Shown here piece after piece: positions 1 through 64,000 of a stretch of 64,000 nucleotides of DNA. The stretch spans positions 372,001 to 436,000 of the forward strand of contig JAJNNC010000001.1 in NCBI GenBank assembly GCA_021730635.1. The letters are read 5' to 3'. Source of the DNA: Catalimonadaceae bacterium JC749. Its GTDB lineage: Bacteria; Bacteroidota; Bacteroidia; Cytophagales; Cyclobacteriaceae. The notes beneath the pieces are model-generated. The model did not search any database, was not told the origin of the DNA, and worked only from the letters and a program-made list of their open reading frames with translations. The translations under genes were made by a program, and so were the position numbers. Within the stretch, counting starts at the first letter, position 1. Every line of letters begins with the position of its first letter.

Positions 1-2
1 TA

Positions 3-386
3 GATCAGAACATTTTACATAATGTATTCGGCGATAAAAATATACAAAATAACTATAAAAGAACTTTTACTTATATTCATCGTGGTACCTGGGACAATTG
101 GGACCAGCAATGGGTGTATGCAGTCTATGCAAACAATGGTTTAAGTATAGTCCCCAATAGAAATTTGATTTCTAACATAGGTTATGGTAATTCCGCCTCT
201 GCTGAATATTATGAAGATGATAGATTTATCAATATGCCCAGAGAAGAAATTACAGAACTCATACCGCCTACTTTTATGGTTCCCGATAGAGAGGCTGATG
301 AATATTATCACAATAAAGTTTTCACCCATCCTCCGCTGCCCAAAAGAATTAGGAGGAAATTGAGAAAAATTTTACATACCCTATGA
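3..386 (+). CDS. C-terminal part of HlpA-like glycosyltransferase (cut by window edge)
   Basis: The reading frame is open from the left edge to the stop at 384-386, so only the last 127 or so codons are present and the true start lies outside. The segment contains RGTWDNWDQQWVYAVYANNG followed by LSIVPNRNLISNIGYG, which resembles the C-terminal signature of proteins annotated as hemolytic protein HlpA-like or nucleotide-diphospho-sugar transferases. Those are usually found in O-antigen and capsule clusters. The stop overlaps the next gene's ATG in an ATGA arrangement, which implies co-translation with the following glycosyltransferase. A sugar-transfer role is inferred from family resemblance and context; the catalytic part is not in the window. 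Confidence 0.7.
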   Translation, partial: DQNILHNVFGDKNIQNNYKRTFTYIHRGTWDNWDQQWVYAVYANNGLSIVPNRNLISNIGYGNSASAEYYEDDRFINMPREEITELIPPTFMVPDREADEYYHNKVFTHPPLPKRIRRKLRKILHTL

Positions 387-1588
387 GGGTCTTAGTCTAC
401 TGGCATGATATGTTTCTGGAACATTCAGCATACCTCGTTCAGGCATTTGACGAGGCTGACTGGATAGATCAGATTGTGCTTCTTGGACCAGAGGCAATCG
501 CAGGTTCTGAGTCCATCTTTCACCAAACTGACAGCGCTCAACATACCTATCAGCCTAAGCGAGCCATTGTAGCTAAAGTGAAAACATATCGCTACATGCC
601 CAAATGTTGTCGGTTCTCTGAGTACAAATACTATCTTAAGCGTTATCAACCTGACCTAATCATTGTATTGGACGAACCTTTGTCTATGAACGTACTGCTG
701 GCTGGATTAGCTAGATACCAGGTTCAGCCCCTTCAAGGCAAGGTTTTGTTCTACGGTTTTGAGAACATTTATAGTACTATCCCTACACAATATCTTTTAG
801 ACAAACCGAGTATAGCACGGTTGCTATCCACTGTAAGAAAAGGCATTCGGTTTTTACTGCTAGACAAATTATTAATGCCTATAAGGAAAAGGCTGGTTTA
901 TGGAGGGCTCACCTCATATGAGGAATGTACTACTTATATACATAAAAATAATTGGTATCCAAAGATAAAAGAGCAATGGTGGCCTATTAATTTGCGATTG
1001 TTTACAACTGCTCGTCCTGCCAAACTCGCTGATGATAGCATAAGTGCATTCAAAGCTACAAATAAAAATATCATTGCTTATGTCGGCAGATTTGTTCGGG
1101 AAAAAGGGATTGAAGATCTCATACAAGCCATAGCATCACTTGATGAATCTTTTGTGCTATTGCTCATAGGAAGCGGCCCTGACCAGCCTTTAATACAGGT
1201 ATGGCTGGAGCGATATCAGGCTCAAAGTAAAGTGTTGATTCTTGGTCCGCAATCCCCTCAATCTTTGTCTGGTTATTTGCATGCCATCGATTTGCTTGTT
1301 TTACCCTCAAGAACTAGCTATTTTTGGAAGGAACAATACGGAAGAATTTTAACAGAAGCGATGGCTTCCCAAACGCTGGTCATTGGATCAGATTCAGGAT
1401 CTATTCCTTTTGTAATAGGAGATCCACAGCTTATCTTTCAGGAAAACAATCCACAAGCATTGAAAGAAAAGATAGCTGCTGTTTTCAATGAAAACATACA
1501 TAAGAATGCCGATTTGCTAGAAAAAAATAAAAAAAGAGCGTTAAAGGCGCATCCGCATTGTTTTATTAAAGCATTCTGTGAGTTATAA
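383..1588 (+). CDS. GT4-family glycosyltransferase
   Basis: This 401-residue protein probably transfers a sugar from an activated donor onto a growing polysaccharide repeat unit at the cytoplasmic membrane face. The C-terminal half is a GT-B donor-binding domain. It begins with YVGRFVREKG near residue 232 and includes KEQYGRILTEAMA near residue 317, where the Glu of the E-x7-E-like motif contacts the nucleotide-sugar in GT4 enzymes. The N-terminal acceptor half is poorly conserved and starts MRVLVYWHDMF. The start codon overlaps the stop of the preceding gene by 4 nt. The methyltransferase follows after 17 nt, so all three are likely one operon. Donor and acceptor cannot be predicted. Confidence 0.85.
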   Translation: MRVLVYWHDMFLEHSAYLVQAFDEADWIDQIVLLGPEAIAGSESIFHQTDSAQHTYQPKRAIVAKVKTYRYMPKCCRFSEYKYYLKRYQPDLIIVLDEPLSMNVLLAGLARYQVQPLQGKVLFYGFENIYSTIPTQYLLDKPSIARLLSTVRKGIRFLLLDKLLMPIRKRLVYGGLTSYEECTTYIHKNNWYPKIKEQWWPINLRLFTTARPAKLADDSISAFKATNKNIIAYVGRFVREKGIEDLIQAIASLDESFVLLLIGSGPDQPLIQVWLERYQAQSKVLILGPQSPQSLSGYLHAIDLLVLPSRTSYFWKEQYGRILTEAMASQTLVIGSDSGSIPFVIGDPQLIFQENNPQALKEKIAAVFNENIHKNADLLEKNKKRALKAHPHCFIKAFCEL

Positions 1589-1605
1589 TTAAATGAAGGT
1601 TCTGC

Positions 1606-2322
1606 ATGGAGAATGATTTATATAAGAACTATACTTCTATGGCTGTTCTTTCCGATACAGAGGAAGAACTTTTTTCCAAGTGGGGACAGCTTTACTTTAC
1701 CAAACGCATTTTACCTCACTTTCCTAAAGAAAAGGATATTCAGATCTTGGAAATTGGTTGTGGCTACGGAAGATACTTAGTGGCGTTATCAAAACTCGGT
1801 TATCAAAATAATTTTGGTATTGACATCAGTGAAGAACAGATCGCTTTTGCAAAAAATCAATTAAATTTAAAGAATGTAGAAAGGGCTGATGCCTTAGATT
1901 TTTTGACTACTCACCAGGATAAATATGATGTAATCCTACTCTTAGATGTGATAGAACATTTGGATTTGGATTATGCCATTAGTTTGTTAAAGAAAATATA
2001 CCATTCTCTTTCTGAAAATGGAAGAGTCATCATTCAGGTTCCTAATGCGATCACCCCTTTGAGCCCTAATTATTACGGGGATGTAACGCATCTGAAGCTT
2101 TACTCACCACGAACGATGGCTCAGTTGCTAAAGACCAGTGGGTTCACCACTTTCGAGCAATTCGAACTTCCTCCTATTGCCCATGGCCTAAAGAGTACTA
2201 TCCGTAGAATATTATGGAGCACCCTACTCAAAACCAGCATCAAAGCCTATTTACTAGTCGCCAATGGAGATCATGCAGGCAATATTTACACAAGTAATTT
2301 TCTTACAGTAGGTGTGAAATGA
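1606..2322 (+). CDS. class I SAM-dependent methyltransferase
   Basis: This 238-residue protein has a Rossmann-fold methyltransferase core. Motif I is ILEIGCGYGRYLVAL near residues 46-60, an acidic residue follows in GIDISEEQ, and a post-motif region VILLLDVIEH lies near residue 110. This is the UbiE/Methyltransf_11-like pattern. It lies inside the glycosyltransferase operon, so the likely substrate is a sugar or lipid-linked intermediate of the surface polysaccharide (inference). The C-terminal tail after residue 170 is unremarkable, with a hydrophobic segment near ILWSTLLKTSIKAYLLVA. A protein methyltransferase or a lipid-modifying role is possible but has no support here. Confidence 0.85.
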   Translation: MENDLYKNYTSMAVLSDTEEELFSKWGQLYFTKRILPHFPKEKDIQILEIGCGYGRYLVALSKLGYQNNFGIDISEEQIAFAKNQLNLKNVERADALDFLTTHQDKYDVILLLDVIEHLDLDYAISLLKKIYHSLSENGRVIIQVPNAITPLSPNYYGDVTHLKLYSPRTMAQLLKTSGFTTFEQFELPPIAHGLKSTIRRILWSTLLKTSIKAYLLVANGDHAGNIYTSNFLTVGVK

Positions 2323-2388
2323 TTCGGAAAATGTTATAATCATATCCGTTTGGAAACCAGTTAAGCACCCGATATAGTAACAATAGGT

Positions 2389-3441
2389 TTGAAACAAATC
2401 CTGATCAATGGTAGCTTTTTAGCACAGCCCCGCACCGGAGTACAACGATTCGCTCTTGAAATTAGTAAAGCCCTGAGAGCCATTCAGCCCGATATCCTCA
2501 TCGCTGTACCTAAAAATACTATGAAATCTGAAATTTGGCAGGATTTAGCGCCGATAACGATCGGACGTTTTAGTGGCCATTTATGGGAACAAATTGATTT
2601 GCCGCTTTATGCTTGGCAACAAAAGGCGCTGCTACTCAATCTGGATATGCGAGGTCCCCTGGCCTACCCTAATAAAATGATTACTATTCATGATCTAAAC
2701 TTTTTACATAATCCAGCTTGGGTAACCCCTAAGTTTTATTATTTTTATAAGCTTCTGGTTAGTGCTGGTGCAAAAACCAGCAGGAAAATATGCACAGTGA
2801 GCCAGTTTTCTAAGTATGAAATAACTCGCTTTCTCCAAACAGATCCCGAAAAAATAGCAGTAATTTATAACGCTGTTTCTGATCGAATCAAAAATATACA
2901 TACTGTTGCCGAAAAAGTGATTTCGTCAGATTATATTCTTTCAGTAGCCTCTACAGATCCCCGAAAAAATCTCTCATGTTTGATAGAGGCCTTTCATCAG
3001 ATATCAAATCAAAACATAAAACTGGTACTGGTGGGTTTATCTCATAAAAAAAATGCACTATCCATCAGCAATGAAAATATTATTTTTCTAGGCCATATCG
3101 ATGACAAAACCTTGGTAAATTTATATCGGCATGCCCGGCTATTTGTATACCCTTCACTCTACGAAGGGTTTGGGATACCGCCACTAGAAGCCATGTATCA
3201 TGGTTGCCCGGTAGTTACCTCTCATACAACAAGTTTACCTGAGATTTGCGGTGATGCTGCTTGGTATGTAGATCCTGAAAGTGCTACCAGTATAGCAGAA
3301 GGCATACAATACCTATTGACGGACACGGCAAAGAGAAATGAACTTATTATGAAGGGCAAACAACAGGTAAAGCGATTTGATTGGAACCAATCGGCTGAAA
3401 AATTATTAAGTATTATAAAAACAATGAATGACAAGTACTAA
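2389..3441 (+). CDS. GT4-family glycosyltransferase (mannosyltransferase-like)
   Basis: A 350-residue GT-B glycosyltransferase. The start is TTG at 2389: there is a stop at 2362-2364 and no ATG, GTG or other TTG between it and the conserved N-terminus MKQILINGSFLAQPRTGVQR. That N-terminus, with TGVQRFA and a later TIHDLNFL, is typical of the MtfB/WbaZ-like branch of GT4. The C-terminal motif is PSLYEGFGIPPLEAM near residues 254-268. It is closely related in layout to the glycosyltransferase at 5968, sharing FSK-E-I-R and DPEKI segments, so the two look like paralogues in one locus. It would add a sugar, perhaps mannose, to the repeat unit (inference). Confidence 0.87.
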   Translation: MKQILINGSFLAQPRTGVQRFALEISKALRAIQPDILIAVPKNTMKSEIWQDLAPITIGRFSGHLWEQIDLPLYAWQQKALLLNLDMRGPLAYPNKMITIHDLNFLHNPAWVTPKFYYFYKLLVSAGAKTSRKICTVSQFSKYEITRFLQTDPEKIAVIYNAVSDRIKNIHTVAEKVISSDYILSVASTDPRKNLSCLIEAFHQISNQNIKLVLVGLSHKKNALSISNENIIFLGHIDDKTLVNLYRHARLFVYPSLYEGFGIPPLEAMYHGCPVVTSHTTSLPEICGDAAWYVDPESATSIAEGIQYLLTDTAKRNELIMKGKQQVKRFDWNQSAEKLLSIIKTMNDKY

Positions 3442-3595
3442 AGTTATCTGCTTTTTTCCTGATTTGAAGTTAAGACTATAAAACAAAAACTAGATAAGAA
3501 CATGAAATCAAGGCTCTCACTTATGATAAGTAACCTTTTGTGTAACCTTCTGTACTAACGCTACAACTGACTACTGTTGACCTTATTGTGTACGT

Positions 3596-4705
3596 ATGAA
3601 AGTAGCCTTACTTGCTAACGATCGCCCTTCCTACTATAAACCTATGGCAGTAGCTCTGGCTAAGATGCTATCTACCCTTGGTATGTCAGCTACCATCTTT
3701 TATGAAGGGACTGCCATCATGAATGAGCCTTACCCCACTGTAACTTACCGAACCAAAATTGTTGTTAAACAGATACTGAACCTGCTGGGAAAGAAGTATT
3801 ATATTCCACCTATTGCTTCTATTGAAACACTTCTGAAAAAACTGACGGGGTATGATGCCATCGTAGTGGTAGGGCATATGCCCACTACTTTTGCCAAAGC
3901 CAACTATACAGGTGTAGATATTCTGAAGAAAAAACTGAATGTGCCGATCATCAATTATGATCTGTGTTTTCTGGCTACCCATGGCATGTGGGTGAAACTC
4001 CTGAAGAAAGATCCTAAGTATGGAGGCTTTGCAGGTCTAAACCGGTTCGATTACTACATGGCAGTGTCTATCACTACAGAATATCCACTGAAAAAGGACG
4101 TTATGTTTCCGGTATCCTGTATTGGTGGTGATTTTCAGGCAGAAAATTTGTTTCCTGAGCAAGAGGAGTTTATGGCACTGGTAGACTTTGAAAGAGAAAG
4201 TCATCCAAAAGAACGGGCATTGCAATTACAGGCACTGAAAGAGACAGATACAAAGTATTATATACTACACGGTACCTATTCGGCGGACGAGATTAGAAAT
4301 ATATACCGTAAAAGCGCAATTTATTTTTTAGCCCACCGGGAAAGTTTCGGGTTACCCATAGTTGAACTGCAACACTGTGGTTGTCTTATTTTTACTCCCT
4401 ACAAGCGATGGGCTCCTGCTCACTACCTCTTTAAGTCGCCTTATGAACGAGGAGAAGGACAGTTGGGTACCAACTTTAAGGTATATCGTAACGACCTTAC
4501 CTTACTGAAAAGTATGATTCAGGAAGTGAAAACACAGTATAATGCTCATAAGGTAGTAGAATCGTTTAAAAAGGAGTATCCTATGTTTTATACAGGCAAC
4601 TTAGCCGCTTTGTCTGAAGTTATGAATAAAATACAGCAAGGTGTTATTCATGCTCAATCACATAATGATTACAAGGATCTGGACCAAGAAATAATCCTGG
4701 ACTAA
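3596..4705 (+). CDS. divergent glycosyltransferase-like protein of the polysaccharide locus
   Basis: A 369-residue protein that I cannot place in a named family. The N-terminus MKVALLANDRPSYYKPMAVAL looks like the first beta strand and loop of a GT-B enzyme. The later segment YFLAHRESFGLPIVELQHCG near residues 243-262 matches the GT4 donor-binding pattern E/S-FGLPIVE, with the expected Glu. The central part carries several basic clusters and no predicted membrane helix. A 154-nt gap with short direct repeats of TGTAACCTT precedes it, so it may have its own promoter. The polymerase gene starts 33 nt downstream. Most likely it is another glycosyltransferase of the repeat unit; a non-catalytic polysaccharide protein is the alternative. 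Confidence 0.6.
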   Translation: MKVALLANDRPSYYKPMAVALAKMLSTLGMSATIFYEGTAIMNEPYPTVTYRTKIVVKQILNLLGKKYYIPPIASIETLLKKLTGYDAIVVVGHMPTTFAKANYTGVDILKKKLNVPIINYDLCFLATHGMWVKLLKKDPKYGGFAGLNRFDYYMAVSITTEYPLKKDVMFPVSCIGGDFQAENLFPEQEEFMALVDFERESHPKERALQLQALKETDTKYYILHGTYSADEIRNIYRKSAIYFLAHRESFGLPIVELQHCGCLIFTPYKRWAPAHYLFKSPYERGEGQLGTNFKVYRNDLTLLKSMIQEVKTQYNAHKVVESFKKEYPMFYTGNLAALSEVMNKIQQGVIHAQSHNDYKDLDQEIILD

Positions 4706-4738
4706 CATATCGATTTAATAGTTATAGCGTATCAAAGG

Positions 4739-5983
4739 ATGAAGATTGTTTTATCACTTACTAAATACAAACAGAGAAAATATGAATATATGGCAGCCCT
4801 GCTGCTTACCTTTATTGTATTGTTGCCCAAAGGAGGTATCCGGATGGCTGATATCCCTCTGACAACAGGATATGCTATCTTGTTTTTTCTGGCAGGTCTT
4901 AGTTTCACCTGGTATACCTTCAGTGGCAGGATTCGCTGGATAGGGAAATACCAGGCCATTTGTTTAGGCTGCTTTATTCCGTTTTTCGCATTGTCTACTT
5001 TTAAGATTTTAGCATCCGGTTATCTGAGCCTGGGTTTTATGATTTCATTTTATGTCTCCTTATTTTTTATTCCTGTTACCTTTTTGCTACTTTTTTACCA
5101 TCCTCTCAAACATATTTCCTTTGAGTTTATCAAGAGCCTATTGGTTAAGTTTATTTTCCTGACAGCTATATATGGTATCTTTCTCTTTTTTTATAAACTC
5201 TATACCGGAGAATTCATAGAAATTCCATTGGTTACGGTTAATATGGGAGATGTGGGAGAACTGGAAAATAAGCACATCAACCGGGGAGGCATTTTCAAAC
5301 TCATCTCTACCTATAACAATGGAAACCTTTATGGCATTTGTATGCTTATGCTCCTACCACTCTATCAGCAGTTCGAGAAAAAAACACATAAGAAAGGGAT
5401 TGTCAAATTAGCTTTACTCCTTACTCTATCGCGTACTGTTTGGATAGGACTCATCATGTTTGAATTTCTGAACTTTGTTTTTATCAAAAGAAAAACGATC
5501 AAATCATATATCGGTATAGGCATGGCGTTGGTCATTGTCTTCATTGCCATCAGTATTGGCTTGTCCCTGTTGAACAAAAATATATACTTTCTAGCCGATA
5601 GCAGTCTGGGTGGCCGGGCCGATCAGGTAGAGGTTCTGAATGAAAGCACATTTTTTCCAGATCTTTCTACACCTTTTCAATATATAAGAGAGATGGTATA
5701 TTTCAGTGTTATCGAGAACTTTGGCTGGATAGGATTGCCCCTCTTTTTCCTTTACTTATCTACCCCTATTCTGCTGTATATGCTAAGGCAAGTACCCCAG
5801 CCCCGCTTCATTGTTAAAAAATGTTTGGTACTGGGCCTGGTACTTTACCATTTTGTAGCTATTGCCGATGGTGCTATTTTGTATATTCCTATTATGGCTA
5901 TTTACTGGCTTGTTGTATCGCTGCTGCTAAGCAACCTGAATCTACCTTCATCCAAAGAGAAGCCTGCATGCACATATGTATAG
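4739..5983 (+). CDS. O-antigen/exopolysaccharide polymerase or ligase (Wzy-like membrane protein)
   Basis: A 414-residue polytopic membrane protein with about ten to twelve hydrophobic helices, for example YMAALLLTFIVLLPKGG near the start and LALLLTLSRTVWIGLIM in the middle. The TLSRTVWIGL segment, a short basic turn inside a hydrophobic stretch, resembles the Wzy_C/O-antigen ligase signature TxSRxxWxG. A large loop with GRADQVEVLNE follows, as in periplasmic loops of polymerases. In this family the protein joins lipid-linked repeat units in the periplasm or transfers a glycan to an acceptor. Its position between glycosyltransferases supports the polymerase role. Polymerase and ligase cannot be told apart from sequence alone. 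The next gene overlaps its end by 16 nt. Confidence 0.8.
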   Translation: MKIVLSLTKYKQRKYEYMAALLLTFIVLLPKGGIRMADIPLTTGYAILFFLAGLSFTWYTFSGRIRWIGKYQAICLGCFIPFFALSTFKILASGYLSLGFMISFYVSLFFIPVTFLLLFYHPLKHISFEFIKSLLVKFIFLTAIYGIFLFFYKLYTGEFIEIPLVTVNMGDVGELENKHINRGGIFKLISTYNNGNLYGICMLMLLPLYQQFEKKTHKKGIVKLALLLTLSRTVWIGLIMFEFLNFVFIKRKTIKSYIGIGMALVIVFIAISIGLSLLNKNIYFLADSSLGGRADQVEVLNESTFFPDLSTPFQYIREMVYFSVIENFGWIGLPLFFLYLSTPILLYMLRQVPQPRFIVKKCLVLGLVLYHFVAIADGAILYIPIMAIYWLVVSLLLSNLNLPSSKEKPACTYV

Positions 5984-7062
5984 ATGCCCGTATGTGGCAT
6001 GCCTCGGGTATTGGCACATACCTGCAAAACTTGTTGCCTCCACTTTCTCATCAATATAATTTAACCCTGATAGGAGATGAAAAACAGTTAGCAACCTGTC
6101 ACGCAAAAATTATCCATAACACCATCCCTATTTACTCTATCCCTGATCTGTTGCGTTTTCCCAGGCTCGTTCCTTCATGTGATCTGTTCTGGAGTCCTCA
6201 TTACAATATTCCGTTACTACCAATCCCTGCCAGAAAGCGACTAGTAACCATACACGATGTATTTCATCTGGCATTCCTACAACAGCTCTCTTTTAAGCAG
6301 AAGATATATGCCACATCAGTGCTTAAGGCGGCTGTCAGATTGAGTGACAGCATTGTTACTGTATCAGACTTTTCTAAAGCTGAAATTATCAGATATACCC
6401 GAGCTGATCCCGAGAAAATTCATATGATTTATAATGGCGTGAACCATGAAAGGTTCCAGCCTGTTCGGCAACAGGCACTGCTTCAAAAAGTGAAACTTCA
6501 GTACCAATTACCCGACAAATATTTATTGTTTGTAGGAAATGTGAAGCCTCACAAAAATCTTATGAGCCTGGTAAAGGCTTTTGCCCAAATCAAAGAGCAA
6601 TTGCCAGGTTACTCTTTGGTCGTTGTAGGTAAAAAAGAAGGCTTCATTACCGGAGACGACACCTTGTTTAACATGCTGCAACAAGACGACAGTTTATCTC
6701 GGCGGGTTACTTTTACAGGTTTTGTAGCTGAAGAAGATCTTCCTGCTTTGTATACCATGGCCGATTTATTCATATTTCCTTCATTGTATGAAGGGTTTGG
6801 TTTACCCCCGCTGGAAGCGATGGCCTGTGGCTGCCCCACCTTGGTCTCCGAGCGTGCTAGTATGCCCGAAATTTGTGGAGAGGTAGTTTGGTATATCAAT
6901 CCTGAAGATGTTAATCACATCGGTCAGCAGATCATACGGGCAGTATCTCTTTTGCCCAACGAACGCCAGACATGGATTGAGAATGGTATCAAAAAAGCTC
7001 AACTTTTCACATGGGAAAAAGCGATAAGCCAACATATCAGCATCATTAGTGAACTTATCTAG
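5968..7062 (+). CDS. GT4-family glycosyltransferase (mannosyltransferase-like)
   Basis: A 364-residue GT-B enzyme. I chose the ATG at 5968, giving MHICIDARMWHASGIGTYLQ, because this is the conserved N-terminus of the family; the open frame reaches back to 5821 but that part only shadows the polymerase gene. The start overlaps the polymerase gene by 16 nt, implying translational coupling. Visible features are TIHDVFHL, FSKAEIIRYTRADPEKI, GNVKPHKNL at the start of the donor domain, and FPSLYEGFGLPPLEAMACG near residues 270-288. It resembles the enzyme encoded at 2389. Its likely role is a further sugar addition to the same repeat unit. It ends 91 nt before a convergent gene. Confidence 0.87.
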   Translation: MHICIDARMWHASGIGTYLQNLLPPLSHQYNLTLIGDEKQLATCHAKIIHNTIPIYSIPDLLRFPRLVPSCDLFWSPHYNIPLLPIPARKRLVTIHDVFHLAFLQQLSFKQKIYATSVLKAAVRLSDSIVTVSDFSKAEIIRYTRADPEKIHMIYNGVNHERFQPVRQQALLQKVKLQYQLPDKYLLFVGNVKPHKNLMSLVKAFAQIKEQLPGYSLVVVGKKEGFITGDDTLFNMLQQDDSLSRRVTFTGFVAEEDLPALYTMADLFIFPSLYEGFGLPPLEAMACGCPTLVSERASMPEICGEVVWYINPEDVNHIGQQIIRAVSLLPNERQTWIENGIKKAQLFTWEKAISQHISIISELI

Positions 7063-7153
7063 TGGTACTGGCAAGTTAGTCTTACATTTGCCAAGGGGTT
7101 GATCCTTCCTGATTAATCATTCTATATATTTACAGTAAAACATGCCTCGCTGC

Positions 7154-8767
7154 TCATGGCTGCTCTTTACCATTGATATAGAGTTTAGAGGGTTTCTTGC
7201 CTGAATCTATTTTCTTGATAGAGGCATCTGGCATAGAGGGATCTGAGTTGATAAAAGTAGTACAGGTTACCCCTTTATTGGCACCAGCCCATTCAATTTT
7301 AATTTGATAGGGAATGCCAGTGATAAGATTTTCACTGATTCGGTTTACCGGGGAAGAATTGTAATCTGACTGTGTCGTACTTAATGCGTATAGGTTTTCT
7401 TTCTGCTGAGCAGAATTTATTATTTGATTCCTTTCAATCTCCAGAACGCCTTTGTTGTGGGTTTGTCCAGCTTTGATAATATAATTGTAAGGAGTAATGC
7501 TCCGTGTGATGTTGAATGTGTTTTCTTTAATTAAAATGTATTTATTGTTATTAAAGCTAAGATTAAGGACAACATTGTGTAATTGGTTCTTCACAAACTC
7601 AATATGGCTGCTGGGTCCACTTTGTTTTATAAGACCAATCTTCTCATGAGCTGTAAAGGTATTATCATAAAAAATAACTTTACCATTGTCCTGTTTTTGC
7701 GCTGCATTATAAATGCAAGCCAGTGGATGGGCCGGATGGGCCTGGGATAAACGGTTATTTTTAAAAAGGATATTTCGATTATAATGGAAAGTAGCAATAC
7801 AGCCGTTCTTACAGTTTTTAACATCATTATCCAGCGCTTGTGCATTGAAACATCCTTCAAAATCTATCCCTACATCACCACAATTCGCTACCTTGCAATT
7901 CTTTACAGTGATATTTTCACCCATGCTACCCCATATACCTCCTCCTCGTATCTGGTCTACTGCAACACCAGCCACTAAACCATTTCTACTCTTCCTCACA
8001 TTGACAGTATCACCATGGCGGTCAGGATGACTGTCGCCACCCCACCACTGAATACCATGGTTATATCTTGAAAAAGTTGAATTAGTAATTTTCCAATCAC
8101 TGGCATAATAAAATAACACTCCGTTTGTACGGTGCGCTATGTAATTTTCGGAGCCTACTCCAAAACAACTATCAATTTCAATAAAAGAATTGCATACTTT
8201 GAAATATGCATCAGAATGAAAATCCGAAGGAATTATTTTGTAAGGATATTGACGATCTACCCAGGTTTCTATAATTCCACCATTGTAAACCTCTACTTTC
8301 CTAATAGTTAAGTGTGAAACATTGGTAGCCAAAATTGCAACAACATTCTGTGCCGGGTTGTCAATTGACCTAAAAGTCAGATTGCTTACGGCGATATTTT
8401 TTTTACTATTGATGGTGAAAAAAGAAAAATCTTTTGATGCCAGCGTTTTTTCAGTAGAAATAAAAGTAGAATTTCCGCTACCTTGAATGATCTGATTGTC
8501 CTTTAACTCCAGACTTCGGCTGATTAGATAATGGCCGGGCGGAAAATAAATCTTATCATAGTCATTCAGAATATTTTGTATTTGGTCAGTTTGATCGGTG
8601 AGGCTATCTCCAATGACCCCAAAAGTATGGACATTGACCAGTGAATCAGTGATTTTGCCCGGATGGATATTAAAGAAAAAGGAAGCGTATCCAGTATTTT
8701 CAACAATGCTAGATAAATAATATCCTAAGCTGCTTAAAAAAAAAGCAATGAATGTCCATGTCTTCAT
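7154..8767 (-). CDS. right-handed parallel beta-helix protein (pectate-lyase-superfamily-like)
   Basis: A 537-residue protein. The N-terminal 20 residues (MKTWTFIAFFLSSLGYYLSS) are hydrophobic and probably a signal peptide or anchor. Next comes VHTFGVIGDSLTDQTDQIQN with YFPPGHYLIS and IIQGSGNSTFIS, the usual entry strand of Pectate_lyase_3/GH28-type beta-helices. Repeated coils rich in Asn, Gly and Ile follow, such as ITVKNCKVANCGDVGIDFEG and NILFKNNRLSQ. Such proteins in capsule loci are typically polysaccharide lyases, hydrolases or epimerases acting on the polymer in the periplasm or outside. No catalytic residues can be assigned. It is transcribed against the glycosyltransferase operon, so it is probably regulated separately. 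Confidence 0.75.
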   Translation of the reverse strand: MKTWTFIAFFLSSLGYYLSSIVENTGYASFFFNIHPGKITDSLVNVHTFGVIGDSLTDQTDQIQNILNDYDKIYFPPGHYLISRSLELKDNQIIQGSGNSTFISTEKTLASKDFSFFTINSKKNIAVSNLTFRSIDNPAQNVVAILATNVSHLTIRKVEVYNGGIIETWVDRQYPYKIIPSDFHSDAYFKVCNSFIEIDSCFGVGSENYIAHRTNGVLFYYASDWKITNSTFSRYNHGIQWWGGDSHPDRHGDTVNVRKSRNGLVAGVAVDQIRGGGIWGSMGENITVKNCKVANCGDVGIDFEGCFNAQALDNDVKNCKNGCIATFHYNRNILFKNNRLSQAHPAHPLACIYNAAQKQDNGKVIFYDNTFTAHEKIGLIKQSGPSSHIEFVKNQLHNVVLNLSFNNNKYILIKENTFNITRSITPYNYIIKAGQTHNKGVLEIERNQIINSAQQKENLYALSTTQSDYNSSPVNRISENLITGIPYQIKIEWAGANKGVTCTTFINSDPSMPDASIKKIDSGKKPSKLYINGKEQP

Positions 8768-9112
8768 GAAGTGATAGCAGTGTAATACGTATAATGAAAT
8801 CCAAAGTCTATTTGCTTTGGTATATAAAATACAAACGGTAAAAATCCAGAACGAATATATTGCTCCAAGATAGATTTATACCTTACTAAATTTTTGATTT
8901 CATAGGTTTGTAAGAATTTCATACTCAATAATCCGGGAGGGTTGCCACATGCTTATATCCAGAAGCAGATTTTCTCTTTAGCACAAATATGATGTTGAGA
9001 ATCTTCTCACAATTTTACGATACGGGGAGCATTCACTCTTTGTGAAAATCCGATTTTCGCACCATAGTTTAAAAAAGCAGCATAAAAGACAAAATGGCTT
9101 TTCATCTCCGAT
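8768..9112. other. 345-nt intergenic region between two minus-strand genes
   Basis: AT-rich spacer upstream of the beta-helix gene and downstream of the FkbM gene. It must hold the promoter of the beta-helix gene, but I found no clear TAnnTTTG box on the minus strand. A 6-bp hairpin CCAAAG/CTTTGG lies at 8801-8820 and a small palindromic element TGAGAATCTTCTCA lies near 8996-9009. I see no small open frame with a convincing start and no RNA gene. Confidence 0.4.
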
Positions 9113-9988
9113 TTATAGTTTTTTGTTCAGTATACTGATCGGTCTGGCAGACTTAATTCTATGTTCTATCGCTTCAATATCTCTGATGTAAATGGTGTTA
9201 TGTTCACCATAATGCTCCATAGGTACCAGTCTTCTTTCAAAAACTTCATATTTGAATGGATGAAATCCCAGGGTAGATAAATGGTTATGAATTTCTTCAT
9301 CACTATAACCATATCTTTTGCCGGACCCGTTCAACTCAATGATAATCGCTTTTAATCCATGCTCTGTCAATATTCTATTACTTCCCTGTAAAACTTCTTT
9401 CTCAAATCCTTCTACATCTATTTTTATCATCATAGGCGGCTTATTGATTAAATCATCCAACTTTTCTATTCTAACTTCCACCACATCCCGTTCGTGATCA
9501 GTGGCCACATGATTGATGGTATCTAATGATCTGGTAAATTTTAAAGATCCATTTTCAGAGCCTATCCCAAGATTGTGAAGGGTTACGAGGCTATCTATAT
9601 TATTGAGATAAATATGCTGTCTTAATATTTCAAAAGTGCGTGGTATAGGTTCAATAGCAATAGTTTTGCATCCTACCACCCCGGCTGCCAGAATGGTATA
9701 ACTCCCTATATTAGCACCAACATCTACAAATGTATCTTCCGGACGAAGTGTATGCATCATAAAAGCCATGTCTTCAAATTCATGCAAACCAGTATAGATA
9801 TTAAAAACAGCTCCGGTTAGCCCTTTAGAAGCTATGAGCCTGGTATTCTCCACAAAGGGATGTAGAACCGGATGAGGATTGACCTTGAAATACAGCTGCC
9901 ATTTTGCATATCTTATTACTGTCTGCCATTTATCATGCTTGGTCAGGGGATGATTAAGAATAAATTGTAGTGTTTTGAAAAGCGCCAT
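9113..9988 (-). CDS. FkbM-family SAM-dependent methyltransferase
   Basis: A 291-residue protein starting at MALFKTLQFILNHPL. An open frame extends 37 codons further upstream to 10099, but those residues do not look like this family, so I prefer the ATG at 9988, preceded by an AAAGAGAAAA stretch. Motif I is FVDVGANIGSYTILAA near residue 87, followed by AIEPIPRTFEIL, and the FkbM-type acidic segment MIKIDVEGFEKEVLQG is present. FkbM methyltransferases O-methylate sugars or polyketides, and in surface-polysaccharide loci they usually methylate a glycan hydroxyl. It lies on the opposite strand to the glycosyltransferases with a divergent 295-nt region before the next plus-strand gene, so its expression is separate. 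Confidence 0.85.
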   Translation of the reverse strand: MALFKTLQFILNHPLTKHDKWQTVIRYAKWQLYFKVNPHPVLHPFVENTRLIASKGLTGAVFNIYTGLHEFEDMAFMMHTLRPEDTFVDVGANIGSYTILAAGVVGCKTIAIEPIPRTFEILRQHIYLNNIDSLVTLHNLGIGSENGSLKFTRSLDTINHVATDHERDVVEVRIEKLDDLINKPPMMIKIDVEGFEKEVLQGSNRILTEHGLKAIIIELNGSGKRYGYSDEEIHNHLSTLGFHPFKYEVFERRLVPMEHYGEHNTIYIRDIEAIEHRIKSARPISILNKKL

Positions 9989-10231
9989 TTTTCTCTTTGC
10001 AAATGTTACTAACCCAAATGTATATATTTCGTTTTGGTTGGATGCTGATGTAATGATTAAAGCGCACCCAATTAAATTAATCAAAAGTAAAGCTGTCAAT
10101 TTACATTGAGAGCAAGAAAATTACTTATTAAATCAGTCAATCTTTTTATAGAGAATGTCAATCCAGGTTAAACTCTACCCATCGTTGTATCATATTTTTG
10201 AGACTAGTTTTTATCTAATAGTTCAAATTTC

Positions 10232-10264
10232 TTTGAATTGTTCTCCTATAAAAGAATAAATTTG
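10232..10264 (+). promoter_or_regulatory. Bacteroidota-type promoter for the GT4-wzi pair
   Basis: TTTG at 10232-10235 and TAAATTTG at 10257-10264 are separated by 21 nt. This matches the Bacteroidota housekeeping promoter (-33 TTTG, -7 TAnnTTTG). Transcription would begin near 10271, about 13 nt before the ATG at 10284, giving a very short leader. Confidence 0.62.
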
Positions 10265-10283
10265 TTCCTATAAATGTAAAAAT

Positions 10284-11420
10284 ATGTCCTTAAAGATAGC
10301 TGTTGTACACGAGTGGTTGGTGGATCACTCAGGATCAGAAAAAGTATTGGAGCAGATTCTTCAAGTTTTTCCTGAGGCTGATCTTTTCAGTGTGGTAGAG
10401 TTTCTGCCTGAGGATCTGAAATATTTTATTCAACATAAATCCGTTCATACTACTTTTATTCAAAAGCTTCCTTTTGCCAAAAAGAAGTATCGGAATTACC
10501 TTCCGCTGATGCCACTGGCCATTGAGCAGTTAGACGTTTCAGCCTATGATGTTGTCATTTCCAACAGTCATGCAGTGGCCAAGGGCGTTATTACCAGCAG
10601 TAATCAGCTCCATATCTGTTACTGCCATTCTCCTATTCGATACGCCTGGGATCTCTACCACCAATACCTTACTGAGTCTGGGTTGCATAAAGGTTTCAAG
10701 GGTGTCATCGCTAAAATGTTTCTCCATTATATCAGGTTATGGGATCTGGGTACTATCAACAGGATAGATTACTTTTTAGCCAACTCTGGCTATATCGCTC
10801 AGCGCATAAAAAATATTTATAACAGAAATGCTACGGTCGTTTACCCACCCGTTAATATTACAGACTTTGAGTTGTTTCCTCAAAAGGAGGACTTTTTCCT
10901 CACAGCTTCTCGCTTTGTACCCTATAAGAAAGTAGATCTGATTGTAGAGTCGTTTTCAAAGATGCCCGATAAAAAACTAATTGTTATCGGCGATGGCCCT
11001 GATTTAGAGAAAGTAAGAGCCAATGCGGGAGACAATGTGGAGCTATTAGGATTTCAGCCGCTGGATGTTCTCAAACATTATATGCAAAGGGCGAAGGCAT
11101 TCATTTTTGCTGCTGATGAAGATTTCGGCATTATGCCAGTGGAAGCTCAGGCCTGTGGTACACCCGTAATTGCTTATGGGAAAGGAGGTGTACTGGAAAC
11201 AGTAATAGAGGGAAAAACCGGGCTTTTTTTTGAAGAGCAAAGTAGTCAGAAAATTATACAAGCGGTACGACATTTTGAAGAATTGGCAGGAGGATTTGAA
11301 CCAGCAGTGATCAGAAAACATGCAGAGTCATTCAGCGCCTCCAGATTCAGATCAGATTTCGAGGGTTTTGTGAAAGAGAAAATAGATCAAAAATTTCAAA
11401 TTCATGTTCCAACTGAATAA
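10284..11420 (+). CDS. GT4-family glycosyltransferase (WbaZ-like)
   Basis: A 378-residue GT-B enzyme. The N-terminus KIAVVHEWLVDHSGSEKVLE and the segment HICYCHSPIRYAWDLYHQYL near residue 110 are hallmarks of the WbaZ/mannosyltransferase subgroup that acts in O-antigen and capsule synthesis. The donor domain starts at FLTASRFVPYKKVDLIVESF and contains AADEDFGIMPVEAQACGTPV near residue 276, including the Glu that binds the nucleotide-sugar. It has a good promoter immediately upstream. Its 3' end overlaps the wzi-like gene by 17 nt, so sugar transfer and surface assembly are coupled. The sugar specificity is not readable from sequence. Confidence 0.9.
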   Translation: MSLKIAVVHEWLVDHSGSEKVLEQILQVFPEADLFSVVEFLPEDLKYFIQHKSVHTTFIQKLPFAKKKYRNYLPLMPLAIEQLDVSAYDVVISNSHAVAKGVITSSNQLHICYCHSPIRYAWDLYHQYLTESGLHKGFKGVIAKMFLHYIRLWDLGTINRIDYFLANSGYIAQRIKNIYNRNATVVYPPVNITDFELFPQKEDFFLTASRFVPYKKVDLIVESFSKMPDKKLIVIGDGPDLEKVRANAGDNVELLGFQPLDVLKHYMQRAKAFIFAADEDFGIMPVEAQACGTPVIAYGKGGVLETVIEGKTGLFFEEQSSQKIIQAVRHFEELAGGFEPAVIRKHAESFSASRFRSDFEGFVKEKIDQKFQIHVPTE

Positions 11421-12975
11421 GAGGAGCTTTCGTCTTTTGTGGGTCAATCCGATACTCCTGACACTACTCAACATTTCTATAGCATTAGGTCAAGTAGATT
11501 CTATAGCATATCATATAGGGGTCATGGGAAGCACGGCTACCCAGCAATACCTTCCGCACTGGATCACAGCTAATCGATTTGGTATCCTAGATGATAATGA
11601 GTACGCTGTCAGTGTATTAAGAGGAGGACTTCAAGCGAACTATAAATTTTTTAAAACCTTAAAACTTGAAGGCAAAATAGATGCAGTAGCTAAACAGTCT
11701 TTCAGAGCATCACAAAACAGCGATTTTTTTCTGCAACAAGCTTATTTGCAGGCTACCTATAGCATTTTCGAATTAACAGGAGGGCGTATAGAGCGTACCT
11801 TGGGAACCCATGCTGAAGGTTTATCAAGCGGGTCCCTGGCACTTAGTGGAAATACCCGTCCGATCCCTATGATTTTTATCAGCGTTCCTGAATTTGAATC
11901 TGTTCCTTTCACTAAAGGTTTCATAAAATTTAAAGGAACCTACGGACATGGGTGGTTAGAAAAGGAGCGATACGTTAAGAGTCCATACCTTCATGAGAAA
12001 TCATTTTACCTCAATTTTGGTGGAGATTTTAAAATTAACTTTTCTGCTGGTATTGTGCATTTTGTAATATGGGGTGGAGAGGATGCTTCTATTGGTAAAC
12101 TTCCTTCAGATTTTAAAGATTACCTGAGAGTTATTATGGGGAAAAGTGGTGAGGGTTTAGATACTACCAAAAATGTGCTGTTAGGAGAAACCGCCAATGC
12201 CTTAGGCGACAACCTTGGCATCTATGATTTTGGACTCCAGGCTCATCTGAAAAATTTTGATCTATCCCTTTATCATCAAACGCCTTTTGAAGACTGGACA
12301 GGCACCCGCTTGTTTAGAAATCGTGACAGACTTTTAGGTTTGCATTTAAAAAACAAGAAAACAAACCATATCGTCTCTGGCTTCGTTTATGAATTCTTAT
12401 ATACGAAATATCAAAGCGGCCCTGGGCTGCCTGGTGGCGTCCATGATGCTCCAGGAGATTCAGGATATGGCTATGATTTTGGAGGTAGAGATAACTATTA
12501 TAATAATTATTTGTACAAAACAGGTTGGGTATATCAGGACAGAATTTTAGGAACGCCTTTATTTTTTACTTTGTCAAGAGCCAGGCTTTATTTTCCTGGT
12601 TTTGTAGAACCTGATAGAAGACGATTTAATTTCAATGTTGTTAATAACAGAGTCACAGCCCATCATGTAGGGTTTATGGGAAAAATTAAAAAGGTTGGTT
12701 ATAAATTTTTATCTACCCTTACTAAAAATTATGGGACTTATGGAGGGATTAATGGAGGTATCACAGAATGGGGCAGTATCGAAAACCCTGATCTGGAATA
12801 TGCCTTTAAACCCGCCAGAAATCAGTATTATTTTTTGTTAGAATTGGAATCTCATCCTTTTTCTTCCAATTGGTCACTGCTAACAACCTTAGCTTGGGAT
12901 ACAGGTGATTTAACCAGAAATGTTGGAATACTGGTTGGATTGAAACGTCAGGGATTGATCAAAACTAAAAAATAA
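11404..12975 (+). CDS. capsule assembly Wzi-family outer-membrane protein
   Basis: A 523-residue protein with an N-terminal signal segment (LLTLLNISIALGQ) followed by alternating beta-strand-like sequence rich in Tyr, Phe and Gly, ending in KRQGLIKTKK. The segments MGSTATQQYLPHWITANRFG and GGRIERTLGTHAEGLSSGSL match the capsule assembly protein Wzi family (PF14052), which in E. coli forms an 18-stranded barrel that binds capsule at the cell surface. It is somewhat longer than E. coli Wzi, as is usual in Bacteroidota. The ATG lies 17 nt inside the end of the upstream glycosyltransferase gene. The role is retention or assembly of the exported polymer on the outer membrane. Confidence 0.82.
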   Translation: MFQLNKRSFRLLWVNPILLTLLNISIALGQVDSIAYHIGVMGSTATQQYLPHWITANRFGILDDNEYAVSVLRGGLQANYKFFKTLKLEGKIDAVAKQSFRASQNSDFFLQQAYLQATYSIFELTGGRIERTLGTHAEGLSSGSLALSGNTRPIPMIFISVPEFESVPFTKGFIKFKGTYGHGWLEKERYVKSPYLHEKSFYLNFGGDFKINFSAGIVHFVIWGGEDASIGKLPSDFKDYLRVIMGKSGEGLDTTKNVLLGETANALGDNLGIYDFGLQAHLKNFDLSLYHQTPFEDWTGTRLFRNRDRLLGLHLKNKKTNHIVSGFVYEFLYTKYQSGPGLPGGVHDAPGDSGYGYDFGGRDNYYNNYLYKTGWVYQDRILGTPLFFTLSRARLYFPGFVEPDRRRFNFNVVNNRVTAHHVGFMGKIKKVGYKFLSTLTKNYGTYGGINGGITEWGSIENPDLEYAFKPARNQYYFLLELESHPFSSNWSLLTTLAWDTGDLTRNVGILVGLKRQGLIKTKK

Positions 12976-13309
12976 GAACAAATGGAATTAAATCCATACC
13001 GTTTTGTTAAAAATTAAACTTTAATCATTACAGTCTCTTTTAACTTTTTTTATAGTTTTGTGCCAAGTTAAAGCATTTTTTATTCTCAATTTATATTACA
13101 TCGTAGCTGTAAGACGGTTACGTTTTTGTTTTCTTGGTATAAACAAAGAATTTTACAATCAAAATCCAACGTTCCTTAAGTTTCATGTGTCTGATAGGTG
13201 TAGAATTTTTCATTTGGCATGATTCATGTTGACATCAGATGAATATATTCTTTATGAAAATTCACACTTATATGTCACTAGGTGAATCCATGTAAGATTA
13301 ATTGTGATT
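12976..13309 (+). promoter_or_regulatory. 334-nt leader/promoter region before the phosphoglycosyltransferase gene
   Basis: AT-rich region with a -7-like box TAGTTTTG at 13053-13060, preceded by T-rich sequence but no clear TTG at the expected -33 distance. If this box is used the leader would be about 240 nt. There is no obvious terminator after the wzi-like gene, so read-through is also possible. No small gene or riboswitch fold was recognised. Confidence 0.4.
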
Positions 13310-14683
13310 ATGCAACACAGATTTTCACATAATATAAGAACCCTGCACATAGTAGTTGATTTTTTACTACTGAACCTATCCTTTTTAGCTTCATATTTTT
13401 TTAAGTTTCATGAGCTAGGCAGTTTATTTGCTGCCCCTTATTCAGGGTTGTTGTTCTTTATTAACATTGCCTGGTTTTTATCTATCCTGGTTGTTAAACC
13501 CTATAATATTTCCCGATCTTCTTCTACGGTTCCTTCTATCTTAGGGAAACATTTCACTTCTATTATTTTGCATGCTCTTCTGATTGCCACCTTTTTTGTG
13601 GCTTTCAGGGTATACTACTATTCGCGGGAGCATATTTTTGTTGCTTATCTTATTTTGTTTTTTGTAGCTTCCTTCTGGAAAGGAGCTTTTACTTATTTTC
13701 TCAGACTTTACCGGCTCCGCGGATACAATAACAGGAAAGTAATCATTGTAGGATACGGAGAAATAGCAGAAGAATTAAGAAATTTCTTTGTGCGCCATAA
13801 AGAACAGGGTTATAAACTTATGGGCTTTTTCGACGATAGAAAGAGATATACGCATATACGAAAAGGGACCATTGACCAGATTTATGATTTTGTCTTGAAA
13901 AACGAAGTGGACGAGATTTATTGCTGCATTCCTTATTTAAGCTATGATACAGTAAAAGGTATTGTAGACTTTTGTGAGAAGCACGATAGAAAAACTAAAG
14001 TTGTTACGGATTTTCGTAGCTTTTACTCTAAGGGAGTCACTTTAGAAAGATATGATACAATTCCCGTACTCAACATTACTTCTTCTCCCATAGAGGACAA
14101 AAAGGCAGTAGCCATTAAGCGTATATTTGACATATCCTTTTCTGTGCTGGTATTCATTATAGGCCTGCCCATTTTTGTGCTGGCAGCACTGATCACTAAA
14201 TTAACTTCTAAAGGACCTGTTTTTTATGAGCAGGAAAGGGTCGGTAAAGGAGGCAGACCTTTCACTATGTATAAATTTAGAAGTATGTATACCAATGCGG
14301 AGCAGGCTGGTCCGAGCTTAGCCTTTAAGGATGATCCACGGATTACGCCCTGGGGAAAATTTATTAGAAAAACCCGGTTAGATGAGTTGCCGCAATTTTA
14401 TAATGTGCTGAAAGGTGATATGTCTATCGTGGGCCCACGTCCGGAGAGGCAGTTTTATGTAGATCAGATTGTAGAAAGAGCTCCCCATTATAAATACCTT
14501 CAGGGTGTAAAACCTGGTATTACCTCTATTGGGCAGATCAAATTTGGTTATGCAGAGAACATCGATGAGATGGTAAAGAGACTCCGCTACGATATTCTTT
14601 ATTTAAAAAACGTATCGCTTGCCTTTGATTTGAAGATTATCTTGCTCACCATTGTAGTAGTTCTGAGAGCGGAAGGCAAATAA
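13310..14683 (+). CDS. undecaprenyl-phosphate glucose phosphotransferase-like (WcaJ/WbaP type)
   Basis: A 457-residue polyisoprenyl-phosphate hexose-1-phosphate transferase that would attach the first sugar-1-phosphate to undecaprenyl phosphate and so begin repeat-unit synthesis. The N-terminal half has four to five membrane helices (for example VDFLLLNLSFLASYFF), then a CoA-binding-like Rossmann segment VIIVGYGEIAEEL near residue 145. The catalytic domain begins at KRIFDISFSVLVF near residue 269, with the reentrant helix. KFRSMYTNAE and DELPQFYNVLKGDMSIVGPRP follow and contain the conserved Asp-Glu and Pro-Arg-Pro signatures. I start at the ATG at 13310; a GTG six nt upstream is also in frame. 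It is the last gene of the locus. Confidence 0.92.
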   Translation: MQHRFSHNIRTLHIVVDFLLLNLSFLASYFFKFHELGSLFAAPYSGLLFFINIAWFLSILVVKPYNISRSSSTVPSILGKHFTSIILHALLIATFFVAFRVYYYSREHIFVAYLILFFVASFWKGAFTYFLRLYRLRGYNNRKVIIVGYGEIAEELRNFFVRHKEQGYKLMGFFDDRKRYTHIRKGTIDQIYDFVLKNEVDEIYCCIPYLSYDTVKGIVDFCEKHDRKTKVVTDFRSFYSKGVTLERYDTIPVLNITSSPIEDKKAVAIKRIFDISFSVLVFIIGLPIFVLAALITKLTSKGPVFYEQERVGKGGRPFTMYKFRSMYTNAEQAGPSLAFKDDPRITPWGKFIRKTRLDELPQFYNVLKGDMSIVGPRPERQFYVDQIVERAPHYKYLQGVKPGITSIGQIKFGYAENIDEMVKRLRYDILYLKNVSLAFDLKIILLTIVVVLRAEGK

Positions 14684-14684
14684 A

Positions 14685-15869
14685 TCAAAGTTCTGGTAAA
14701 ACAAAACCTGCTATTACGCCTGCCAAAATAATCAGCGGCGCAGGAATTTGTGTGAAACGCAATAAAAGGGCTGTTCCCACTATCACGGAAATATTAAGCA
14801 CATTTGCTTCAAGCGGCTCGAAAAGCAGCAGGGCAGCCGCAACTACCATCCCAGAACTAGCTGCAGTTATGCCTTCCAGTGAAGCTTTGATAACACGATA
14901 TTTTTTAAGCGCATCCCAAAAACGAATCACAAAAAAAATTAAAAGTGTACCGGGCAGAAACACGCCTGCCGATGCCATGAGCGCCCCCAGAATTTCCCCG
15001 GACAGACCATACTGCCGCATGGAAAGGGAACCGATATAGGCACTAAAAGAAAAGACAGGACCGGGAACGGCCTGTACGATCGCATAACCTGTAAGAAATT
15101 CTTGAGACGTGAGGTAACCTTTAAAACGCACAAACTCTGTATAAAGCAGCGGAATTAATACCTGCCCTCCTCCGAAGATCAGACTCCCCGTTCTGTAGAA
15201 ATTCTCGAATAAACGTACAGGCATGTAGCGGGTAGTGGTGGCCAGCACAGCAGCCACCACAAAAATACCTATCCACAGGAAAAAGTTACCCCACTCAATA
15301 TTAATTTTCTCTATTTCTTCGTGAGAGTGTTTTTTATACTTGCTGGAAGTGATAAAACCTGCTACCAGCAGTATGGCCGGAAAGATATAGGGAGAACGAA
15401 TGAAATAAGAGAGAATGGCAGAGGCACTCAGTAAGAGTACTCCTGTTCTGGTATTTACCACCTTCACACTGATCTGATAGCCTGCATAGGCAACAAAACC
15501 AACCGCCATAGGCTGGATAAACCTGGTGAATGCCAACGATAATTCTTTTTCCTGAAAATTGGAAATAGTAATAGCCAGTATTGTCATGATCGTGACGGCC
15601 GGAAGCGTCCAAACCAGCAAAGTAAGAAAGGCAAGCTTAGGACCTCCTATTCGAAAGCCAATGGCAGTAATGGTCTGTGTAGAAGTAGGACCAGGAAGAA
15701 TTTGACACAGGGCATACAACTCGATTAGCTCTTTTTCTGTGAGATAACGCCTTTTCTCTACCATCATTTTCAAAAGCATACTCATGTGAGCCTGAGGCCC
15801 CCCAAAGGCACTGAAAGTGAGCAGGAGAACATCTTTCAGAAAAATGTAATAACGTACGCGCCTAATCAA
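14685..15869 (-). CDS. chrA: chromate transporter-family membrane protein (ChrA-like)
   Basis: A 394-residue membrane protein made of two homologous chromate-transporter domains. Each half carries the family signature: FSAFGGPQAHMSMLLKMMVE with ALCQILPGPTSTQ in the first, and LIFGGGQVLIPLLYTEFV with AIVQAVPGPVFSFSAYIG in the second. This two-domain length is the usual long-chain ChrA. Characterised members export chromate; many homologues have unknown substrates, so the transport claim is from family only. The start is TTG at 15869 because no ATG precedes the conserved first helix. It ends just 1 nt from the convergent phosphoglycosyltransferase gene, with no room for a separate terminator. 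Confidence 0.88.
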   Translation of the reverse strand: MIRRVRYYIFLKDVLLLTFSAFGGPQAHMSMLLKMMVEKRRYLTEKELIELYALCQILPGPTSTQTITAIGFRIGGPKLAFLTLLVWTLPAVTIMTILAITISNFQEKELSLAFTRFIQPMAVGFVAYAGYQISVKVVNTRTGVLLLSASAILSYFIRSPYIFPAILLVAGFITSSKYKKHSHEEIEKINIEWGNFFLWIGIFVVAAVLATTTRYMPVRLFENFYRTGSLIFGGGQVLIPLLYTEFVRFKGYLTSQEFLTGYAIVQAVPGPVFSFSAYIGSLSMRQYGLSGEILGALMASAGVFLPGTLLIFFVIRFWDALKKYRVIKASLEGITAASSGMVVAAALLLFEPLEANVLNISVIVGTALLLRFTQIPAPLIILAGVIAGFVLPEL

Positions 15870-15967
15870 ATGATGTCCGTATTAGCAGGCCAAATGAATG
15901 TCTATCTAAGTTTGTACAGAGACAATGGGAGTCACTGTTATCAAATCCTGATATAGGAGCTGAGACT

Positions 15968-16939
15968 TTATTTTTTTAAACCTATCTCTGCCAACCTTTC
16001 CTGCAAAAACTCTCCGGCTGTCATATCTGCATAGCTTTTAGGATTTTTCTCGTTCACACAACTACTAAGGCATGTTAAATCCATTTCTGATCTGGGATGC
16101 ATGAAGAAAGGAATAGAATACCGGGAAGTACCCATTCTTTCTTTAGGTGGGTTTACTACGCGGTGAATGGTAGATTTTAAGGTATCATTGGTTAACCGGG
16201 CCAACATATCCCCTACATTTACAACGATTTGTTCTGGTAAGGCGGTGATAGGAATCCACCGACCATCACGCCGAAGTACTTGTAATCCTTCTGCACTGGC
16301 TCCCATCAACAGGGTGATCAGATTAATATCACCATGCTCAGCGGCCCGTACTGCATCTTCCGGTATCTCTTCCGGATGTGTGATGGGGTAATAATGAATC
16401 GCCCTTAAAATACTATTGCCATGACGTACTTTGTCCTCAAAATATTGCTCTTCCAGGTCAAGATACAGGGCAATAGCTTGAAGTATTTGCTTGCCAGTTT
16501 CTTCCAGTGTTTTAAAGGCTTGTGTAGCAATGGATTTCATTTCCGGCACTTCTTCCGGCCAGATATTTTCCGGATATTCATTCTTTACAGGATCATCATC
16601 TTCTACCACCTGCCCAACATGATAAAACTCTTTTAAATCACCTGTATTCCTGCCTTTGGCATGTTCTTTTCCTTTCCCTGTATATCCACGCTGTCCGAAT
16701 AGTCCCGGAATATCATATTTTTGTTTAATCTCCTCAGGTAGACCAAAAAACTTTTGAAAAACCTGATACAGCTGGGAAGTCAACGTATCAGAAAGCCCAT
16801 GGTTTTTTACTGCTATAAACCCAATATTATTGAATGCGGTGCCTAAATCCTGAACAAATTTTTCTCTTTGCTCTTGATTTCCCTCCCGGAAATTTCTCAA
16901 ATCCAAAGAAGGTATTTCATCATATAACACTTTGTCCAT
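15968..16939 (-). CDS. 2-oxoglutarate/Fe(II)-dependent oxygenase (isopenicillin N synthase-like)
   Basis: A 323-residue non-haem iron oxygenase. The N-terminal DIOX_N part starts with IPSLDLRNFR and includes FIAVKNHGL. The catalytic jelly roll has the facial triad: His and Asp in AAEHGDINLITLL, and the distal His in STIHRVVNPP. The 2-oxoglutarate-binding Arg-x-Ser follows in GTSRYSIPFF. These proteins couple oxidative decarboxylation of 2-oxoglutarate to hydroxylation or desaturation of a small molecule. Bacterial homologues of about this length are common single genes with unknown substrates, sometimes tied to secondary metabolism or the ethylene-forming family. No biosynthetic neighbours are visible here, so the substrate is open. 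Confidence 0.88.
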   Translation of the reverse strand: MDKVLYDEIPSLDLRNFREGNQEQREKFVQDLGTAFNNIGFIAVKNHGLSDTLTSQLYQVFQKFFGLPEEIKQKYDIPGLFGQRGYTGKGKEHAKGRNTGDLKEFYHVGQVVEDDDPVKNEYPENIWPEEVPEMKSIATQAFKTLEETGKQILQAIALYLDLEEQYFEDKVRHGNSILRAIHYYPITHPEEIPEDAVRAAEHGDINLITLLMGASAEGLQVLRRDGRWIPITALPEQIVVNVGDMLARLTNDTLKSTIHRVVNPPKERMGTSRYSIPFFMHPRSEMDLTCLSSCVNEKNPKSYADMTAGEFLQERLAEIGLKK

Positions 16940-16994
16940 TTTTTTACTTATCTATATAAACACTATGCACTGGAATATTTGGCAAAATTTGTAA

Positions 16995-17002
16995 TAACTT
17001 TG
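16995..17002 (+). promoter_or_regulatory. -7 promoter box of the lipoprotein gene
   Basis: TAACTTTG matches the Bacteroidota -7 consensus TAnnTTTG and lies 29 nt upstream of the ATG at 17032. The nearest TTTG upstream is at 16978-16981, a spacer of 13 nt, shorter than the usual 19-23, so the -33 element is unclear. Confidence 0.45.
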
Positions 17003-17031
17003 CAATTCATCAAACTTAAACAATCGTAGTT

Positions 17032-17859
17032 ATGAAAAAATTATTTTTAGTGTTTATTTACTCAACTTTTTTAGCGCTTATGTACGCCTGTTCGCCTTCC
17101 AGTACACAGGAAGGAGAAACAGATACACTGGCTGAGAATTCTGATGAACAAACGCCGCAATTAACCATATCTCCAGCTCCTGCCTCTCCTGATTTTCCGG
17201 ATGCTATTTTGAAAATAAACAATCCCACAGAAGGAGCTACGCTTTCCTCTGAAGATAGTATAGCATTCACGTATGAGGTAACCAACTACGAACTTGGCGT
17301 GCAAACAGAAGATGCAAATCAGAAACAAATAGCTAATTCTGATCAGGGTCAGCATATACACCTGATTCTCAATAATGAGCCTTATCATGCGATCTATGAG
17401 CCTAACTATAAATTAAGTCTGGAAGATGGCCATTATGTTGCAATCTCCTTCTTATCAAGATCTTATCATGAAAGTGTAAAAACACCTGATGCTTATGTCC
17501 TCACCCAATTCAATGTAGGAAATACTGACGAAGAGAATGTAGACTTGTCGGCTCCTATGCTGTTTTATAGCCGCCCGAAAGGCACCTACACCGGACCAGA
17601 TACAGAGAGCGTACTGTTTGATTTTTACCTGGTGAATACAGAATTAAGTAGCACGGGTAATCAGGTGAAGGTTACCGTGAACAATGATACTACCTTTACA
17701 GTGAATGAATGGCAGCCTTACCTTATGGAAGGACTTCCTATGGGTGAAAATACTATTAAAATAGAACTGGTAGACAGCCAGGGAAATCTGGTAGACAGTC
17801 CTTTTAACAGTGAAGAGCGAACGTTCACGCTGGAAGAAGGAAGCCAGCCAGCTTCTTAA
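17032..17859 (+). CDS. lipoprotein of unknown function
   Basis: A 275-residue protein with a lipoprotein signal (MKKLFLVFIYSTFLALMYAC, Cys at about residue 20) followed by a Ser/Thr/Glu-rich linker. Two beta-rich segments follow: residues 60-165 with GQHIHLILNNEPYHAIYEP and HYVAISFLSRSYHESVK, and residues 175-275 with an immunoglobulin-like pattern. The paired HIH and HAIYE resemble DUF4399-type domains and proteins annotated in Cytophagales as phosphopeptide-binding, but I do not claim a function. It is a single gene with its own promoter box and a strong terminator directly after it, so it is monocistronic. Confidence 0.75.
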   Translation: MKKLFLVFIYSTFLALMYACSPSSTQEGETDTLAENSDEQTPQLTISPAPASPDFPDAILKINNPTEGATLSSEDSIAFTYEVTNYELGVQTEDANQKQIANSDQGQHIHLILNNEPYHAIYEPNYKLSLEDGHYVAISFLSRSYHESVKTPDAYVLTQFNVGNTDEENVDLSAPMLFYSRPKGTYTGPDTESVLFDFYLVNTELSSTGNQVKVTVNNDTTFTVNEWQPYLMEGLPMGENTIKIELVDSQGNLVDSPFNSEERTFTLEEGSQPAS

Positions 17860-17885
17860 CCTGGCCGGATATTATATTGTATGGC

Positions 17886-17910
17886 AAGCGGGTTTAAGCC
17901 CGCTTTTTTT
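17886..17910 (+). terminator. rho-independent terminator after the lipoprotein gene
   Basis: A perfect 7-bp stem AAGCGGG (17886-17892) and CCCGCTT (17899-17905) with a 6-nt loop is followed by a run of seven T at 17904-17910. It ends the plus-strand lipoprotein transcript, and its T-run overlaps the stop codon of the convergent recO gene. Confidence 0.85.
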
Positions 17911-18604
17911 ATTCTACTACTTCTCTTAAAATAGATAAAGACTTTAAGTCACCAAATCCATCTATGTGAAGCTGATAAAACTTAATGATATCATCCAGCA
18001 ACATACGCCTTACCTCATGTCTTATTTTTATGTTTTCAGTATAAGGAGAGGTTAACAGGCGATTCATGATGTTTTTCTCCTCCGCACTGATATCAGGTTT
18101 ACCAATAAAATCATACAGCTGGTGAAATAACTCGTCGGCCGACTGAGGAGAAAAGCCCAGAAAACGACTCAACTTCAACATAAACTGAAGATGAAAATTC
18201 TGGAAACCTTCCGGCATATGATCAAGCATCAGTAAAGAACTGTGTAGAAAATCAAAGAGAGCCGTATTCCCTTCCTCTTCTTTCAAACTTTTATTCAAGA
18301 CCTCAGCGATAAAAAGTGCAATACCTGACTTCAGAAAGTCGTAGGGTAAGGTAGCGTATGGTTCTGCACACTTGATGTCAGAGATACGATGCAGCCCTCC
18401 TCCTTTCTTATAATATACTACCAGTTCCAGCAAAGTTAAAGGCTGAAAGAATGAAATCTTGCTTTTACTTTTCTTTTGGCTGCCTCTCACACTGTTGACA
18501 ATATAAGATTGCATACCGAAGGCTTCCGTATAGATCCGGGTAACGATAGAAGTCTCTCGGTATCTGATAAAATTCAATACAATTCCACGCGTTTTGTGTA
18601 ACAT
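17909..18604 (-). CDS. recO: DNA repair protein RecO
   Basis: RecO promotes annealing of complementary strands and helps load RecA on SSB-coated DNA in the RecFOR pathway. The protein (231 residues) starts MLHKTRGIVLNFIRYRETS, the usual N-terminal OB-fold of the family, followed by TRIYTEAFGMQSYIVNSVRG. The helical C-terminal domain carries YDFLKSGIALFIAEVLNKSL. I chose the ATG at 18604; a TTG three codons upstream is also open. No zinc-binding Cys set is visible, as in many Bacteroidota RecO proteins. The start lies just past the stop of porZ, so porZ and recO form a two-gene transcript, a linkage commonly seen in Bacteroidota. Confidence 0.9.
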   Translation of the reverse strand: MLHKTRGIVLNFIRYRETSIVTRIYTEAFGMQSYIVNSVRGSQKKSKSKISFFQPLTLLELVVYYKKGGGLHRISDIKCAEPYATLPYDFLKSGIALFIAEVLNKSLKEEEGNTALFDFLHSSLLMLDHMPEGFQNFHLQFMLKLSRFLGFSPQSADELFHQLYDFIGKPDISAEEKNIMNRLLTSPYTENIKIRHEVRRMLLDDIIKFYQLHIDGFGDLKSLSILREVVE

Positions 18605-18605
18605 A

Positions 18606-20858
18606 TTAATCAATGATAGCTACCTTCCCTACGAATGTTTCTTCACCGTCGGCGGTCGCACTAAAAACAAGGTAAATGCCTACCCCTACTCTTTGTCCCT
18701 GATAGTTGCGTACATCCCACGAAGCGGTACCGCCTGCCGCCTCAATTTCTCTTACTAAACTACCTGCAATATTGGTAATTTTTATCGTAGCATTTGCTGC
18801 GACTCCTGTTATCCCTACCAAACCCTCAAAATCAGCCAAAACCGGATTAGGAAAAATTTTCACCAAGTTGTGCTGCACATTAGGTTCTGTGGCCGTACCA
18901 CGGTAAGATATGACACCCTTGTCGGTGGCAATAAACACTTCCCCATCGTTGTCATTCACTGTTATATCCAGGATAACATCAGAAACCAAAGGGCTGTTTC
19001 TGCTTGTAAAATGATGTAGCAAATTTTCCCCGGCTTCGTCGAACAGCCATAGACCATTGCGGGTTCCTACCCACTTCCTGTTTCCACCATCTACCGCCAG
19101 GGCGGTAATGTATTCGCCAAGTAGTAAAAATTGATTCTCAAAGATAGGCCTGATCACATCTACACCCGAAAATACAGCCCATGGATTTGGAAAATATGCC
19201 ACTCCCTCCTCTCCTCCTATCCAAATTTGTCCGTTTCTATCCCTGACTAGGTCCGTGATCCGACTGCCAGGCAACTCAGCGCTGGATACGCTCTCTTTTA
19301 CATAGAGATGATCTTGTGTCTGCTGATCGAAGACCAATATATCAAGGCCTGCATTGGTTACACTAGAGGTTTCGTTCAACAAGATCCAGGGATTACCATT
19401 GTCTGCAAGTATTATTTTTAAAGGAAACTGACTGGCCAGGGTACCGAAAGAAAAAGCCTGCCAGCTGTTGGCTGGAAAATTGAATCTATGAAGAGGGGCA
19501 GTAGCATTAAAATTGGTCAGCCAGAGTTCGCTATTATCTTGCAGGGCAAGAGAAGTAATGTTGTTATTTAGTAAAGTACTTCCTTCGTTCTCAGTGCCTA
19601 TGAAGCTGAAATCCGTGTTGCCATCCCATTGTAGTACGCCGGCTCCCAGGGAAGCAAAATAATAATAACCGGAAACAGCATCGTAGGTGACATCCAGCAG
19701 TGCAGGCGTAACGGGCAAGTTTCGGTCAGATTCGTAATTTTTCCAACGACCTTGATCAAAAACAAAGAAAGCACCGGTTTCACTTTCCCTGACTTCTTTC
19801 AAAGCGATGATGCTATGGTTTGTATATCGTAAACTTCTCACATGGTCTGATCCAGGTCCCTCCGGATAAAAGCTAGTGTATATATTACTTTGCTCACGGA
19901 TAAGCCCATTCTCCCTATCTCCTACCCATATGTTTCCCTCATCGTCCACTGTGGCCTCCTGCGGTTGTGTAAGAAGAGCATCTTCCAGCCTGACAACTTT
20001 TCCTTGATCGTACCTTAATACGGAGTCTCCTATAATCATCACCATCTGATCGGCATTTACCTGTAGACTACTAAAAGTGCCCATGGTAAGTACTTCTGTA
20101 AGCTGCCAGCTGCTACCATTGTATCTATACAATCCTTTACCATCCAGGCCCGCATATATCTGGTTGTTTAAGGAAACTAAAAATCGTACAGGTTGTATAG
20201 GAATACCTTCTGTAGTACCATACCTACGCCAGTTTCTGAAATCCTGGCGATTGACTTGAGCACTCAAAGAAGTGGCTATAATACCCTCTTCCGTTGCCAG
20301 AAAAATACTATCTTGGGTCAGTGCGCTGCTATAAATAATCAGGTTGTCTCCTGTGCTGCTTAGATTTGTATAAGATTCTTTGATAGCAACCGCCAAGGTA
20401 TCTTCCGTAGAGATTTGAAGCACTCTTACACCCTGACTGGTAGCAAGATATGCCGTATTCGTGTCTTGTTGAATATGATTAATTTGCTCCTCGTTACCTG
20501 CATCGTGTATAAGAGGAAAAGAAACGATCCGGTTCCCTGCCCATATATCTACCCCACCACTCTGATAGGCTATCAGCAAAGTACCAGAAGAAGCCTGGTA
20601 ATCCATAGCAGATACCCCTACATCACTCAGGCCATTAACCGTAGATACAACGTTGAGGCTTTGATCTGCTTTGTCCCAGAAGAACACGCCATTTTGGGCA
20701 GCGGCAAAAACTTTAGTTCCTGCAACCTGTACATGATTTACATTTTGATAAGAAAAATGGGTACGCCAGGTACCTATGGGAATCGCCACCTGTGCCCAAA
20801 CCTTATCAACACTTGAAAGCAGAAAAAGGAAAAGCAGTATTTTAATAACCACCTTCAC
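18606..20858 (-). CDS. porZ: PorZ-like beta-propeller protein with T9SS C-terminal sorting domain
   Basis: A 750-residue secreted protein. It has a GTG start, then a signal peptide (ILLFLFLLSSVDKVWAQ), then IGTWRTHFSYQNVNHVQV, the typical beginning of PorZ. Many propeller repeats follow (two-component-regulator type), for example GNIWVGDRENGLIRE, GQIWIGGEEGVAYF and RKWVGTRNGLWLFD. The last 80 residues form a type IX sorting domain beginning VKIFPNPV and ending ETFVGKVAIID. In Porphyromonas gingivalis, PorZ sits on the surface as part of the attachment complex that anchors T9SS cargo to lipopolysaccharide. Position directly upstream of recO supports orthology. Whether this species attaches cargo to LPS in the same way is not known from the sequence. 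Confidence 0.85.
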   Translation of the reverse strand: MKVVIKILLFLFLLSSVDKVWAQVAIPIGTWRTHFSYQNVNHVQVAGTKVFAAAQNGVFFWDKADQSLNVVSTVNGLSDVGVSAMDYQASSGTLLIAYQSGGVDIWAGNRIVSFPLIHDAGNEEQINHIQQDTNTAYLATSQGVRVLQISTEDTLAVAIKESYTNLSSTGDNLIIYSSALTQDSIFLATEEGIIATSLSAQVNRQDFRNWRRYGTTEGIPIQPVRFLVSLNNQIYAGLDGKGLYRYNGSSWQLTEVLTMGTFSSLQVNADQMVMIIGDSVLRYDQGKVVRLEDALLTQPQEATVDDEGNIWVGDRENGLIREQSNIYTSFYPEGPGSDHVRSLRYTNHSIIALKEVRESETGAFFVFDQGRWKNYESDRNLPVTPALLDVTYDAVSGYYYFASLGAGVLQWDGNTDFSFIGTENEGSTLLNNNITSLALQDNSELWLTNFNATAPLHRFNFPANSWQAFSFGTLASQFPLKIILADNGNPWILLNETSSVTNAGLDILVFDQQTQDHLYVKESVSSAELPGSRITDLVRDRNGQIWIGGEEGVAYFPNPWAVFSGVDVIRPIFENQFLLLGEYITALAVDGGNRKWVGTRNGLWLFDEAGENLLHHFTSRNSPLVSDVILDITVNDNDGEVFIATDKGVISYRGTATEPNVQHNLVKIFPNPVLADFEGLVGITGVAANATIKITNIAGSLVREIEAAGGTASWDVRNYQGQRVGVGIYLVFSATADGEETFVGKVAIID

Positions 20859-20864
20859 TATCGT

Positions 20865-21488
20865 TCAATCATGAGAGGTACCAGATTGTTGGGCTGCTTT
20901 CTTTTTCATCCCCTGGATAAAATGAAAACGGCACCGGGCTTCGTATTCATGCTGAGCTCCCAGCATAAGTTGCTCTTTTGAAGGAGACAAACGGAAAGAA
21001 AATGAAGCCGGAGCACCCGATACGGCACAAATAGCATGTACTTTTGTGACATACTCGGCGATGGCCATAAGAAAAGGCATGGGGCCAAAAGGTTTACCTT
21101 CAAAGTCCATATCCAATCCTGCTACAATAACCCGCTTTCCCTCATTGGCCAGATAATTACATACGTTTACAATTTTATCATCAAAAAACTGAGCTTCATC
21201 AATACCAACTACTTGGCAGGCGCCAGCCAGCTTGATGATTTCCTCTGCATGCTCCACAGTCACCGAAGGGATGCTCTTATTGTTATGAGAAACGACTTCT
21301 TCCGGATGGTAACGAGTATCTTTTACAGGTTTAAAAATTTCTACATGTTGTTTAGCAATAATAGCCCGATTAAGACGCCGAATCAACTCTTCTGTTTTTC
21401 CGGAAAACATGCAGCCACTGATGACTTCAATCCATCCGGCAGGATGCTCTCCTCCTGGTATTCCTCCAATCTGCGGTTCGATAAACAT
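20865..21488 (-). CDS. tdk: thymidine kinase (type II)
   Basis: Phosphorylates thymidine to dTMP in nucleotide salvage. The 207-residue protein has the P-loop SGCMFSGKTEELIRRL near residues 24-39, the DEAQFF motif near residue 97 whose Glu is the catalytic base, and the lasso region FSFRLSPSKEQLMLG. The lasso normally holds a structural zinc through two Cys-x2-Cys pairs. Here the first pair reads CAVS and the second CRFH, so one Cys is replaced by Ser and one by His. It lies 6 nt upstream of porZ on the same strand and may be co-transcribed with porZ-recO. No clear promoter box was found in the 199-nt divergent region. Confidence 0.93.
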   Translation of the reverse strand: MFIEPQIGGIPGGEHPAGWIEVISGCMFSGKTEELIRRLNRAIIAKQHVEIFKPVKDTRYHPEEVVSHNNKSIPSVTVEHAEEIIKLAGACQVVGIDEAQFFDDKIVNVCNYLANEGKRVIVAGLDMDFEGKPFGPMPFLMAIAEYVTKVHAICAVSGAPASFSFRLSPSKEQLMLGAQHEYEARCRFHFIQGMKKKAAQQSGTSHD

Positions 21489-21687
21489 AGTCCGATGTAT
21501 ATAAGTATATTTAATAGCCAGGTTGATAACGATTATTTTTAATTCAGATTTGCAATGACTGGCTAAATGTCTTAATTATAATTATTGAAAGGCATTAAAA
21601 ATGCTGTTACAAAATAAATTATTCTACAAAAAGGTTAATAATAAAAAATATTAGTTTATTCTCTGCGTAAAAGAAATAATTATTGAT

Positions 21688-22698
21688 ATGGAGAGCAAAT
21701 TAAACATAGAAGCTGTCAAAGAATATAGTGCTGCCTTTGCGGTGGCTACAGCAGACCAGGCTTTTGCACAACAAGACAAAGTTGAAGGCCATCAGATTAT
21801 ATCGCTTACTCCCGTCAAACAAATAAATTTATTTGTTATCAATGATTTGCTTAACAAGTGGAAGGAAGAAACTTTGAAAATCAGAAGTCCTTATTTTGAT
21901 TACGAAGCGGTAGAGGTCAAAGAAGCGTTACAAGAATTTATGAATGTGCTCTCTCAACATATTGCTGTGAGTCGTGACTACTTGGTACCGCTGGTAGAAT
22001 CTGCCACTTTTAATACACTGATACTATTGCTAGACCCTCGATATTTTTATCGACAGGTACTGAGCGATGTGCAATACAGCTTGAATAGAGAAAATCTGAA
22101 AGAGCTTTTTAAATACACTAAAATAAACCGCTCTTTTCCCGATATGCTATTGCAACATATGGAAAAGGAGAAAAAACATGAGATACATGCAAGCTATGCC
22201 TTATGGCTTTTAGATGAGAAAGCGGATCAGTTCACGGAGAGTCAGTCGGAAGTGAAAGAAATAATGAGCAGTTTTTCTCAAACCAAATCAATAAATCAAA
22301 ACACTTTTTATACTCGCCCTTCGTCTGAAAATTTAGTACCTGTTACCTCTACTTCTTCCTTCGAGAATAAAAGTGTTGAAATAGATCAAGGACCGAAAAC
22401 GCTTAACGATTACTTGAATAAAGCATCCGGTACCTCCCTGGCTGATATTCACCTGAAGAAGAAAATAAGTAATTTAAAAAGCCACATCAGTGTCAATCAG
22501 CGTTATATGTTTGTCAGAGAATTATTTGACAACAATAATGAAGATTACAGCCGGGCACTCACTGAGCTGGAGCAACACCAAACTTATGTAGAAGCATTCA
22601 ATTATTTGCGAAATGAGTTTGCTCAGAAATACCGATGGCGTATGGACTCCGAAGAAGTAGTAGAATTTCTGGAAGTAATCTCCAAAAGATATCAATAA
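21688..22698 (+). CDS. conserved hypothetical protein, C-terminal motif seen in Bacteroidota
   Basis: A 336-residue, charged, soluble protein with no signal peptide or membrane helix. The N-terminal 170 residues are helical (IEAVKEYSAAFAVATADQAF, then a segment with ALQEFMNVLSQHIAVSRDYL). A low-complexity Ser/Thr linker at about residues 190-245 follows. The C-terminal 90 residues contain SVNQRYMFVRELFDNNNEDY and EAFNYLRNEFAQKYRWRMDS, a pattern I recognise from uncharacterised Bacteroidota proteins with (I/L)N-R--F--(E/D)LF-----Y. Function is unknown. It is monocistronic, divergent from tdk and convergent with rodA, only 40 nt away. Confidence 0.75.
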   Translation: MESKLNIEAVKEYSAAFAVATADQAFAQQDKVEGHQIISLTPVKQINLFVINDLLNKWKEETLKIRSPYFDYEAVEVKEALQEFMNVLSQHIAVSRDYLVPLVESATFNTLILLLDPRYFYRQVLSDVQYSLNRENLKELFKYTKINRSFPDMLLQHMEKEKKHEIHASYALWLLDEKADQFTESQSEVKEIMSSFSQTKSINQNTFYTRPSSENLVPVTSTSSFENKSVEIDQGPKTLNDYLNKASGTSLADIHLKKKISNLKSHISVNQRYMFVRELFDNNNEDYSRALTELEQHQTYVEAFNYLRNEFAQKYRWRMDSEEVVEFLEVISKRYQ

Positions 22699-22738
22699 AT
22701 ATAACTGCTGTGAGTCTCGCGTCCTCCGAGTGTTTATT

Positions 22739-24016
22739 TTATTGAGCCCTGTTCAATATCTGCATACGATGGGCATCCAGCTTTAATAAAATAAAAAGTA
22801 AAATAGTAAATGCCCATAAAGAGGACCCTCCATAACTGAAAAAGGGTAATGGAATACCAATAACAGGGAAAAGGCCTATGGTCATGCCGATGTTGACGGC
22901 AAAATGGAAAAACAATATAGCAGCCACACTATACCCATAAACCCGGGCAAATGTGGATTTTTGCCGTTCAGCAATGGCCGTAATCCGAATTAATAACAAC
23001 ACAAAAAGTCCGATAAGCACCATACTTCCAATCCACCCGTGCTCTTCTCCAATAGTGCAAAAGATAAAATCCGTACTTTGTTCAGGCACAAAATCAAATT
23101 TAGTCTGCGTGCCTTCCAGAAACCCCTTCCCCCAGAAGCCTCCGGATCCAATAGCAATTTTGGATTGTGTCACATTCCATCCATAGCCCAAAGGATCTGC
23201 ATCAGGATTGATCAAAGCTTTGATTCGATTCTGTTGATGCGGTTTTAGTACATCTGTCACTATAAAATCTACACTAACAATAACACAGATGACTGCTACT
23301 GCGGCTACGGCTACCGTCACAATTCTCTTTGTTTTTTTCGTGTTGATGCCAATAAATAAAAAAGAAGTAACGACAACTGCAATAATTAGATAGAGTTGGG
23401 GAATAAAGAGGGTAAGCACAAAAAGCACGACTACCGCAACTCCAATGCCTAATAAAAGAGGAGAAAAACCTTCTCTATAAAAAACAAGTGCAAACGCACT
23501 GTATACCATGGCAGTACCTGTATCACCCTGTAAGATGATTAATATGGCAGGCAATCCGATGATGGCAAAAAGAATAATTTGAGATCTTATACTTTCAAAA
23601 GCTTTGTTATTATGGCTCAGATACTTAGCTACCGCTAATGCTGTAGCAAATTTGGCAAATTCTGAGGGTTGCAGGCTGAAGCCTCCAATAGTGAACCAGG
23701 ATTTCGAACCGGCAATTTCCCGACCGAACAGTAATACAAAAATTAAGAATAATATTACGGCAGCATATAAAAGATAAGCAAAAGAATCATAAAAACGGAA
23801 GTCAATAAGCATGAGCAGCGTGATGAGCCCCACGGAAGTAGCAATCCAGATGAGCTGCCTACCGGAATTCAGAGAAATATCAAAAATGCTCTGATCCTGC
23901 TGCTGAACATCAAATACTACAGCGAATATATTAAGCCAGCCTAAAGCAACCAGCAGAAAATAGAGAAGGATAACTCCCCAGTCTAAACGGTTAATAAAGT
24001 TGTTTTGCTCTCTCAA
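22739..24016 (-). CDS. rodA: peptidoglycan glycosyltransferase RodA
   Basis: SEDS-family polymerase that makes glycan strands of the lateral wall together with PBP2. The 425-residue protein has ten hydrophobic helices and the signatures WFTIGGFSLQPSEFAKFATA, the extracellular catalytic region around GWNVTQSKIAIGSGGFWGKG, and GIPLPFFSYGGSSL near the end. I choose TTG at 24016: it is preceded by AAGGAG (24027-24032) at 10 nt and shares four bases with the stop of the PBP2 gene (TTGA). An ATG at 24070 would overlap PBP2 by 58 nt and add 18 basic residues. It is the last gene of the mre operon. Confidence 0.93.
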   Translation of the reverse strand: MREQNNFINRLDWGVILLYFLLVALGWLNIFAVVFDVQQQDQSIFDISLNSGRQLIWIATSVGLITLLMLIDFRFYDSFAYLLYAAVILFLIFVLLFGREIAGSKSWFTIGGFSLQPSEFAKFATALAVAKYLSHNNKAFESIRSQIILFAIIGLPAILIILQGDTGTAMVYSAFALVFYREGFSPLLLGIGVAVVVLFVLTLFIPQLYLIIAVVVTSFLFIGINTKKTKRIVTVAVAAVAVICVIVSVDFIVTDVLKPHQQNRIKALINPDADPLGYGWNVTQSKIAIGSGGFWGKGFLEGTQTKFDFVPEQSTDFIFCTIGEEHGWIGSMVLIGLFVLLLIRITAIAERQKSTFARVYGYSVAAILFFHFAVNIGMTIGLFPVIGIPLPFFSYGGSSLWAFTILLFILLKLDAHRMQILNRAQ

Positions 24017-25824
24017 TCGTAAAAATCTCCTTTTAAAATGTATTCTTCCATTTGTGTTCTCTCCGTACATCCCTGTATGTACTTTTCAATCAGCAAACCG
24101 GCAATACCGGCAGCAGCACGCGCTCCCTGCCCACCATTTTCCACATAGACAGATAAAGCGATCTGTGGATTGTCTTTGGGAGCAAAAGCAATAAAAACAG
24201 AGTGGTCTTCACCATTATTTTGTACTGTACCTGTTTTTCCACAAACCTCAATGTCTTTCAGTTTGGCCCGATATGAGCCTGTTCCTGTCTTCACCACTTC
24301 GGCCATCCCTTCCACAACAGGTGTGAAATGACTGGCATCGATGGTAGTATAATGTTTTTCCCGGTATTTTTCCAAAGGCTGCCCGCCATCTCCTATTGAT
24401 TTAATTAGATGAGGTATATAATAATATCCTCGATTAGCAATAATGGCAGCGAGATTAGCCATTTGCAGAGGGACAATCTGTAACTCTCCCTGCCCAATGG
24501 CATTGGAGTATATAGTGGAAAATTTCCAACGATTGTCGCCATACAGTTTGTCGTACAGGGCAGGTGTAGGAATGTACCCCCCCTTTTCGTTGGGTAAATC
24601 AATGCCCAATGTAGTGCCAAAACCAAAGCTAAGGACATGCTCTCTCCATGCTTTCAACCCTATTTCTGTATCTTCGAATGTATTTTCTGACACTCCTCTG
24701 TTCAGCATTCTTTTATAAACATTCCAAAAATACGGGTTACAAGAAACTTCAATAGCCCCTTTCAGATCTTCATAAGAGTGAGGGCCATGACAACTGATGA
24801 TGCTTCGATCACAAGGAAATCGGGTTTCCGGGGTTATAATGCCTTCCTGCAAAGCAATTAATCCCTGTACTGTTTTGAAGATAGAACCTGGAGGATAAAT
24901 ACCCATTAGAGGGCGATTGTACAAAGGCTTAGCCGTATCAGACAAAAGTTTACTATAATTACGGCTATAGTCTCTGCCTGAAAGTGAATTCGGATCGTAG
25001 GTAGGAGCAGAAACGAAACAAAGCACTTCCCCGGTCTTAGGTTCCAAGGCTACAACACTGCCTTTCTTTCCTTTCATCAGCGTTTCAACATAAGCTTGCA
25101 AGTCCAAGTCAATGGTAGCCTGTAAATTTTCTCCCGGTATGGACATCGTATCTAAAGCACCGTCTTGAAAGGCACCTTTTTCTACGCCTCTCACATTCAC
25201 CATTTTATACCGTACTCCCCGTTTCCCTCTCAACTGATCTTCATACATAGACTCCAGACCGCTAATACCTATATAATCTCCTTGTCGGTAGTAGTTAGCG
25301 CTATCTCTTTCTAATTGATATTTACTGATTTCGCCTGTATATCCAAGCGCATTAGCCAAAGCTCGGCGTGTATAAGCACGGTTTGTCCGGGGCTGAATAC
25401 GAAAACCCGGATAATTGATAAGAAAATCCTGTACCGTTGCAAAAGTTTGATTTGATATTTGCTTGATAAAAATAGAAGGCTTTACGTAGGAGTAGCGTTT
25501 CGCAGCATCTAGCTTTTCTGCAAACTCTTCCTGTGTAATATCGAATAGTTTACAGAAGGCCGCTGTATCTTTTAGATTAACATCTTTAGGAACTACTTCC
25601 AAATCATAGACAGGAGCATTAAAAACAACCAATTTTCCTTTTCTATCGTATATGAGCCCACGCGAAGGATGTCGCACTTCGCGTTCGATGATGTTACTGT
25701 CTGCCTTCAGTTTATATTGGATATCCAAAACCTGAATCGCAAAAAGTTTAATGACAAAAATAGCAGCTACGAGTATAATGGTCAGCCGGATGACGTATTT
25801 TCTGCTACTGTTCATCATATTCAT
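24013..25824 (-). CDS. mrdA: penicillin-binding protein 2
   Basis: Transpeptidase of the elongasome that cross-links glycan made by RodA. The 603-residue protein has one N-terminal membrane helix (YVIRLTIILVAAIFVIKLF) and a pedestal domain with VRHPSRGLIYDRKGKLVVFN. The penicillin-binding domain contains all three active-site motifs: SIFK in PPGSIFKTVQ (nucleophile Ser), SCN in IEVSCNPYFW, and KTGT in CGKTGTVQNN. The start overlaps the mreD stop by 4 nt (ATGA) and the end overlaps rodA by 4 nt, so the three are translationally coupled. Length and layout are normal for the family. Confidence 0.95.
   Translation of the reverse strand: MNMMNSSRKYVIRLTIILVAAIFVIKLFAIQVLDIQYKLKADSNIIEREVRHPSRGLIYDRKGKLVVFNAPVYDLEVVPKDVNLKDTAAFCKLFDITQEEFAEKLDAAKRYSYVKPSIFIKQISNQTFATVQDFLINYPGFRIQPRTNRAYTRRALANALGYTGEISKYQLERDSANYYRQGDYIGISGLESMYEDQLRGKRGVRYKMVNVRGVEKGAFQDGALDTMSIPGENLQATIDLDLQAYVETLMKGKKGSVVALEPKTGEVLCFVSAPTYDPNSLSGRDYSRNYSKLLSDTAKPLYNRPLMGIYPPGSIFKTVQGLIALQEGIITPETRFPCDRSIISCHGPHSYEDLKGAIEVSCNPYFWNVYKRMLNRGVSENTFEDTEIGLKAWREHVLSFGFGTTLGIDLPNEKGGYIPTPALYDKLYGDNRWKFSTIYSNAIGQGELQIVPLQMANLAAIIANRGYYYIPHLIKSIGDGGQPLEKYREKHYTTIDASHFTPVVEGMAEVVKTGTGSYRAKLKDIEVCGKTGTVQNNGEDHSVFIAFAPKDNPQIALSVYVENGGQGARAAAGIAGLLIEKYIQGCTERTQMEEYILKGDFYD
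24027..24032 (-). promoter_or_regulatory. Shine-Dalgarno sequence deciding the rodA TTG start
   Basis: AAGGAG on the minus strand, 10 nt before the TTG at 24016, inside the last codons of the PBP2 gene. Clear Shine-Dalgarno sites are unusual in Bacteroidota, where the anti-SD is sequestered in the ribosome, so its presence here is notable and fits coupled translation at the TTGA overlap. Confidence 0.5.
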
Positions 25825-26345
25825 AATACAGGTCTTCTTGAAGAGTGCAAAATATACTGGATAACAATGACCATTACAAGTGTGAAGGCAGTACTTGCTA
25901 AAACTTTAATAAAAGTAAAATAAAACAAGTCAAAGCTACCCATCTCTATAAAAAAGATAAGTAAATGATGAATTAAAGTCAATGGCAATGCATAAGTAAT
26001 AAACCACTGTAACCCTAGAACTTTAGGAGAGGGCGTGATACCCAAATCATAACCACCTCTGGGGGTAACGGCTTCTATCCAGTATTGCCTTATATACATG
26101 ACAAATACACAAGCAGCCGCATGTATGCCAAAAGTATTATAAAATATATCTACAAGAAGCCCCACTGAAAATCCTAGGAGCATGCATACAATTACGCCGG
26201 CCTCTATAGGCAGTAATAAAAGGAATCCCAGATATAGAAAACAGAAAGATACATCAAATAGTACCAGATTTCTAACAATGAGAATCTGCAAAAGCAGGTA
26301 TACAATGAAATTCAGTGCCTGAGGCAGCATGTGTCTGCTATTCAT
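25821..26345 (-). CDS. mreD: rod shape-determining protein MreD
   Basis: A 174-residue membrane protein with about five hydrophobic helices (LNFIVYLLLQILIVRNLVLF, PIEAGVIVCMLLGFSVGLLVDIF and others). MreD joins MreC and the PBP2-RodA pair to the MreB filament. The segment GFSVGLLVDIFYNTFGIHA is the usual conserved core. The sequence alone is weak, but the position between mreC and mrdA, with an 8-nt overlap upstream and a 4-nt overlap downstream, makes the assignment firm. The start at 26345 uses the first ATG; the ATG five codons later is an alternative. Confidence 0.9.
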   Translation of the reverse strand: MNSRHMLPQALNFIVYLLLQILIVRNLVLFDVSFCFLYLGFLLLLPIEAGVIVCMLLGFSVGLLVDIFYNTFGIHAAACVFVMYIRQYWIEAVTPRGGYDLGITPSPKVLGLQWFITYALPLTLIHHLLIFFIEMGSFDLFYFTFIKVLASTAFTLVMVIVIQYILHSSRRPVL

Positions 26346-27237
26346 TGGGGATGTTGTTTTTCAATTTCAAAGAGTCTTTTTCGTGTCTCAATCTGTTTTT
26401 TACTACATATACATAAGACAACTCCTGAAATTCAGTAGAAAGTTTCACATCAATATCATAAAAAGCAGCATCTTCTTCAGGTCTTACCTCACCAACAGTT
26501 CCGATGATAGTGCCTGGAGGATAAATGCCACTATATCCGGAGGTGACTATTGTATCGCCTGTAATGATGTTGATATGAACTGGGATGTCATTTAGATTGG
26601 CGATGGCCGGATTTTTTCCACTCCATTGAACAGAACCCAGGGTGTTAGAACGTTTTATCAAAGCAGAGATATACATGTCAGTATGTAAGAGGGAGCTGAT
26701 CACCGCAAAATGTTGGGAAACATCTTTTACTTTTCCTACCACTCCATCCGGGCAAATTACCCCCATGTCTTTTTCAATACCATCTGCCAGCCCTTTGTTT
26801 ATGGTTACATAATTCTTGGCATGGTACACAGTATTATCTACCACTTTCGCAGGAATGAATAAATACTGCTTTAGGCGCAAGCTATCTCTTCTGGTTTTAG
26901 CAGCAGCCACAATATTTACGGAATCTTCTGCAAGGGCTTCTATGGCCAAAGAATCACTGAGGTTGTTAATACCTTCAGGTTGTAAACCATTGTGTAAAAT
27001 TTCTCGCAGTTTCGCATTCTCTTCAGAAAGCTTCGAATTGACCTCTGCCAGTGAGAAATAGGTGGTTACACTGTTAGAAGTATTGAGTACCGACGCTATC
27101 AGCCTATTGGATGAGTTGATGACAGCCGCCTGATGATAGGCATTGTTGTTGACAATGAAATAGGCGCTGAGAACCTCCAGTATCACAAATAATACAGATG
27201 CTCTATAGCGAAATATAAAAGATAAAAGACTATGCAT
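26338..27237 (-). CDS. mreC: rod shape-determining protein MreC
   Basis: A 299-residue bitopic protein. It has one membrane helix near residues 11-30 (ASVLFVILEVLSAYFIVNNN), a coiled coil at about 60-90 (LAEVNSKLSEENAKLREIL), and the periplasmic beta-barrel domain with VTINKGLADGIEKDMGVICP, DGVVGKVKDV and VVTSGYSGIYPPGTIIG-like segments. MreC forms periplasmic assemblies that activate PBP2 and link the wall enzymes to MreB. It starts 7 nt after the mreB stop and overlaps mreD by 8 nt. No unusual insertions were noted. Confidence 0.94.
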   Translation of the reverse strand: MHSLLSFIFRYRASVLFVILEVLSAYFIVNNNAYHQAAVINSSNRLIASVLNTSNSVTTYFSLAEVNSKLSEENAKLREILHNGLQPEGINNLSDSLAIEALAEDSVNIVAAAKTRRDSLRLKQYLFIPAKVVDNTVYHAKNYVTINKGLADGIEKDMGVICPDGVVGKVKDVSQHFAVISSLLHTDMYISALIKRSNTLGSVQWSGKNPAIANLNDIPVHINIITGDTIVTSGYSGIYPPGTIIGTVGEVRPEEDAAFYDIDVKLSTEFQELSYVYVVKNRLRHEKDSLKLKNNIPNE

Positions 27238-27244
27238 GTACCCA

Positions 27245-28270
27245 TTAAGTCATCAATACAGACTTATAAGCTTCAAACTTTTTTAGAGCCACTCCAGTTC
27301 CCCTAACTACCGCTCTTAGCGGATCATCAGCTACATGCACTGGAAGTTTTGTTTTTAACGCCAGACGCTTATCTAATCCACGCAACAATGCTCCTCCTCC
27401 TGTCAGGTGTATACCGTTATCATAAATATCGGCAGATAACTCAGGAGGTGATATTTCAAGAGCCTTCAATACGGCCTCTTCAATTTTAGAGATAGATTTA
27501 TCTAAGGCAAAGGCAATTTCAGAGTAAGACACTTTGATAACTTTAGGAATACCTGTCATCAGATCCCGCCCTCTAATTTCATAATCATCAGGTTCTTCAT
27601 CCAGTTCGGTCAGCGCTGAACCTACTTCAAGCTTTACTTTTTCGGCTGACCGTTCCCCAATGAGCAGGTTGTGCTGCCTGCGCATATAGTCCAGAATATC
27701 TTTGTTAAAAGTATCTCCGGCCGTACGGATAGACTGATCACAAACAATACCAGATAAGGCAATAACAGCAATTTCAGTAGTACCTCCTCCAATATCTACC
27801 ACCATAGAGCCCACAGGCTGATCAATATCAATACCGATTCCAATTGCGGCGGCAATGGGCTCATGTATCATATAGACTTCTTTGGCACCCGCGTGTTCAG
27901 CTGAGTCACGGACAGCTCTTTTTTCCACCTCAGTAATGCCGGAAGGAATACAAATGATCATGCGGTGAGAGGCTGGAAAATACCGGTTTCCTGTATCAAT
28001 CATCTTGATCATACCTCTGATCATATGTTCTGCTGCATGGAAATCGGCAATAACACCATCTTTTAACGGCCTGATGGTTTTAATATTTTCATGGGTTTTT
28101 TCATGCATCTGCATAGCCTGGCGCCCAATAGCCAGCACCTTGTTTGTGGTGCGATCAATCGCGATGATAGAAGGTTCATCTACGACAATCTTTTCCTTGT
28201 TTATGATAAGCGTATTAGCCGTTCCCAGATCAATAGCGATGTCACTGGAAAATAAATCGAAAAATCCCAT
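27245..28270 (-). CDS. mreB: rod shape-determining protein MreB
   Basis: Bacterial actin that forms membrane-bound filaments guiding lateral wall synthesis. The 341-residue protein has all actin-fold signatures: phosphate 1 motif AIDLGTANTLI near residue 12, the membrane-binding N-terminus MGFFDLFSSD, phosphate 2 motif VVDIGGGTTEIAVI, and the adenosine motif LTGGGALLRGLDKRL. It is the first gene of a five-gene minus-strand operon with mreC, mreD, mrdA and rodA. A 410-nt region upstream is expected to carry the operon promoter. Confidence 0.97.
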   Translation of the reverse strand: MGFFDLFSSDIAIDLGTANTLIINKEKIVVDEPSIIAIDRTTNKVLAIGRQAMQMHEKTHENIKTIRPLKDGVIADFHAAEHMIRGMIKMIDTGNRYFPASHRMIICIPSGITEVEKRAVRDSAEHAGAKEVYMIHEPIAAAIGIGIDIDQPVGSMVVDIGGGTTEIAVIALSGIVCDQSIRTAGDTFNKDILDYMRRQHNLLIGERSAEKVKLEVGSALTELDEEPDDYEIRGRDLMTGIPKVIKVSYSEIAFALDKSISKIEEAVLKALEISPPELSADIYDNGIHLTGGGALLRGLDKRLALKTKLPVHVADDPLRAVVRGTGVALKKFEAYKSVLMT

Positions 28271-28680
28271 GTTCTTTCTGATACCTATTTATATGTTGAA
28301 CTAATTAGAAATGCATTTGAAATTATGCAAATTTGCCTTAAGAATAAGACATTTTAAAACATTATTTCGCATAGACTTACTAATAAGTAAGAAATTTTTA
28401 AATTATTCACGAAACGAAAATAATTGACATCTTACCACTTGACTGCAAAATGTTTCGCGCAAAATTAGAACGAAAATTCAATTAATAACAGAGGCTTTGG
28501 CAAATTCTAAACTTAGAAAATGAAGATTAGGAGATTTCCTAAAACCTTTTATATCAGAGGGTAATGTTCTGTAATTTTGGTTGTCTGATAGGAAAAGTTT
28601 AAAAACATTACCTTACTTCGTACAGCTGACCAAGCTACGCTACACTTACCATGAAAATTTTAAGATAGCAAGTGTACAGG
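28271..28680. other. 410-nt intergenic region upstream of mreB
   Basis: AT-rich region expected to hold the mre operon promoter on the minus strand. The best -7-like box is TAATTTTG (minus strand, 28467-28460), but no TTG lies 19-23 nt upstream of it, so I do not annotate a promoter. A small hairpin TTAGGA-GATT-TCCTAA lies near 28529-28544, and an imperfect repeat pair ACACTT/AAGTGT flanks 28640-28676, which may end the DUF4296 transcript. There is no small gene. Confidence 0.4.
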
Positions 28681-29115
28681 TTATGGTGTTTCCGTACTCA
28701 CCTCATTGGATTTCTCCAGACTGTTCAAAACGCTCAGACTATCCACTACAGCCGAATATATTTCATCCAGCTGGTTCATATGAGATAAGTAGTATTGATA
28801 GCTTTGGTAATAAACTGAATCATCGATATCGTGTTTCTCAAATAAGTAATGCTCGTAATTCCGGAAAAGCATTTCAACAGAATCAGATTTCTGCACGCCT
28901 ATATAACTCATCTTTGCTTCAGTCAAATGCAAGTCGATTAAAAACGAGATCATTTTTTCTTTGCTCAACAAGTTAGCAGGCTTCTTTACATATTCTTTTC
29001 CATCCTTTTGGACACAACCTATAATCCATCCGCTACATAGTAAAACAAGCAGAATCTTGCAGATTAAATTATACTGTAAAATGTTTTGCTTCATAAGCTT
29101 TGTATTCTTCTGCAT
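28681..29115 (-). CDS. DUF4296 lipoprotein
   Basis: A 144-residue protein with a lipoprotein signal ending in WIIGC (Cys near residue 34). The conserved segments LLSKEKMISFLIDLHLTEAK and the helical YEHYLFEKHDIDDSVYYQSY followed by YYLSHMNQLDEIY match DUF4296 (PF14129), a Bacteroidota-restricted family of unknown function whose pattern 'F----D-HL-EA' is clear here. The start at 29115 gives a long n-region; the ATG at 29094 (MKQNILQYNL) would give a more normal signal peptide. It is a stand-alone gene between yicC and the mre operon. Confidence 0.82.
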   Translation of the reverse strand: MQKNTKLMKQNILQYNLICKILLVLLCSGWIIGCVQKDGKEYVKKPANLLSKEKMISFLIDLHLTEAKMSYIGVQKSDSVEMLFRNYEHYLFEKHDIDDSVYYQSYQYYLSHMNQLDEIYSAVVDSLSVLNSLEKSNEVSTETP

Positions 29116-29255
29116 ATTGAATGCTCAATATTGAGAACGAAAAAGGAAGAGAAAAGCATATTTTATTTTTTGAAAATCGCTGTGGCAAAAGGGTACCGAA
29201 AAATAAGGCAACAGCTATAGACTGAGCATAAGGTGAAAGCAACCAAGGGGTTTGA

Positions 29256-30131
29256 CTAGAGTATGTTTAAAATTTGTTCTTTGATTTTTTCCAACTCCTC
29301 TTTCATGCCTACTACATATCGTTGTATGATAGCGTCATTAGCTTTTGAACCAATGGTATTGATTTCCCGGCCAATTTCCTGAGAAATAAACCCCAGTTTC
29401 TTGCCATTAGATTCCGGTTCCTGCAACACTTCCATGAAGTAGTCTAAATGATTGGTAAGCCTTACAATTTCTTCATTGATATCCAGTTTTTCAATATAAT
29501 AGATCAACTCCTGCTCAAAACGGTTTTTGTCAATTTTTTCTGCCTCTAACTCCTCAAACTGACTTTTCAATTTAGCCTTCATCTTTGTATCCCTTTCCGG
29601 CACCTGATCCTTTATTTTTTCCAGCCAGGCTCTGATGCTGGCAATGCACTGAGACAGGTCATTTTCTAAAGCCACGCCTTCCTGAATTCTGAATTGTTCG
29701 CAGCGATCCAGGGCTTCTTCTATAACTTGTTTTACTTCCTGCCAGATGGTTTCATCTATCGTTTCTTGTACATTTGGTTGAATAACATCTGGAGCCTGGG
29801 CAGCCAATCTAAAAATATCGCCGGAGGTATCCTGAAGCTCAAGTTTCAATTCTTGATAGACTTTGTAATATGCTTTGAATGCTTCTTTGTTAAGCAAAGT
29901 GGTTTCCTGAATCACAGGACTTCCTGCAAAATCTATTGTTATTGAAACCTTTCCTCTTTTAACTTTTTCGGCCAGCAAGCCTCGAACTTCTATTTCTTTG
30001 TCATTAAAAATACGAGGCAGTTTTACGTTAGCATCGAGAAATTTTGAATTCAGGGTTTTGATCTCAGCAACAGTTTCATAGCCGTTGCTCTCCCGCTGCG
30101 CCTTGCCATAACCAGTCATTGATTTAATCAT
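29256..30131 (-). CDS. yicC: YicC-family endoribonuclease
   Basis: A 291-residue protein starting MIKSMTGYGKAQRESNGYET, the diagnostic N-terminus of YicC. An open frame continues 19 codons further upstream but those residues are not part of the family. The middle is strongly helical and the end is SQEIGREINTIGSKANDAII followed by VVGMKEELEKIKEQ, the conserved C-terminal DUF1732 region. E. coli YicC is a stress-linked endoribonuclease that cuts RyhB and other RNAs. In Bacteroidota its role is not established. It is divergent from the pyruvate-kinase-like gene. Confidence 0.93.
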   Translation of the reverse strand: MIKSMTGYGKAQRESNGYETVAEIKTLNSKFLDANVKLPRIFNDKEIEVRGLLAEKVKRGKVSITIDFAGSPVIQETTLLNKEAFKAYYKVYQELKLELQDTSGDIFRLAAQAPDVIQPNVQETIDETIWQEVKQVIEEALDRCEQFRIQEGVALENDLSQCIASIRAWLEKIKDQVPERDTKMKAKLKSQFEELEAEKIDKNRFEQELIYYIEKLDINEEIVRLTNHLDYFMEVLQEPESNGKKLGFISQEIGREINTIGSKANDAIIQRYVVGMKEELEKIKEQILNIL

Positions 30132-30325
30132 AATATAAAAGTGTGTGGCGGAGATAATAATAAATTTAAATATAAAACCAACGTTCAAATCTATAAAATT
30201 CAGAAATTATATATAACAGTATTTCTTCCGTCATGTTTTCCTATAACTATTGTACCAGTGCTTTATGTTGTGAATGTTTCCTGGTATTACAACTACTTTA
30301 GATTATAGGCTCAAATTTGACCATT

Positions 30326-32173
30326 ATGCTTACCAATAGTAAAGAAGACCTAATACAAATTGAGGAAAGAATTAAGGAGATACAGTCCTATGCCTACAGA
30401 CTGGAAGAACGTTTTCAGCCTATTCTTGAGTCGGTTCACCCCAAAAATCAAAAAAGCGCCCTTAACCTGTTACATTACATTGCATTGAGGCATCACAACA
30501 TTGATGATATACAACGTCATCTTTCCAGTGTTGGTATTTCTTCCCTTCAGCATGCGGAAGGTCATGTGATGGCCAATATTCAAATGGTTTTGCGTATTAT
30601 TCACCAACTGGCTTCTAAAGAAACGAATCAAGAGGAGGCTCCAGTTTCCTTTACAGAAGGAATCCGTATTCGAGCAAACAATAGGAAAGCTGTTTTCGGG
30701 CCTAATCCGCATAGAAAGAGGAGTGTTCATATTATGGTTACTTTTCCTACGGAAGCGGCCACTCAATACTCCTTGGTAAAAAAAATGATAAAGGCCGGAA
30801 TGGATTGTGCCCGTATCAACTGTGCTAAAGACGATGAAAAAGTCTGGGAAAAAATGATCAAAAATGTCAGGAAGGCAGAAGAGGAACTGGGTACACACTG
30901 CAAGATCTTAATGGATTTGGCCGGCCCTAAAATAAGGACAGGTTCTATCAAAAAAGGACCTAAGGTAATTAAAATAATTCCTTTTCAGGGCTTTAAAGGA
31001 GAAACTATCAAACCAGCGACTTTACGTTTTTCTACTAAATTTAAACAACCTTCCAAAAATGAAGCCGTCATTCCAGTTGGTAAAAACTGGCTTTCTAAAA
31101 TCCAAAAAGGAGATAAAGTCTTATTTACCGATACCCGCGGCCATAAAAGGAAGATTGAAATCAAGAAGGTGGAAAAAAAGGGAGCAGTGGCAGACCTCGA
31201 CAAGGCTTCCTTTCTGGATGAAGGTACCGAACTGGTTCTGCGCCGAAACAACAAGATTATTGAGAAAACTACTATTGGCAAAATTCCTGCAGCCAAGCAG
31301 TATATATTGCTCAAAAAAGGAGATTTGTTATATCTTCACAAAGATGACCAGCCGGGAGAGCCACCCCAGTACAATGAGGCAGGAAAAATAAAGCGCCCGG
31401 GCCATATTGGCTGTTCTCTTCCTGAAATTTTTGATGATGTAGAAACAGGAGACCCTATCTCTTTTGATGACGGAAAAATAAAAGGAAAGATCACGGAAAC
31501 CTCTTCTGACCAATTAACTGTGGAGGTCACTTACGCTAAAAATGATCAGCGTTCCCTGAAGCCGGATAAAGGTATCAATCTGCCGGAATCTTACCTAAGT
31601 GTAAGTGGCTTGACAGACAAAGACTTAAAGGATCTGGATTTTGTGGTGAGGCATGCCGATATCGTCAATCTTTCTTTTGTCCGGGATCCTAAAGATGTTT
31701 TAAATTTCCTGGAAGAACTAAAAAATCGAGAGGCAGAAAAAATTGCCATTATGTTAAAAATTGAAACACAACGTGCTGTCAATAATCTACCCTGGCTTAT
31801 ACTACATGCTATGCAGCATTATCCGGTAAGTATTATGCTAGCCAGAGGCGACTTAGCCATAGAAACCGGTTGGGAAGAAATGGCAGTACTGCAAGATGAA
31901 ATTCTCTGGCTGTGTGAAGCAGCGCACGTCCCTAGTGTTTGGGCTACCCAAGTGCTCGAGGGTATGGCTAAAAAAGGATTACCAAAACGAGCGGAGATTA
32001 CTGATGCTGCCATGGCACACCAGGCCGACTGTGTGATGCTCAATAAGGGTAAATACACCATAGAAACCATCGAGATGCTGGAAGACATTCTTCAAAAAAT
32101 GGAAAAGCAAAAGATGAAAAGCTCCAACCTGGTACAACAGTTAAACATCGAAGAGGCCTTCTTACACAACTAA
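30326..32173 (+). CDS. atypical pyruvate kinase-family protein with N-terminal helical extension
   Basis: A 615-residue protein. Residues 1-130 are a helical extension with LLHYIALRHHNIDDIQRHLS, SLQHAEGHVMANIQ; similar extensions occur in long pyruvate-kinase-like proteins of other bacteria. The barrel then begins (VTFPTEAATQYSLVKKMIKA; CARINCAKD near 161; MDLAGPKIRTG). Later it has DIVNLSFVRDP, IMLKIETQRAV, MLARGDLAIETGWEE and WATQVLEGM, so the Lys, Glu and Asp of the active site appear kept. The B domain is long, about residues 220-420, with two similar stretches (KGDKVLFTDTRGHKRKIEI and TGDPISFDDGKIKGKITE). The usual C-terminal regulatory domain is absent. It may not be the glycolytic enzyme. 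The start is ATG 30326; TTG 30317 is possible. Confidence 0.82.
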   Translation: MLTNSKEDLIQIEERIKEIQSYAYRLEERFQPILESVHPKNQKSALNLLHYIALRHHNIDDIQRHLSSVGISSLQHAEGHVMANIQMVLRIIHQLASKETNQEEAPVSFTEGIRIRANNRKAVFGPNPHRKRSVHIMVTFPTEAATQYSLVKKMIKAGMDCARINCAKDDEKVWEKMIKNVRKAEEELGTHCKILMDLAGPKIRTGSIKKGPKVIKIIPFQGFKGETIKPATLRFSTKFKQPSKNEAVIPVGKNWLSKIQKGDKVLFTDTRGHKRKIEIKKVEKKGAVADLDKASFLDEGTELVLRRNNKIIEKTTIGKIPAAKQYILLKKGDLLYLHKDDQPGEPPQYNEAGKIKRPGHIGCSLPEIFDDVETGDPISFDDGKIKGKITETSSDQLTVEVTYAKNDQRSLKPDKGINLPESYLSVSGLTDKDLKDLDFVVRHADIVNLSFVRDPKDVLNFLEELKNREAEKIAIMLKIETQRAVNNLPWLILHAMQHYPVSIMLARGDLAIETGWEEMAVLQDEILWLCEAAHVPSVWATQVLEGMAKKGLPKRAEITDAAMAHQADCVMLNKGKYTIETIEMLEDILQKMEKQKMKSSNLVQQLNIEEAFLHN

Positions 32174-32285
32174 CCTGTAAAAGCAGCAACTTTCAGACTC
32201 TTCCGAATCCATCCGACCCCACAGAACAGATCGTAAAGCCAGAACAACAGAGCTACTATTGGATATGGCTAGCTATCTTAAAACA

Positions 32286-32348
32286 AAATCTGCGAGCTAT
32301 ATGAGACTTTTACTACGTGTAAAATGACTCATGATAACTCGCAGATTT
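32286..32348 (-). terminator. long hairpin, probable terminator of the small lipoprotein gene
   Basis: An 11-bp perfect inverted repeat AAATCTGCGAG (32286-32296) and CTCGCAGATTT (32338-32348) encloses a nested stem (ATGAG/CTCAT and TTTTAC/GTAAAA) with a 5-nt loop TACGT. On the minus strand the hairpin is followed by TTTTGTTTTAAG, which suits termination of the lipoprotein transcript ending at 32411. It may also stop plus-strand transcription from the pyruvate-kinase-like gene. Confidence 0.6.
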
Positions 32349-32410
32349 AACAGACACCTTATGCCTCACTTATTGTGCATAAGAAAATCATTCTCCAACT
32401 ATTCAGCTCA

Positions 32411-32551
32411 TCAAGGAGTTCTGATCTTATCCTTAGGAGGAATCAACTCATTGGATGGATTGACAACATCCTCGCTGCAGCTGAATAAAAACATAGTCGG
32501 GATCATCACAGCAAGCAAAAGTTTAGCGGTCTTAGAAACAACTTTTCTCAT
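32411..32551 (-). CDS. 46-residue small lipoprotein
   Basis: A short minus-strand gene: MRKVVSKTAKLLLAVMIPTM, then FLFSCSEDVVNPSNELIPPK, then DKIRTP and stop TGA at 32411-32413. It has a classical lipoprotein signal (basic n-region, hydrophobic core, lipobox LFSC with Cys25) and a mature part of only 22 residues with Pro and acidic residues. The frame, signal peptide and downstream hairpin together support a real gene. The function is unknown; small lipoproteins like this may be antigenic or envelope-stress factors, but that is speculation. No promoter box was seen in the AT-rich upstream region. Confidence 0.65.
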   Translation of the reverse strand: MRKVVSKTAKLLLAVMIPTMFLFSCSEDVVNPSNELIPPKDKIRTP

Positions 32552-33121
32552 AGTAAAGGTAGTTTAGTTATTAGGGTAGAAAATTACGATGTAATATTTA
32601 TTAATGTTAATATGATTGTAAATATAGTTTTTTAAATAATAGCTTGCAAAATTTTGTTATGTTTTTTGAATTTGTTTACAAATTAAGTATGAATGTTACA
32701 GTGTTGGCTTATAAAGCAAGTGTTAAATTAAATTTTTTATCGCTAAATTTTTTGTGGCATCTCCCAAACAATCAAATACCCTTTATCAGAAAAAATAGGA
32801 TTTGTAAGTAACTCAATTATAACTATTTACTAAAAGTATATTGCATATATACAAATCAATACTTCGTTATTTGCAAAATGAATTTACCAAACACAAAGAT
32901 GGTATAAATATTTTTTGAGTATAAATAACTATAATAATTAGCTATTCTCTACTAAATTTTCAAATAATAATACTCAAGTTTGCTGGATGATACACACGTA
33001 ATATATTGTAAGAATTACAACTTTTTATTGCTTTTATTAAGGTAAGAATATGTGCAAATTGCAGCAATTCATATAATTTTTTTTAGTTAATTGACCCCTA
33101 AATCTTTGAATGTGAAGTATG
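32552..33121. other. long AT-rich intergenic region
   Basis: About 570 nt of strongly AT-rich DNA between the divergent small lipoprotein gene and the membrane-protein gene. I found no open frame with a convincing start, no tRNA-like or riboswitch-like fold, and no long repeat. It must contain the promoter of the small lipoprotein gene. It could hold a small RNA, but nothing in the sequence shows one. Confidence 0.35.
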
Positions 33122-33129
33122 TAAGTTTG
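33122..33129 (+). promoter_or_regulatory. -7 promoter box of the membrane-protein gene
   Basis: TAAGTTTG matches TAnnTTTG and lies 31 nt before the ATG at 33161. Upstream TTTG occurs at 33105-33108, closer than the usual spacer, so the -33 element is uncertain. Confidence 0.4.
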
Positions 33130-33160
33130 AATTGAAACAGGAAATATGTAATATATCCGT

Positions 33161-33790
33161 ATGAAAGCTGTAAAGAAACCTTTGATCGAACTTACAGGCA
33201 AAAGTTTTCGGTATACCTTTAAAGACCGGAGAAAATTATTCAGTCTGATCCTGGTCCTTTTACTCCCATTTGTGGGTCAGATTTGGAGAGCAATTCCGGA
33301 GAATATAGAGTTTGTTCAATATGGTCATTTATACATATTTATCTATACCTTCGTCACTCATTTCAGCTTCTTTCTCATTGCCATCGCCTGGTTCCTTACC
33401 ATCCACCGCCGTGATTTTGCACTACAAATACTGGCTATGGCTGCTATCTGCTATGGCATCTTTGTAACCTTTGATACCTTACCCATTACAAATCATACTC
33501 CTCTCTGGCTTGATATTCTTACTTCGCTGGTCATCTTTATCTTTGTCTGTGCTTACATTTATTATATCTATAAAAACTATGTCAATCGCTCCATAGACTA
33601 TAAAGTACTGCACGACGGTATTGTTCATGACCTGCACCATGAGCGATTTTTAAATGAAATCAGCCGTATTGAAGGATTAATGGATATGGCGGAAATGGAA
33701 GAGCCTTACAAATCGATCTGTCAGAAAGAAATTGCCAAACTGAAAGAATCTGTTGCCTACATTGCCGAAAAGTATAGCGATCTGAAGTAA
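33161..33790 (+). CDS. four-helix membrane protein of unknown function
   Basis: A 209-residue protein. Residues 28-42 (LILVLLLPFVGQIW), 57-82, 88-105 and 118-142 are hydrophobic helices (for example LYIFIYTFVTHFSFFLIAIA and LDILTSLVIFIFVCAYIYYI). The last 65 residues are charged and helical with HDGIVHDLHHERFLNEISR and look like a cytoplasmic tail. The architecture of four helices plus a helical tail recalls sensor input domains without an effector, but no kinase, cyclase or HTH domain is present. No family was recognised. It is monocistronic and ends directly at the stop of the convergent ABC gene. Confidence 0.7.
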   Translation: MKAVKKPLIELTGKSFRYTFKDRRKLFSLILVLLLPFVGQIWRAIPENIEFVQYGHLYIFIYTFVTHFSFFLIAIAWFLTIHRRDFALQILAMAAICYGIFVTFDTLPITNHTPLWLDILTSLVIFIFVCAYIYYIYKNYVNRSIDYKVLHDGIVHDLHHERFLNEISRIEGLMDMAEMEEPYKSICQKEIAKLKESVAYIAEKYSDLK

Positions 33791-35365
33791 TTATTGCCCA
33801 GTCTGAACGTATTGTTTCAAATCTGAGATACGTTCTATCTTTAGTCTCTTCGCCTGATTTTCTCTCATCATCATGGCAGTAGTATTGTTAAAACCTAAGG
33901 GCTGCAGCCATTCCAGTTCAAATCTTTTTTCAGACATTCTCTTCACATATTCATACACTTTCTGCTTATCACGAATCAGACTATCTATTACATCTTTCTC
34001 CGGCTGGAGTAATACCAATAACCCCGTGCCGGTATATTCCGGATAAATATCCACTGCATCTGTTTTCATAGCATCCATCAATAATTTGGTACCACCAAAA
34101 CCCAATCTTAACTCAACCGTCAAAGGGCTGTACGCTTCAATCAAAGCGGCAAACATTTCAGCCAGGATAAAATTCTCTGTAAAACTTTTGGATCCTATTA
34201 CGATAGCTGGTTCACCTGTTCGTTTGGGAATGGTTTTCATGCCTGATTTTTCCAAAAATGCCCTGGCTACTTCTCTTGAAGATCTTTTTTCCTGATCCAC
34301 CTCAAAGTTCATCTGCATCATAGCTTCTTCAGAAATTTTGCCTGCCAGCCGGCTGAAGATGTTTCTGAGCTGTGGGTATTGCTCCAGTATCTCCTTTCTT
34401 GCCAATGGTGCTGCATAATAGGGAGGGTAGTAATTTTTATCATCTTTCAATACCCGAAGATCATACGCTTTAATTCTACCATCCGTGGAAAAGCCACTAA
34501 TCACATCTACTTTTTTGTTTCGCAATGCCTCATACATTAATCCTATTTCCATCTCTCTGACTGGCAGTGTAAAACCGTAAGCTTTGGTAAAGCCCGGATA
34601 TCCATCTTCCCTTTCCATGAATTCTGAATTGAAGCCTGCTGTCAGCAATTTTTTGCTATCCATCGTCATATTTTCCACCAAGGCATATCCTACCAACAGG
34701 ACACCTGTCAAAGTGGCGATCACCAGCAAAGGTTTCAGCAGAACCTGTATGTACTTCTGAAAAATACTCAGAATGGCATCCAGCAAGATAGCCAGCAGAG
34801 AAGCAGGAATGGCACCTGCCAGAATCATGTTAACATTATTGACAGCTATTCCGCGAAAAATAAATTCTCCCAATCCTCCGGCAGCGATAAGGGCACACAA
34901 GGTAGCCACACCGATGTTGATAACCATGGCAGTCCGGATACCGGCAAAAATGACAGGGGTAGCCAGAGGAAGTTCTACCTTTTTTAGAATTTGACTGCTG
35001 GACATGCCTAGTCCTCTGGCTGCTTCGATCACTGCCGGATCAACACCTTCAATGCCCGTATAGGTATTTCGTACAATAGGAAGCAAGGCGTATAAGAAAA
35101 GAGCGATAATGGCTGGTGTAACTCCTATGCCAAAAACAGGAAGCAGAAAACCCAATAGGGCGATGCTTGGTACTGTCTGGATGATGTTGACAAACCCTAA
35201 TACTGACCGGGAGAGGTATTGATAACGGGTCAGTAAGATACCGGCTGCAATGCCTACTACAATGGCAATCAGCAAGGCTATTGAAGTAATCCATATATGC
35301 TCATAGGTTTGCTCCAGTATTTCCTGCCGATGTTCCAGTACAAATGAAATAAACCCTTTCAGCAA
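33791..35365 (-). CDS. osmolyte-type ABC permease fused to a circularly permuted substrate-binding domain
   Basis: A 524-residue fusion. Residues 1-225 form an OpuCB/ProW-like permease with about six helices and the EAA loop VIEAARGLGMSSSQILKKVE. The rest is an OpuCC/EgtUC-like binding domain, but in swapped order. Residues about 240-380 (GFNSEFMEREDGYPG, VDVISGFSTDGRIKAYDL, NYYPPYYAAPL) match the second half of the standard protein. Residues about 385-524 (AIVIGSKSFTENFILAEM, VDIYPEYTGTGL, LGFNNTTAMMMRE) match its first half. Glycine betaine, choline or ergothioneine are plausible ligands by family only. The start is TTG. It follows pnp by 72 nt, and no ATPase gene lies nearby, so the ATP-binding partner must be elsewhere. 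Confidence 0.85.
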   Translation of the reverse strand: MLKGFISFVLEHRQEILEQTYEHIWITSIALLIAIVVGIAAGILLTRYQYLSRSVLGFVNIIQTVPSIALLGFLLPVFGIGVTPAIIALFLYALLPIVRNTYTGIEGVDPAVIEAARGLGMSSSQILKKVELPLATPVIFAGIRTAMVINIGVATLCALIAAGGLGEFIFRGIAVNNVNMILAGAIPASLLAILLDAILSIFQKYIQVLLKPLLVIATLTGVLLVGYALVENMTMDSKKLLTAGFNSEFMEREDGYPGFTKAYGFTLPVREMEIGLMYEALRNKKVDVISGFSTDGRIKAYDLRVLKDDKNYYPPYYAAPLARKEILEQYPQLRNIFSRLAGKISEEAMMQMNFEVDQEKRSSREVARAFLEKSGMKTIPKRTGEPAIVIGSKSFTENFILAEMFAALIEAYSPLTVELRLGFGGTKLLMDAMKTDAVDIYPEYTGTGLLVLLQPEKDVIDSLIRDKQKVYEYVKRMSEKRFELEWLQPLGFNNTTAMMMRENQAKRLKIERISDLKQYVQTGQ

Positions 35366-35437
35366 TGGCTTTGCATTTAACTACGTTGACGACTAGCTAT
35401 GCTATCTATATTTTCTCGAAGTCCCAGAAGAGCATCT

Positions 35438-36256
35438 TCAAAAATCATATTCATTAATCAGCCGGTAGAAAAGCCGGGTCAGTTTAGGTTCTGCCTCATA
35501 GGCAATACGGATGATCTCTTCTATCCTTACTACTTCCAGATTAGAGGGGTCGCACAAATCGGTAATGATAGAAGCTGCCAGCACTTTCATATTCATGTGT
35601 TTGGCTACAAGGACCTCCGGTACCGTAGACATACCGACCATATCGGCGCCGATGGTTCTCAAAAAACGATATTCTGCCCTGGTTTCCAGGTTCGGCCCAT
35701 TTACTGCCACATACACACCTTTATGAATACGGTATCCCTCCGCTTTTGCAATCTGCCAGGCAGTATGAAGCATTTTGCGATCATAAGGCTCACTCATATC
35801 CGGAAATCGTGGTCCCAACTCATCCAGGTTCGGCCCTGTCAAAGGATTGGAAGTCTGCAGATTGATATGATCTTCTATGAGCACCAAATCTCCTTTATGA
35901 TAGGTCAGGTTCATGGCTCCAGCCACATTGGAAATATAAAGGGTATGAATGCCCAGCAGTTTCATCACCCTGATGGGGAGAGTGATTTCCTGCATTGAAT
36001 ATCCTTCATAATGATGAAACCGCCCCTGCATCGTCAAAACCTTTTTGTTGCCCAACAGTCCGTAGATGAGTTTACCGTCATGGGTTTCTACCGTACTCAC
36101 CGGAAAATTAGGAATATCGGCATAGGATATTTCGTGCTGAATCTTTATCTCCTTTACCAGCCCTCCCAGCCCTGTACCCAACACAATACCAATTTCCGGC
36201 TTTTCAGTAATGACAGCACTCACATGCCGATAGGTTTCGTAGATTTTTTCTTTCAT
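35438..36256 (-). CDS. pnp: purine-nucleoside phosphorylase (trimeric type)
   Basis: Splits purine nucleosides with phosphate into base and ribose-1-phosphate in the salvage pathway. The 272-residue protein has IGIVLGTGLGGLVKEI (phosphate-binding Ser/Thr loop), MQGRFHHYEGYSMQEITLPI (the active-site His), YISNVAGAMNLTY, NGPNLETRAEYRFL and GADMVGMSTVPEVLVAKH with the Glu/Met of the ribose pocket, as in the trimeric PunA/inosine-guanosine family. I start at ATG 36256 (MKEKIYETYRH), preceded by AAGGGTAC; a TTG seven codons upstream is also open. It lies 46 nt after rocD on the same strand. Confidence 0.93.
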   Translation of the reverse strand: MKEKIYETYRHVSAVITEKPEIGIVLGTGLGGLVKEIKIQHEISYADIPNFPVSTVETHDGKLIYGLLGNKKVLTMQGRFHHYEGYSMQEITLPIRVMKLLGIHTLYISNVAGAMNLTYHKGDLVLIEDHINLQTSNPLTGPNLDELGPRFPDMSEPYDRKMLHTAWQIAKAEGYRIHKGVYVAVNGPNLETRAEYRFLRTIGADMVGMSTVPEVLVAKHMNMKVLAASIITDLCDPSNLEVVRIEEIIRIAYEAEPKLTRLFYRLINEYDF

Positions 36257-36302
36257 GTACCCTTGGTGTTCCCCCAATTAGTAATACAGTATTTATAGCC
36301 TA

Positions 36303-37547
36303 TTATCTGTCGAACTGTATGATAGTTTTTTCTATAATGTCACAACAGGCATGTAATTGTTTTTCTGTGATCACTAAAGGAGGAGCAAAGCGAATAATAT
36401 TTCCATGGGTTGGCTTAGCCAGCAATCCTTTATCTTTTAACTGTAAGCAGATTTGCCAGGCAGTGTCGCTGTCTTCTGTATCATTGATCACTATGGCATT
36501 TAACAACCCCTTACCCCTTACCAGAGAGATCAATGCTGTGCGGCGGATCAAAGCACGCATTCTTTCCCTGAAAATTTCGCCCAACCCCATGGCATTCTCT
36601 GCCAGTTTTTCGTCAATCACTACCTCAAGCGCTGCCATCGCCACAGCACAGGCCAGCGGATTTCCACCAAAAGTAGAGCCATGTTCCCCTGGTTTGATGG
36701 AAAGCATCACTTCATTATCTGCCAAAACCGCCGATACAGGCATCACACCACCCGACAACGCTTTCCCAAGGATCAAAATATCCGGCTTCACCCCTTCATA
36801 CTGGCAGGCATACAGTTTTCCTGTGCGGGCAATGCCTGTCTGCACTTCATCTGCGATAAACAGCACATTTTTACTTTTACACAAAGTATAGGCCTTTTTT
36901 AAATAACCTTCGTCAGGTACAACGACACCAGCTTCACCCTGAATGGGCTCTACCATAAAGCCAGCCACATGAGGATCCTCCAATGCTTTTTCCAGGGCTG
37001 GCAGGTCATTGTATGGGATAATCTCATAACCCGGCATATAGGGTCCGAAACCGTTTCGGCTGGCAGGATCAGTAGAAGAAGAAATAGCCGCCAGCGTGCG
37101 TCCCCAGAAGTTGGCTGTCACAAATATGATTTTAGCCCGGCCATCCGGAATTCCTTTCACCGTATAAGCCCATTTGCGACATAGCTTTACCGCTGTTTCC
37201 CCGCCTTCTACCCCTGTGTTCATAGGAAGCACCTTGTCGTAGCCAAAAAGTTCGGTGATGAATTTTTCGTATTTGCCTAACACGTCATTATAAAAGGCAC
37301 GGGACGTTAAGGTTAGTTGCTGCGCCTGTTCTATCAGGGCATTGATAATTTTTGGATGACAATGTCCCTGATTAACAGCACTATAGGCTGACAGAAAATC
37401 ATAATATTGTTTGCCTTCCACATCCCAAACGAAAATACCGCTTCCTCTGGAGAGTACTACCGGAATGGGATGGTAATTGTGCGCTCCATACTGATCTTCC
37501 AGCTCGATAGCTTGCTGACTGGTGATATTAGCATTGATCGTATCCAT
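36303..37547 (-). CDS. rocD: ornithine aminotransferase
   Basis: PLP enzyme that converts ornithine and 2-oxoglutarate to glutamate-5-semialdehyde and glutamate, linking arginine breakdown to proline and glutamate. The 414-residue class III aminotransferase shows [19 protein letters not shown] at the start, [20 protein letters not shown] (cofactor phosphate binding), [27 protein letters not shown] (Asp binding the pyridine nitrogen), and [18 protein letters not shown] with the Schiff-base Lys. The pattern YGAHNYHP distinguishes it from acetylornithine aminotransferase. A -7-like box TACCTTTG lies on the minus strand at 37679-37672. It is first in the set rocD-pnp-ABC fusion. Confidence 0.95.
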
Positions 37548-37671
37548 AATATATTATTGTTGCCTGGAGTTAATGTATAATAAAACTGCCTGTTATTTGT
37601 TTAGGCTTTTTATGAGGATAGAGCCGCCAAACTTTGCAGTTGCTGGTACCGTAAAGTTGTGTGATACTTTC

Positions 37672-37679
37672 CAAAGGTA
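37672..37679 (-). promoter_or_regulatory. -7 promoter box upstream of rocD
   Basis: TACCTTTG on the minus strand matches TAnnTTTG. Transcription would begin near 37665, about 118 nt before the rocD ATG. No TTG is present at the expected -33 distance, so the call is tentative. Confidence 0.4.
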
Positions 37680-37709
37680 AACAATTTTTAATCAGCTTAC
37701 AGAATCACT

Positions 37710-37877
37710 GTGACGAAAAGAAAAGCAGCTAAAGTCGATCCTTTACCCTTAAAAGAGGGAGATTATTACCTCACAGATCAAGGATTTATCGTATTTACGG
37801 AACAGTATCACTTAAAAAGAGGTTACTGTTGTAAGCATGGATGTCGGCATTGTCCCTATGGACACAGAAAAAAGTAA
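37710..37877 (+). CDS. DUF5522 small cysteine-rich protein
   Basis: A 55-residue protein starting at GTG 37710 and reading VTKRKAAKVDPLPLKEGDYY, LTDQGFIVFTEQYHLKRGYC, then CKHGCRHCPYGHRKK. The end CCKHGCRHCPYG, with four Cys in a C-C-x3-C-x2-C arrangement, is the DUF5522 signature and could bind a metal ion (inference). The family is small, common in Bacteroidota and other bacteria, and has no known function. It lies directly upstream of rpmB with a 76-nt gap. No clear promoter box of its own was found. The basic tail suggests nucleic-acid or ribosome contact, but this is only a guess. Confidence 0.8.
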   Translation: MTKRKAAKVDPLPLKEGDYYLTDQGFIVFTEQYHLKRGYCCKHGCRHCPYGHRKK

Positions 37878-37909
37878 GATTAATATTTTAAAAGAAAATA
37901 TTTTTTTAA

Positions 37910-37917
37910 GATATTTG
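37910..37917 (+). promoter_or_regulatory. -7-like promoter box of the rpmB-rpmG operon
   Basis: GATATTTG differs from TAnnTTTG only at the first position and follows a run of T and A. It lies 36 nt before the rpmB ATG at 37954, a typical distance. No clear -33 TTG is visible. Confidence 0.38.
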
Positions 37918-37953
37918 CATCCTTAATTTAAAGAGAAGAGAAATAATAGTGTC

Positions 37954-38193
37954 ATGGCTAAAGTTTGTCAGATATCAGGAAAAAGACCAAAAGTAGGAAA
38001 TAACGTTTCTAAAGCGAACAACAAAACAAAAAGGAAATTTTATCCTAACTTACAGAAAAAGCGCTTTTATCTTCCGGATGAAGATCGCTGGGTCACTCTC
38101 AAAGTGTCTACTTCTACCTTGAGAACCATCAACAAGAAAGGTATATCAGCGGTTTTGAAGGAAGCAAGGGCTAAGGGTATGGCTGTAGTCTAA
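37954..38193 (+). CDS. rpmB: 50S ribosomal protein L28
   Basis: The 79-residue protein begins [20 protein letters not shown] and continues with [20 protein letters not shown] and the C-terminal [20 protein letters not shown], the standard bL28 sequence. It is part of the large ribosomal subunit. It has only one N-terminal Cys, so it is the zinc-free (C-minus) form. It is the first gene of the rpmB-rpmG-DUF4295 set, an order conserved in Bacteroidota, with ftsY following after a terminator. Confidence 0.97.
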
Positions 38194-38260
38194 CACAGCC
38201 TGTACTTTTGCATTGATTTCCTGATAAAATCAGCATTCACTCATATTTAATAGTAAAAAA

Positions 38261-38449
38261 ATGGCAAAGAAAGGAAAAGGCAACCGGGTACAAGTTATTC
38301 TTGAATGTACTGAGCACAAAAACAGTGGGCAGCCGGGGACTTCTCGTTATATTACTACGAAAAATCGTAAAAATACGCCCGAAAGACTGGAGCGAAAGAA
38401 ATACAATCCGATCTTAAAAAAATCTACTGTTCACCGCGAAATTAAATAA
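38261..38449 (+). CDS. rpmG: 50S ribosomal protein L33
   Basis: The 62-residue protein begins [20 protein letters not shown] and contains [20 protein letters not shown], the bL33 family core. It sits in the large subunit near the E site. Only one of the four zinc-binding Cys is present (ECTEH), so this is the zinc-independent form. It lies 67 nt after rpmB and 2 nt before the DUF4295 gene, so the two are translated together. Confidence 0.97.
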
Positions 38450-38451
38450 TT

Positions 38452-38607
38452 ATGGCAAAGAAAACAGTTGCAACCCTTAGAAATCAGAATGCCAAAGGCT
38501 TTGCTAAGGTTATCAAAGCTGTCAAGTCATCTAAAACCGGTTCTTACACTTTCAAGGAAGAGATGGTGCCGATTGACTCGGTCAAAGATTTCATAAACAG
38601 AAAATAA
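38452..38607 (+). CDS. DUF4295 small basic protein
   Basis: A 51-residue basic protein: MAKKTVATLRNQNAKGFAKV, IKAVKSSKTGSYTFKEEMVP, IDSVKDFINRK. This matches DUF4295 (PF14128), found in Bacteroidota next to rpmB and rpmG. From memory, a Bacteroidota-specific large-subunit protein has been seen in the Flavobacterium johnsoniae ribosome structure and named bL38; I believe it corresponds to this family, but I cannot confirm that here. The composition and its place 2 nt after rpmG strongly suggest a ribosomal role. It ends 26 nt before a clear terminator. Confidence 0.9.
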   Translation: MAKKTVATLRNQNAKGFAKVIKAVKSSKTGSYTFKEEMVPIDSVKDFINRK

Positions 38608-38633
38608 GAAATTCCTGTTTATTAGTTATTCAT

Positions 38634-38655
38634 AAGCCCATGTCGGGCTTTTTTT
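38634..38655 (+). terminator. terminator of the rpmB-rpmG-DUF4295 operon
   Basis: Stem AAGCCC (38634-38639) and GGGCTT (38645-38650), loop ATGTC, followed by seven T to position 38655. It separates the ribosomal-protein genes from ftsY, which starts 44 nt later. Confidence 0.82.
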
Positions 38656-38698
38656 GTATAAGTTCCTTTATCAATCTTAACCTGTAACCACTACACCT

Positions 38699-39664
38699 AT
38701 GGGTCTTTTTGATTTCTTCTCGAAAGAGAAAAAAGAGTCTTTGGATAAAGGGTTGGAAAAAACGAACCAAAACTTTTTTTCCAAAATGGGCAAAGCCATT
38801 GCCGGCAAGTCTAAAGTGGATGAGGAAGTGCTGGATGAACTGGAAGTGATTCTGGCCTCCAGCGATGTGGGCGTAGATACCACCATCAAAATTATAGATC
38901 GTATTGAGGAGAGAGTAGCGCGTGATAAATATCTGACAACTTCGGAACTGGACAGGATTCTCAGAGAAGAAATAGCAGCTTTGCTGGCGGAGCATGATGA
39001 CCTTTCCGCCGGACCCCGTGACGAATTCTATATACCTGAAGGCCCTACTCCCCATGTTATACTGGTAGTAGGGGTTAATGGAGTAGGTAAAACGACCACC
39101 ATCGGAAAATTAGCAGCTCAATTCAAAAGAAATGGCAAAAAAGTATTGCTGGGAGCGGCAGACACTTTCAGGGCCGCTGCTGTAGATCAGCTGAAACTCT
39201 GGGGAGAGAGAGTAGGTGTGCCGGTAGTAGCTCATGGTATGAACACAGACCCTGCATCCGTTGCATTTGATGCCGTGAAGCAAGGCGTTGAACAAAAAGC
39301 CGATCTGGTAATTGTAGATACCGCCGGACGCTTGCATACCAAAGTAAACCTGATGAATGAACTATCCAAAATCAGGCGGGTTATGCAGAAAGTGATCCCC
39401 GAAGCACCTCATGAGGTGTTGTTGGTGTTGGATGGAAGTACCGGACAAAATGCTTTTCTTCAGGCCAAAGAATTTACCCGTGCTACTGATGTAACGGCGC
39501 TGGCCATTACTAAACTCGATGGTACTGCCAAAGGAGGGGTAGTGATTGGTATTTCAGATCAGTTTAAAATTCCTGTGAAATATATTGGGGTAGGAGAAAA
39601 AGTAGACGATTTACAGACATTCAACAAGATGGAGTTTGTAGACTCTCTTTTCAAAAAGAAATAA
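38699..39664 (+). CDS. ftsY: signal recognition particle receptor FtsY
   Basis: SRP receptor GTPase that docks ribosome-SRP complexes at the membrane for co-translational insertion. The 321-residue protein begins MGLFDFFSKEKKESLDKGLE, so it lacks the long acidic A domain of E. coli FtsY but keeps an amphipathic N-terminal membrane helix. The NG domains show GVNGVGKTTTIGKLA (G1, near residue 125), ADTFRAAAVDQL (insertion box), VDTAGRLHTK (G3), TKLDGTAKGG (G4) and IGVGEKVDDL (G5). It follows the ribosomal-protein terminator and is followed immediately by a convergent gene. Confidence 0.97.
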   Translation: MGLFDFFSKEKKESLDKGLEKTNQNFFSKMGKAIAGKSKVDEEVLDELEVILASSDVGVDTTIKIIDRIEERVARDKYLTTSELDRILREEIAALLAEHDDLSAGPRDEFYIPEGPTPHVILVVGVNGVGKTTTIGKLAAQFKRNGKKVLLGAADTFRAAAVDQLKLWGERVGVPVVAHGMNTDPASVAFDAVKQGVEQKADLVIVDTAGRLHTKVNLMNELSKIRRVMQKVIPEAPHEVLLVLDGSTGQNAFLQAKEFTRATDVTALAITKLDGTAKGGVVIGISDQFKIPVKYIGVGEKVDDLQTFNKMEFVDSLFKKK

Positions 39665-40303
39665 TCAGGGAACAAAAATCAGAATAGCACTAACACTGAT
39701 GATCAGCCCTATCATACTGCCCACCAGTATGTCTATAGGTTTATGCTCGTTCAGATAAAGCCGGGCCGACATCACAAGTCCTCCTACCAGAAGAATAAAA
39801 ACGACAGGCCATAGAATCTGCCCTTGCGGATATTTAAAGCCTAAGCCAATCAAAAAGCCTATCAGACCGCCGGCACTGGCACTGTGGGCACTCACCTTTA
39901 AAAACAAGGTAACTATACTTATCAGTATGATGATCAGTGTGGTAGCTGCCAGAATGACAACCAGTACCTGGTTCACTCTGAATTTAGAGAAAAACATGTA
40001 GGTGGTAATCGCATAAAAAATACTGGTAAAGAAAAAAGGCAGCAGCCGGTCTTTCCTTTCCGGCATAGAGAGGGCGGTAAATTTATCCATGACCATGAGC
40101 GAAGAAAGCCGTAGGGCTGTAATGCTCACCATCGGTAAGACAAAAGTGGTGATAAAGATGGCCAACAAAATATATCGGGCTGCTTCCTGACTCACAGGTT
40201 TCGTCACGACAGGGACGTAGTAGAACAACAAAGCCAACAAGAGTGTTGGCATGAGTAGAGGGTGCATGATGACGGAAATGGCAATCGCTAATTTTCTGAG
40301 CAT
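39665..40303 (-). CDS. PAP2-like membrane protein
   Basis: A 212-residue protein with six hydrophobic helices. Conserved-looking polar spots sit between helices: SMPERKDRLLPFF near residue 80, KVSAHSASAGGLIG near 137 and ARLYLNEHKPIDILVGSMIG near 180. These correspond in spacing to the three motifs of PAP2 phosphatases (K-x6-RP, PSGH and SR-x5-H-x3-D). The first two are degenerate while LNEHKPIDILVGS is well preserved. A lipid phosphatase is possible, but the missing residues make catalysis doubtful. Its ATG overlaps the stop of rpoN by one base, so the two are co-transcribed. Confidence 0.68.
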   Translation of the reverse strand: MLRKLAIAISVIMHPLLMPTLLLALLFYYVPVVTKPVSQEAARYILLAIFITTFVLPMVSITALRLSSLMVMDKFTALSMPERKDRLLPFFFTSIFYAITTYMFFSKFRVNQVLVVILAATTLIIILISIVTLFLKVSAHSASAGGLIGFLIGLGFKYPQGQILWPVVFILLVGGLVMSARLYLNEHKPIDILVGSMIGLIISVSAILIFVP

Positions 40304-41748
40304 TAAAGTTCTTTTCTAAGCCTGGCTACCGGTATCTGTAGTTGTTCTCTGTATTTAGCCACGGTTCTTCTGGCAATATTATACCCTTTGTCTTTCAGCA
40401 GTTTTTCCAGCTTATCGTCAGAGAGTGGTTTTCTTTTATCTTCATTGTCAACTAATCCTTTCAGATAATTTTTTACTTCCCGGCTACTCACATCTTCTCC
40501 GGATTCAGTAGCAATCCCTTCTGAGAAGAAATATTTCAGAGGATAAATACCAAATTCCGTCTGCACAGATTTGCTGTTGGCAACCCGCGAAACCGTAGAA
40601 ATATCCATTCCGATTTCGTTGGCAATATCTTTCAGAATCATGGGTTTTAATTTGCTTTCATCACCGGTAAGGAAAAAATCATACTGGTATTTAATGATTG
40701 TTTCCATGGTAGTGAGTAAGGTATGCTGCCGCTGCCGGATGGCATCTATAAACCATTTGGCTGAATCCAGTTTCTGCTTTACGAAAGCCACTGTTTCTTT
40801 CAGCTTTTTATCTTTCTTCTTACTCTTGTCATAGGCCTGCAACATATCAGCATAGGAGCGGCTGATCCGGAGCTCCGGCGCATTTTTGGAGTTGAGCGAA
40901 AGTTCTAATTTTCCATTATTGTTGACCAGGATGAAATCCGGTACCACATACTGCGTCCGGGCAGCAATCTCAGACCCACTACCTGGTTTGGGATTCAGTT
41001 TCGTGATGATGCTGATGCCTTCCCGGAGGGAGTTTTCATCGACCCCTATTTTACGGCAGATCTTATCATAGTGCTTCTTGGTAAACTCCTTGAAATTATC
41101 CCGAAGAATTTCAATGGCAATCCGGGTGTATTTGTCTTTCTCTGGTCTTCTTTCCAGCTGGAGCAACAGGCATTCCTGCAAATCTCTGGCAGCGATACCA
41201 GGAGGATCAAATTGCTGAATTTTATATAGAATCTCTTCTACCTCCTCCATGTCTGTTTCAATATTCTGCGAAAAGGCCAGGTCATTGATAATGGCTTCCA
41301 GATCTCGCCGGATATAACCGTCGCTCTCAATACTACCCACCAGTTGAGTACCGATAACATACCGTCTTTCATCCAATCCCAGAAAGTTGAGTTGAGACAG
41401 CAGTTGTTCGCTCAGGGAAGTAGCACTCGGAATGGGCATTTCTCTGTCTTCATCATCCGAGAAATTACCATCTCCATACATTTTATAACCATTGATCTCA
41501 TCCTCCGCCAGATAATCTTCTATACTGATATCTTCGTTCAAATCTTCTCTCTCTTCATACTCCTCTTCATTGTTACTAGCTACCTCTTCGTCTTTTTCTC
41601 TGCCTTCTTCCAAGGCAGGATTTACTTCCAACTCCTGCTCCACACGTGCTTCAAGCTCGGCAGTAGGTATCTGTAACAGTTTGATAAACTGAATCTGCTG
41701 CGGCGATAATTTCTGACTTAACGTTTGACTTAAACCAAGCTTCTGCAT
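40303..41748 (-). CDS. rpoN: RNA polymerase sigma-54 factor
   Basis: Sigma-54 directs polymerase to -24/-12 promoters and needs AAA+ activators. The 481-residue protein has the Gln/Leu-rich region I (LSQTLSQKLSPQQIQFIKLL), an acidic region II, the core-binding domain with QFDPPGIAARDLQECLLLQL, the HTH region with IANEIGMDISTVSRVANSKS, and the C-terminal RpoN box ARRTVAKYREQL just before the end. All domains are intact. It is divergent from asnS and overlaps the PAP2-like gene by one base. I saw no activator gene in this window, and no -24/-12 promoter was searched for systematically. Confidence 0.96.
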   Translation of the reverse strand: MQKLGLSQTLSQKLSPQQIQFIKLLQIPTAELEARVEQELEVNPALEEGREKDEEVASNNEEEYEEREDLNEDISIEDYLAEDEINGYKMYGDGNFSDDEDREMPIPSATSLSEQLLSQLNFLGLDERRYVIGTQLVGSIESDGYIRRDLEAIINDLAFSQNIETDMEEVEEILYKIQQFDPPGIAARDLQECLLLQLERRPEKDKYTRIAIEILRDNFKEFTKKHYDKICRKIGVDENSLREGISIITKLNPKPGSGSEIAARTQYVVPDFILVNNNGKLELSLNSKNAPELRISRSYADMLQAYDKSKKKDKKLKETVAFVKQKLDSAKWFIDAIRQRQHTLLTTMETIIKYQYDFFLTGDESKLKPMILKDIANEIGMDISTVSRVANSKSVQTEFGIYPLKYFFSEGIATESGEDVSSREVKNYLKGLVDNEDKRKPLSDDKLEKLLKDKGYNIARRTVAKYREQLQIPVARLRKEL

Positions 41749-41947
41749 GTATCTTTTCCTTTACACCAATAGTCTCTTCTGGAATTCAAATTTATTATAT
41801 TCTGACAAATCTTTGATAAAAACGGTAAAATATCGTTGTTTTGCTGTCAATTTTTGGTACACTAGTAAGATAATGGCAGAAACAGTAAAATGTTGTTTCT
41901 TAATTTATGTTTTTCCCTTTTACTGAGTGTAAATAACTGTCTGGATC

Positions 41948-43393
41948 ATGCAGCAATCAAGGACTAAAATAAATTTTTTGCTAAAAAAAGCCCCGGTTGG
42001 CACCAGTGTTTTCGTGAAAGGTTGGGTAAGAACCAAACGAGGTAATAAAAATGTAACCTTTATCGCTTTAAATGATGGTTCTACCCTTCATAACTTACAA
42101 GTGGTAGCCGATCCAGGCCAAATTGCTGAAGACATCTTAAGAAAAGTCAATACTGGCACTTGTCTTGCCGTTCGGGGAACCTTACTCGCTTCTCAAGGGT
42201 CAAGACAGACCGTCGAACTGCAGGCAGAAACGGTAGACATACTCGGCGAAGCCGATCCTGAAAAATATCCCTTACAACCCAAAAAACATTCCTTTGAGTT
42301 TCTTAGGGAAATTGCGCATCTCCGTCCTCGTACTACCACGTTCGGCGTGATCTACCGCTTGCGCCATGCCATGACATTCGCCATTCATCAGTATTTTCAT
42401 CATAAAGGCTTTTTTTGCGTTCATACGCCCATCATTACGGGTTCTGACGCCGAAGGAGCCGGTGAGATGTTTCGGGTGACCACACTCGACCCCACTCGTC
42501 CGCCCCTTGACGAAACAGGAAACATTGATTACCGAAAAGATTTCTTTGGTAAAGAAACGAATCTTACCGTATCGGGCCAGTTGGAAGCGGAACTAGCGGC
42601 CCTGGCTCTTTCTGAAGTATATACCTTTGGACCTACTTTCCGGGCTGAAAACTCCAATACTTCCAGGCATCTGGCAGAGTTCTGGATGATCGAGCCGGAG
42701 ATGGCTTTTTATGATCTGGAAGACAATATGAACCTGGCCGAAGACTTTCTGAAATATCTGGTACAGTATGCTTTGGATCACTGCCAGGAGGAGCTTGAGT
42801 TTCTGAACGAAAGAGCGCTGGAAGAAGAGAAAGATAAAAAGAAAGAAGAGCGAAGTGAGATGACCCTCTTAGAGAGGCTGCATTTTGTCGTAGAGAACCA
42901 ATTTGCCAGGATCACTTATACAGAGGCCATAGACATACTGAAAAATTCAAAGCCCAACAAAAAGAAAAAATTTCAGTTTTTGATTGAGAATTGGGGCGCT
43001 GATCTACAGTCGGAACATGAGCGATATCTGGTAGAAAAGCACTTTCAAAAACCAGTAATCCTTTATAATTATCCCAAAAATATCAAAGCTTTCTATATGC
43101 GTCAGAATGATGACGATACAGTAGCTGCCATGGATGTGTTGTTTCCGGGCATTGGAGAAATTATCGGAGGATCACAACGGGAAGAACGTCTCGATAAGCT
43201 TCAAAGCAGAATCAGAGAGATAGGTATTGCCGAGGAGGATGTCTGGTGGTATTTAGAAACCAGAAAGTTTGGTACTGCCCCTCACAGCGGATTTGGCCTT
43301 GGCTTCGAGCGCCTGATGCTGTTTGTCACCGGCATGTCCAACATTCGGGATGTGATTCCTTTTCCACGTACACCTCAGAATGCCGAATTTTAG
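41948..43393 (+). CDS. asnS: asparagine--tRNA ligase
   Basis: Class IIb aminoacyl-tRNA synthetase that charges tRNA-Asn. The 481-residue protein has an N-terminal OB fold ([20 protein letters not shown]) that binds the anticodon. Motif 1 lies around [20 protein letters not shown], motif 2 is [20 protein letters not shown], and motif 3 is [16 protein letters not shown] near the C-terminus. The segment [20 protein letters not shown] separates AsnRS from AspRS. An insertion rich in Lys and Glu at about residues 290-305 is common in Bacteroidota AsnRS. It is divergent from rpoN. Confidence 0.97.
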
Positions 43394-43466
43394 TCCCCGG
43401 CTCGCTGTGCATGGTTCATTCCAGGCGTTGTGAACCTAAACATTAGGTAATCAGTAACGGATCATC

Positions 43467-44870
43467 ATGTCTAAACCATCGCAAATCATTGCTTCAAAAT
43501 TCCCCTTTGTTCCTACCCAGGGGCAACAGCAGTTATTTGCCTTATTTGACCCTTTGCTGGACACCAAAGTGAATGGTCGCTACGCCTTGATTCTTAAAGG
43601 CTATGCCGGAACTGGTAAAACAACAGTAGTGAGCGCCTTGGTAAAAGCCTTACCAGCCTTTAACTTCCGCTATATGCTGTTAGCGCCCACCGGCAGGGCC
43701 GCCAAAGTGATGGCCAACTATGCCGAACGCAGTGCTTTCACCATTCATAAAATTATCTACCAGCGTGCTGCGGACCCTATCAGTGGTAAGTTTCAGTTCA
43801 AGCGCAGGCGCAATTATGCCAAAAATACTTTATTCATTGTGGATGAAGCTTCCATGCTGGCCGACGATCCGAGCTTTGGCAAAAGAGGCCTTCTGTCAGA
43901 CCTGATTGATTATGTGTTTGAGCATACTTCCAATAAATTACTGTTAATAGGAGACGCTGCCCAGTTACCTCCCGTAGGGCAGTTGATCAGCAATGGCCTG
44001 GATGCAGATTATCTGGAAAGTACTTTTGGTCTTACGCTTTTACAAACGGAGCTAACAGAAGTGATGCGTCAGGGTATGGAATCGGGTATACTGTTTAACG
44101 CAACCCAACTTAGACAGCAGTTAGACCAGGATAGTTTTCAAATAGCTTTTAAAACCAAGACTTTCCGGGATATTTACCGTATGTCAGGACAAAGGTTGGA
44201 GGATGGCTTACGATACGCCTATGATAAGTTTGGAAAAGACAGCACAGTGGTGGTCTGCCGATCCAACCGGGAAGCTGTGCAGTATAATCGGTATATTCGT
44301 CAGCAGATTTTTTTCTCTGAGAATGAAATTGAAGTGGGCGACTATCTTATGATTGTCCGGAATAATTATTTTTTCCTGGAGGAAGACTCCCCTGCCGGTT
44401 TTTTGGCCAACGGAGATTTTGTAGAAGTCATGAGAGTGGTCAGTTTTGAGGAAATGCATGGTTTCCGGTTTGCAACCCTGACCTTACGCCTACTAGACTA
44501 TACGGACCAACCCTCCTTTGAAGCCAAAGTCATCCTGGACACCTTACATGCTCCTACCCCTTCCCTGACAGAAGAAGAATATGACCGTCTGTTTCAAAGT
44601 GTATTTGCCGACTATCAGGATATGGGTACCCGACAGGAGCAGCAGGAGGCCATTCGCAATGATCTTTATCTGAACGCATTACAAATCAAATTTGCTTATG
44701 CCTTAACCTGTCATAAAGCACAGGGTGGGCAATGGGATGCGGTCTTTGTAAGCCAGGGCTATCTCAAAGATGAAATGATCAATCAGGAGTATCTCCGTTG
44801 GCTTTACACCGCCGTGACCAGAGCCAAGAAAGAACTCTTTCTGATGAACTTTCACGATCAGTTTTTTTAA
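43467..44870 (+). CDS. RecD-like SF1 helicase/ATPase
   Basis: A 467-residue ATPase that probably unwinds DNA. Motifs in order are Walker A GYAGTGKTTVVSALV near residue 48, APTGRAAKVMANYA (motif Ia), LFIVDEASMLAD (Walker B), LLLIGDAAQLPPVGQL (motif III), TELTEVMRQG (motif IV), TCHKAQGGQWDAVFV (motif V, UvrD_C_2) and RWLYTAVTRAKKELFL (motif VI). This is the SF1B RecD/Pif1-type set in a compact form without the RecBCD-binding N-terminus, so it is a stand-alone RecD2-like protein. It follows asnS by 73 nt on the same strand. Its cellular role in repair or replication is not established. Confidence 0.88.
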   Translation: MSKPSQIIASKFPFVPTQGQQQLFALFDPLLDTKVNGRYALILKGYAGTGKTTVVSALVKALPAFNFRYMLLAPTGRAAKVMANYAERSAFTIHKIIYQRAADPISGKFQFKRRRNYAKNTLFIVDEASMLADDPSFGKRGLLSDLIDYVFEHTSNKLLLIGDAAQLPPVGQLISNGLDADYLESTFGLTLLQTELTEVMRQGMESGILFNATQLRQQLDQDSFQIAFKTKTFRDIYRMSGQRLEDGLRYAYDKFGKDSTVVVCRSNREAVQYNRYIRQQIFFSENEIEVGDYLMIVRNNYFFLEEDSPAGFLANGDFVEVMRVVSFEEMHGFRFATLTLRLLDYTDQPSFEAKVILDTLHAPTPSLTEEEYDRLFQSVFADYQDMGTRQEQQEAIRNDLYLNALQIKFAYALTCHKAQGGQWDAVFVSQGYLKDEMINQEYLRWLYTAVTRAKKELFLMNFHDQFF

Positions 44871-44902
44871 AACCGATGGTGCCCACCTGCTACCCAGTGG
44901 AT

Positions 44903-45859
44903 TTACCTGATGTCTAACACCTCTACTTCAAACAGTACGGGCTCATAAGGCTGCCAATCTCTGTAGTCTATCGCTTTTAAAAATTTCTTTCTGACCTTCT
45001 CAGGTACTACTTGTATACCTCTTCCAAAAGCCAGACGGGAAGGGATTAATATTCTTCCTTTGGCTCCTTTTTTCATCTGTTTGATGCCCATATCAAATCC
45101 GGGAATCACGCTGTTGGTACCCACCGCAAACTGAATTGGTTCATTTTCTTTAGACTGATCAAAAACCTGATCATTCAGATATAACCCTTTGTAGGCTACC
45201 TTCACGATCTGTCCGTTTTTGGGAAGCTCTCCTGACCCTTCCTGGGTAATCTGATAGAAAAATCCCGAATCATGTTCGTTAACGTTGACCAGCTGATGAG
45301 AAGCAATATACTGCTGGAGCGCTTCTTTTTCATTTTCTCTCAGATCCGCTTCTTTTTCTACCTTTGTAATTTCCACATCGGTAATCAATATGGAATGAGC
45401 CGGAAGCACATTTTCGTAAGAAAAATCGCTGAATGAATATACTGAGGGTATATAGAATCGATACCTTTCTCCTTCTTTCATCAAACTTACTCCTTTGTTA
45501 ATCCCCTGGGGAATGATGCCTCCGTTGACATACTGAAAACGAATAGGTTTACCTTCCGTGGTAACCGCAGCACTATCTACAAATTTTCCGCTTAATGTGG
45601 ACATGGTATAGCGGATGCTGACCACTTCGCCTCCCTTCAAGGCTTTGCCAGCATTATTTTCTTTTACTACAGCATAATATATACCGCTCTCTGTTCTTTC
45701 AGCTTCCAGGTTATGATCCTGAAGGTAGTTGGTAATTAATTGATCTTCTTCTTTGAGTAGTTTCTCGAACTCTGACTCTTCGGTGTCGATACAACTGGTT
45801 AATGTTATAATGGCTATCAAGTATAAATACTTTATCCATTGATAATTTCCGATACGCAT
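44903..45859 (-). CDS. lipoprotein with two FKBP-type peptidyl-prolyl isomerase domains
   Basis: A 318-residue lipoprotein (signal ending LIAIITLTSC). Two FKBP domains follow. The first, about residues 75-165, has GGEVVSIRYTMSTLSGKFVD and VNGGIIPQGINKGVSLMKEG. The second, about 215-316, has GQIVKVAYKGLYLNDQVFDQ, AVGTNSVIPGFDMGIKQMKK and PSRLAFGRGI. The second keeps more of the usual binding-pocket residues (VIPGFD); the first has IIPQGI. Such lipoproteins act as periplasmic or surface folding catalysts. GldI of gliding Bacteroidota is an FKBP lipoprotein, but this protein has two domains and I do not claim orthology. It is convergent with the helicase gene. Confidence 0.87.
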   Translation of the reverse strand: MRIGNYQWIKYLYLIAIITLTSCIDTEESEFEKLLKEEDQLITNYLQDHNLEAERTESGIYYAVVKENNAGKALKGGEVVSIRYTMSTLSGKFVDSAAVTTEGKPIRFQYVNGGIIPQGINKGVSLMKEGERYRFYIPSVYSFSDFSYENVLPAHSILITDVEITKVEKEADLRENEKEALQQYIASHQLVNVNEHDSGFFYQITQEGSGELPKNGQIVKVAYKGLYLNDQVFDQSKENEPIQFAVGTNSVIPGFDMGIKQMKKGAKGRILIPSRLAFGRGIQVVPEKVRKKFLKAIDYRDWQPYEPVLFEVEVLDIR

Positions 45860-46078
45860 GATAAGCTTGCTTTACAATGTTAGATAATCACTGGAATGGA
45901 TTTCAGTTTTTTTATGGACACTGCGCAAATACGAAAAGTTGGAAACAGGAAAAAATTTTCTGTTTCTTCTCTATGCTTTAAGAAATCAGAAAAGGCAATA
46001 CATTTCGGGAATTTTTTCAGGAATAGTTTTTGTTAAAAATTATGTTTAAGGAAAGAAAATTAAATTAACCTGATAACC

Positions 46079-46498
46079 ATGAAAAGACTTGTTATCTTAT
46101 TAATTGGCGTAGTATTAGCCGCCCAGGTGTATGCCCAACAAGCTTCACAAAAGAACGAAGAAAAAGCAGAAGGTCCCCAGATAACTTTTGCTGAAAGTAC
46201 ACACGACTTTGGTGATATAGAACAGGGTACCAAAGTAAACTATGTATTTGAATTTGAAAATTCAGGTACAGAGCCCTTGATTCTCTCTAACGTTTTAACT
46301 ACCTGTGGTTGTACGGCTACTTCATGGCCCCGTGAGCCCATTGCTCCTGGTGAAGGTGGTGAAATAGCTGTTTCTTTCAATAGTTCTGGAAAAATGGGAA
46401 AACAAAATAAGGTAGTCACAGTGGTATCCAACGCGGTGAACTCTCAGGAAAGAGTGAAAATCATTACCAATGTGCTCCCTAAAAAAGAAGCACAATAA
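46079..46498 (+). CDS. DUF1573 secreted protein
   Basis: A 139-residue protein with a signal peptide (VILLIGVVLAAQVYAQ) and a single DUF1573 domain. The typical pieces are FAESTHDFGDIEQGTKVNYV, FEFENSGTEPLILSNVLTTC followed by GCTATSWP, and PIAPGEGGEIAVSFNSSGKM. The CGC motif and the immunoglobulin-like ASH/PapD-type fold are family features. DUF1573 proteins are abundant in Bacteroidota and their role in the envelope is unknown. The gene is monocistronic and ends in a strong terminator. Confidence 0.9.
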   Translation: MKRLVILLIGVVLAAQVYAQQASQKNEEKAEGPQITFAESTHDFGDIEQGTKVNYVFEFENSGTEPLILSNVLTTCGCTATSWPREPIAPGEGGEIAVSFNSSGKMGKQNKVVTVVSNAVNSQERVKIITNVLPKKEAQ

Positions 46499-46525
46499 GC
46501 ATAAACAGCCAATGGCTGACCTTGT

Positions 46526-46554
46526 AGCTCCATTATAAATGATGGAGCTTTTTT
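46526..46554 (+). terminator. terminator after the DUF1573 gene
   Basis: Perfect 8-bp stem AGCTCCAT (46526-46533) and ATGGAGCT (46542-46549), 8-nt loop, then six T (46549-46554). It lies 28 nt after the stop codon. Confidence 0.85.
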
Positions 46555-46620
46555 ATTTTCTGCACAGTCTATTTATAGCTCCAGAGAGTGTGTCTCAGAG
46601 TCGAGACCTAGTGCATAGCA

Positions 46621-47373
46621 TCAGGAGACTGCCTGTTTTTCCTGATGCTTTACGATCATTTGTTCCATCTCCTGAAATACTTTTGCTTTGATAAAGGGGA
46701 CATCCTGCTGTGATTTATCATGGGTAACCACAGGCTCTCCAAATTTTACATAGATGGTACCCGGTTTCACCCGTCCGGTGCCTGGGGGTAATAATTTACC
46801 TGCATTGATCACTACCATTGGCATGATAGGGGCTTTCGTTTCCACGGCTATTCTAAAGGCCCCTTCATAAAAGGGCTTCAGCACAAGATCCGTCCGATTC
46901 ATAGTACCTTCGGGAAAGATGAAGATAGAAATCCCGTTTTTGATAAGCCTGATCAGCTTCTCTACACTTTTTTTGCGGCTTTCCACACTAGAACGGTCAA
47001 CCATTACGCAAACCGTTTTAACAATGATGCCTAATACTGGAATCTTTGCTAACTCTTTTTTCCCAAGCGGTCTGAACTGGCCTGGAATGAAGAGGGGCAT
47101 AGCCGGTGCATCCAGAAAAGAGGAATGGTTACAAACATAAATATACGCCTTGTATTTATGTAAATTTTCTATGCCTTCGCCCTTGTACTTAATAAAGGTT
47201 AGCTTAGAAAAAATGACAGCCCACCATTTGATGGCTTTAAAGCTGATATACCTGCTTCTTTCCCCAAACAGTAATGGGGCCAACATAAAAGGCAAGAGCA
47301 ACAGCATAAATACGGTAAATACAAGCAACACCCATAGGGCATACAACTTCAGCAAAAATGACTTAACCAACAA
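46621..47373 (-). CDS. plsC: 1-acyl-sn-glycerol-3-phosphate acyltransferase (PlsC family)
   Basis: Acylates lysophosphatidate to phosphatidate at the membrane. The 250-residue protein has an N-terminal membrane helix pair (LLKLYALWVLLVFTVFMLLL), the catalytic HX4D box CNHSSFLDAP (motif I), FIFPEGTMNRTD (motif III, glycerophosphate binding) and the hydrophobic APIMPMVVINAGKL (motif IV). It probably starts at TTG 47373, since no ATG lies before the first helix; the next codon is also TTG. A good promoter sits 36-69 nt upstream. A minor role in another acyl transfer, such as ornithine lipid synthesis, cannot be excluded from sequence. Confidence 0.92.
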   Translation of the reverse strand: MLVKSFLLKLYALWVLLVFTVFMLLLLPFMLAPLLFGERSRYISFKAIKWWAVIFSKLTFIKYKGEGIENLHKYKAYIYVCNHSSFLDAPAMPLFIPGQFRPLGKKELAKIPVLGIIVKTVCVMVDRSSVESRKKSVEKLIRLIKNGISIFIFPEGTMNRTDLVLKPFYEGAFRIAVETKAPIMPMVVINAGKLLPPGTGRVKPGTIYVKFGEPVVTHDKSQQDVPFIKAKVFQEMEQMIVKHQEKQAVS

Positions 47374-47408
47374 GACGATTGATAATTCTAGATTATAAGA
47401 TGAATAAA

Positions 47409-47442
47409 CAAATATAGAGCTGCCACTGATAAGAAAAACAAA
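47409..47442 (-). promoter_or_regulatory. Bacteroidota-type promoter of plsC
   Basis: On the minus strand TTTG (47442-47439) and TATATTTG (47416-47409) are separated by 22 nt, matching -33 TTTG and -7 TAnnTTTG. Transcription would begin near 47402, about 29 nt before the TTG start of plsC. Confidence 0.62.
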
Positions 47443-47519
47443 AAGCCGGATACATAAAAATGCAACCGGCTTCTAACAATCAAATATTAACAAATCTAAA
47501 TCAAGCAGACATATTAAAA

Positions 47520-48194
47520 TTACCCAAGTTTGAAAGTAATGGGAAGCACCATTCTAACTTTGACAGCTCTTCCTCTTTGCTTTCCAGGCGTCCATTTAGG
47601 AGCATTTTTCAATACTCTCACGGCTTCTTCATCACAACCAGCCCCAATACCTTTGATGGCCTGTACTTCAGTAATAGTACCGTCTTTGTCCACAACAAAC
47701 TGGACGAAAACTTTTCCTTCAATACCCATTCTTCTTGCCTGAGAAGGATATTTCAAATTTTTACCTACATATTCGTAGAAAGCGGGATATCCTCCTTGTG
47801 GCTCAGGTTGGTCTTCTACCACCATAAAGATTTCGTCTGTAGCTTCTTCTTCAGGTGCTTCTTCAAAAACCATCTCCTCTATTTCCGTATCTTCTGTGAT
47901 TTCTACGTCAAGGTCAATTTCTATTTCTTCTTCTATTTCTTCTTCATCGGGTACCTCAATAATTTCAGGCTGTTGAATTTTTGGTGGCGGTGGAGGCGGT
48001 TGCTCCGTAGGAGGAATTTCCATTACATCTTCAAAGTCACTTTCCACTTTTCCCAGATCAACCAAACTGTTATCATCGTAGGATCTCCACTCAAAAGCCA
48101 GTGTGATAAGAGCCAGACTGATCACAAGCCCGATGCTCAAATGCAGGCCGGTGCGTTTGTTTAGATCTGCTCTCGATGTTTTCTTTGCTTCCAT
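47520..48194 (-). CDS. TonB family energy-transducing protein
   Basis: A 224-residue protein. It has one membrane helix near residues 18-36 (LHLSIGLVISLALITLAF), a Pro-rich stretch (PPTEQPPPPPPKIQQP), a very acidic linker at about 85-135, and a C-terminal TonB domain (PAFYEYVGKNLKYPSQARRM, GKVFVQFVVDKDGTITEVQA, AVRVLKNAPKWTPGKQRGRA). It would couple the proton motive force, with ExbB and ExbD encoded elsewhere, to TonB-dependent outer-membrane transporters. The linker is acidic where E. coli TonB alternates Pro-Glu and Pro-Lys. It is flanked by plsC and a vanZ-like gene on the same strand. Confidence 0.92.
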   Translation of the reverse strand: MEAKKTSRADLNKRTGLHLSIGLVISLALITLAFEWRSYDDNSLVDLGKVESDFEDVMEIPPTEQPPPPPPKIQQPEIIEVPDEEEIEEEIEIDLDVEITEDTEIEEMVFEEAPEEEATDEIFMVVEDQPEPQGGYPAFYEYVGKNLKYPSQARRMGIEGKVFVQFVVDKDGTITEVQAIKGIGAGCDEEAVRVLKNAPKWTPGKQRGRAVKVRMVLPITFKLG

Positions 48195-48287
48195 ATGAAT
48201 GTCTTTATTCTAATTACCATGTAATAATAACATGAAATTTACAAAAAAGAAATAACAAGCTCAATTAAATTTTCGGAAATAATTAAA

Positions 48288-48656
48288 TCACAACTTGTAA
48301 ATGACATAAAAAAGTCCATAACCTAACAAACATCCTACAATATTGGCTACCCCATCGTACACATCTACCTCTCTGCCATTGGACAAAGATTGTGTAATTT
48401 CAAGAACGAATGCATAGGCTACCGATATTTTTAACGAATTTCGGATGGCATTGTTACGAAGCCCTGTAAAAGCAGACTGCTTAATGAATCCGACTATCAT
48501 TAAAAGCACTAATACACAAAACACAAAAGCATGAGCAAGCTTATCGATACTCAGCAAAGTAGGCGCTAGCTCCGGTAAGTGCTGACCTGGCAATAAAACC
48601 AGGAAAAGAATAAAAATAGCCCACAGAATGGTAAGCAAATTATATCGAAGAAACAT
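48288..48656 (-). CDS. VanZ-like membrane protein
   Basis: A 122-residue protein with four hydrophobic helices. LLPGQHLPELAPTLLSIDKL followed by AHAFVFCVLVLLM and YAFVLEITQSLSNGREVDVY DGVANIVGCLLG carry the VanZ family marks: D/K--H on the second helix and E--Q----R--D--D---N--G. VanZ contributes low-level teicoplanin resistance in enterococci, but most homologues have no known role. It starts 16 nt after gcvH on the same strand, an association common in Bacteroidota, so it is probably co-transcribed with gcvH. Confidence 0.85.
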   Translation of the reverse strand: MFLRYNLLTILWAIFILFLVLLPGQHLPELAPTLLSIDKLAHAFVFCVLVLLMIVGFIKQSAFTGLRNNAIRNSLKISVAYAFVLEITQSLSNGREVDVYDGVANIVGCLLGYGLFYVIYKL

Positions 48657-48672
48657 AACAGCTTGCGAGGCC

Positions 48673-49053
48673 TTATTCGCCCGTCAGCTCCTGATAGGCT
48701 TCGGCCTCCAGCAGCGCCTCTAAATCGGAGGGATTGTTTACCCTGATCTTTATCATCCAACCCTTCCCATAAGGATCTTCATTGACCAACTCCGGTGCAG
48801 ATTCTAATGCCGGGTTCAGTTCTAAAATCTCGCCAGCTACCGGCATAAATAGATCAGATACTGTTTTTACAGCTTCTACCGTCCCAAATACTTCTCCTTG
48901 CTGTATTTCCTCTCCTACCGTCTCTATTTCAACATACACAATATCGCCTAGTTCGCCTTGGGCAAAATCCGTAATGCCTACATAGGCTTCGTTACCCTCC
49001 AACCGAACCCATTCATGGTCTTTTGTATACTTAAGGTCTGCAGGTGTATTCAT
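48673..49053 (-). CDS. gcvH: glycine cleavage system H protein
   Basis: The lipoylated carrier that shuttles the aminomethyl group between the P, T and L proteins of glycine cleavage. The 126-residue protein begins [20 protein letters not shown] and contains [20 protein letters not shown] and the lipoyl-lysine motif [20 protein letters not shown] (Lys near residue 63). [15 protein letters not shown] closes the domain. Two adjacent ATGs exist (49056 and 49053); I take the second. The P, T and L genes are not in the window. A -7-like box TACTTTTG lies on the minus strand at 49078-49071. Confidence 0.96.
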
Positions 49054-49070
49054 CATTTAAATTTTTGCCT

Positions 49071-49078
49071 CAAAAGTA
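49071..49078 (-). promoter_or_regulatory. -7 promoter box of gcvH
   Basis: TACTTTTG on the minus strand matches TAnnTTTG, 17 nt before the gcvH ATG. No TTG at the expected -33 distance is present, so only the -7 is supported. Confidence 0.42.
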
Positions 49079-49212
49079 CATTCTTTTTTCTAATAGGAAA
49101 AGTAATCCAGAAGTTAATCTACAGGATCCATTCCGTATAAAAAAGCAAACAATTTGTATAGCAATGGATGAAGCGAAAGTCCTTGTTTTCTGATACTCTC
49201 TGCTGAAAAGAA

Positions 49213-52200
49213 CTATTGAGCCAGGTTAAACCGCACCTGTGTGCCAAACTCTGTCGTTGTTCTCTTGTAAGAATTGGTTACCCGGGGATCGTTCACCGTT
49301 CTGGCGAAATATAGCTGTACGTTTAGCTTCTCATTGACCCGGTAATCTACAGTGGGCCGGAACTGGAAGTTGAGGTTACCATTGGTGATGGTGTTCTCTT
49401 CTTCTATCTTCCGCTGAATGGTTTTGGTATCCTTCAGCGACATGGCCATATTAAAGGTAAGATCATTTTCCAAAGTGATGGTTTGCCCTTGTACTCTGAA
49501 GGGTAACCTGAAATTGGTTTTGGTGAATCCAAAGTTGAGGGTCAGCGACCGGCTGGTAAGCTCGGTTACCTGTGCATTAGACATGTTCAGCGCCAGGCTT
49601 CTTTCTGTATCGTAAGAAATACGCCCGGAAAGTCTGCTTTGGGTTTGTGTACGGATATTGAGACCGATCAAAGGCGCAAACCTTTCTGTAATGGTTACCT
49701 GCTGGATGATATACGTGGGCACAAAAAAGGATGAGTCATTCAAGATGGTAGCCATAGGATAATCCGTGGCTCCATTATCCAGTTCCAATCCTGTTTCATA
49801 CAAGAGGGAGTTATTATAATTATTAACGCTGTAGGCTGAAGTGTAGGCATGCGAGATAGTCACACTTTGTAAAACTCCGGCTAAAGCAGGAATCACTCGG
49901 GTTAATCCATTATAATCAATCCGCCAGTTGGGTAGTGGCACTTTAGGAAATGGATTGAGTTTTATTTTTTCAGGATCCTGCCCTGAATAAGCCGCTAAAA
50001 AGGCAGGGATCAGCACATCCTGGGAGTTGAGTTGGTAATACCCTGTATCAATTGGATTCGCTTCCGCCAGGCGATTCAAAATAGTATTGCGGTATTCCTC
50101 AAACTGCTGGAACACTTCTGAATCGTTTTCTTCATTGCCCCGAGAAAAAGCCGTAGGCAAGGTGAAATAAGTAATGTTATAAGTACCGGCTACCGAAGGG
50201 TTTAGTGCGCTGTACCCTCCGGTACTATCCCGACGGAATATTTCCTGATAGGTAGCGGTTGTGGTTTTCTTGAAGTCTACCTGAATCCGGAAATCTCTAA
50301 AAGGCTCTATGTTGGCCCTGACCCCCACATCTTCTACAGTAGATTGCTGGAAAGGCATTGTCAGTGCTGTGCTGGGAGCCAGCCATCCATTATCTCTTGC
50401 TGTGAACCGGATATCAGGGTTCTGGCTGCCCAGAATAAAAGGAATGCCCGGCGCTTCAAAACCCTCGCTCAACCCAAGGAGAAATGGTGTTGGCATAAAC
50501 CCGGGCAGCATGGTTCCATCGGTCAGGCTGTAGGTAACGTTGATATCACGTAGAGACATCAGCATACGCAGAAAACCTTTTAAAAATTTAGAGTCAGAGG
50601 CGGGTGCCGCTGCCGTACTATCTTCGGGATTGGGAGCCGGTGCCGGCCTTTGGGCACCACCCCGGGCGGGCGTGTTAATATCCTTCAGAAATTTTACTTT
50701 ATTATACAGCCGCACCATATCTATTTTACCATTGAGACTTTGGTTGCGGTCATTTTGAATCGTATTGCCCAGCGTATCCACCTGGTTTAAGGCACCTGCC
50801 TGCCAGGTATAACCTGCTCCGTACCGCACATCCGCATTAACCCAATCTGTCAGAGGAATTTTATCAAAAGGTACGGCATAAGTGGCTGTGAGCGTCTGGT
50901 CAAAATTTTTGATACGCCCCAGTTTCATCAGGTTCATCAACACAGTATCCCTTTTAGCTTCCGTATCCAGTTCACCCGCAGGCTCATCAATGATAGAATA
51001 GGCCTGCGCACCATAATCCAGCGACAAATTATTGGAAAGATTCCATTGCATGTCATATAGACGGGTGAAAGTAAAGGCTTTCTCATACAAGGGGTCTATG
51101 CCAACGGTGGTCAGGTTAGCGTTGCGCAACTGTGTTTTAACATAACTGCGGTTCAGATCGGCCCGCACGTTGATGCTGGAAGGCACTGGCGAAAAATTAA
51201 AATCTTTGATCAGTGCCAGCCAGGGAGAACTTAACGCCTGGCTGTTGGCAAAAGGAGCGATACTGACCTGAGGGAAAGAATAATTGTATCCTATACCTCC
51301 CCGAATCAGCCGTTGCTCATACAGGGCTGTATTGAAATTGCTTCTTTCCAGATCACTGTAGGAATATGAGAAAGTGAAGTTGGACAAATCAAAAAAATGA
51401 TTAGGCGCATCTTCTCTCAATTTAATCTTTCGCACATTAGTAAAATTGAGACTTCGCCGTACTGCCTGATCTGTCACAATATCCAGATAAGAAGCTCTTT
51501 CTGAAGCGGACAGAGAGCGAACGGAGGCATCCAGCGGGATATCCGGATCTCTCGGATCAAACTGGGGTGTAATGTCCGACTTTTCATAACTCACAAACAT
51601 GGGCACCTGAAGCCCCAGCTTCTGCGGCAGCATTTTCTCTACATTCACATTGGCTGAAATATCGTACTCTGTGGTTTCTTCCCGGCTGCGCTCCGAAATT
51701 CTGGATTGTATTCCTCCAAAACCGTACGTCATATGGCGGGCAGCCGCGGTGATGTTGGCCACGTCGGCCAGTTTGGTGTTCACCCTTGCATTCACAGCCC
51801 AGCCACTGGTACGGTCGAAGTCCCCTACCCTTAGTTCATTAGCCCAGATACAGACGGATTTGGCCGAACGATCCGTTGTGGTGATAGGGTTGCGGACGCC
51901 AATCATCACCGTTTGTACGGTGCTCAGATCAGGGCGCCCTACCACCGTGATGTTATACTTACCTACTTTTTTGGAATAAGGTAAAGTGACGGGTAGCGAC
52001 TGACGGTTTCTTTCTGATTTGATAGCGTATAATTCATCCAGTGAGATATCTATCTCATTAGCCTGCGGCCATACTGCTTCGGGCGTGCCTACACCCGGCG
52101 GCGACATCGCCAGGGGAAGCTCAATCTCATAGTAGTTTTCTGTGAAGTCTGTACCTATACGAAGGAAGCCTCTCACCGTGCTATCTCCGGCTGTCTGACT

Positions 52201-55200
52201 TTCTGCATGCAGAAACATACGCAAGCTGCCATAGTTGATCAGGTCCAGCGTCATATTTTTGTAAGCCGCCCGGGCATCCCCATCTTTCAGATCCTCTACA
52301 CAAAGTTTAATCGATTGTTCATTTACTCTCCGCTCAATGGGTGAGGTATTGTCACGATCACGAATAAAGCCTGGTGGAAGCGTATAAGGAGAGCCTTCGC
52401 TGTTAGGTCCACTGTTTTCCTCAATATTGACTACCGAAATGGTGAACTTTGGATCATAGGTTTCACTGTATTCAAATACTCCTCTGTTTTTAAGATCTGC
52501 CGTGTAGCGGCGCCATTGGCTTCCTACCAGTTGGAACTTGGCAAACCGAAGGACCACCGGCTGAGAAAAGCCCGTTAAATAAGTCCGAACATAGCGGATA
52601 GATTTAAAGCCCTGTATACTCCCCTGCACCCGGTCGGGCTGGCGGATTGGAATTCTGAATAAATACCAGGTAGCATCTGGATGTTCTCTACTGGTGATTT
52701 TATCCACAATATAGTTCTGCCCTACCTGCCATTGGCCTGGTTGTAAATCCACCTCGTATTCATAATATTCTTCCAGATCACTGAGCGTATTGTCACGGTT
52801 GAGGTCTTCATTTTCTGGTTTTTGTGTACCAGAAGATGTATAGCGGTTATTGTCGCTGGCAATAGGCGTGTTTCCTTCCAGACCATTGAAATTTTTGTAT
52901 CGCTCTATAATTTGTGCATTCTGGTTATCCAGCTCTGGTCCCAGATAATACTGAAAATTATCGGCCGAGGGGTCGCCAGCGATTTGGTCGCGAGCCGATG
53001 CTGGGAGCAGGTTGGTGAAATTCTGGCTATAAAATTCGGCTTCCTGATCGTTTCTGACGCCATCAAAACCAACATCCTGGTTGCTGCGGGCTTCAGCAGA
53101 AGTATTATCAAAAAAGTCTGTAAGAAACTGCTCTGTGGTGACCCGGCCTAATTCTGTTATCTGTATATTTTCCTGTCCGTAATCTTCCGGCAAGCCGTTC
53201 TCAAAGAAGTGCCTGCCATCTGGAATAATATCTTCCGATACACTACCCAGGTTGAAAATAAGCTTGCCACCGGTTGTGTTGTTCTGGTTTACCCGGCCAT
53301 CCCGCACTACCCCATCTTCTCCGGGAATAAAGGGGTCCAGTAACCAGAATTCTATATACTCTACATTGGTCTTGTCAAAATCCACTTCGTTCGTGATAGC
53401 TCGGGTAATGCCCCCCCAGTTGCTCTCCGGATCTTTTAAAGTACCACTCTCAGTCAGATCAGGGTTATAGTTATAAGGACCTCTTTCAGAGGGAAAGTAA
53501 GCTAAATCAAAAACGGGCAGGTTTGTATTCACTACCTGCTCATTTTGTTGAGGAAATACCTCCTGCGGCACAATAGGCCTTTCATAGTGGTTTTTGATCT
53601 CCGCAGGAATATTATCGGGCTTAGCGTTTCCTCGATTAATATAAAAAGCTGAGTTGTCTACCACATACCAAGCCAGTTTGGCACGTTTGTAACCCACACC
53701 CAGCTTATTGCCTGCGGTGGCCGAACGGTCAAAACGACTGTCGTCTGTGACAGGGGTAGCGGCTACAGACCAGTTTTGCCATCCACTCAGGCTAAAGGGG
53801 ATCACGGTGTTTTCAAAATCGTCAATGTAAGAGGTACCGTCACCATCTACCACATTGGAAGTACCGGGAATCAGTTGAGCAAATTCTGCATTCACCGTGA
53901 TGGCGGAAGGTTCTTTGGTTTGTACAATGGGCAGCAAGTCCACCATCTTGGTCAGAAAACGCGACTCTTTGCTATAGTTGATATCGAAACCGTACTTCGT
54001 ATTTTTGGTAGGCTCATCGCCTATTTTGACCCGTGTAATCAGCGGTCGCTCATTCAAGTGGAGAATGGTGGCCCCAATATTGAAATCATTACTCACCCGG
54101 TAGTCGAGGCGGGTACCAAACAAACTACGTTGCTGAAAGTTGAACAGATCTGCTTTCTCAAAAGTGATCTGAATTTCTTTCCCAGAATTTAATATACCTT
54201 CATTGAGGATAGTCACTTTCCCCAGATTATAATCTACCGTAAAATCTGTCCCTTCTGTCAATAGTTGATTGCCTGCCAGCACCTGCACAGAATTTTCTGC
54301 TATATTGATGCCCGGCAACATGATTTCGTTGGCCGAACCTGCCACGAAGCTTCCCACCAGGAAAAATTTATTTTTAGTGGTAATCAGCTCAGCATCAGCC
54401 TTGGTAGTTTCATAGAGCGCATCGTATACGTATTTATTGATCAGGTTCTGTTCACTTTCCAGAAACTGCTGCTCCAGCTGATTTCCGAAAGGCTCCAACA
54501 CAGGAAAAATGATCGTACCCAGTTCCGGGTCGATAGTGATCCCTTCCACAAAGTCGAAGTTACCATCGGCCGGCGGGTCGTTATTCTGGTTTAGCTGATC
54601 TAATTTTAAAAGACGGATCAGGGGTATATCTTTCGTATTTTCCCCTTCGTGCAAACTGGGATTGTCAATTCCTGTGTTGTCGTCGCGGTACACCACCCTC
54701 AACTGAAACCCTTCCCGGCTAACCTGGTTAGCATTCAGCGAGTAGATGTTTTTCATCATCAAGTCCCAGGTAGGTACTTCCGTATTGATTTTGGTAGGGC
54801 GCAGCAATTTCAGAAAAATCACCTCATCATCCGGCCGGTTCTGATAGTCCTCAGTCAGTTCACCCACTTTATAGGCCTGACCATTGTAGGTGTATTGGAA
54901 GGCTACTGCCAGCGCTTCATCGTTTTGTAATTTGCGGTTTAAGGTAATATATCCCAGTTCACTATTGAAGGTATACTCACTTTCGTTCAGCTTACGTGCC
55001 GAAGTGATCACTTCAAAGTCGGTTGCTTTAACAAGCCCGAACTGGCTGGTCAGTATTTCACTGGTAGCGTTGGCATTCCGGATACCAGCAGTGTTTTGCA
55101 GGCTGGTAAACAGTTTGTTGGCATCATTGCGGGTAGGTCCACCTGCTCCGGGAGCGATCTGAGGGTTATCATTCCGGTAGATGACGCTGCCTTCACCCAG

Positions 55201-56376
55201 ATCCATAAAACCGGCAAAGTTACGAAGGGTTTCCGTATTGTTGTTTCTGTTGAGTACGTATACTTCTACCCGGGTTACGTTCAGTCCGGACGTAATTTGA
55301 GGCAGGCGTATCCAGTTTTCATAATTCTGGCGGAAGAAATGTCCCAGGAAGAAATGCCTGTTTTCATCATAGTCAGACCCCCGAATTTCGAAATCGCGGG
55401 TTTGAGAACCACTCTCTATGGTAACGGCATCGCTACGGCCACGCTGTACGGAAGCCACACTGGTGACCATGAGTTTGCCAAACTGAAGCTGGGTTTTTAA
55501 ACCGAACAGGCTCTGGGAGCCGGTAATCAGACTATTACTCACGGGCAGGCTCACATTTCCCAATTCGATTTTTTGGATGATTTCGTGTTCGTAGCCCGTG
55601 TATTCTACTTTTACATTATTCTGGAAATCAAAGGAGTTGTTGTTGTCGAAATTGGCTGTGACAGCCAGTTTGTCACCAATCTTACCCACCACATTCAGGC
55701 TGATCTGCTGATCGAACTCAAAATTGCCATTACGCTGCTGCCGGATGGGAATGGAAGGGTTGTCTATGCGCTGAAAGCGCCCTCCAAAATCCAGGGTCAC
55801 AAAGCCGTTGGGTCGTATATCCACAAAAGAACCCCCAAAAAGCCGGTCAAAAACAGGGGTAGTATAGATAGGAGGAATGAGTCGCTTACCACTTACGGCA
55901 CTTTCTCCATCCAGCCCCACCGAGCGATTCTTCCAATACTCTCTCATCATTTCTCTATCCTGCAGGCGGGAATACTCCTCAAAGCTCATCCGGGTAGGAG
56001 CACGGAAATCTACACCGCCCAACCTTTCATAAATAGAATAATCAATGGTTGTGTCAGTGGTGTCCAGCCGGGGCGTGATCTCCAACTGGGTAGGATCCTG
56101 CGGAAACAAGGGAGAAGGAGACTGCCGGTTAGAAAAAGGGTCTCCAAACCGGTCCTGAAAATTATAAGTGGGACGTGTGGTCTGTCTGTATTCCTGGTTA
56201 CCCGTGGTGTCTTGTGGAATAGTATCCTGCGGTATGGTATCTGCAGGAGTTGCAGGCACATCAGGATCTACCTGCCCCCAGGAGAGTAAGGGTAAAAAGA
56301 TAAACAAAAGACCAAGGCGGCACCTTTTGTTTATATTTAGTACAAAACCTCGAAGTTCTGTATTGAAGACTGCCAA
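49213..56376 (-). CDS. sprA: SprA, outer-membrane translocon of type IX secretion and gliding
   Basis: A protein of about 2390 residues, normal for SprA, the huge beta-barrel through which type IX cargo crosses the outer membrane. It has a signal peptide (NKRCRLGLLFIFLPLLSWGQ), then the SprA-family pattern: ERLGGVDFRAPTRMSFEEYS, GGSFVDIRPNGFVTLDFGGR, IGDKLAVTANFDNNNSFDFQ and later repeats such as VDYNLGKVTILNEGILNSGK. Long beta-rich stretches run to the C-terminal NSYKRTTTEFGTQVRFNLAQ. No ATG lies directly before the signal peptide. The ATG at 56472 lies 73 nt inside ruvA, so I propose the TTG at 56376, 24 nt after the ruvA stop. It is co-transcribed with ruvA, a linkage conserved in Bacteroidota. 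Confidence 0.93.
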   Translation of the reverse strand: MAVFNTELRGFVLNINKRCRLGLLFIFLPLLSWGQVDPDVPATPADTIPQDTIPQDTTGNQEYRQTTRPTYNFQDRFGDPFSNRQSPSPLFPQDPTQLEITPRLDTTDTTIDYSIYERLGGVDFRAPTRMSFEEYSRLQDREMMREYWKNRSVGLDGESAVSGKRLIPPIYTTPVFDRLFGGSFVDIRPNGFVTLDFGGRFQRIDNPSIPIRQQRNGNFEFDQQISLNVVGKIGDKLAVTANFDNNNSFDFQNNVKVEYTGYEHEIIQKIELGNVSLPVSNSLITGSQSLFGLKTQLQFGKLMVTSVASVQRGRSDAVTIESGSQTRDFEIRGSDYDENRHFFLGHFFRQNYENWIRLPQITSGLNVTRVEVYVLNRNNNTETLRNFAGFMDLGEGSVIYRNDNPQIAPGAGGPTRNDANKLFTSLQNTAGIRNANATSEILTSQFGLVKATDFEVITSARKLNESEYTFNSELGYITLNRKLQNDEALAVAFQYTYNGQAYKVGELTEDYQNRPDDEVIFLKLLRPTKINTEVPTWDLMMKNIYSLNANQVSREGFQLRVVYRDDNTGIDNPSLHEGENTKDIPLIRLLKLDQLNQNNDPPADGNFDFVEGITIDPELGTIIFPVLEPFGNQLEQQFLESEQNLINKYVYDALYETTKADAELITTKNKFFLVGSFVAGSANEIMLPGINIAENSVQVLAGNQLLTEGTDFTVDYNLGKVTILNEGILNSGKEIQITFEKADLFNFQQRSLFGTRLDYRVSNDFNIGATILHLNERPLITRVKIGDEPTKNTKYGFDINYSKESRFLTKMVDLLPIVQTKEPSAITVNAEFAQLIPGTSNVVDGDGTSYIDDFENTVIPFSLSGWQNWSVAATPVTDDSRFDRSATAGNKLGVGYKRAKLAWYVVDNSAFYINRGNAKPDNIPAEIKNHYERPIVPQEVFPQQNEQVVNTNLPVFDLAYFPSERGPYNYNPDLTESGTLKDPESNWGGITRAITNEVDFDKTNVEYIEFWLLDPFIPGEDGVVRDGRVNQNNTTGGKLIFNLGSVSEDIIPDGRHFFENGLPEDYGQENIQITELGRVTTEQFLTDFFDNTSAEARSNQDVGFDGVRNDQEAEFYSQNFTNLLPASARDQIAGDPSADNFQYYLGPELDNQNAQIIERYKNFNGLEGNTPIASDNNRYTSSGTQKPENEDLNRDNTLSDLEEYYEYEVDLQPGQWQVGQNYIVDKITSREHPDATWYLFRIPIRQPDRVQGSIQGFKSIRYVRTYLTGFSQPVVLRFAKFQLVGSQWRRYTADLKNRGVFEYSETYDPKFTISVVNIEENSGPNSEGSPYTLPPGFIRDRDNTSPIERRVNEQSIKLCVEDLKDGDARAAYKNMTLDLINYGSLRMFLHAESQTAGDSTVRGFLRIGTDFTENYYEIELPLAMSPPGVGTPEAVWPQANEIDISLDELYAIKSERNRQSLPVTLPYSKKVGKYNITVVGRPDLSTVQTVMIGVRNPITTTDRSAKSVCIWANELRVGDFDRTSGWAVNARVNTKLADVANITAAARHMTYGFGGIQSRISERSREETTEYDISANVNVEKMLPQKLGLQVPMFVSYEKSDITPQFDPRDPDIPLDASVRSLSASERASYLDIVTDQAVRRSLNFTNVRKIKLREDAPNHFFDLSNFTFSYSYSDLERSNFNTALYEQRLIRGGIGYNYSFPQVSIAPFANSQALSSPWLALIKDFNFSPVPSSINVRADLNRSYVKTQLRNANLTTVGIDPLYEKAFTFTRLYDMQWNLSNNLSLDYGAQAYSIIDEPAGELDTEAKRDTVLMNLMKLGRIKNFDQTLTATYAVPFDKIPLTDWVNADVRYGAGYTWQAGALNQVDTLGNTIQNDRNQSLNGKIDMVRLYNKVKFLKDINTPARGGAQRPAPAPNPEDSTAAAPASDSKFLKGFLRMLMSLRDINVTYSLTDGTMLPGFMPTPFLLGLSEGFEAPGIPFILGSQNPDIRFTARDNGWLAPSTALTMPFQQSTVEDVGVRANIEPFRDFRIQVDFKKTTTATYQEIFRRDSTGGYSALNPSVAGTYNITYFTLPTAFSRGNEENDSEVFQQFEEYRNTILNRLAEANPIDTGYYQLNSQDVLIPAFLAAYSGQDPEKIKLNPFPKVPLPNWRIDYNGLTRVIPALAGVLQSVTISHAYTSAYSVNNYNNSLLYETGLELDNGATDYPMATILNDSSFFVPTYIIQQVTITERFAPLIGLNIRTQTQSRLSGRISYDTERSLALNMSNAQVTELTSRSLTLNFGFTKTNFRLPFRVQGQTITLENDLTFNMAMSLKDTKTIQRKIEEENTITNGNLNFQFRPTVDYRVNEKLNVQLYFARTVNDPRVTNSYKRTTTEFGTQVRFNLAQ

Positions 56377-56399
56377 GGGAACTATGATTGAATTGTTTT

Positions 56400-57023
56400 T
56401 TACGTGGTTTTGAGCGCTAGCTTGATTAAATCCTCTACCCGAGGGTTGGAGGATTCGTTTTTCTTCTGCCATTCACTGATTGCTTTCTCAATACTCTTTT
56501 CGGCTACATTTCGATTTACTCCTAGGGTAATCAATGCAGATAACGCTTCGGCTCTGATGGTATTGTATGCACTACCATAGAAACCTTGTAACTTTTCAGG
56601 TGCTGTGCCAGAAAGCGCATTTTCTTTTTTGATTTTATCCTGAAGTTCTAATACAATACGTTGGGCTGTTTTAGCACCAATCCCTTTGACACGCTGTACT
56701 GTTTTGCCATCTCCACTGGCGATAGCCATTTTAAGTTCTTCCACCTGCATAGAAGAGAGAAGCATTAAGGCCAAGCTTGGACCTACGCCACTGATAGACA
56801 GCAAATCCAGGAAAAGTTTTTTTTCTTCCGGGCGGGCAAAACCAAACAACAGCATGGCATCTTCCTTTACATGCAAGTAAGTATGCATTCTATAGGTATC
56901 ACTTTTTTCTATCGCGTTATAGGTGTTTAATGAAATTCTCAGTTCGTAGCCGATCCCATGCACATCCACAATCACATAGGTAGGTTCTTTGTGTGTAAGT
57001 TTTCCTTCAATATAAGCAAACAT
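56400..57023 (-). CDS. ruvA: Holliday junction branch migration protein RuvA
   Basis: Tetrameric junction-binding subunit that guides the RuvB motor. The 207-residue protein begins MFAYIEGKLTHKEPTYVIVD (OB fold), with the helix-hairpin-helix segments FLDLLSISGVGPSLALMLLS and VQRVKGIGAKTAQRIVLELQ and the C-terminal RuvB-binding domain AEALSALITLGVNRNVAEKS. An in-frame ATG ten codons upstream (57053) is possible but the family start is the one chosen. It is the first gene of the ruvA-sprA transcript, and a good promoter lies about 200 nt upstream. ruvB and ruvC are not in the window. Confidence 0.96.
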   Translation of the reverse strand: MFAYIEGKLTHKEPTYVIVDVHGIGYELRISLNTYNAIEKSDTYRMHTYLHVKEDAMLLFGFARPEEKKLFLDLLSISGVGPSLALMLLSSMQVEELKMAIASGDGKTVQRVKGIGAKTAQRIVLELQDKIKKENALSGTAPEKLQGFYGSAYNTIRAEALSALITLGVNRNVAEKSIEKAISEWQKKNESSNPRVEDLIKLALKTT

Positions 57024-57223
57024 ACCAGTATTTGGGTTAACCGGAGATGGCAATAGGCAATAAGGTTACACTTCTTAAACTGCTATCTCTTTCCTGTTTA
57101 TAGCAATGCCAGATAACTTCATGATGTTAGGGTTTCGCTTCAAACGGTTTTTTTAGATTCTTTTACCAAAGCAGCCCCTACGGCTTGATTTTCATGTATA
57201 TCTCACATCGATGCTATTGGCGG

Positions 57224-57255
57224 CAAAGCTACAAAAAGTAAGGCAGATAAAACAA
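57224..57255 (-). promoter_or_regulatory. Bacteroidota-type promoter of ruvA-sprA
   Basis: On the minus strand TTG (57255-57253) and TAGCTTTG (57231-57224) are separated by 21 nt, a full match to the -33/-7 consensus. Transcription would start near 57217, leaving a leader of about 190 nt before ruvA. Confidence 0.58.
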
Positions 57256-57581
57256 GATGAATTCTCTGGTGAGGCAAGGAATATCTAAAAGTTGCATTTT
57301 TTCTTGCAAGTAGTGAACTTGTTGGAAGCTGCTTCTCTTTTCAAAATATATCGCAAAACTTCCTGCTACATTCTTGTGTAGGGATGAGAGGTTGATACCA
57401 GCGCCCGGGCAGAAATCTGCTAAAAAACAGCCTGGCACTGGCCACTGATTTCAGTACACTGTCCATAGCGGAAAAGAAAATATCAACAGGAGACGTCTTT
57501 TCTTGAAAAATAAATGTATACAAGAATAGCAAATGGCACAATATTTCCTTTGTAAAATTAGCAGAGCCTACAGTATAGCGT

Positions 57582-57589
57582 TATCTTTG
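57582..57589 (+). promoter_or_regulatory. -7 promoter box of the TPR-SpoIIE phosphatase gene
   Basis: TATCTTTG matches TAnnTTTG and lies 67 nt before the ATG at 57657. A TTTG at 57549-57552 is 29 nt upstream, further than the usual 19-23, so the -33 element is uncertain. Confidence 0.42.
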
Positions 57590-57656
57590 CAGGTTAGTGA
57601 AGGAACTAAATCTTATCTTGTCGATAAATCTACAATATTATTGATGCTTCTCTGGC

Positions 57657-59924
57657 ATGTGGCATAATTATTACACAATCTTACTTCTCATGGTATGGTT
57701 ACAAACCATGGGGCAGACCTATGCACAAACTGCGGATAGTCTGCTACTCGGTTTGAATAATGCTACATCTTTAGAAGAGCGGACCAATTATATGAATGGT
57801 CTGTCTTCCTTCTATAAGTATAGCCAGCCTGATACTGCCTTTTACTATGCCCGACAGTCTATAGCTTCTTCCCAAAAAGCCAAGTACAAAGCAGGATTAG
57901 CCCAGGCTTACTTAAACATGGCTGCCTGTTTTAGCCACTATGCCCGCTACAATTTTGATAGCCTTACCTATTATCTGACACTCGGTATTAATATTTACCA
58001 GGCCAATCTGGACTCTGCCAGCATGGCGCTGGCTTATTACAACATCAGCAAGTCATGCCGTAAGAATGATAACTACACGCTGGCACGCAAGTATGGGCAG
58101 GAGGCCTCTGTGCTATTTGAGAAGCTGGGTAACAAATCTATGCTCGCCTATTCTTACACTTTGCTCTGTGAAATTCACAACTCCTTAGGGAGCAACGATC
58201 TGGCGGATGACCGCTGCCTGAAAGCCCTCCGCCTGTATGATGAGTTAAATATGGAGGAAGATAAAGCCACCCTTTATAATAATCTGGGTAGTGTCAACTA
58301 TGACATGAAGATCTATGATAAGGCGAAAGAATATTTGCTGATGGCCATGGAGACTTCCCAAAAATACGGGTTGACCTCAGAGCTTTCTGCTTCTTACATT
58401 AATATGGGCGAGGTACTTCAGCAACTTCAGGATTTTGAAGGAGCGTTGGATTATTTCAGAAAATCGCTGGCACTGGTCCGGGATGATGAACTGGGAATGA
58501 GCTATGCTTACTTCAATATTGGTAAAACCTTTATCATGCAGGGAGAAAACGAGCAGGCGCTCAATCTGCTGGAAGGGGCTCTGGAAATTGCCGAACAATA
58601 TGGCAATTTATGGTTGCAGGCCAACAGTTCTTTAGAACTGGGAAAAGCGTATTATAATCTGAATGATCTGGAGCAAACGTTCAATTACCTGAACCGCAGC
58701 CTGAATTATGCGAAAAAATTAGGCGCCAGCGCGATCATTAAAGATGGTTATTTTCAAATGGCCAATTACTATTACCGCATCGGTGACCTGGAGAATGCGC
58801 TGATCTACTACAAACTTTACGACATAGAAAAAGAGCAGATATACGAAAGGGAAAAAGCTCAGCTAATTGTAGAAGCCCAGACATTGTATGAACTGGAAAA
58901 AAAAGATGACCAGATCTCCTTACTTGAACAAAAAAACCAGATTCAGGAGCTTCGCGCCAGTGAGCGTAAACTCGTGAACTATACTTTGATCGTCGGGATC
59001 ATTCTGCTGGGAGGATTGGGGATGGTTTTCTTTAGCAAATATCGACTGAAAATTCAGGCGAATAAAAAACTGGAACAACAGAAAGAGGCGATTAACGGGC
59101 AGAAAGTTAAAATTGAAAAGCAAAGGGATGAAATCATCACCAAAAGTAAACTGCTGGAAGAGAGAAGCCGGGATATCAAAGACAGTATTATGTATGCCAA
59201 GCGAATCCAGCTCTCTCTCTTACCTGAGAAGAATCAGTTAAAAAGTATTTTTCCGGATTCCTTTGTTTTCTTTAAGCCTAAAGATATTGTAAGTGGCGAT
59301 TTTTACTGGCTCCATGAAATGGATGACAAAGTGATTATTGCCTCCCTGGACTGTACGGGCCATGGGGTGCCGGGTGCCTTTATGACTGTGCTGGCCAATT
59401 CTATTTTGAATCAGCTGGTGCTTGAAAATAAAATCAATACGCCTAATGTGGTGCTTTCTCTTATGGATAACCGGATCAAACAAGCTTTACACCAGCATCA
59501 TCCGGAAAGTACCAACACGGACGGACTCGACATGGCGGTTTGCATTATCAACCGGAATACACTGGAGGTTTGTTATAGTGGCGCTCAAATGACCGCTTAC
59601 TACACCCTTGAGGAAGAGCTTATGCAATTTCAACCGGACCGTTATTTCATTGGTGGCAACCAGATTACAGAAAAATACTTTACCAACAAATGTGTACAGT
59701 TGCAACGGGGCAGCATGATTTATCTGGCTTCTGATGGCTTTCAGGATCAGTTTGGGGGTGCCAAAGACAAAAAGTTTATGCGAAACCACTTCCGCCAAAT
59801 GTTAAATTGTCTGCAACACCATCCAACCGCCGAGCAGTATCGTAACATTAAAGAAACCTTTGAGAAGTGGAGAGGGAAACAGGTACAAACGGATGATGTG
59901 ATGGTGCTGGGCATCCGCTTATGA
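57657..59924 (+). CDS. TPR-repeat sensor with SpoIIE-type PP2C phosphatase domain
   Basis: A 755-residue protein. It has a signal peptide (ILLLMVWLQTMGQTYAQ), then seven to eight tetratricopeptide repeats (residues 40-390, for example ATLYNNLGSVNYDMKIYDKA and SASYINMGEVLQQLQDFEGA), placing them in the periplasm. A membrane helix near residue 437-457 (YTLIVGIILLGGLGMVF), a coiled coil (LEQQKEAINGQKVKIEKQRD) and a cytoplasmic SpoIIE/RsbU phosphatase follow. The catalytic part contains IQLSLLPEKNQL, PKDIVSGDFYWL, ASLDCTGHGVPGAFMTVLAN and GLDMAVC, with the metal-binding Asp residues kept. Such proteins dephosphorylate anti-sigma antagonists or unknown targets. The architecture is common in Cytophagales. 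The gene is single. Confidence 0.9.
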   Translation: MWHNYYTILLLMVWLQTMGQTYAQTADSLLLGLNNATSLEERTNYMNGLSSFYKYSQPDTAFYYARQSIASSQKAKYKAGLAQAYLNMAACFSHYARYNFDSLTYYLTLGINIYQANLDSASMALAYYNISKSCRKNDNYTLARKYGQEASVLFEKLGNKSMLAYSYTLLCEIHNSLGSNDLADDRCLKALRLYDELNMEEDKATLYNNLGSVNYDMKIYDKAKEYLLMAMETSQKYGLTSELSASYINMGEVLQQLQDFEGALDYFRKSLALVRDDELGMSYAYFNIGKTFIMQGENEQALNLLEGALEIAEQYGNLWLQANSSLELGKAYYNLNDLEQTFNYLNRSLNYAKKLGASAIIKDGYFQMANYYYRIGDLENALIYYKLYDIEKEQIYEREKAQLIVEAQTLYELEKKDDQISLLEQKNQIQELRASERKLVNYTLIVGIILLGGLGMVFFSKYRLKIQANKKLEQQKEAINGQKVKIEKQRDEIITKSKLLEERSRDIKDSIMYAKRIQLSLLPEKNQLKSIFPDSFVFFKPKDIVSGDFYWLHEMDDKVIIASLDCTGHGVPGAFMTVLANSILNQLVLENKINTPNVVLSLMDNRIKQALHQHHPESTNTDGLDMAVCIINRNTLEVCYSGAQMTAYYTLEEELMQFQPDRYFIGGNQITEKYFTNKCVQLQRGSMIYLASDGFQDQFGGAKDKKFMRNHFRQMLNCLQHHPTAEQYRNIKETFEKWRGKQVQTDDVMVLGIRL

Positions 59925-60013
59925 GAATTTTATATCCTGCTCACATTTATGTTATGGTTGAATTATTTTGTGTCAATTACCTGAGTAACCGTATAAGTTA
60001 AGTTTGTAATAGA

Positions 60014-60406
60014 TCAGGAAGAAATAGCCATTTTGCCATTTTTCAGTTTATAATTCAACTTATCATTGATAAGAGAAGTGAGTGGGATATCAAAATGCTT
60101 GTGTAGCTTATATACTAACTCCAAATCCAAAGGTTGTTCTCGATTTAATATCTCCAACAGCCTTTTTTTTCCTCCAAAGAGTGGCACAGCTTCCTCAATG
60201 CTTTGTGTTTGCTGCTCTATGTGAAATTTAATTGCTTCTATAGGGTCGGGATACTCTATTTTGACATTTCTATTTTCGTAATCCTTAATAAGCAAACTAA
60301 GAAGTTCAGCTTCATCCCCTTCTTTTGTTTTAGGTTTTGCAGCAAAAATTTCCTCAAATCGCTTCAAAGCAAGCTTATACTCTTTTTTACTTTGAATAAC
60401 CTTCAT
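60014..60406 (-). CDS. higA: HigA-type antitoxin
   Basis: A 130-residue protein with an N-terminal helical part (LALKRFEEIFAAKPKTKEGD), a DPIEAIKFHIEQQTQSIEEA segment and a helix-turn-helix (AVPLFGGKKRLLEILNREQP, then LDLELVYKLHKHFDIPLTSL). This is the layout of HigA antitoxins of the type with a long N-terminus, which bind the HigB toxin and repress the operon. It starts 4 nt after the end of higB on the same strand. The toxin-first order is typical of HigBA. Confidence 0.85.
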   Translation of the reverse strand: MKVIQSKKEYKLALKRFEEIFAAKPKTKEGDEAELLSLLIKDYENRNVKIEYPDPIEAIKFHIEQQTQSIEEAVPLFGGKKRLLEILNREQPLDLELVYKLHKHFDIPLTSLINDKLNYKLKNGKMAISS

Positions 60407-60409
60407 ATT

Positions 60410-60709
60410 TTAAAGTTTAGTTACATCTAACTTATCATATTCCGCATGGGTACCAAACCACTTGATAAATATCCATCTTCTATTGTAATTGACGGATGTT
60501 ATCAATCGATAGTTACCGCCGAGAATATCAAATACTACCAGATCAGTTCCTCTCCCTATGATACTTGCTTTTGGATAGTTCTTTTTTATATCGGCAGGAA
60601 TGCGCCACTGAAGGCTGCGAACATGATCATACCATGAAAGCAAAGGTTCTTTACATACTGCGTGTCTTTTTCCAAACTCATTGATCGCACTTTTATTATA
60701 GATATTCAT
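60410..60709 (-). CDS. higB: HigB-type mRNA interferase toxin
   Basis: A 99-residue RelE-superfamily toxin that in this family cuts mRNA at the ribosome. The signature runs LLSWYDHVRSLQWRIPADIK, then SIIGRGTDLVVFDILGGNYR LITSV, and WIFIKWFGTHAEYDKLDVT. The pattern W--P-DIK, GN-RL and F--WFGTHAEYDK is diagnostic of HigB (PF09907). I use the ATG at 60709; a TTG six codons upstream is also open. The promoter box TACGTTTG lies on the minus strand at 60770-60763. Toxin and antitoxin look intact. Confidence 0.88.
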   Translation of the reverse strand: MNIYNKSAINEFGKRHAVCKEPLLSWYDHVRSLQWRIPADIKKNYPKASIIGRGTDLVVFDILGGNYRLITSVNYNRRWIFIKWFGTHAEYDKLDVTKL

Positions 60710-60754
60710 GCATAAATAGCTCAACAATTAAGTTAGGTAGATTTACTCAAATGC

Positions 60755-60786
60755 AAAAGGCACAAACGTAAATTGTTCATGCCTTT
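60755..60786 (-). terminator. probable clpB terminator overlapping the higBA promoter box
   Basis: Inverted repeat AAAGGCA (60756-60762) and TGCCTTT (60780-60786) with an inner AAC/GTT pair. On the minus strand it follows clpB by about 22 nt and is trailed by a short T run (TTTTGC). The loop contains TACGTTTG (minus strand, 60770-60763), a -7-like box for higB, so termination and initiation elements share sequence. Confidence 0.5.
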
Positions 60787-60807
60787 AATAGTCTTTAACT
60801 TCACAAC

Positions 60808-63420
60808 TTAAATTTTTACTTCATCCAGGTTGATGAATTTGATTTGTTGATTCTCTCCCAATTCAATACCAACTACGGAATCCTTGCTGATCGTGCCTGC
60901 CAGTATTTCTTTAGAAAGTTTGTTCAGCACTTCCCGTTGCAACACCCGCTTCAGCGGCCGGGCCCCAAACTGCGGATCAAAGCCGAGTTCGGCAATATGG
61001 GCCAATGCTTCATCCGTAGCTTCCAGCTTGATACCATTCTCTTCCAATCGCTGCTGAATCAACTTGAACTGTATGTTCACAATCTTGGTCATATCCTGCT
61101 TGCTCAGCGGACGGAACATGATCACTTCATCAATCCGGTTGAGGAATTCAGGCCTTACCGATTTTTTCAGCAGGTCAAAAACTTCCTGCTTGGTATCTTC
61201 CAATATTTCTTCCTCATTGAAAGGATTAATTTCCTGAAAACGCTCCTGTATCAGTCCGGAACCGATGTTGGTGGTCATGATGATAATGGTATTTTTAAAG
61301 TTGGCGACCCGCCCTTTGTTGTCAGTCAGCCTGCCATCATCCAGCACCTGTAATAAAATATTGAACACATCGGGGTGGGCTTTTTCTATCTCATCCAGCA
61401 GAATAACAGAGTAAGGTTTCCGACGAACCGCTTCTGTCAACTGCCCCCCTTCATCATATCCTACATATCCCGGAGGCGCTCCAATCAGACGGCTTACGGC
61501 ATGCCGCTCCTGGTATTCTGACATATCTATACGGACCATGTTATTCTCGTCGTCAAAAAGAAATTCCGCCAGCGCCTTCGCCAGTTCGGTCTTACCAACC
61601 CCGGTAGTTCCCAGGAAAATGAAAGAACCGATAGGTCGCTTGGGGTCCTGTAAGCCTGCCCGGCTTCTTCGCACCGCATCAGACAATGCTTCTATCGCTT
61701 CCTGCTGGCCGGCAACCCTTCTGCTGAGTTCATCTTCCAGGTGCAACAACTTGTCGCGCTCACTTTGCAGCATTTTGGACACCGGAATGCCTGTCCACTT
61801 AGCCACTACTTCAGCAATATCTTCCGCATCCACCTCTTCTTTGAGCAGAGAACTTTCGCCCTGCATGGCTACCAATTGCTTTTGCAGCTCCTGTAGCTTT
61901 TGTTCGCTCTGGGTAATTTTACCATAGCGTAATTCTGCCACTCTGCCATAATCACCCGCACGTTCTGCCTGCTCTGCTTCTATTTTGTAATGGTCTATGT
62001 TGGCTTTCTCATCCCGGATACCCTGTATCACCGATTTTTCATTTTCCCATTTCGCCTTCAGGTCTTTACGCTTTTCATCCAGATCAGCAATTTCCTTCGA
62101 AAGCAGCGATTCCTTTTCTTTGTCTTTCTCACGCCGAATGGCTTCCCGCTCAATCTCCAGTTGCATGATTTTACGGTTCAGCTCGTCCAGTTCTTCCGGC
62201 AGCGAATCAATTTCTATCCTCAGCTTAGAAGCCGCCTCATCCATCAGGTCAATGGCTTTATCCGGCAAGAAACGGTCAGAAATGTAGCGGTTAGAAAGTT
62301 CTACTGCAGCAATCACGGCATCATCCTTAATCCTGACACCATGGTGCAATTCATAGCGGTCTTTAATCCCTCTTAGAATAGAGACAGAATCCTGTACGTC
62401 CGGCTCATTGACCATCACGGACTGGAAGCGGCGTTCTAACGCCTTGTCTTTCTCGATATATTTCTGATATTCTTTCAGCGTGGTAGCTCCAATGGCGTGC
62501 AGCTCGCCTCGAGCCAGCGCAGGCTTCAGCAGATTGGCAGCATCCATAGCGCCTTCTCCACCTCCACCAGCGCCAATCAGCGTATGAATCTCGTCAATAA
62601 ACAGGATGATCTCACCATCAGAATCGGTTACTTCTTTAATCACCGACTTAAGGCGCTCTTCAAATTCTCCCTTATATTTAGCACCTGCCACCAGCAAACC
62701 CATATCCAGCGCAATAATCGTTTTGGTTTTCAGGTTTTCCGGCACATCACCATCTACAATCCTTTGGGCCAGTCCTTCTACGATGGCTGTTTTACCTACT
62801 CCGGGCTCTCCCAGCAGGATAGGGTTATTCTTCGTCCGACGGGCCAGAATTTGTAATACCCGCCTGATTTCATCATCACGGCCAATCACCGGGTCAATCT
62901 TTCCGGCTTTCGCTAACTGATTCAGGTTTTTGGAATATCTTTCCAGCGACTTGTACTTGGCTTCTGCATTTTGGTCAGTGACCCTGTCACCACCCCGGAG
63001 TTCCCGGATGGCGGCTTTTAAATCTTTCTCTGCAAAACCGGCTTGTTTCATCAGTTTGGCAGTTTTGTCGTTAACACCCAACAGGCCCAGTAAGATATGC
63101 TCGATGGCCACATACTCATCGTGAAATTCTTTCAGATAGCTTTCCGCTTTCCTCAACACAGCCGCTGTGTCGTTGCTCAGGTAGGGTTGCTGCCCGCTTA
63201 CTTTAGGATAGGTAGCAATGATTTCATCCAATCCGCTCTCCAGCGACCCTTTGTTGATGCTTAGTTTTTTGAGTATAAAAGAAATTACGTTCTCATCCGA
63301 CTGCAGCACTGCTTTCAACACATGGCCAGGTTCTACACCCTGCTGTTGAAAGCCTGTGGCAATCTCGGCAGCCTTTTGTATAGCTTCCTGTGCTTTAATA
63401 GTATAGTTGTTAAAGTTCAT
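60808..63420 (-). CDS. clpB: ATP-dependent disaggregase ClpB
   Basis: Hexameric AAA+ chaperone that rescues aggregated proteins with DnaK. The 870-residue protein has the N-terminal repeat domain ([20 protein letters not shown]), AAA1 with [19 protein letters not shown] and [12 protein letters not shown], the coiled-coil M domain at about residues 400-530 (the ClpB hallmark), and AAA2 with [39 protein letters not shown] and the arginine-rich sensor-2 region [14 protein letters not shown]. The length is normal. It is a single gene. No CIRCE or HrcA-type inverted repeat was seen upstream. Confidence 0.97.
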
Positions 63421-63905
63421 AGTATTTCTCAGGTTTCAGTTCGTTTCAAAAGCTATAAAACAAATCTTCAGCCAAGCCCAACTTTACAGATTTTTAAGAC
63501 ATTTTGGCGCATTTCCTATGTATTCTATCAAAAAGCAAGACAATCTGTCGCTTTTTAGTGCGTAATCATTCTGGTTTAACGCTAAATTAAGGTGAGTCTC
63601 GCTATATTGATAAAACACATATACTCCTGAAAAATGCCTCCATATTTCAGAAAAACTTATCCACAGAAGTAAGGTTTTTCAGGAATCAATAGGAACCAAA
63701 AGAAAGTTATTTTAGCTTTACCTTTTGTAGTTGTAATTGTATTTAACCCTATTCAACAGCCTTATTTTTTTAACAGAAGCTCAGTTTATTGAATTATTTT
63801 AATGCCTTGTTAAACAATAACACCGTACGCGTTAAAAAATTTAAAAGTTATTGGTAAAGTATTTACTTTTTGTAAGAACTAGGAGCGCATAATTTTTTGC
63901 TTTGC
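63421..63905. other. 485-nt divergent region between clpB and the flippase gene
   Basis: AT-rich region expected to carry both promoters. It contains a 10-bp perfect inverted repeat (TCCTGAAAAA at 63625-63634 and TTTTTCAGGA at 63675-63684) enclosing one perfect DnaA-box-like 9-mer TTATCCACA at 63657-63665. Two loose -7-like boxes with one extra base, TACCTTTTG and TACTTTTTG, precede the flippase. No open frame of interest was found. Confidence 0.45.
63625..63684. repeat. 10-bp inverted repeat flanking a DnaA-box-like site
   Basis: TCCTGAAAAA and TTTTTCAGGA are perfect inverted repeats 40 nt apart, and the loop carries TTATCCACA with a further small ACTT/AAGT pairing around it. It may be a regulator binding site or a transcript hairpin. 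No T run follows on either side. Confidence 0.5.
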
Positions 63906-64000
63906 ATGAAGTTGAACAATAAAATTGTTAGTGGTATTGGCTGGACATCTATCTCTGCTTTTGGTACCCAGGGGCTCCGTCTTGTATTCAAGCTCATACT
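63906..64000 (+). CDS. start of oligosaccharide flippase (Wzx/PST-like), cut by window edge
   Basis: Only the first 31 codons are in the window: MKLNNKIVSGIGWTSISAFG then TQGLRLVFKLI. The pattern K-VSG--W----------L- is the usual first helix of polysaccharide transporter (RfbX/Wzx, MATE-like) flippases that move lipid-linked repeat units across the inner membrane. The rest of the protein lies beyond the right edge. It suggests that another polysaccharide locus begins here. Confidence 0.65.
   Translation, partial: MKLNNKIVSGIGWTSISAFGTQGLRLVFKLI

Follow-up and report, generated by a model that had tools for sequence, protein, structure and literature searches.

EgtUBC, the ergothioneine importer of Streptococcus pneumoniae, consists of a permease fused to a substrate-binding domain of subcluster F-III together with a separate ATPase, and the excerpted text of PMC9732360 places its homologues nearly exclusively in Firmicutes. 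The same excerpt assigns residues 233-331 and 445-506 of the binding part, EgtUC, to lobe D1 and residues 341-432 to lobe D2, and holds Gly244 and Phe293 to be ergothioneine-specific; the Helicobacter pylori transporter is given a lower affinity, such homologues seeming not to conserve the key determinants (PMC9732360). The one paper on such permutation found in the open-licence literature, PMC2395249, reports it for glycine-betaine-binding proteins that include 2B4L. In our alignments this protein, Bacillus subtilis OpuAC, has two halves that match the binding domain of Lactococcus lactis OpuA crosswise, and its chain ends with NSIEDL. The first-pass annotation likewise states that permutation is known among some OpuA-type binding proteins. 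We take this OpuAC to be a stand-alone lipoprotein.

Here we describe a gene from a 64,000-nucleotide stretch of the genome of Catalimonadaceae bacterium JC749 (hereafter the window) whose product joins a permease to a circularly permuted binding domain of the OpuCC/EgtU type. We write P for the permease and A and B for the usual first and second halves of the binding domain; the window protein thus has the order P-B-A. The overall explanation that we favor, with a probability of roughly 0.6, is a permuted type I ABC importer with ergothioneine or hercynine as its ligand and a P-A-B ancestor.

A permease fused to a circularly permuted binding domain

The window protein (Table 1) has a permease domain of the BPD_transp_1 family (90.9 bits against a Pfam cut-off of 26.4), followed by a match to PF04069 (OpuAC) at 191.5 bits against a gathering cut-off of 21.2. 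The latter falls into two crossed stretches, with profile positions 115-257 preceding positions 2-113, which lie on the C-terminal part. Since the two halves jointly cover nearly the whole of the 257-position profile, neither is missing and their order is swapped. In phmmer searches, residues ~380-523 align with the N-terminal halves, and residues ~239-376 with the C-terminal halves, of OpuCC, ProX and EgtUC-type chains, and a profile search of the permuted domain returned two stretches crossed in like manner. As controls, the EgtU-type fusion of Enterococcus faecalis (L042), which has the standard P-A-B order unlike the window protein, was matched in one collinear piece (residues 235-500 by PF04069 1-257), as was the A-B-P protein L035 (residues 42-295 by 2-257). 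This collinear order is absent from the window protein; PF04069 itself does not demand it, B. subtilis OpuAC also being crossed.

Table 1. Features of the permuted permease fusion and its candidate partner (window positions unless another contig is given)
Feature	Position	Strand	Basis
Whole P-B-A gene, coding for 524 aa and starting with TTG at 35365	33791..35365	-	Open frame, Pfam
Permease domain (residues 1-230) with its final membrane helix at the hydropathy peak 212-230	34676..35365	-	PF00528 at 35-206, hydropathy
Segment B, residues 241-376, usual second half: most of lobe D2 and C-terminal part of D1	34238..34645	-	PF04069 115-257 on 241-373
Linker, residues 377-386, old C-terminus to old N-terminus	34208..34237	-	Alignments
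Segment A, residues 387-524, usual first half, with the N-terminal part of D1, the first strand of the hinge and the opening helix of D2; ends after ISDL motif	33794..34207	-	PF04069 2-113, phmmer
Candidate partner ATPase, a solitary gene on a different contig from that of the permease	G000 C2:143653-144531; L054 6576-7640 = G000 C2:143575-144639		

The same P-B-A order recurs in 25 further genes. The architecture is therefore certain: this is a conserved fusion of a permease and an OpuCC/EgtU-type binding domain that is circularly permuted, with its new termini after the ISDL helix. The first-pass annotation had read this from the order of motifs, with the second half following the membrane domain, the first half coming last and the protein ending at ISDL, and its reading of a permuted OpuCC-type (EgtU-like) domain fused to a permease is borne out by the crosswise alignments, Pfam, the 25 relatives and the binding-domain tree. 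By sequence, the best solved relatives of the domain are of the OpuBC/OpuCC, ProX (Archaeoglobus fulgidus) and EgtUC kinds, EgtUC being among the best profile matches with a solved structure (E 1e-82). B. subtilis OpuAC shares the B-A order and very nearly the break, which falls at PF04069 position 114 as against 115 in the window protein, after the ISDL (SIEDL) helix; it is of the OpuA type, unlike the window protein, to which it is 14% identical.

In alignments, the window domain starts just past the end of the ISDL helix of standard proteins and ends with that helix. When the lobe limits given in the excerpt of PMC9732360 are carried over by alignment, the new termini would lie inside lobe D2, ~25 residues beyond the first strand of the hinge. 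Lobe D1 would then run without a break, and the chain would pass from the membrane into D2 instead of D1. The last membrane helix of the permease domain presumably forms the exit of the chain from the membrane, its direction being taken by analogy from EgtUBC (excerpt of PMC9732360). This refines the suggestion of the first-pass annotation that the permutation may place the hinge differently next to the membrane: the link probably enters the other lobe, and the termini appear to lie within D2, away from the hinge.

Structure prediction was built with five similar sequences only and reached a pLDDT of 57 for the domain and 51 for the full-length protein; given such weak models, we use fold matches as supporting evidence only. 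Lobe D1 is good and D2 poor in the domain model, and the joined D1 (domain residues ~81-210), as its better-predicted part, agrees with a continuous D1 as far as a low-confidence model goes. The best Foldseek matches of this weak model were OpuAC, across most of its length, and B. subtilis OpuAC is its best fold match (Z 14.3 over 193 residues, 5.1 A). Matches to the OpuBC, OpuCC, ProX and EgtU chains extended over only about half of the model and also ranked below unrelated peptide-binding proteins.

Binding pocket, candidate partner ATPase and ergothioneine genes

We compared 13 EgtUC contact residues by alignment to the E. faecalis fusion, the S. pneumoniae numbers being placed on the motifs by us. 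Lys242, Thr274, Thr296, Asn339 and Tyr443 are kept in all 26 P-B-A proteins. Neither Gly244 nor Phe293 occurs in any of the 26: the former position holds Phe (22/26) or Gln (4/26) and the latter Tyr throughout, while Arg379 is replaced by Met in 22. The four-tyrosine cage of Archaeoglobus ProX, for which the residue facts come from the excerpt of PMC9732360, is kept in 21 of the 26, and the Phe found at the Gly244 position in 22 is that of ProX. Because H. pylori EgtU was solved with ergothioneine bound (title of 8DP7) although such homologues seem not to conserve the key determinants, the missing Gly244 and Phe293 do not exclude ergothioneine. Five of the 26 proteins, namely the window protein and L001-L004 (the window clade), have Thr for Tyr341 and Phe for Tyr419, a pair found among P-B-A proteins only there; Phe at 419 is also seen in some P-A-B proteins.

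In 21 of the 26 P-B-A loci, a gene for an ABC ATPase is found close upstream and on the same strand, a candidate counterpart of the separate ATPase of EgtUBC; at L014 the distance is ~0.9 kb, with a small intervening ORF. The two that were examined had TIGR01186 (proV) as their best NCBIfam model, both below its cut-off (309 bits against 326.6 for L048). The window clade has no ATPase in the flanks examined and one unlinked orthologue in each of its five genomes; the one in the genome of the window (Table 1) is the likely partner of the window permease. Upstream of the window gene are genes for a purine nucleoside phosphorylase (PNP) and an ornithine aminotransferase, both named by reading the sequence, an order largely kept across the clade. 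At L002, an opposite-strand gene that looks major-facilitator-like by eye (2443-3729, minus strand) stands between the PNP and P-B-A genes. A scan for promoters and terminators gave counts near chance.

EgtD was matched in all 22 P-B-A genomes listed from the 395 sampled genomes of the phylum of the window, 17 of them over the model cut-off and five (G190, G138, G379, G214, G261) just under it at E < 1e-83, and in the four close-relative P-B-A genomes (one over the cut-off, all E < 1e-82). Across the whole sample, 136 of the 395 genomes have any EgtD match and 107 have one over the cut-off. After discounting eight weak matches (G024, G044, G063, G095, G098, G124, G346, G354), EgtD occurs in 106 of 373 genomes without P-B-A against 22 of 22 with it (Fisher p 5e-12, with kinship ignored and the P-B-A set a lower bound). 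Moreover, EgtD lies at most 6 kb from the P-B-A gene in 15 of the 22 genomes, spread over four coded families; it was not found near that gene in the other seven (G000, G128 with a contig of only 13.6 kb, G387, G249, G166, G072, G371). EgtB stands beside the P-B-A gene, over the TIGR03440 cut-off, at L015, L018 and L026, and also at the A-B-P locus L033, and six sampled genomes (G306, G271, G116, G353, G224, G280) have EgtD no more than 5 kb from an A-B-P-ordered match. The genome of the window has its own egtB-egtD pair, both over the cut-offs and unlinked to the P-B-A gene. At two loci (L060 12322-12813, L061 3391-3882), a small 164-aa gene adjoins the EgtD-like gene near the P-B-A gene.

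Proposed function and candidate ligands

In the mechanism we propose, two P-B-A copies and two copies of the ProV-like ATPase would assemble into a type I ABC importer, with the binding domain on the outer side of the inner membrane and lobe D2 as its tether; there it would close on a trimethylammonium compound and hand it to the channel. That the system is an ABC importer for a compound of this class is likely. For the family as a whole, the odds that this compound is ergothioneine or its precursor hercynine appear about even; one consideration against ergothioneine import is that it would bring little evident benefit to cells with their own ergothioneine synthesis. The odds are lower for the window protein itself, and the replacement of Tyr341 by Thr and Tyr419 by Phe means that the ligand of its clade may differ.

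That the window clade took on a different ligand once its gene had left the egt operon is a minority reading, but one to be taken seriously. The restriction of Thr341 and Phe419 to this clade among the 26 proteins speaks for it, as do the unlinked ATPase in all five genomes and the unlinked egtBD in that of the window; on the other hand, all five genomes retain EgtD and one orthologous ATPase, and the Phe at 419 is still aromatic and shared with some P-A-B proteins. We consider it rather unlikely that the ligand of the same permuted importer is a general osmoprotectant, for example glycine betaine, proline betaine or choline. The match of EgtD in 26 of 26 P-B-A genomes, and its nearness in 15 of 22, argues against such a ligand, even though the ProX cage and the ProX Phe are widely kept in the family and the window gene adjoins the PNP and ornithine aminotransferase genes, with no egt genes there.

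Under the favored reading of an ergothioneine or hercynine importer, these would be Bacteroidota transporters linked to ergothioneine metabolism, beyond the Firmicutes distribution of EgtU homologues in the excerpt of PMC9732360. Among the open-licence papers listed for ergothioneine in Bacteroidetes/Bacteroidota, no title or abstract opening describes an importer of this kind. A more speculative extension, doubtful as a whole, is that ergothioneine-making Bacteroidota have a dedicated importer for re-uptake or for hercynine salvage, tethered by D2 through the permutation, and that this connectivity was favored by folding or docking rather than reached by neutral drift, because the same loop would have been cut independently several times in OpuA-type and OpuCC-type proteins.

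Distribution and origin of the permuted order

The closest relatives of the window protein are four genes of Cyclobacteriaceae/Flammeovirgaceae, 67-70% identical to it over nearly the whole length; it is from these named relatives that we assign the window to the Bacteroidota. Full-length matches were found in at least 22 of the 395 sampled genomes of the phylum, that of the window included; the true number may be higher, since scoring was limited to three candidates per genome. One P-B-A gene (L027 1495-2910, minus strand, genome G080) has an internal TAA and is a pseudogene or reflects a sequencing error.

Other orders prevail elsewhere. Eight fetched Bacteroidota relatives (L030-L037) are A-B-P: they resemble the P-B-A proteins in phylum and domain families but differ in that the binding domain has the standard order and is N-terminal to the permease. 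Among 16 fusions fetched from other phyla, 14 are P-A-B, with five from plasmid records (Bacillota, Fusobacteriota, Cyanobacteriota), six from the Actinomycetota search and three from the Pseudomonadota search; Firmicutes were covered through plasmid records alone. The other two (L045, L110) are A-B-P; a Gemmatirosa (Gemmatimonadota) plasmid carries one, and a genome from the Pseudomonadota search the other. Thus, P-B-A and A-B-P within one phylum and P-A-B elsewhere form a natural comparison set for effects of tether and lobe connectivity on docking and transport. Contiguous B-A matches occur in at least nine of 158 matching Actinomycetota genomes (296 searched), two of which (G454, G663) were judged from coordinates alone, and in none of 49 matching Pseudomonadota genomes (279 searched). 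All seven fetched actinobacterial B-A proteins (L062, L069, L072, L078, L087-L089) are stand-alone. Apart from L069, they break at nearly the same point as P-B-A but, unlike it, are unfused and lie elsewhere in the tree.

In a tree of 101 binding domains, the 26 P-B-A domains form one branch (SH-aLRT 95), which lies inside the set of all fusions (support 98) and contains no actinobacterial permuted protein. At least four changes of order are required on this tree, a number that is soft in its exact value as the tree is quick and has several long branches. Left out as repeats of included genes were L008, L038, L039, L056-L062, L064, L066 and L068, L062 being represented as L005; also left out were L065/L067 (one further Nocardioides protein of standard order) and L082 (halves in two frames). 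In a permease tree, with 104 of 110 segments kept by length, P-B-A falls on one side of a branch with a support of only 78. The probable starting point of the permutation is a P-A-B protein, in which a tandem duplication of the binding domain would have given P-A-B-A-B, and the loss of the outer halves P-B-A; no P-A-B-A-B intermediate was seen among the fetched loci.

A single old permutation common to P-B-A, the actinobacterial stand-alone proteins and B. subtilis OpuAC would explain why the breakpoint is nearly the same in all that were read except L069, but it is quite improbable: an AU test rejected one clade for the 33 permuted rows tested (p 0.0001, on the quick, long-branched tree, with OpuAC outside it), and the permuted-domain profile finds L. 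lactis OpuA at E 0.05 only, with OpuAC unlisted up to E 1. Since OpuAC and P-B-A are so far apart in sequence, they seem to have reached the shared breakpoint separately. That the swapped order is an artefact of misassembly or a broken gene is refuted by the relatives with the same order, 26 genes from many genomes and families in all, the other 25 sharing 48-70% identity with the window protein along almost the full length, with frames open in all but one.

These comparisons indicate repeated circular permutation at one loop in the OpuAC superfamily. In the actinobacterial protein L069 (1399-2379, minus strand, genome G590), the break comes ~30 residues later than in the others, giving the order B', A and then the start of B; the position of the cut can therefore vary.
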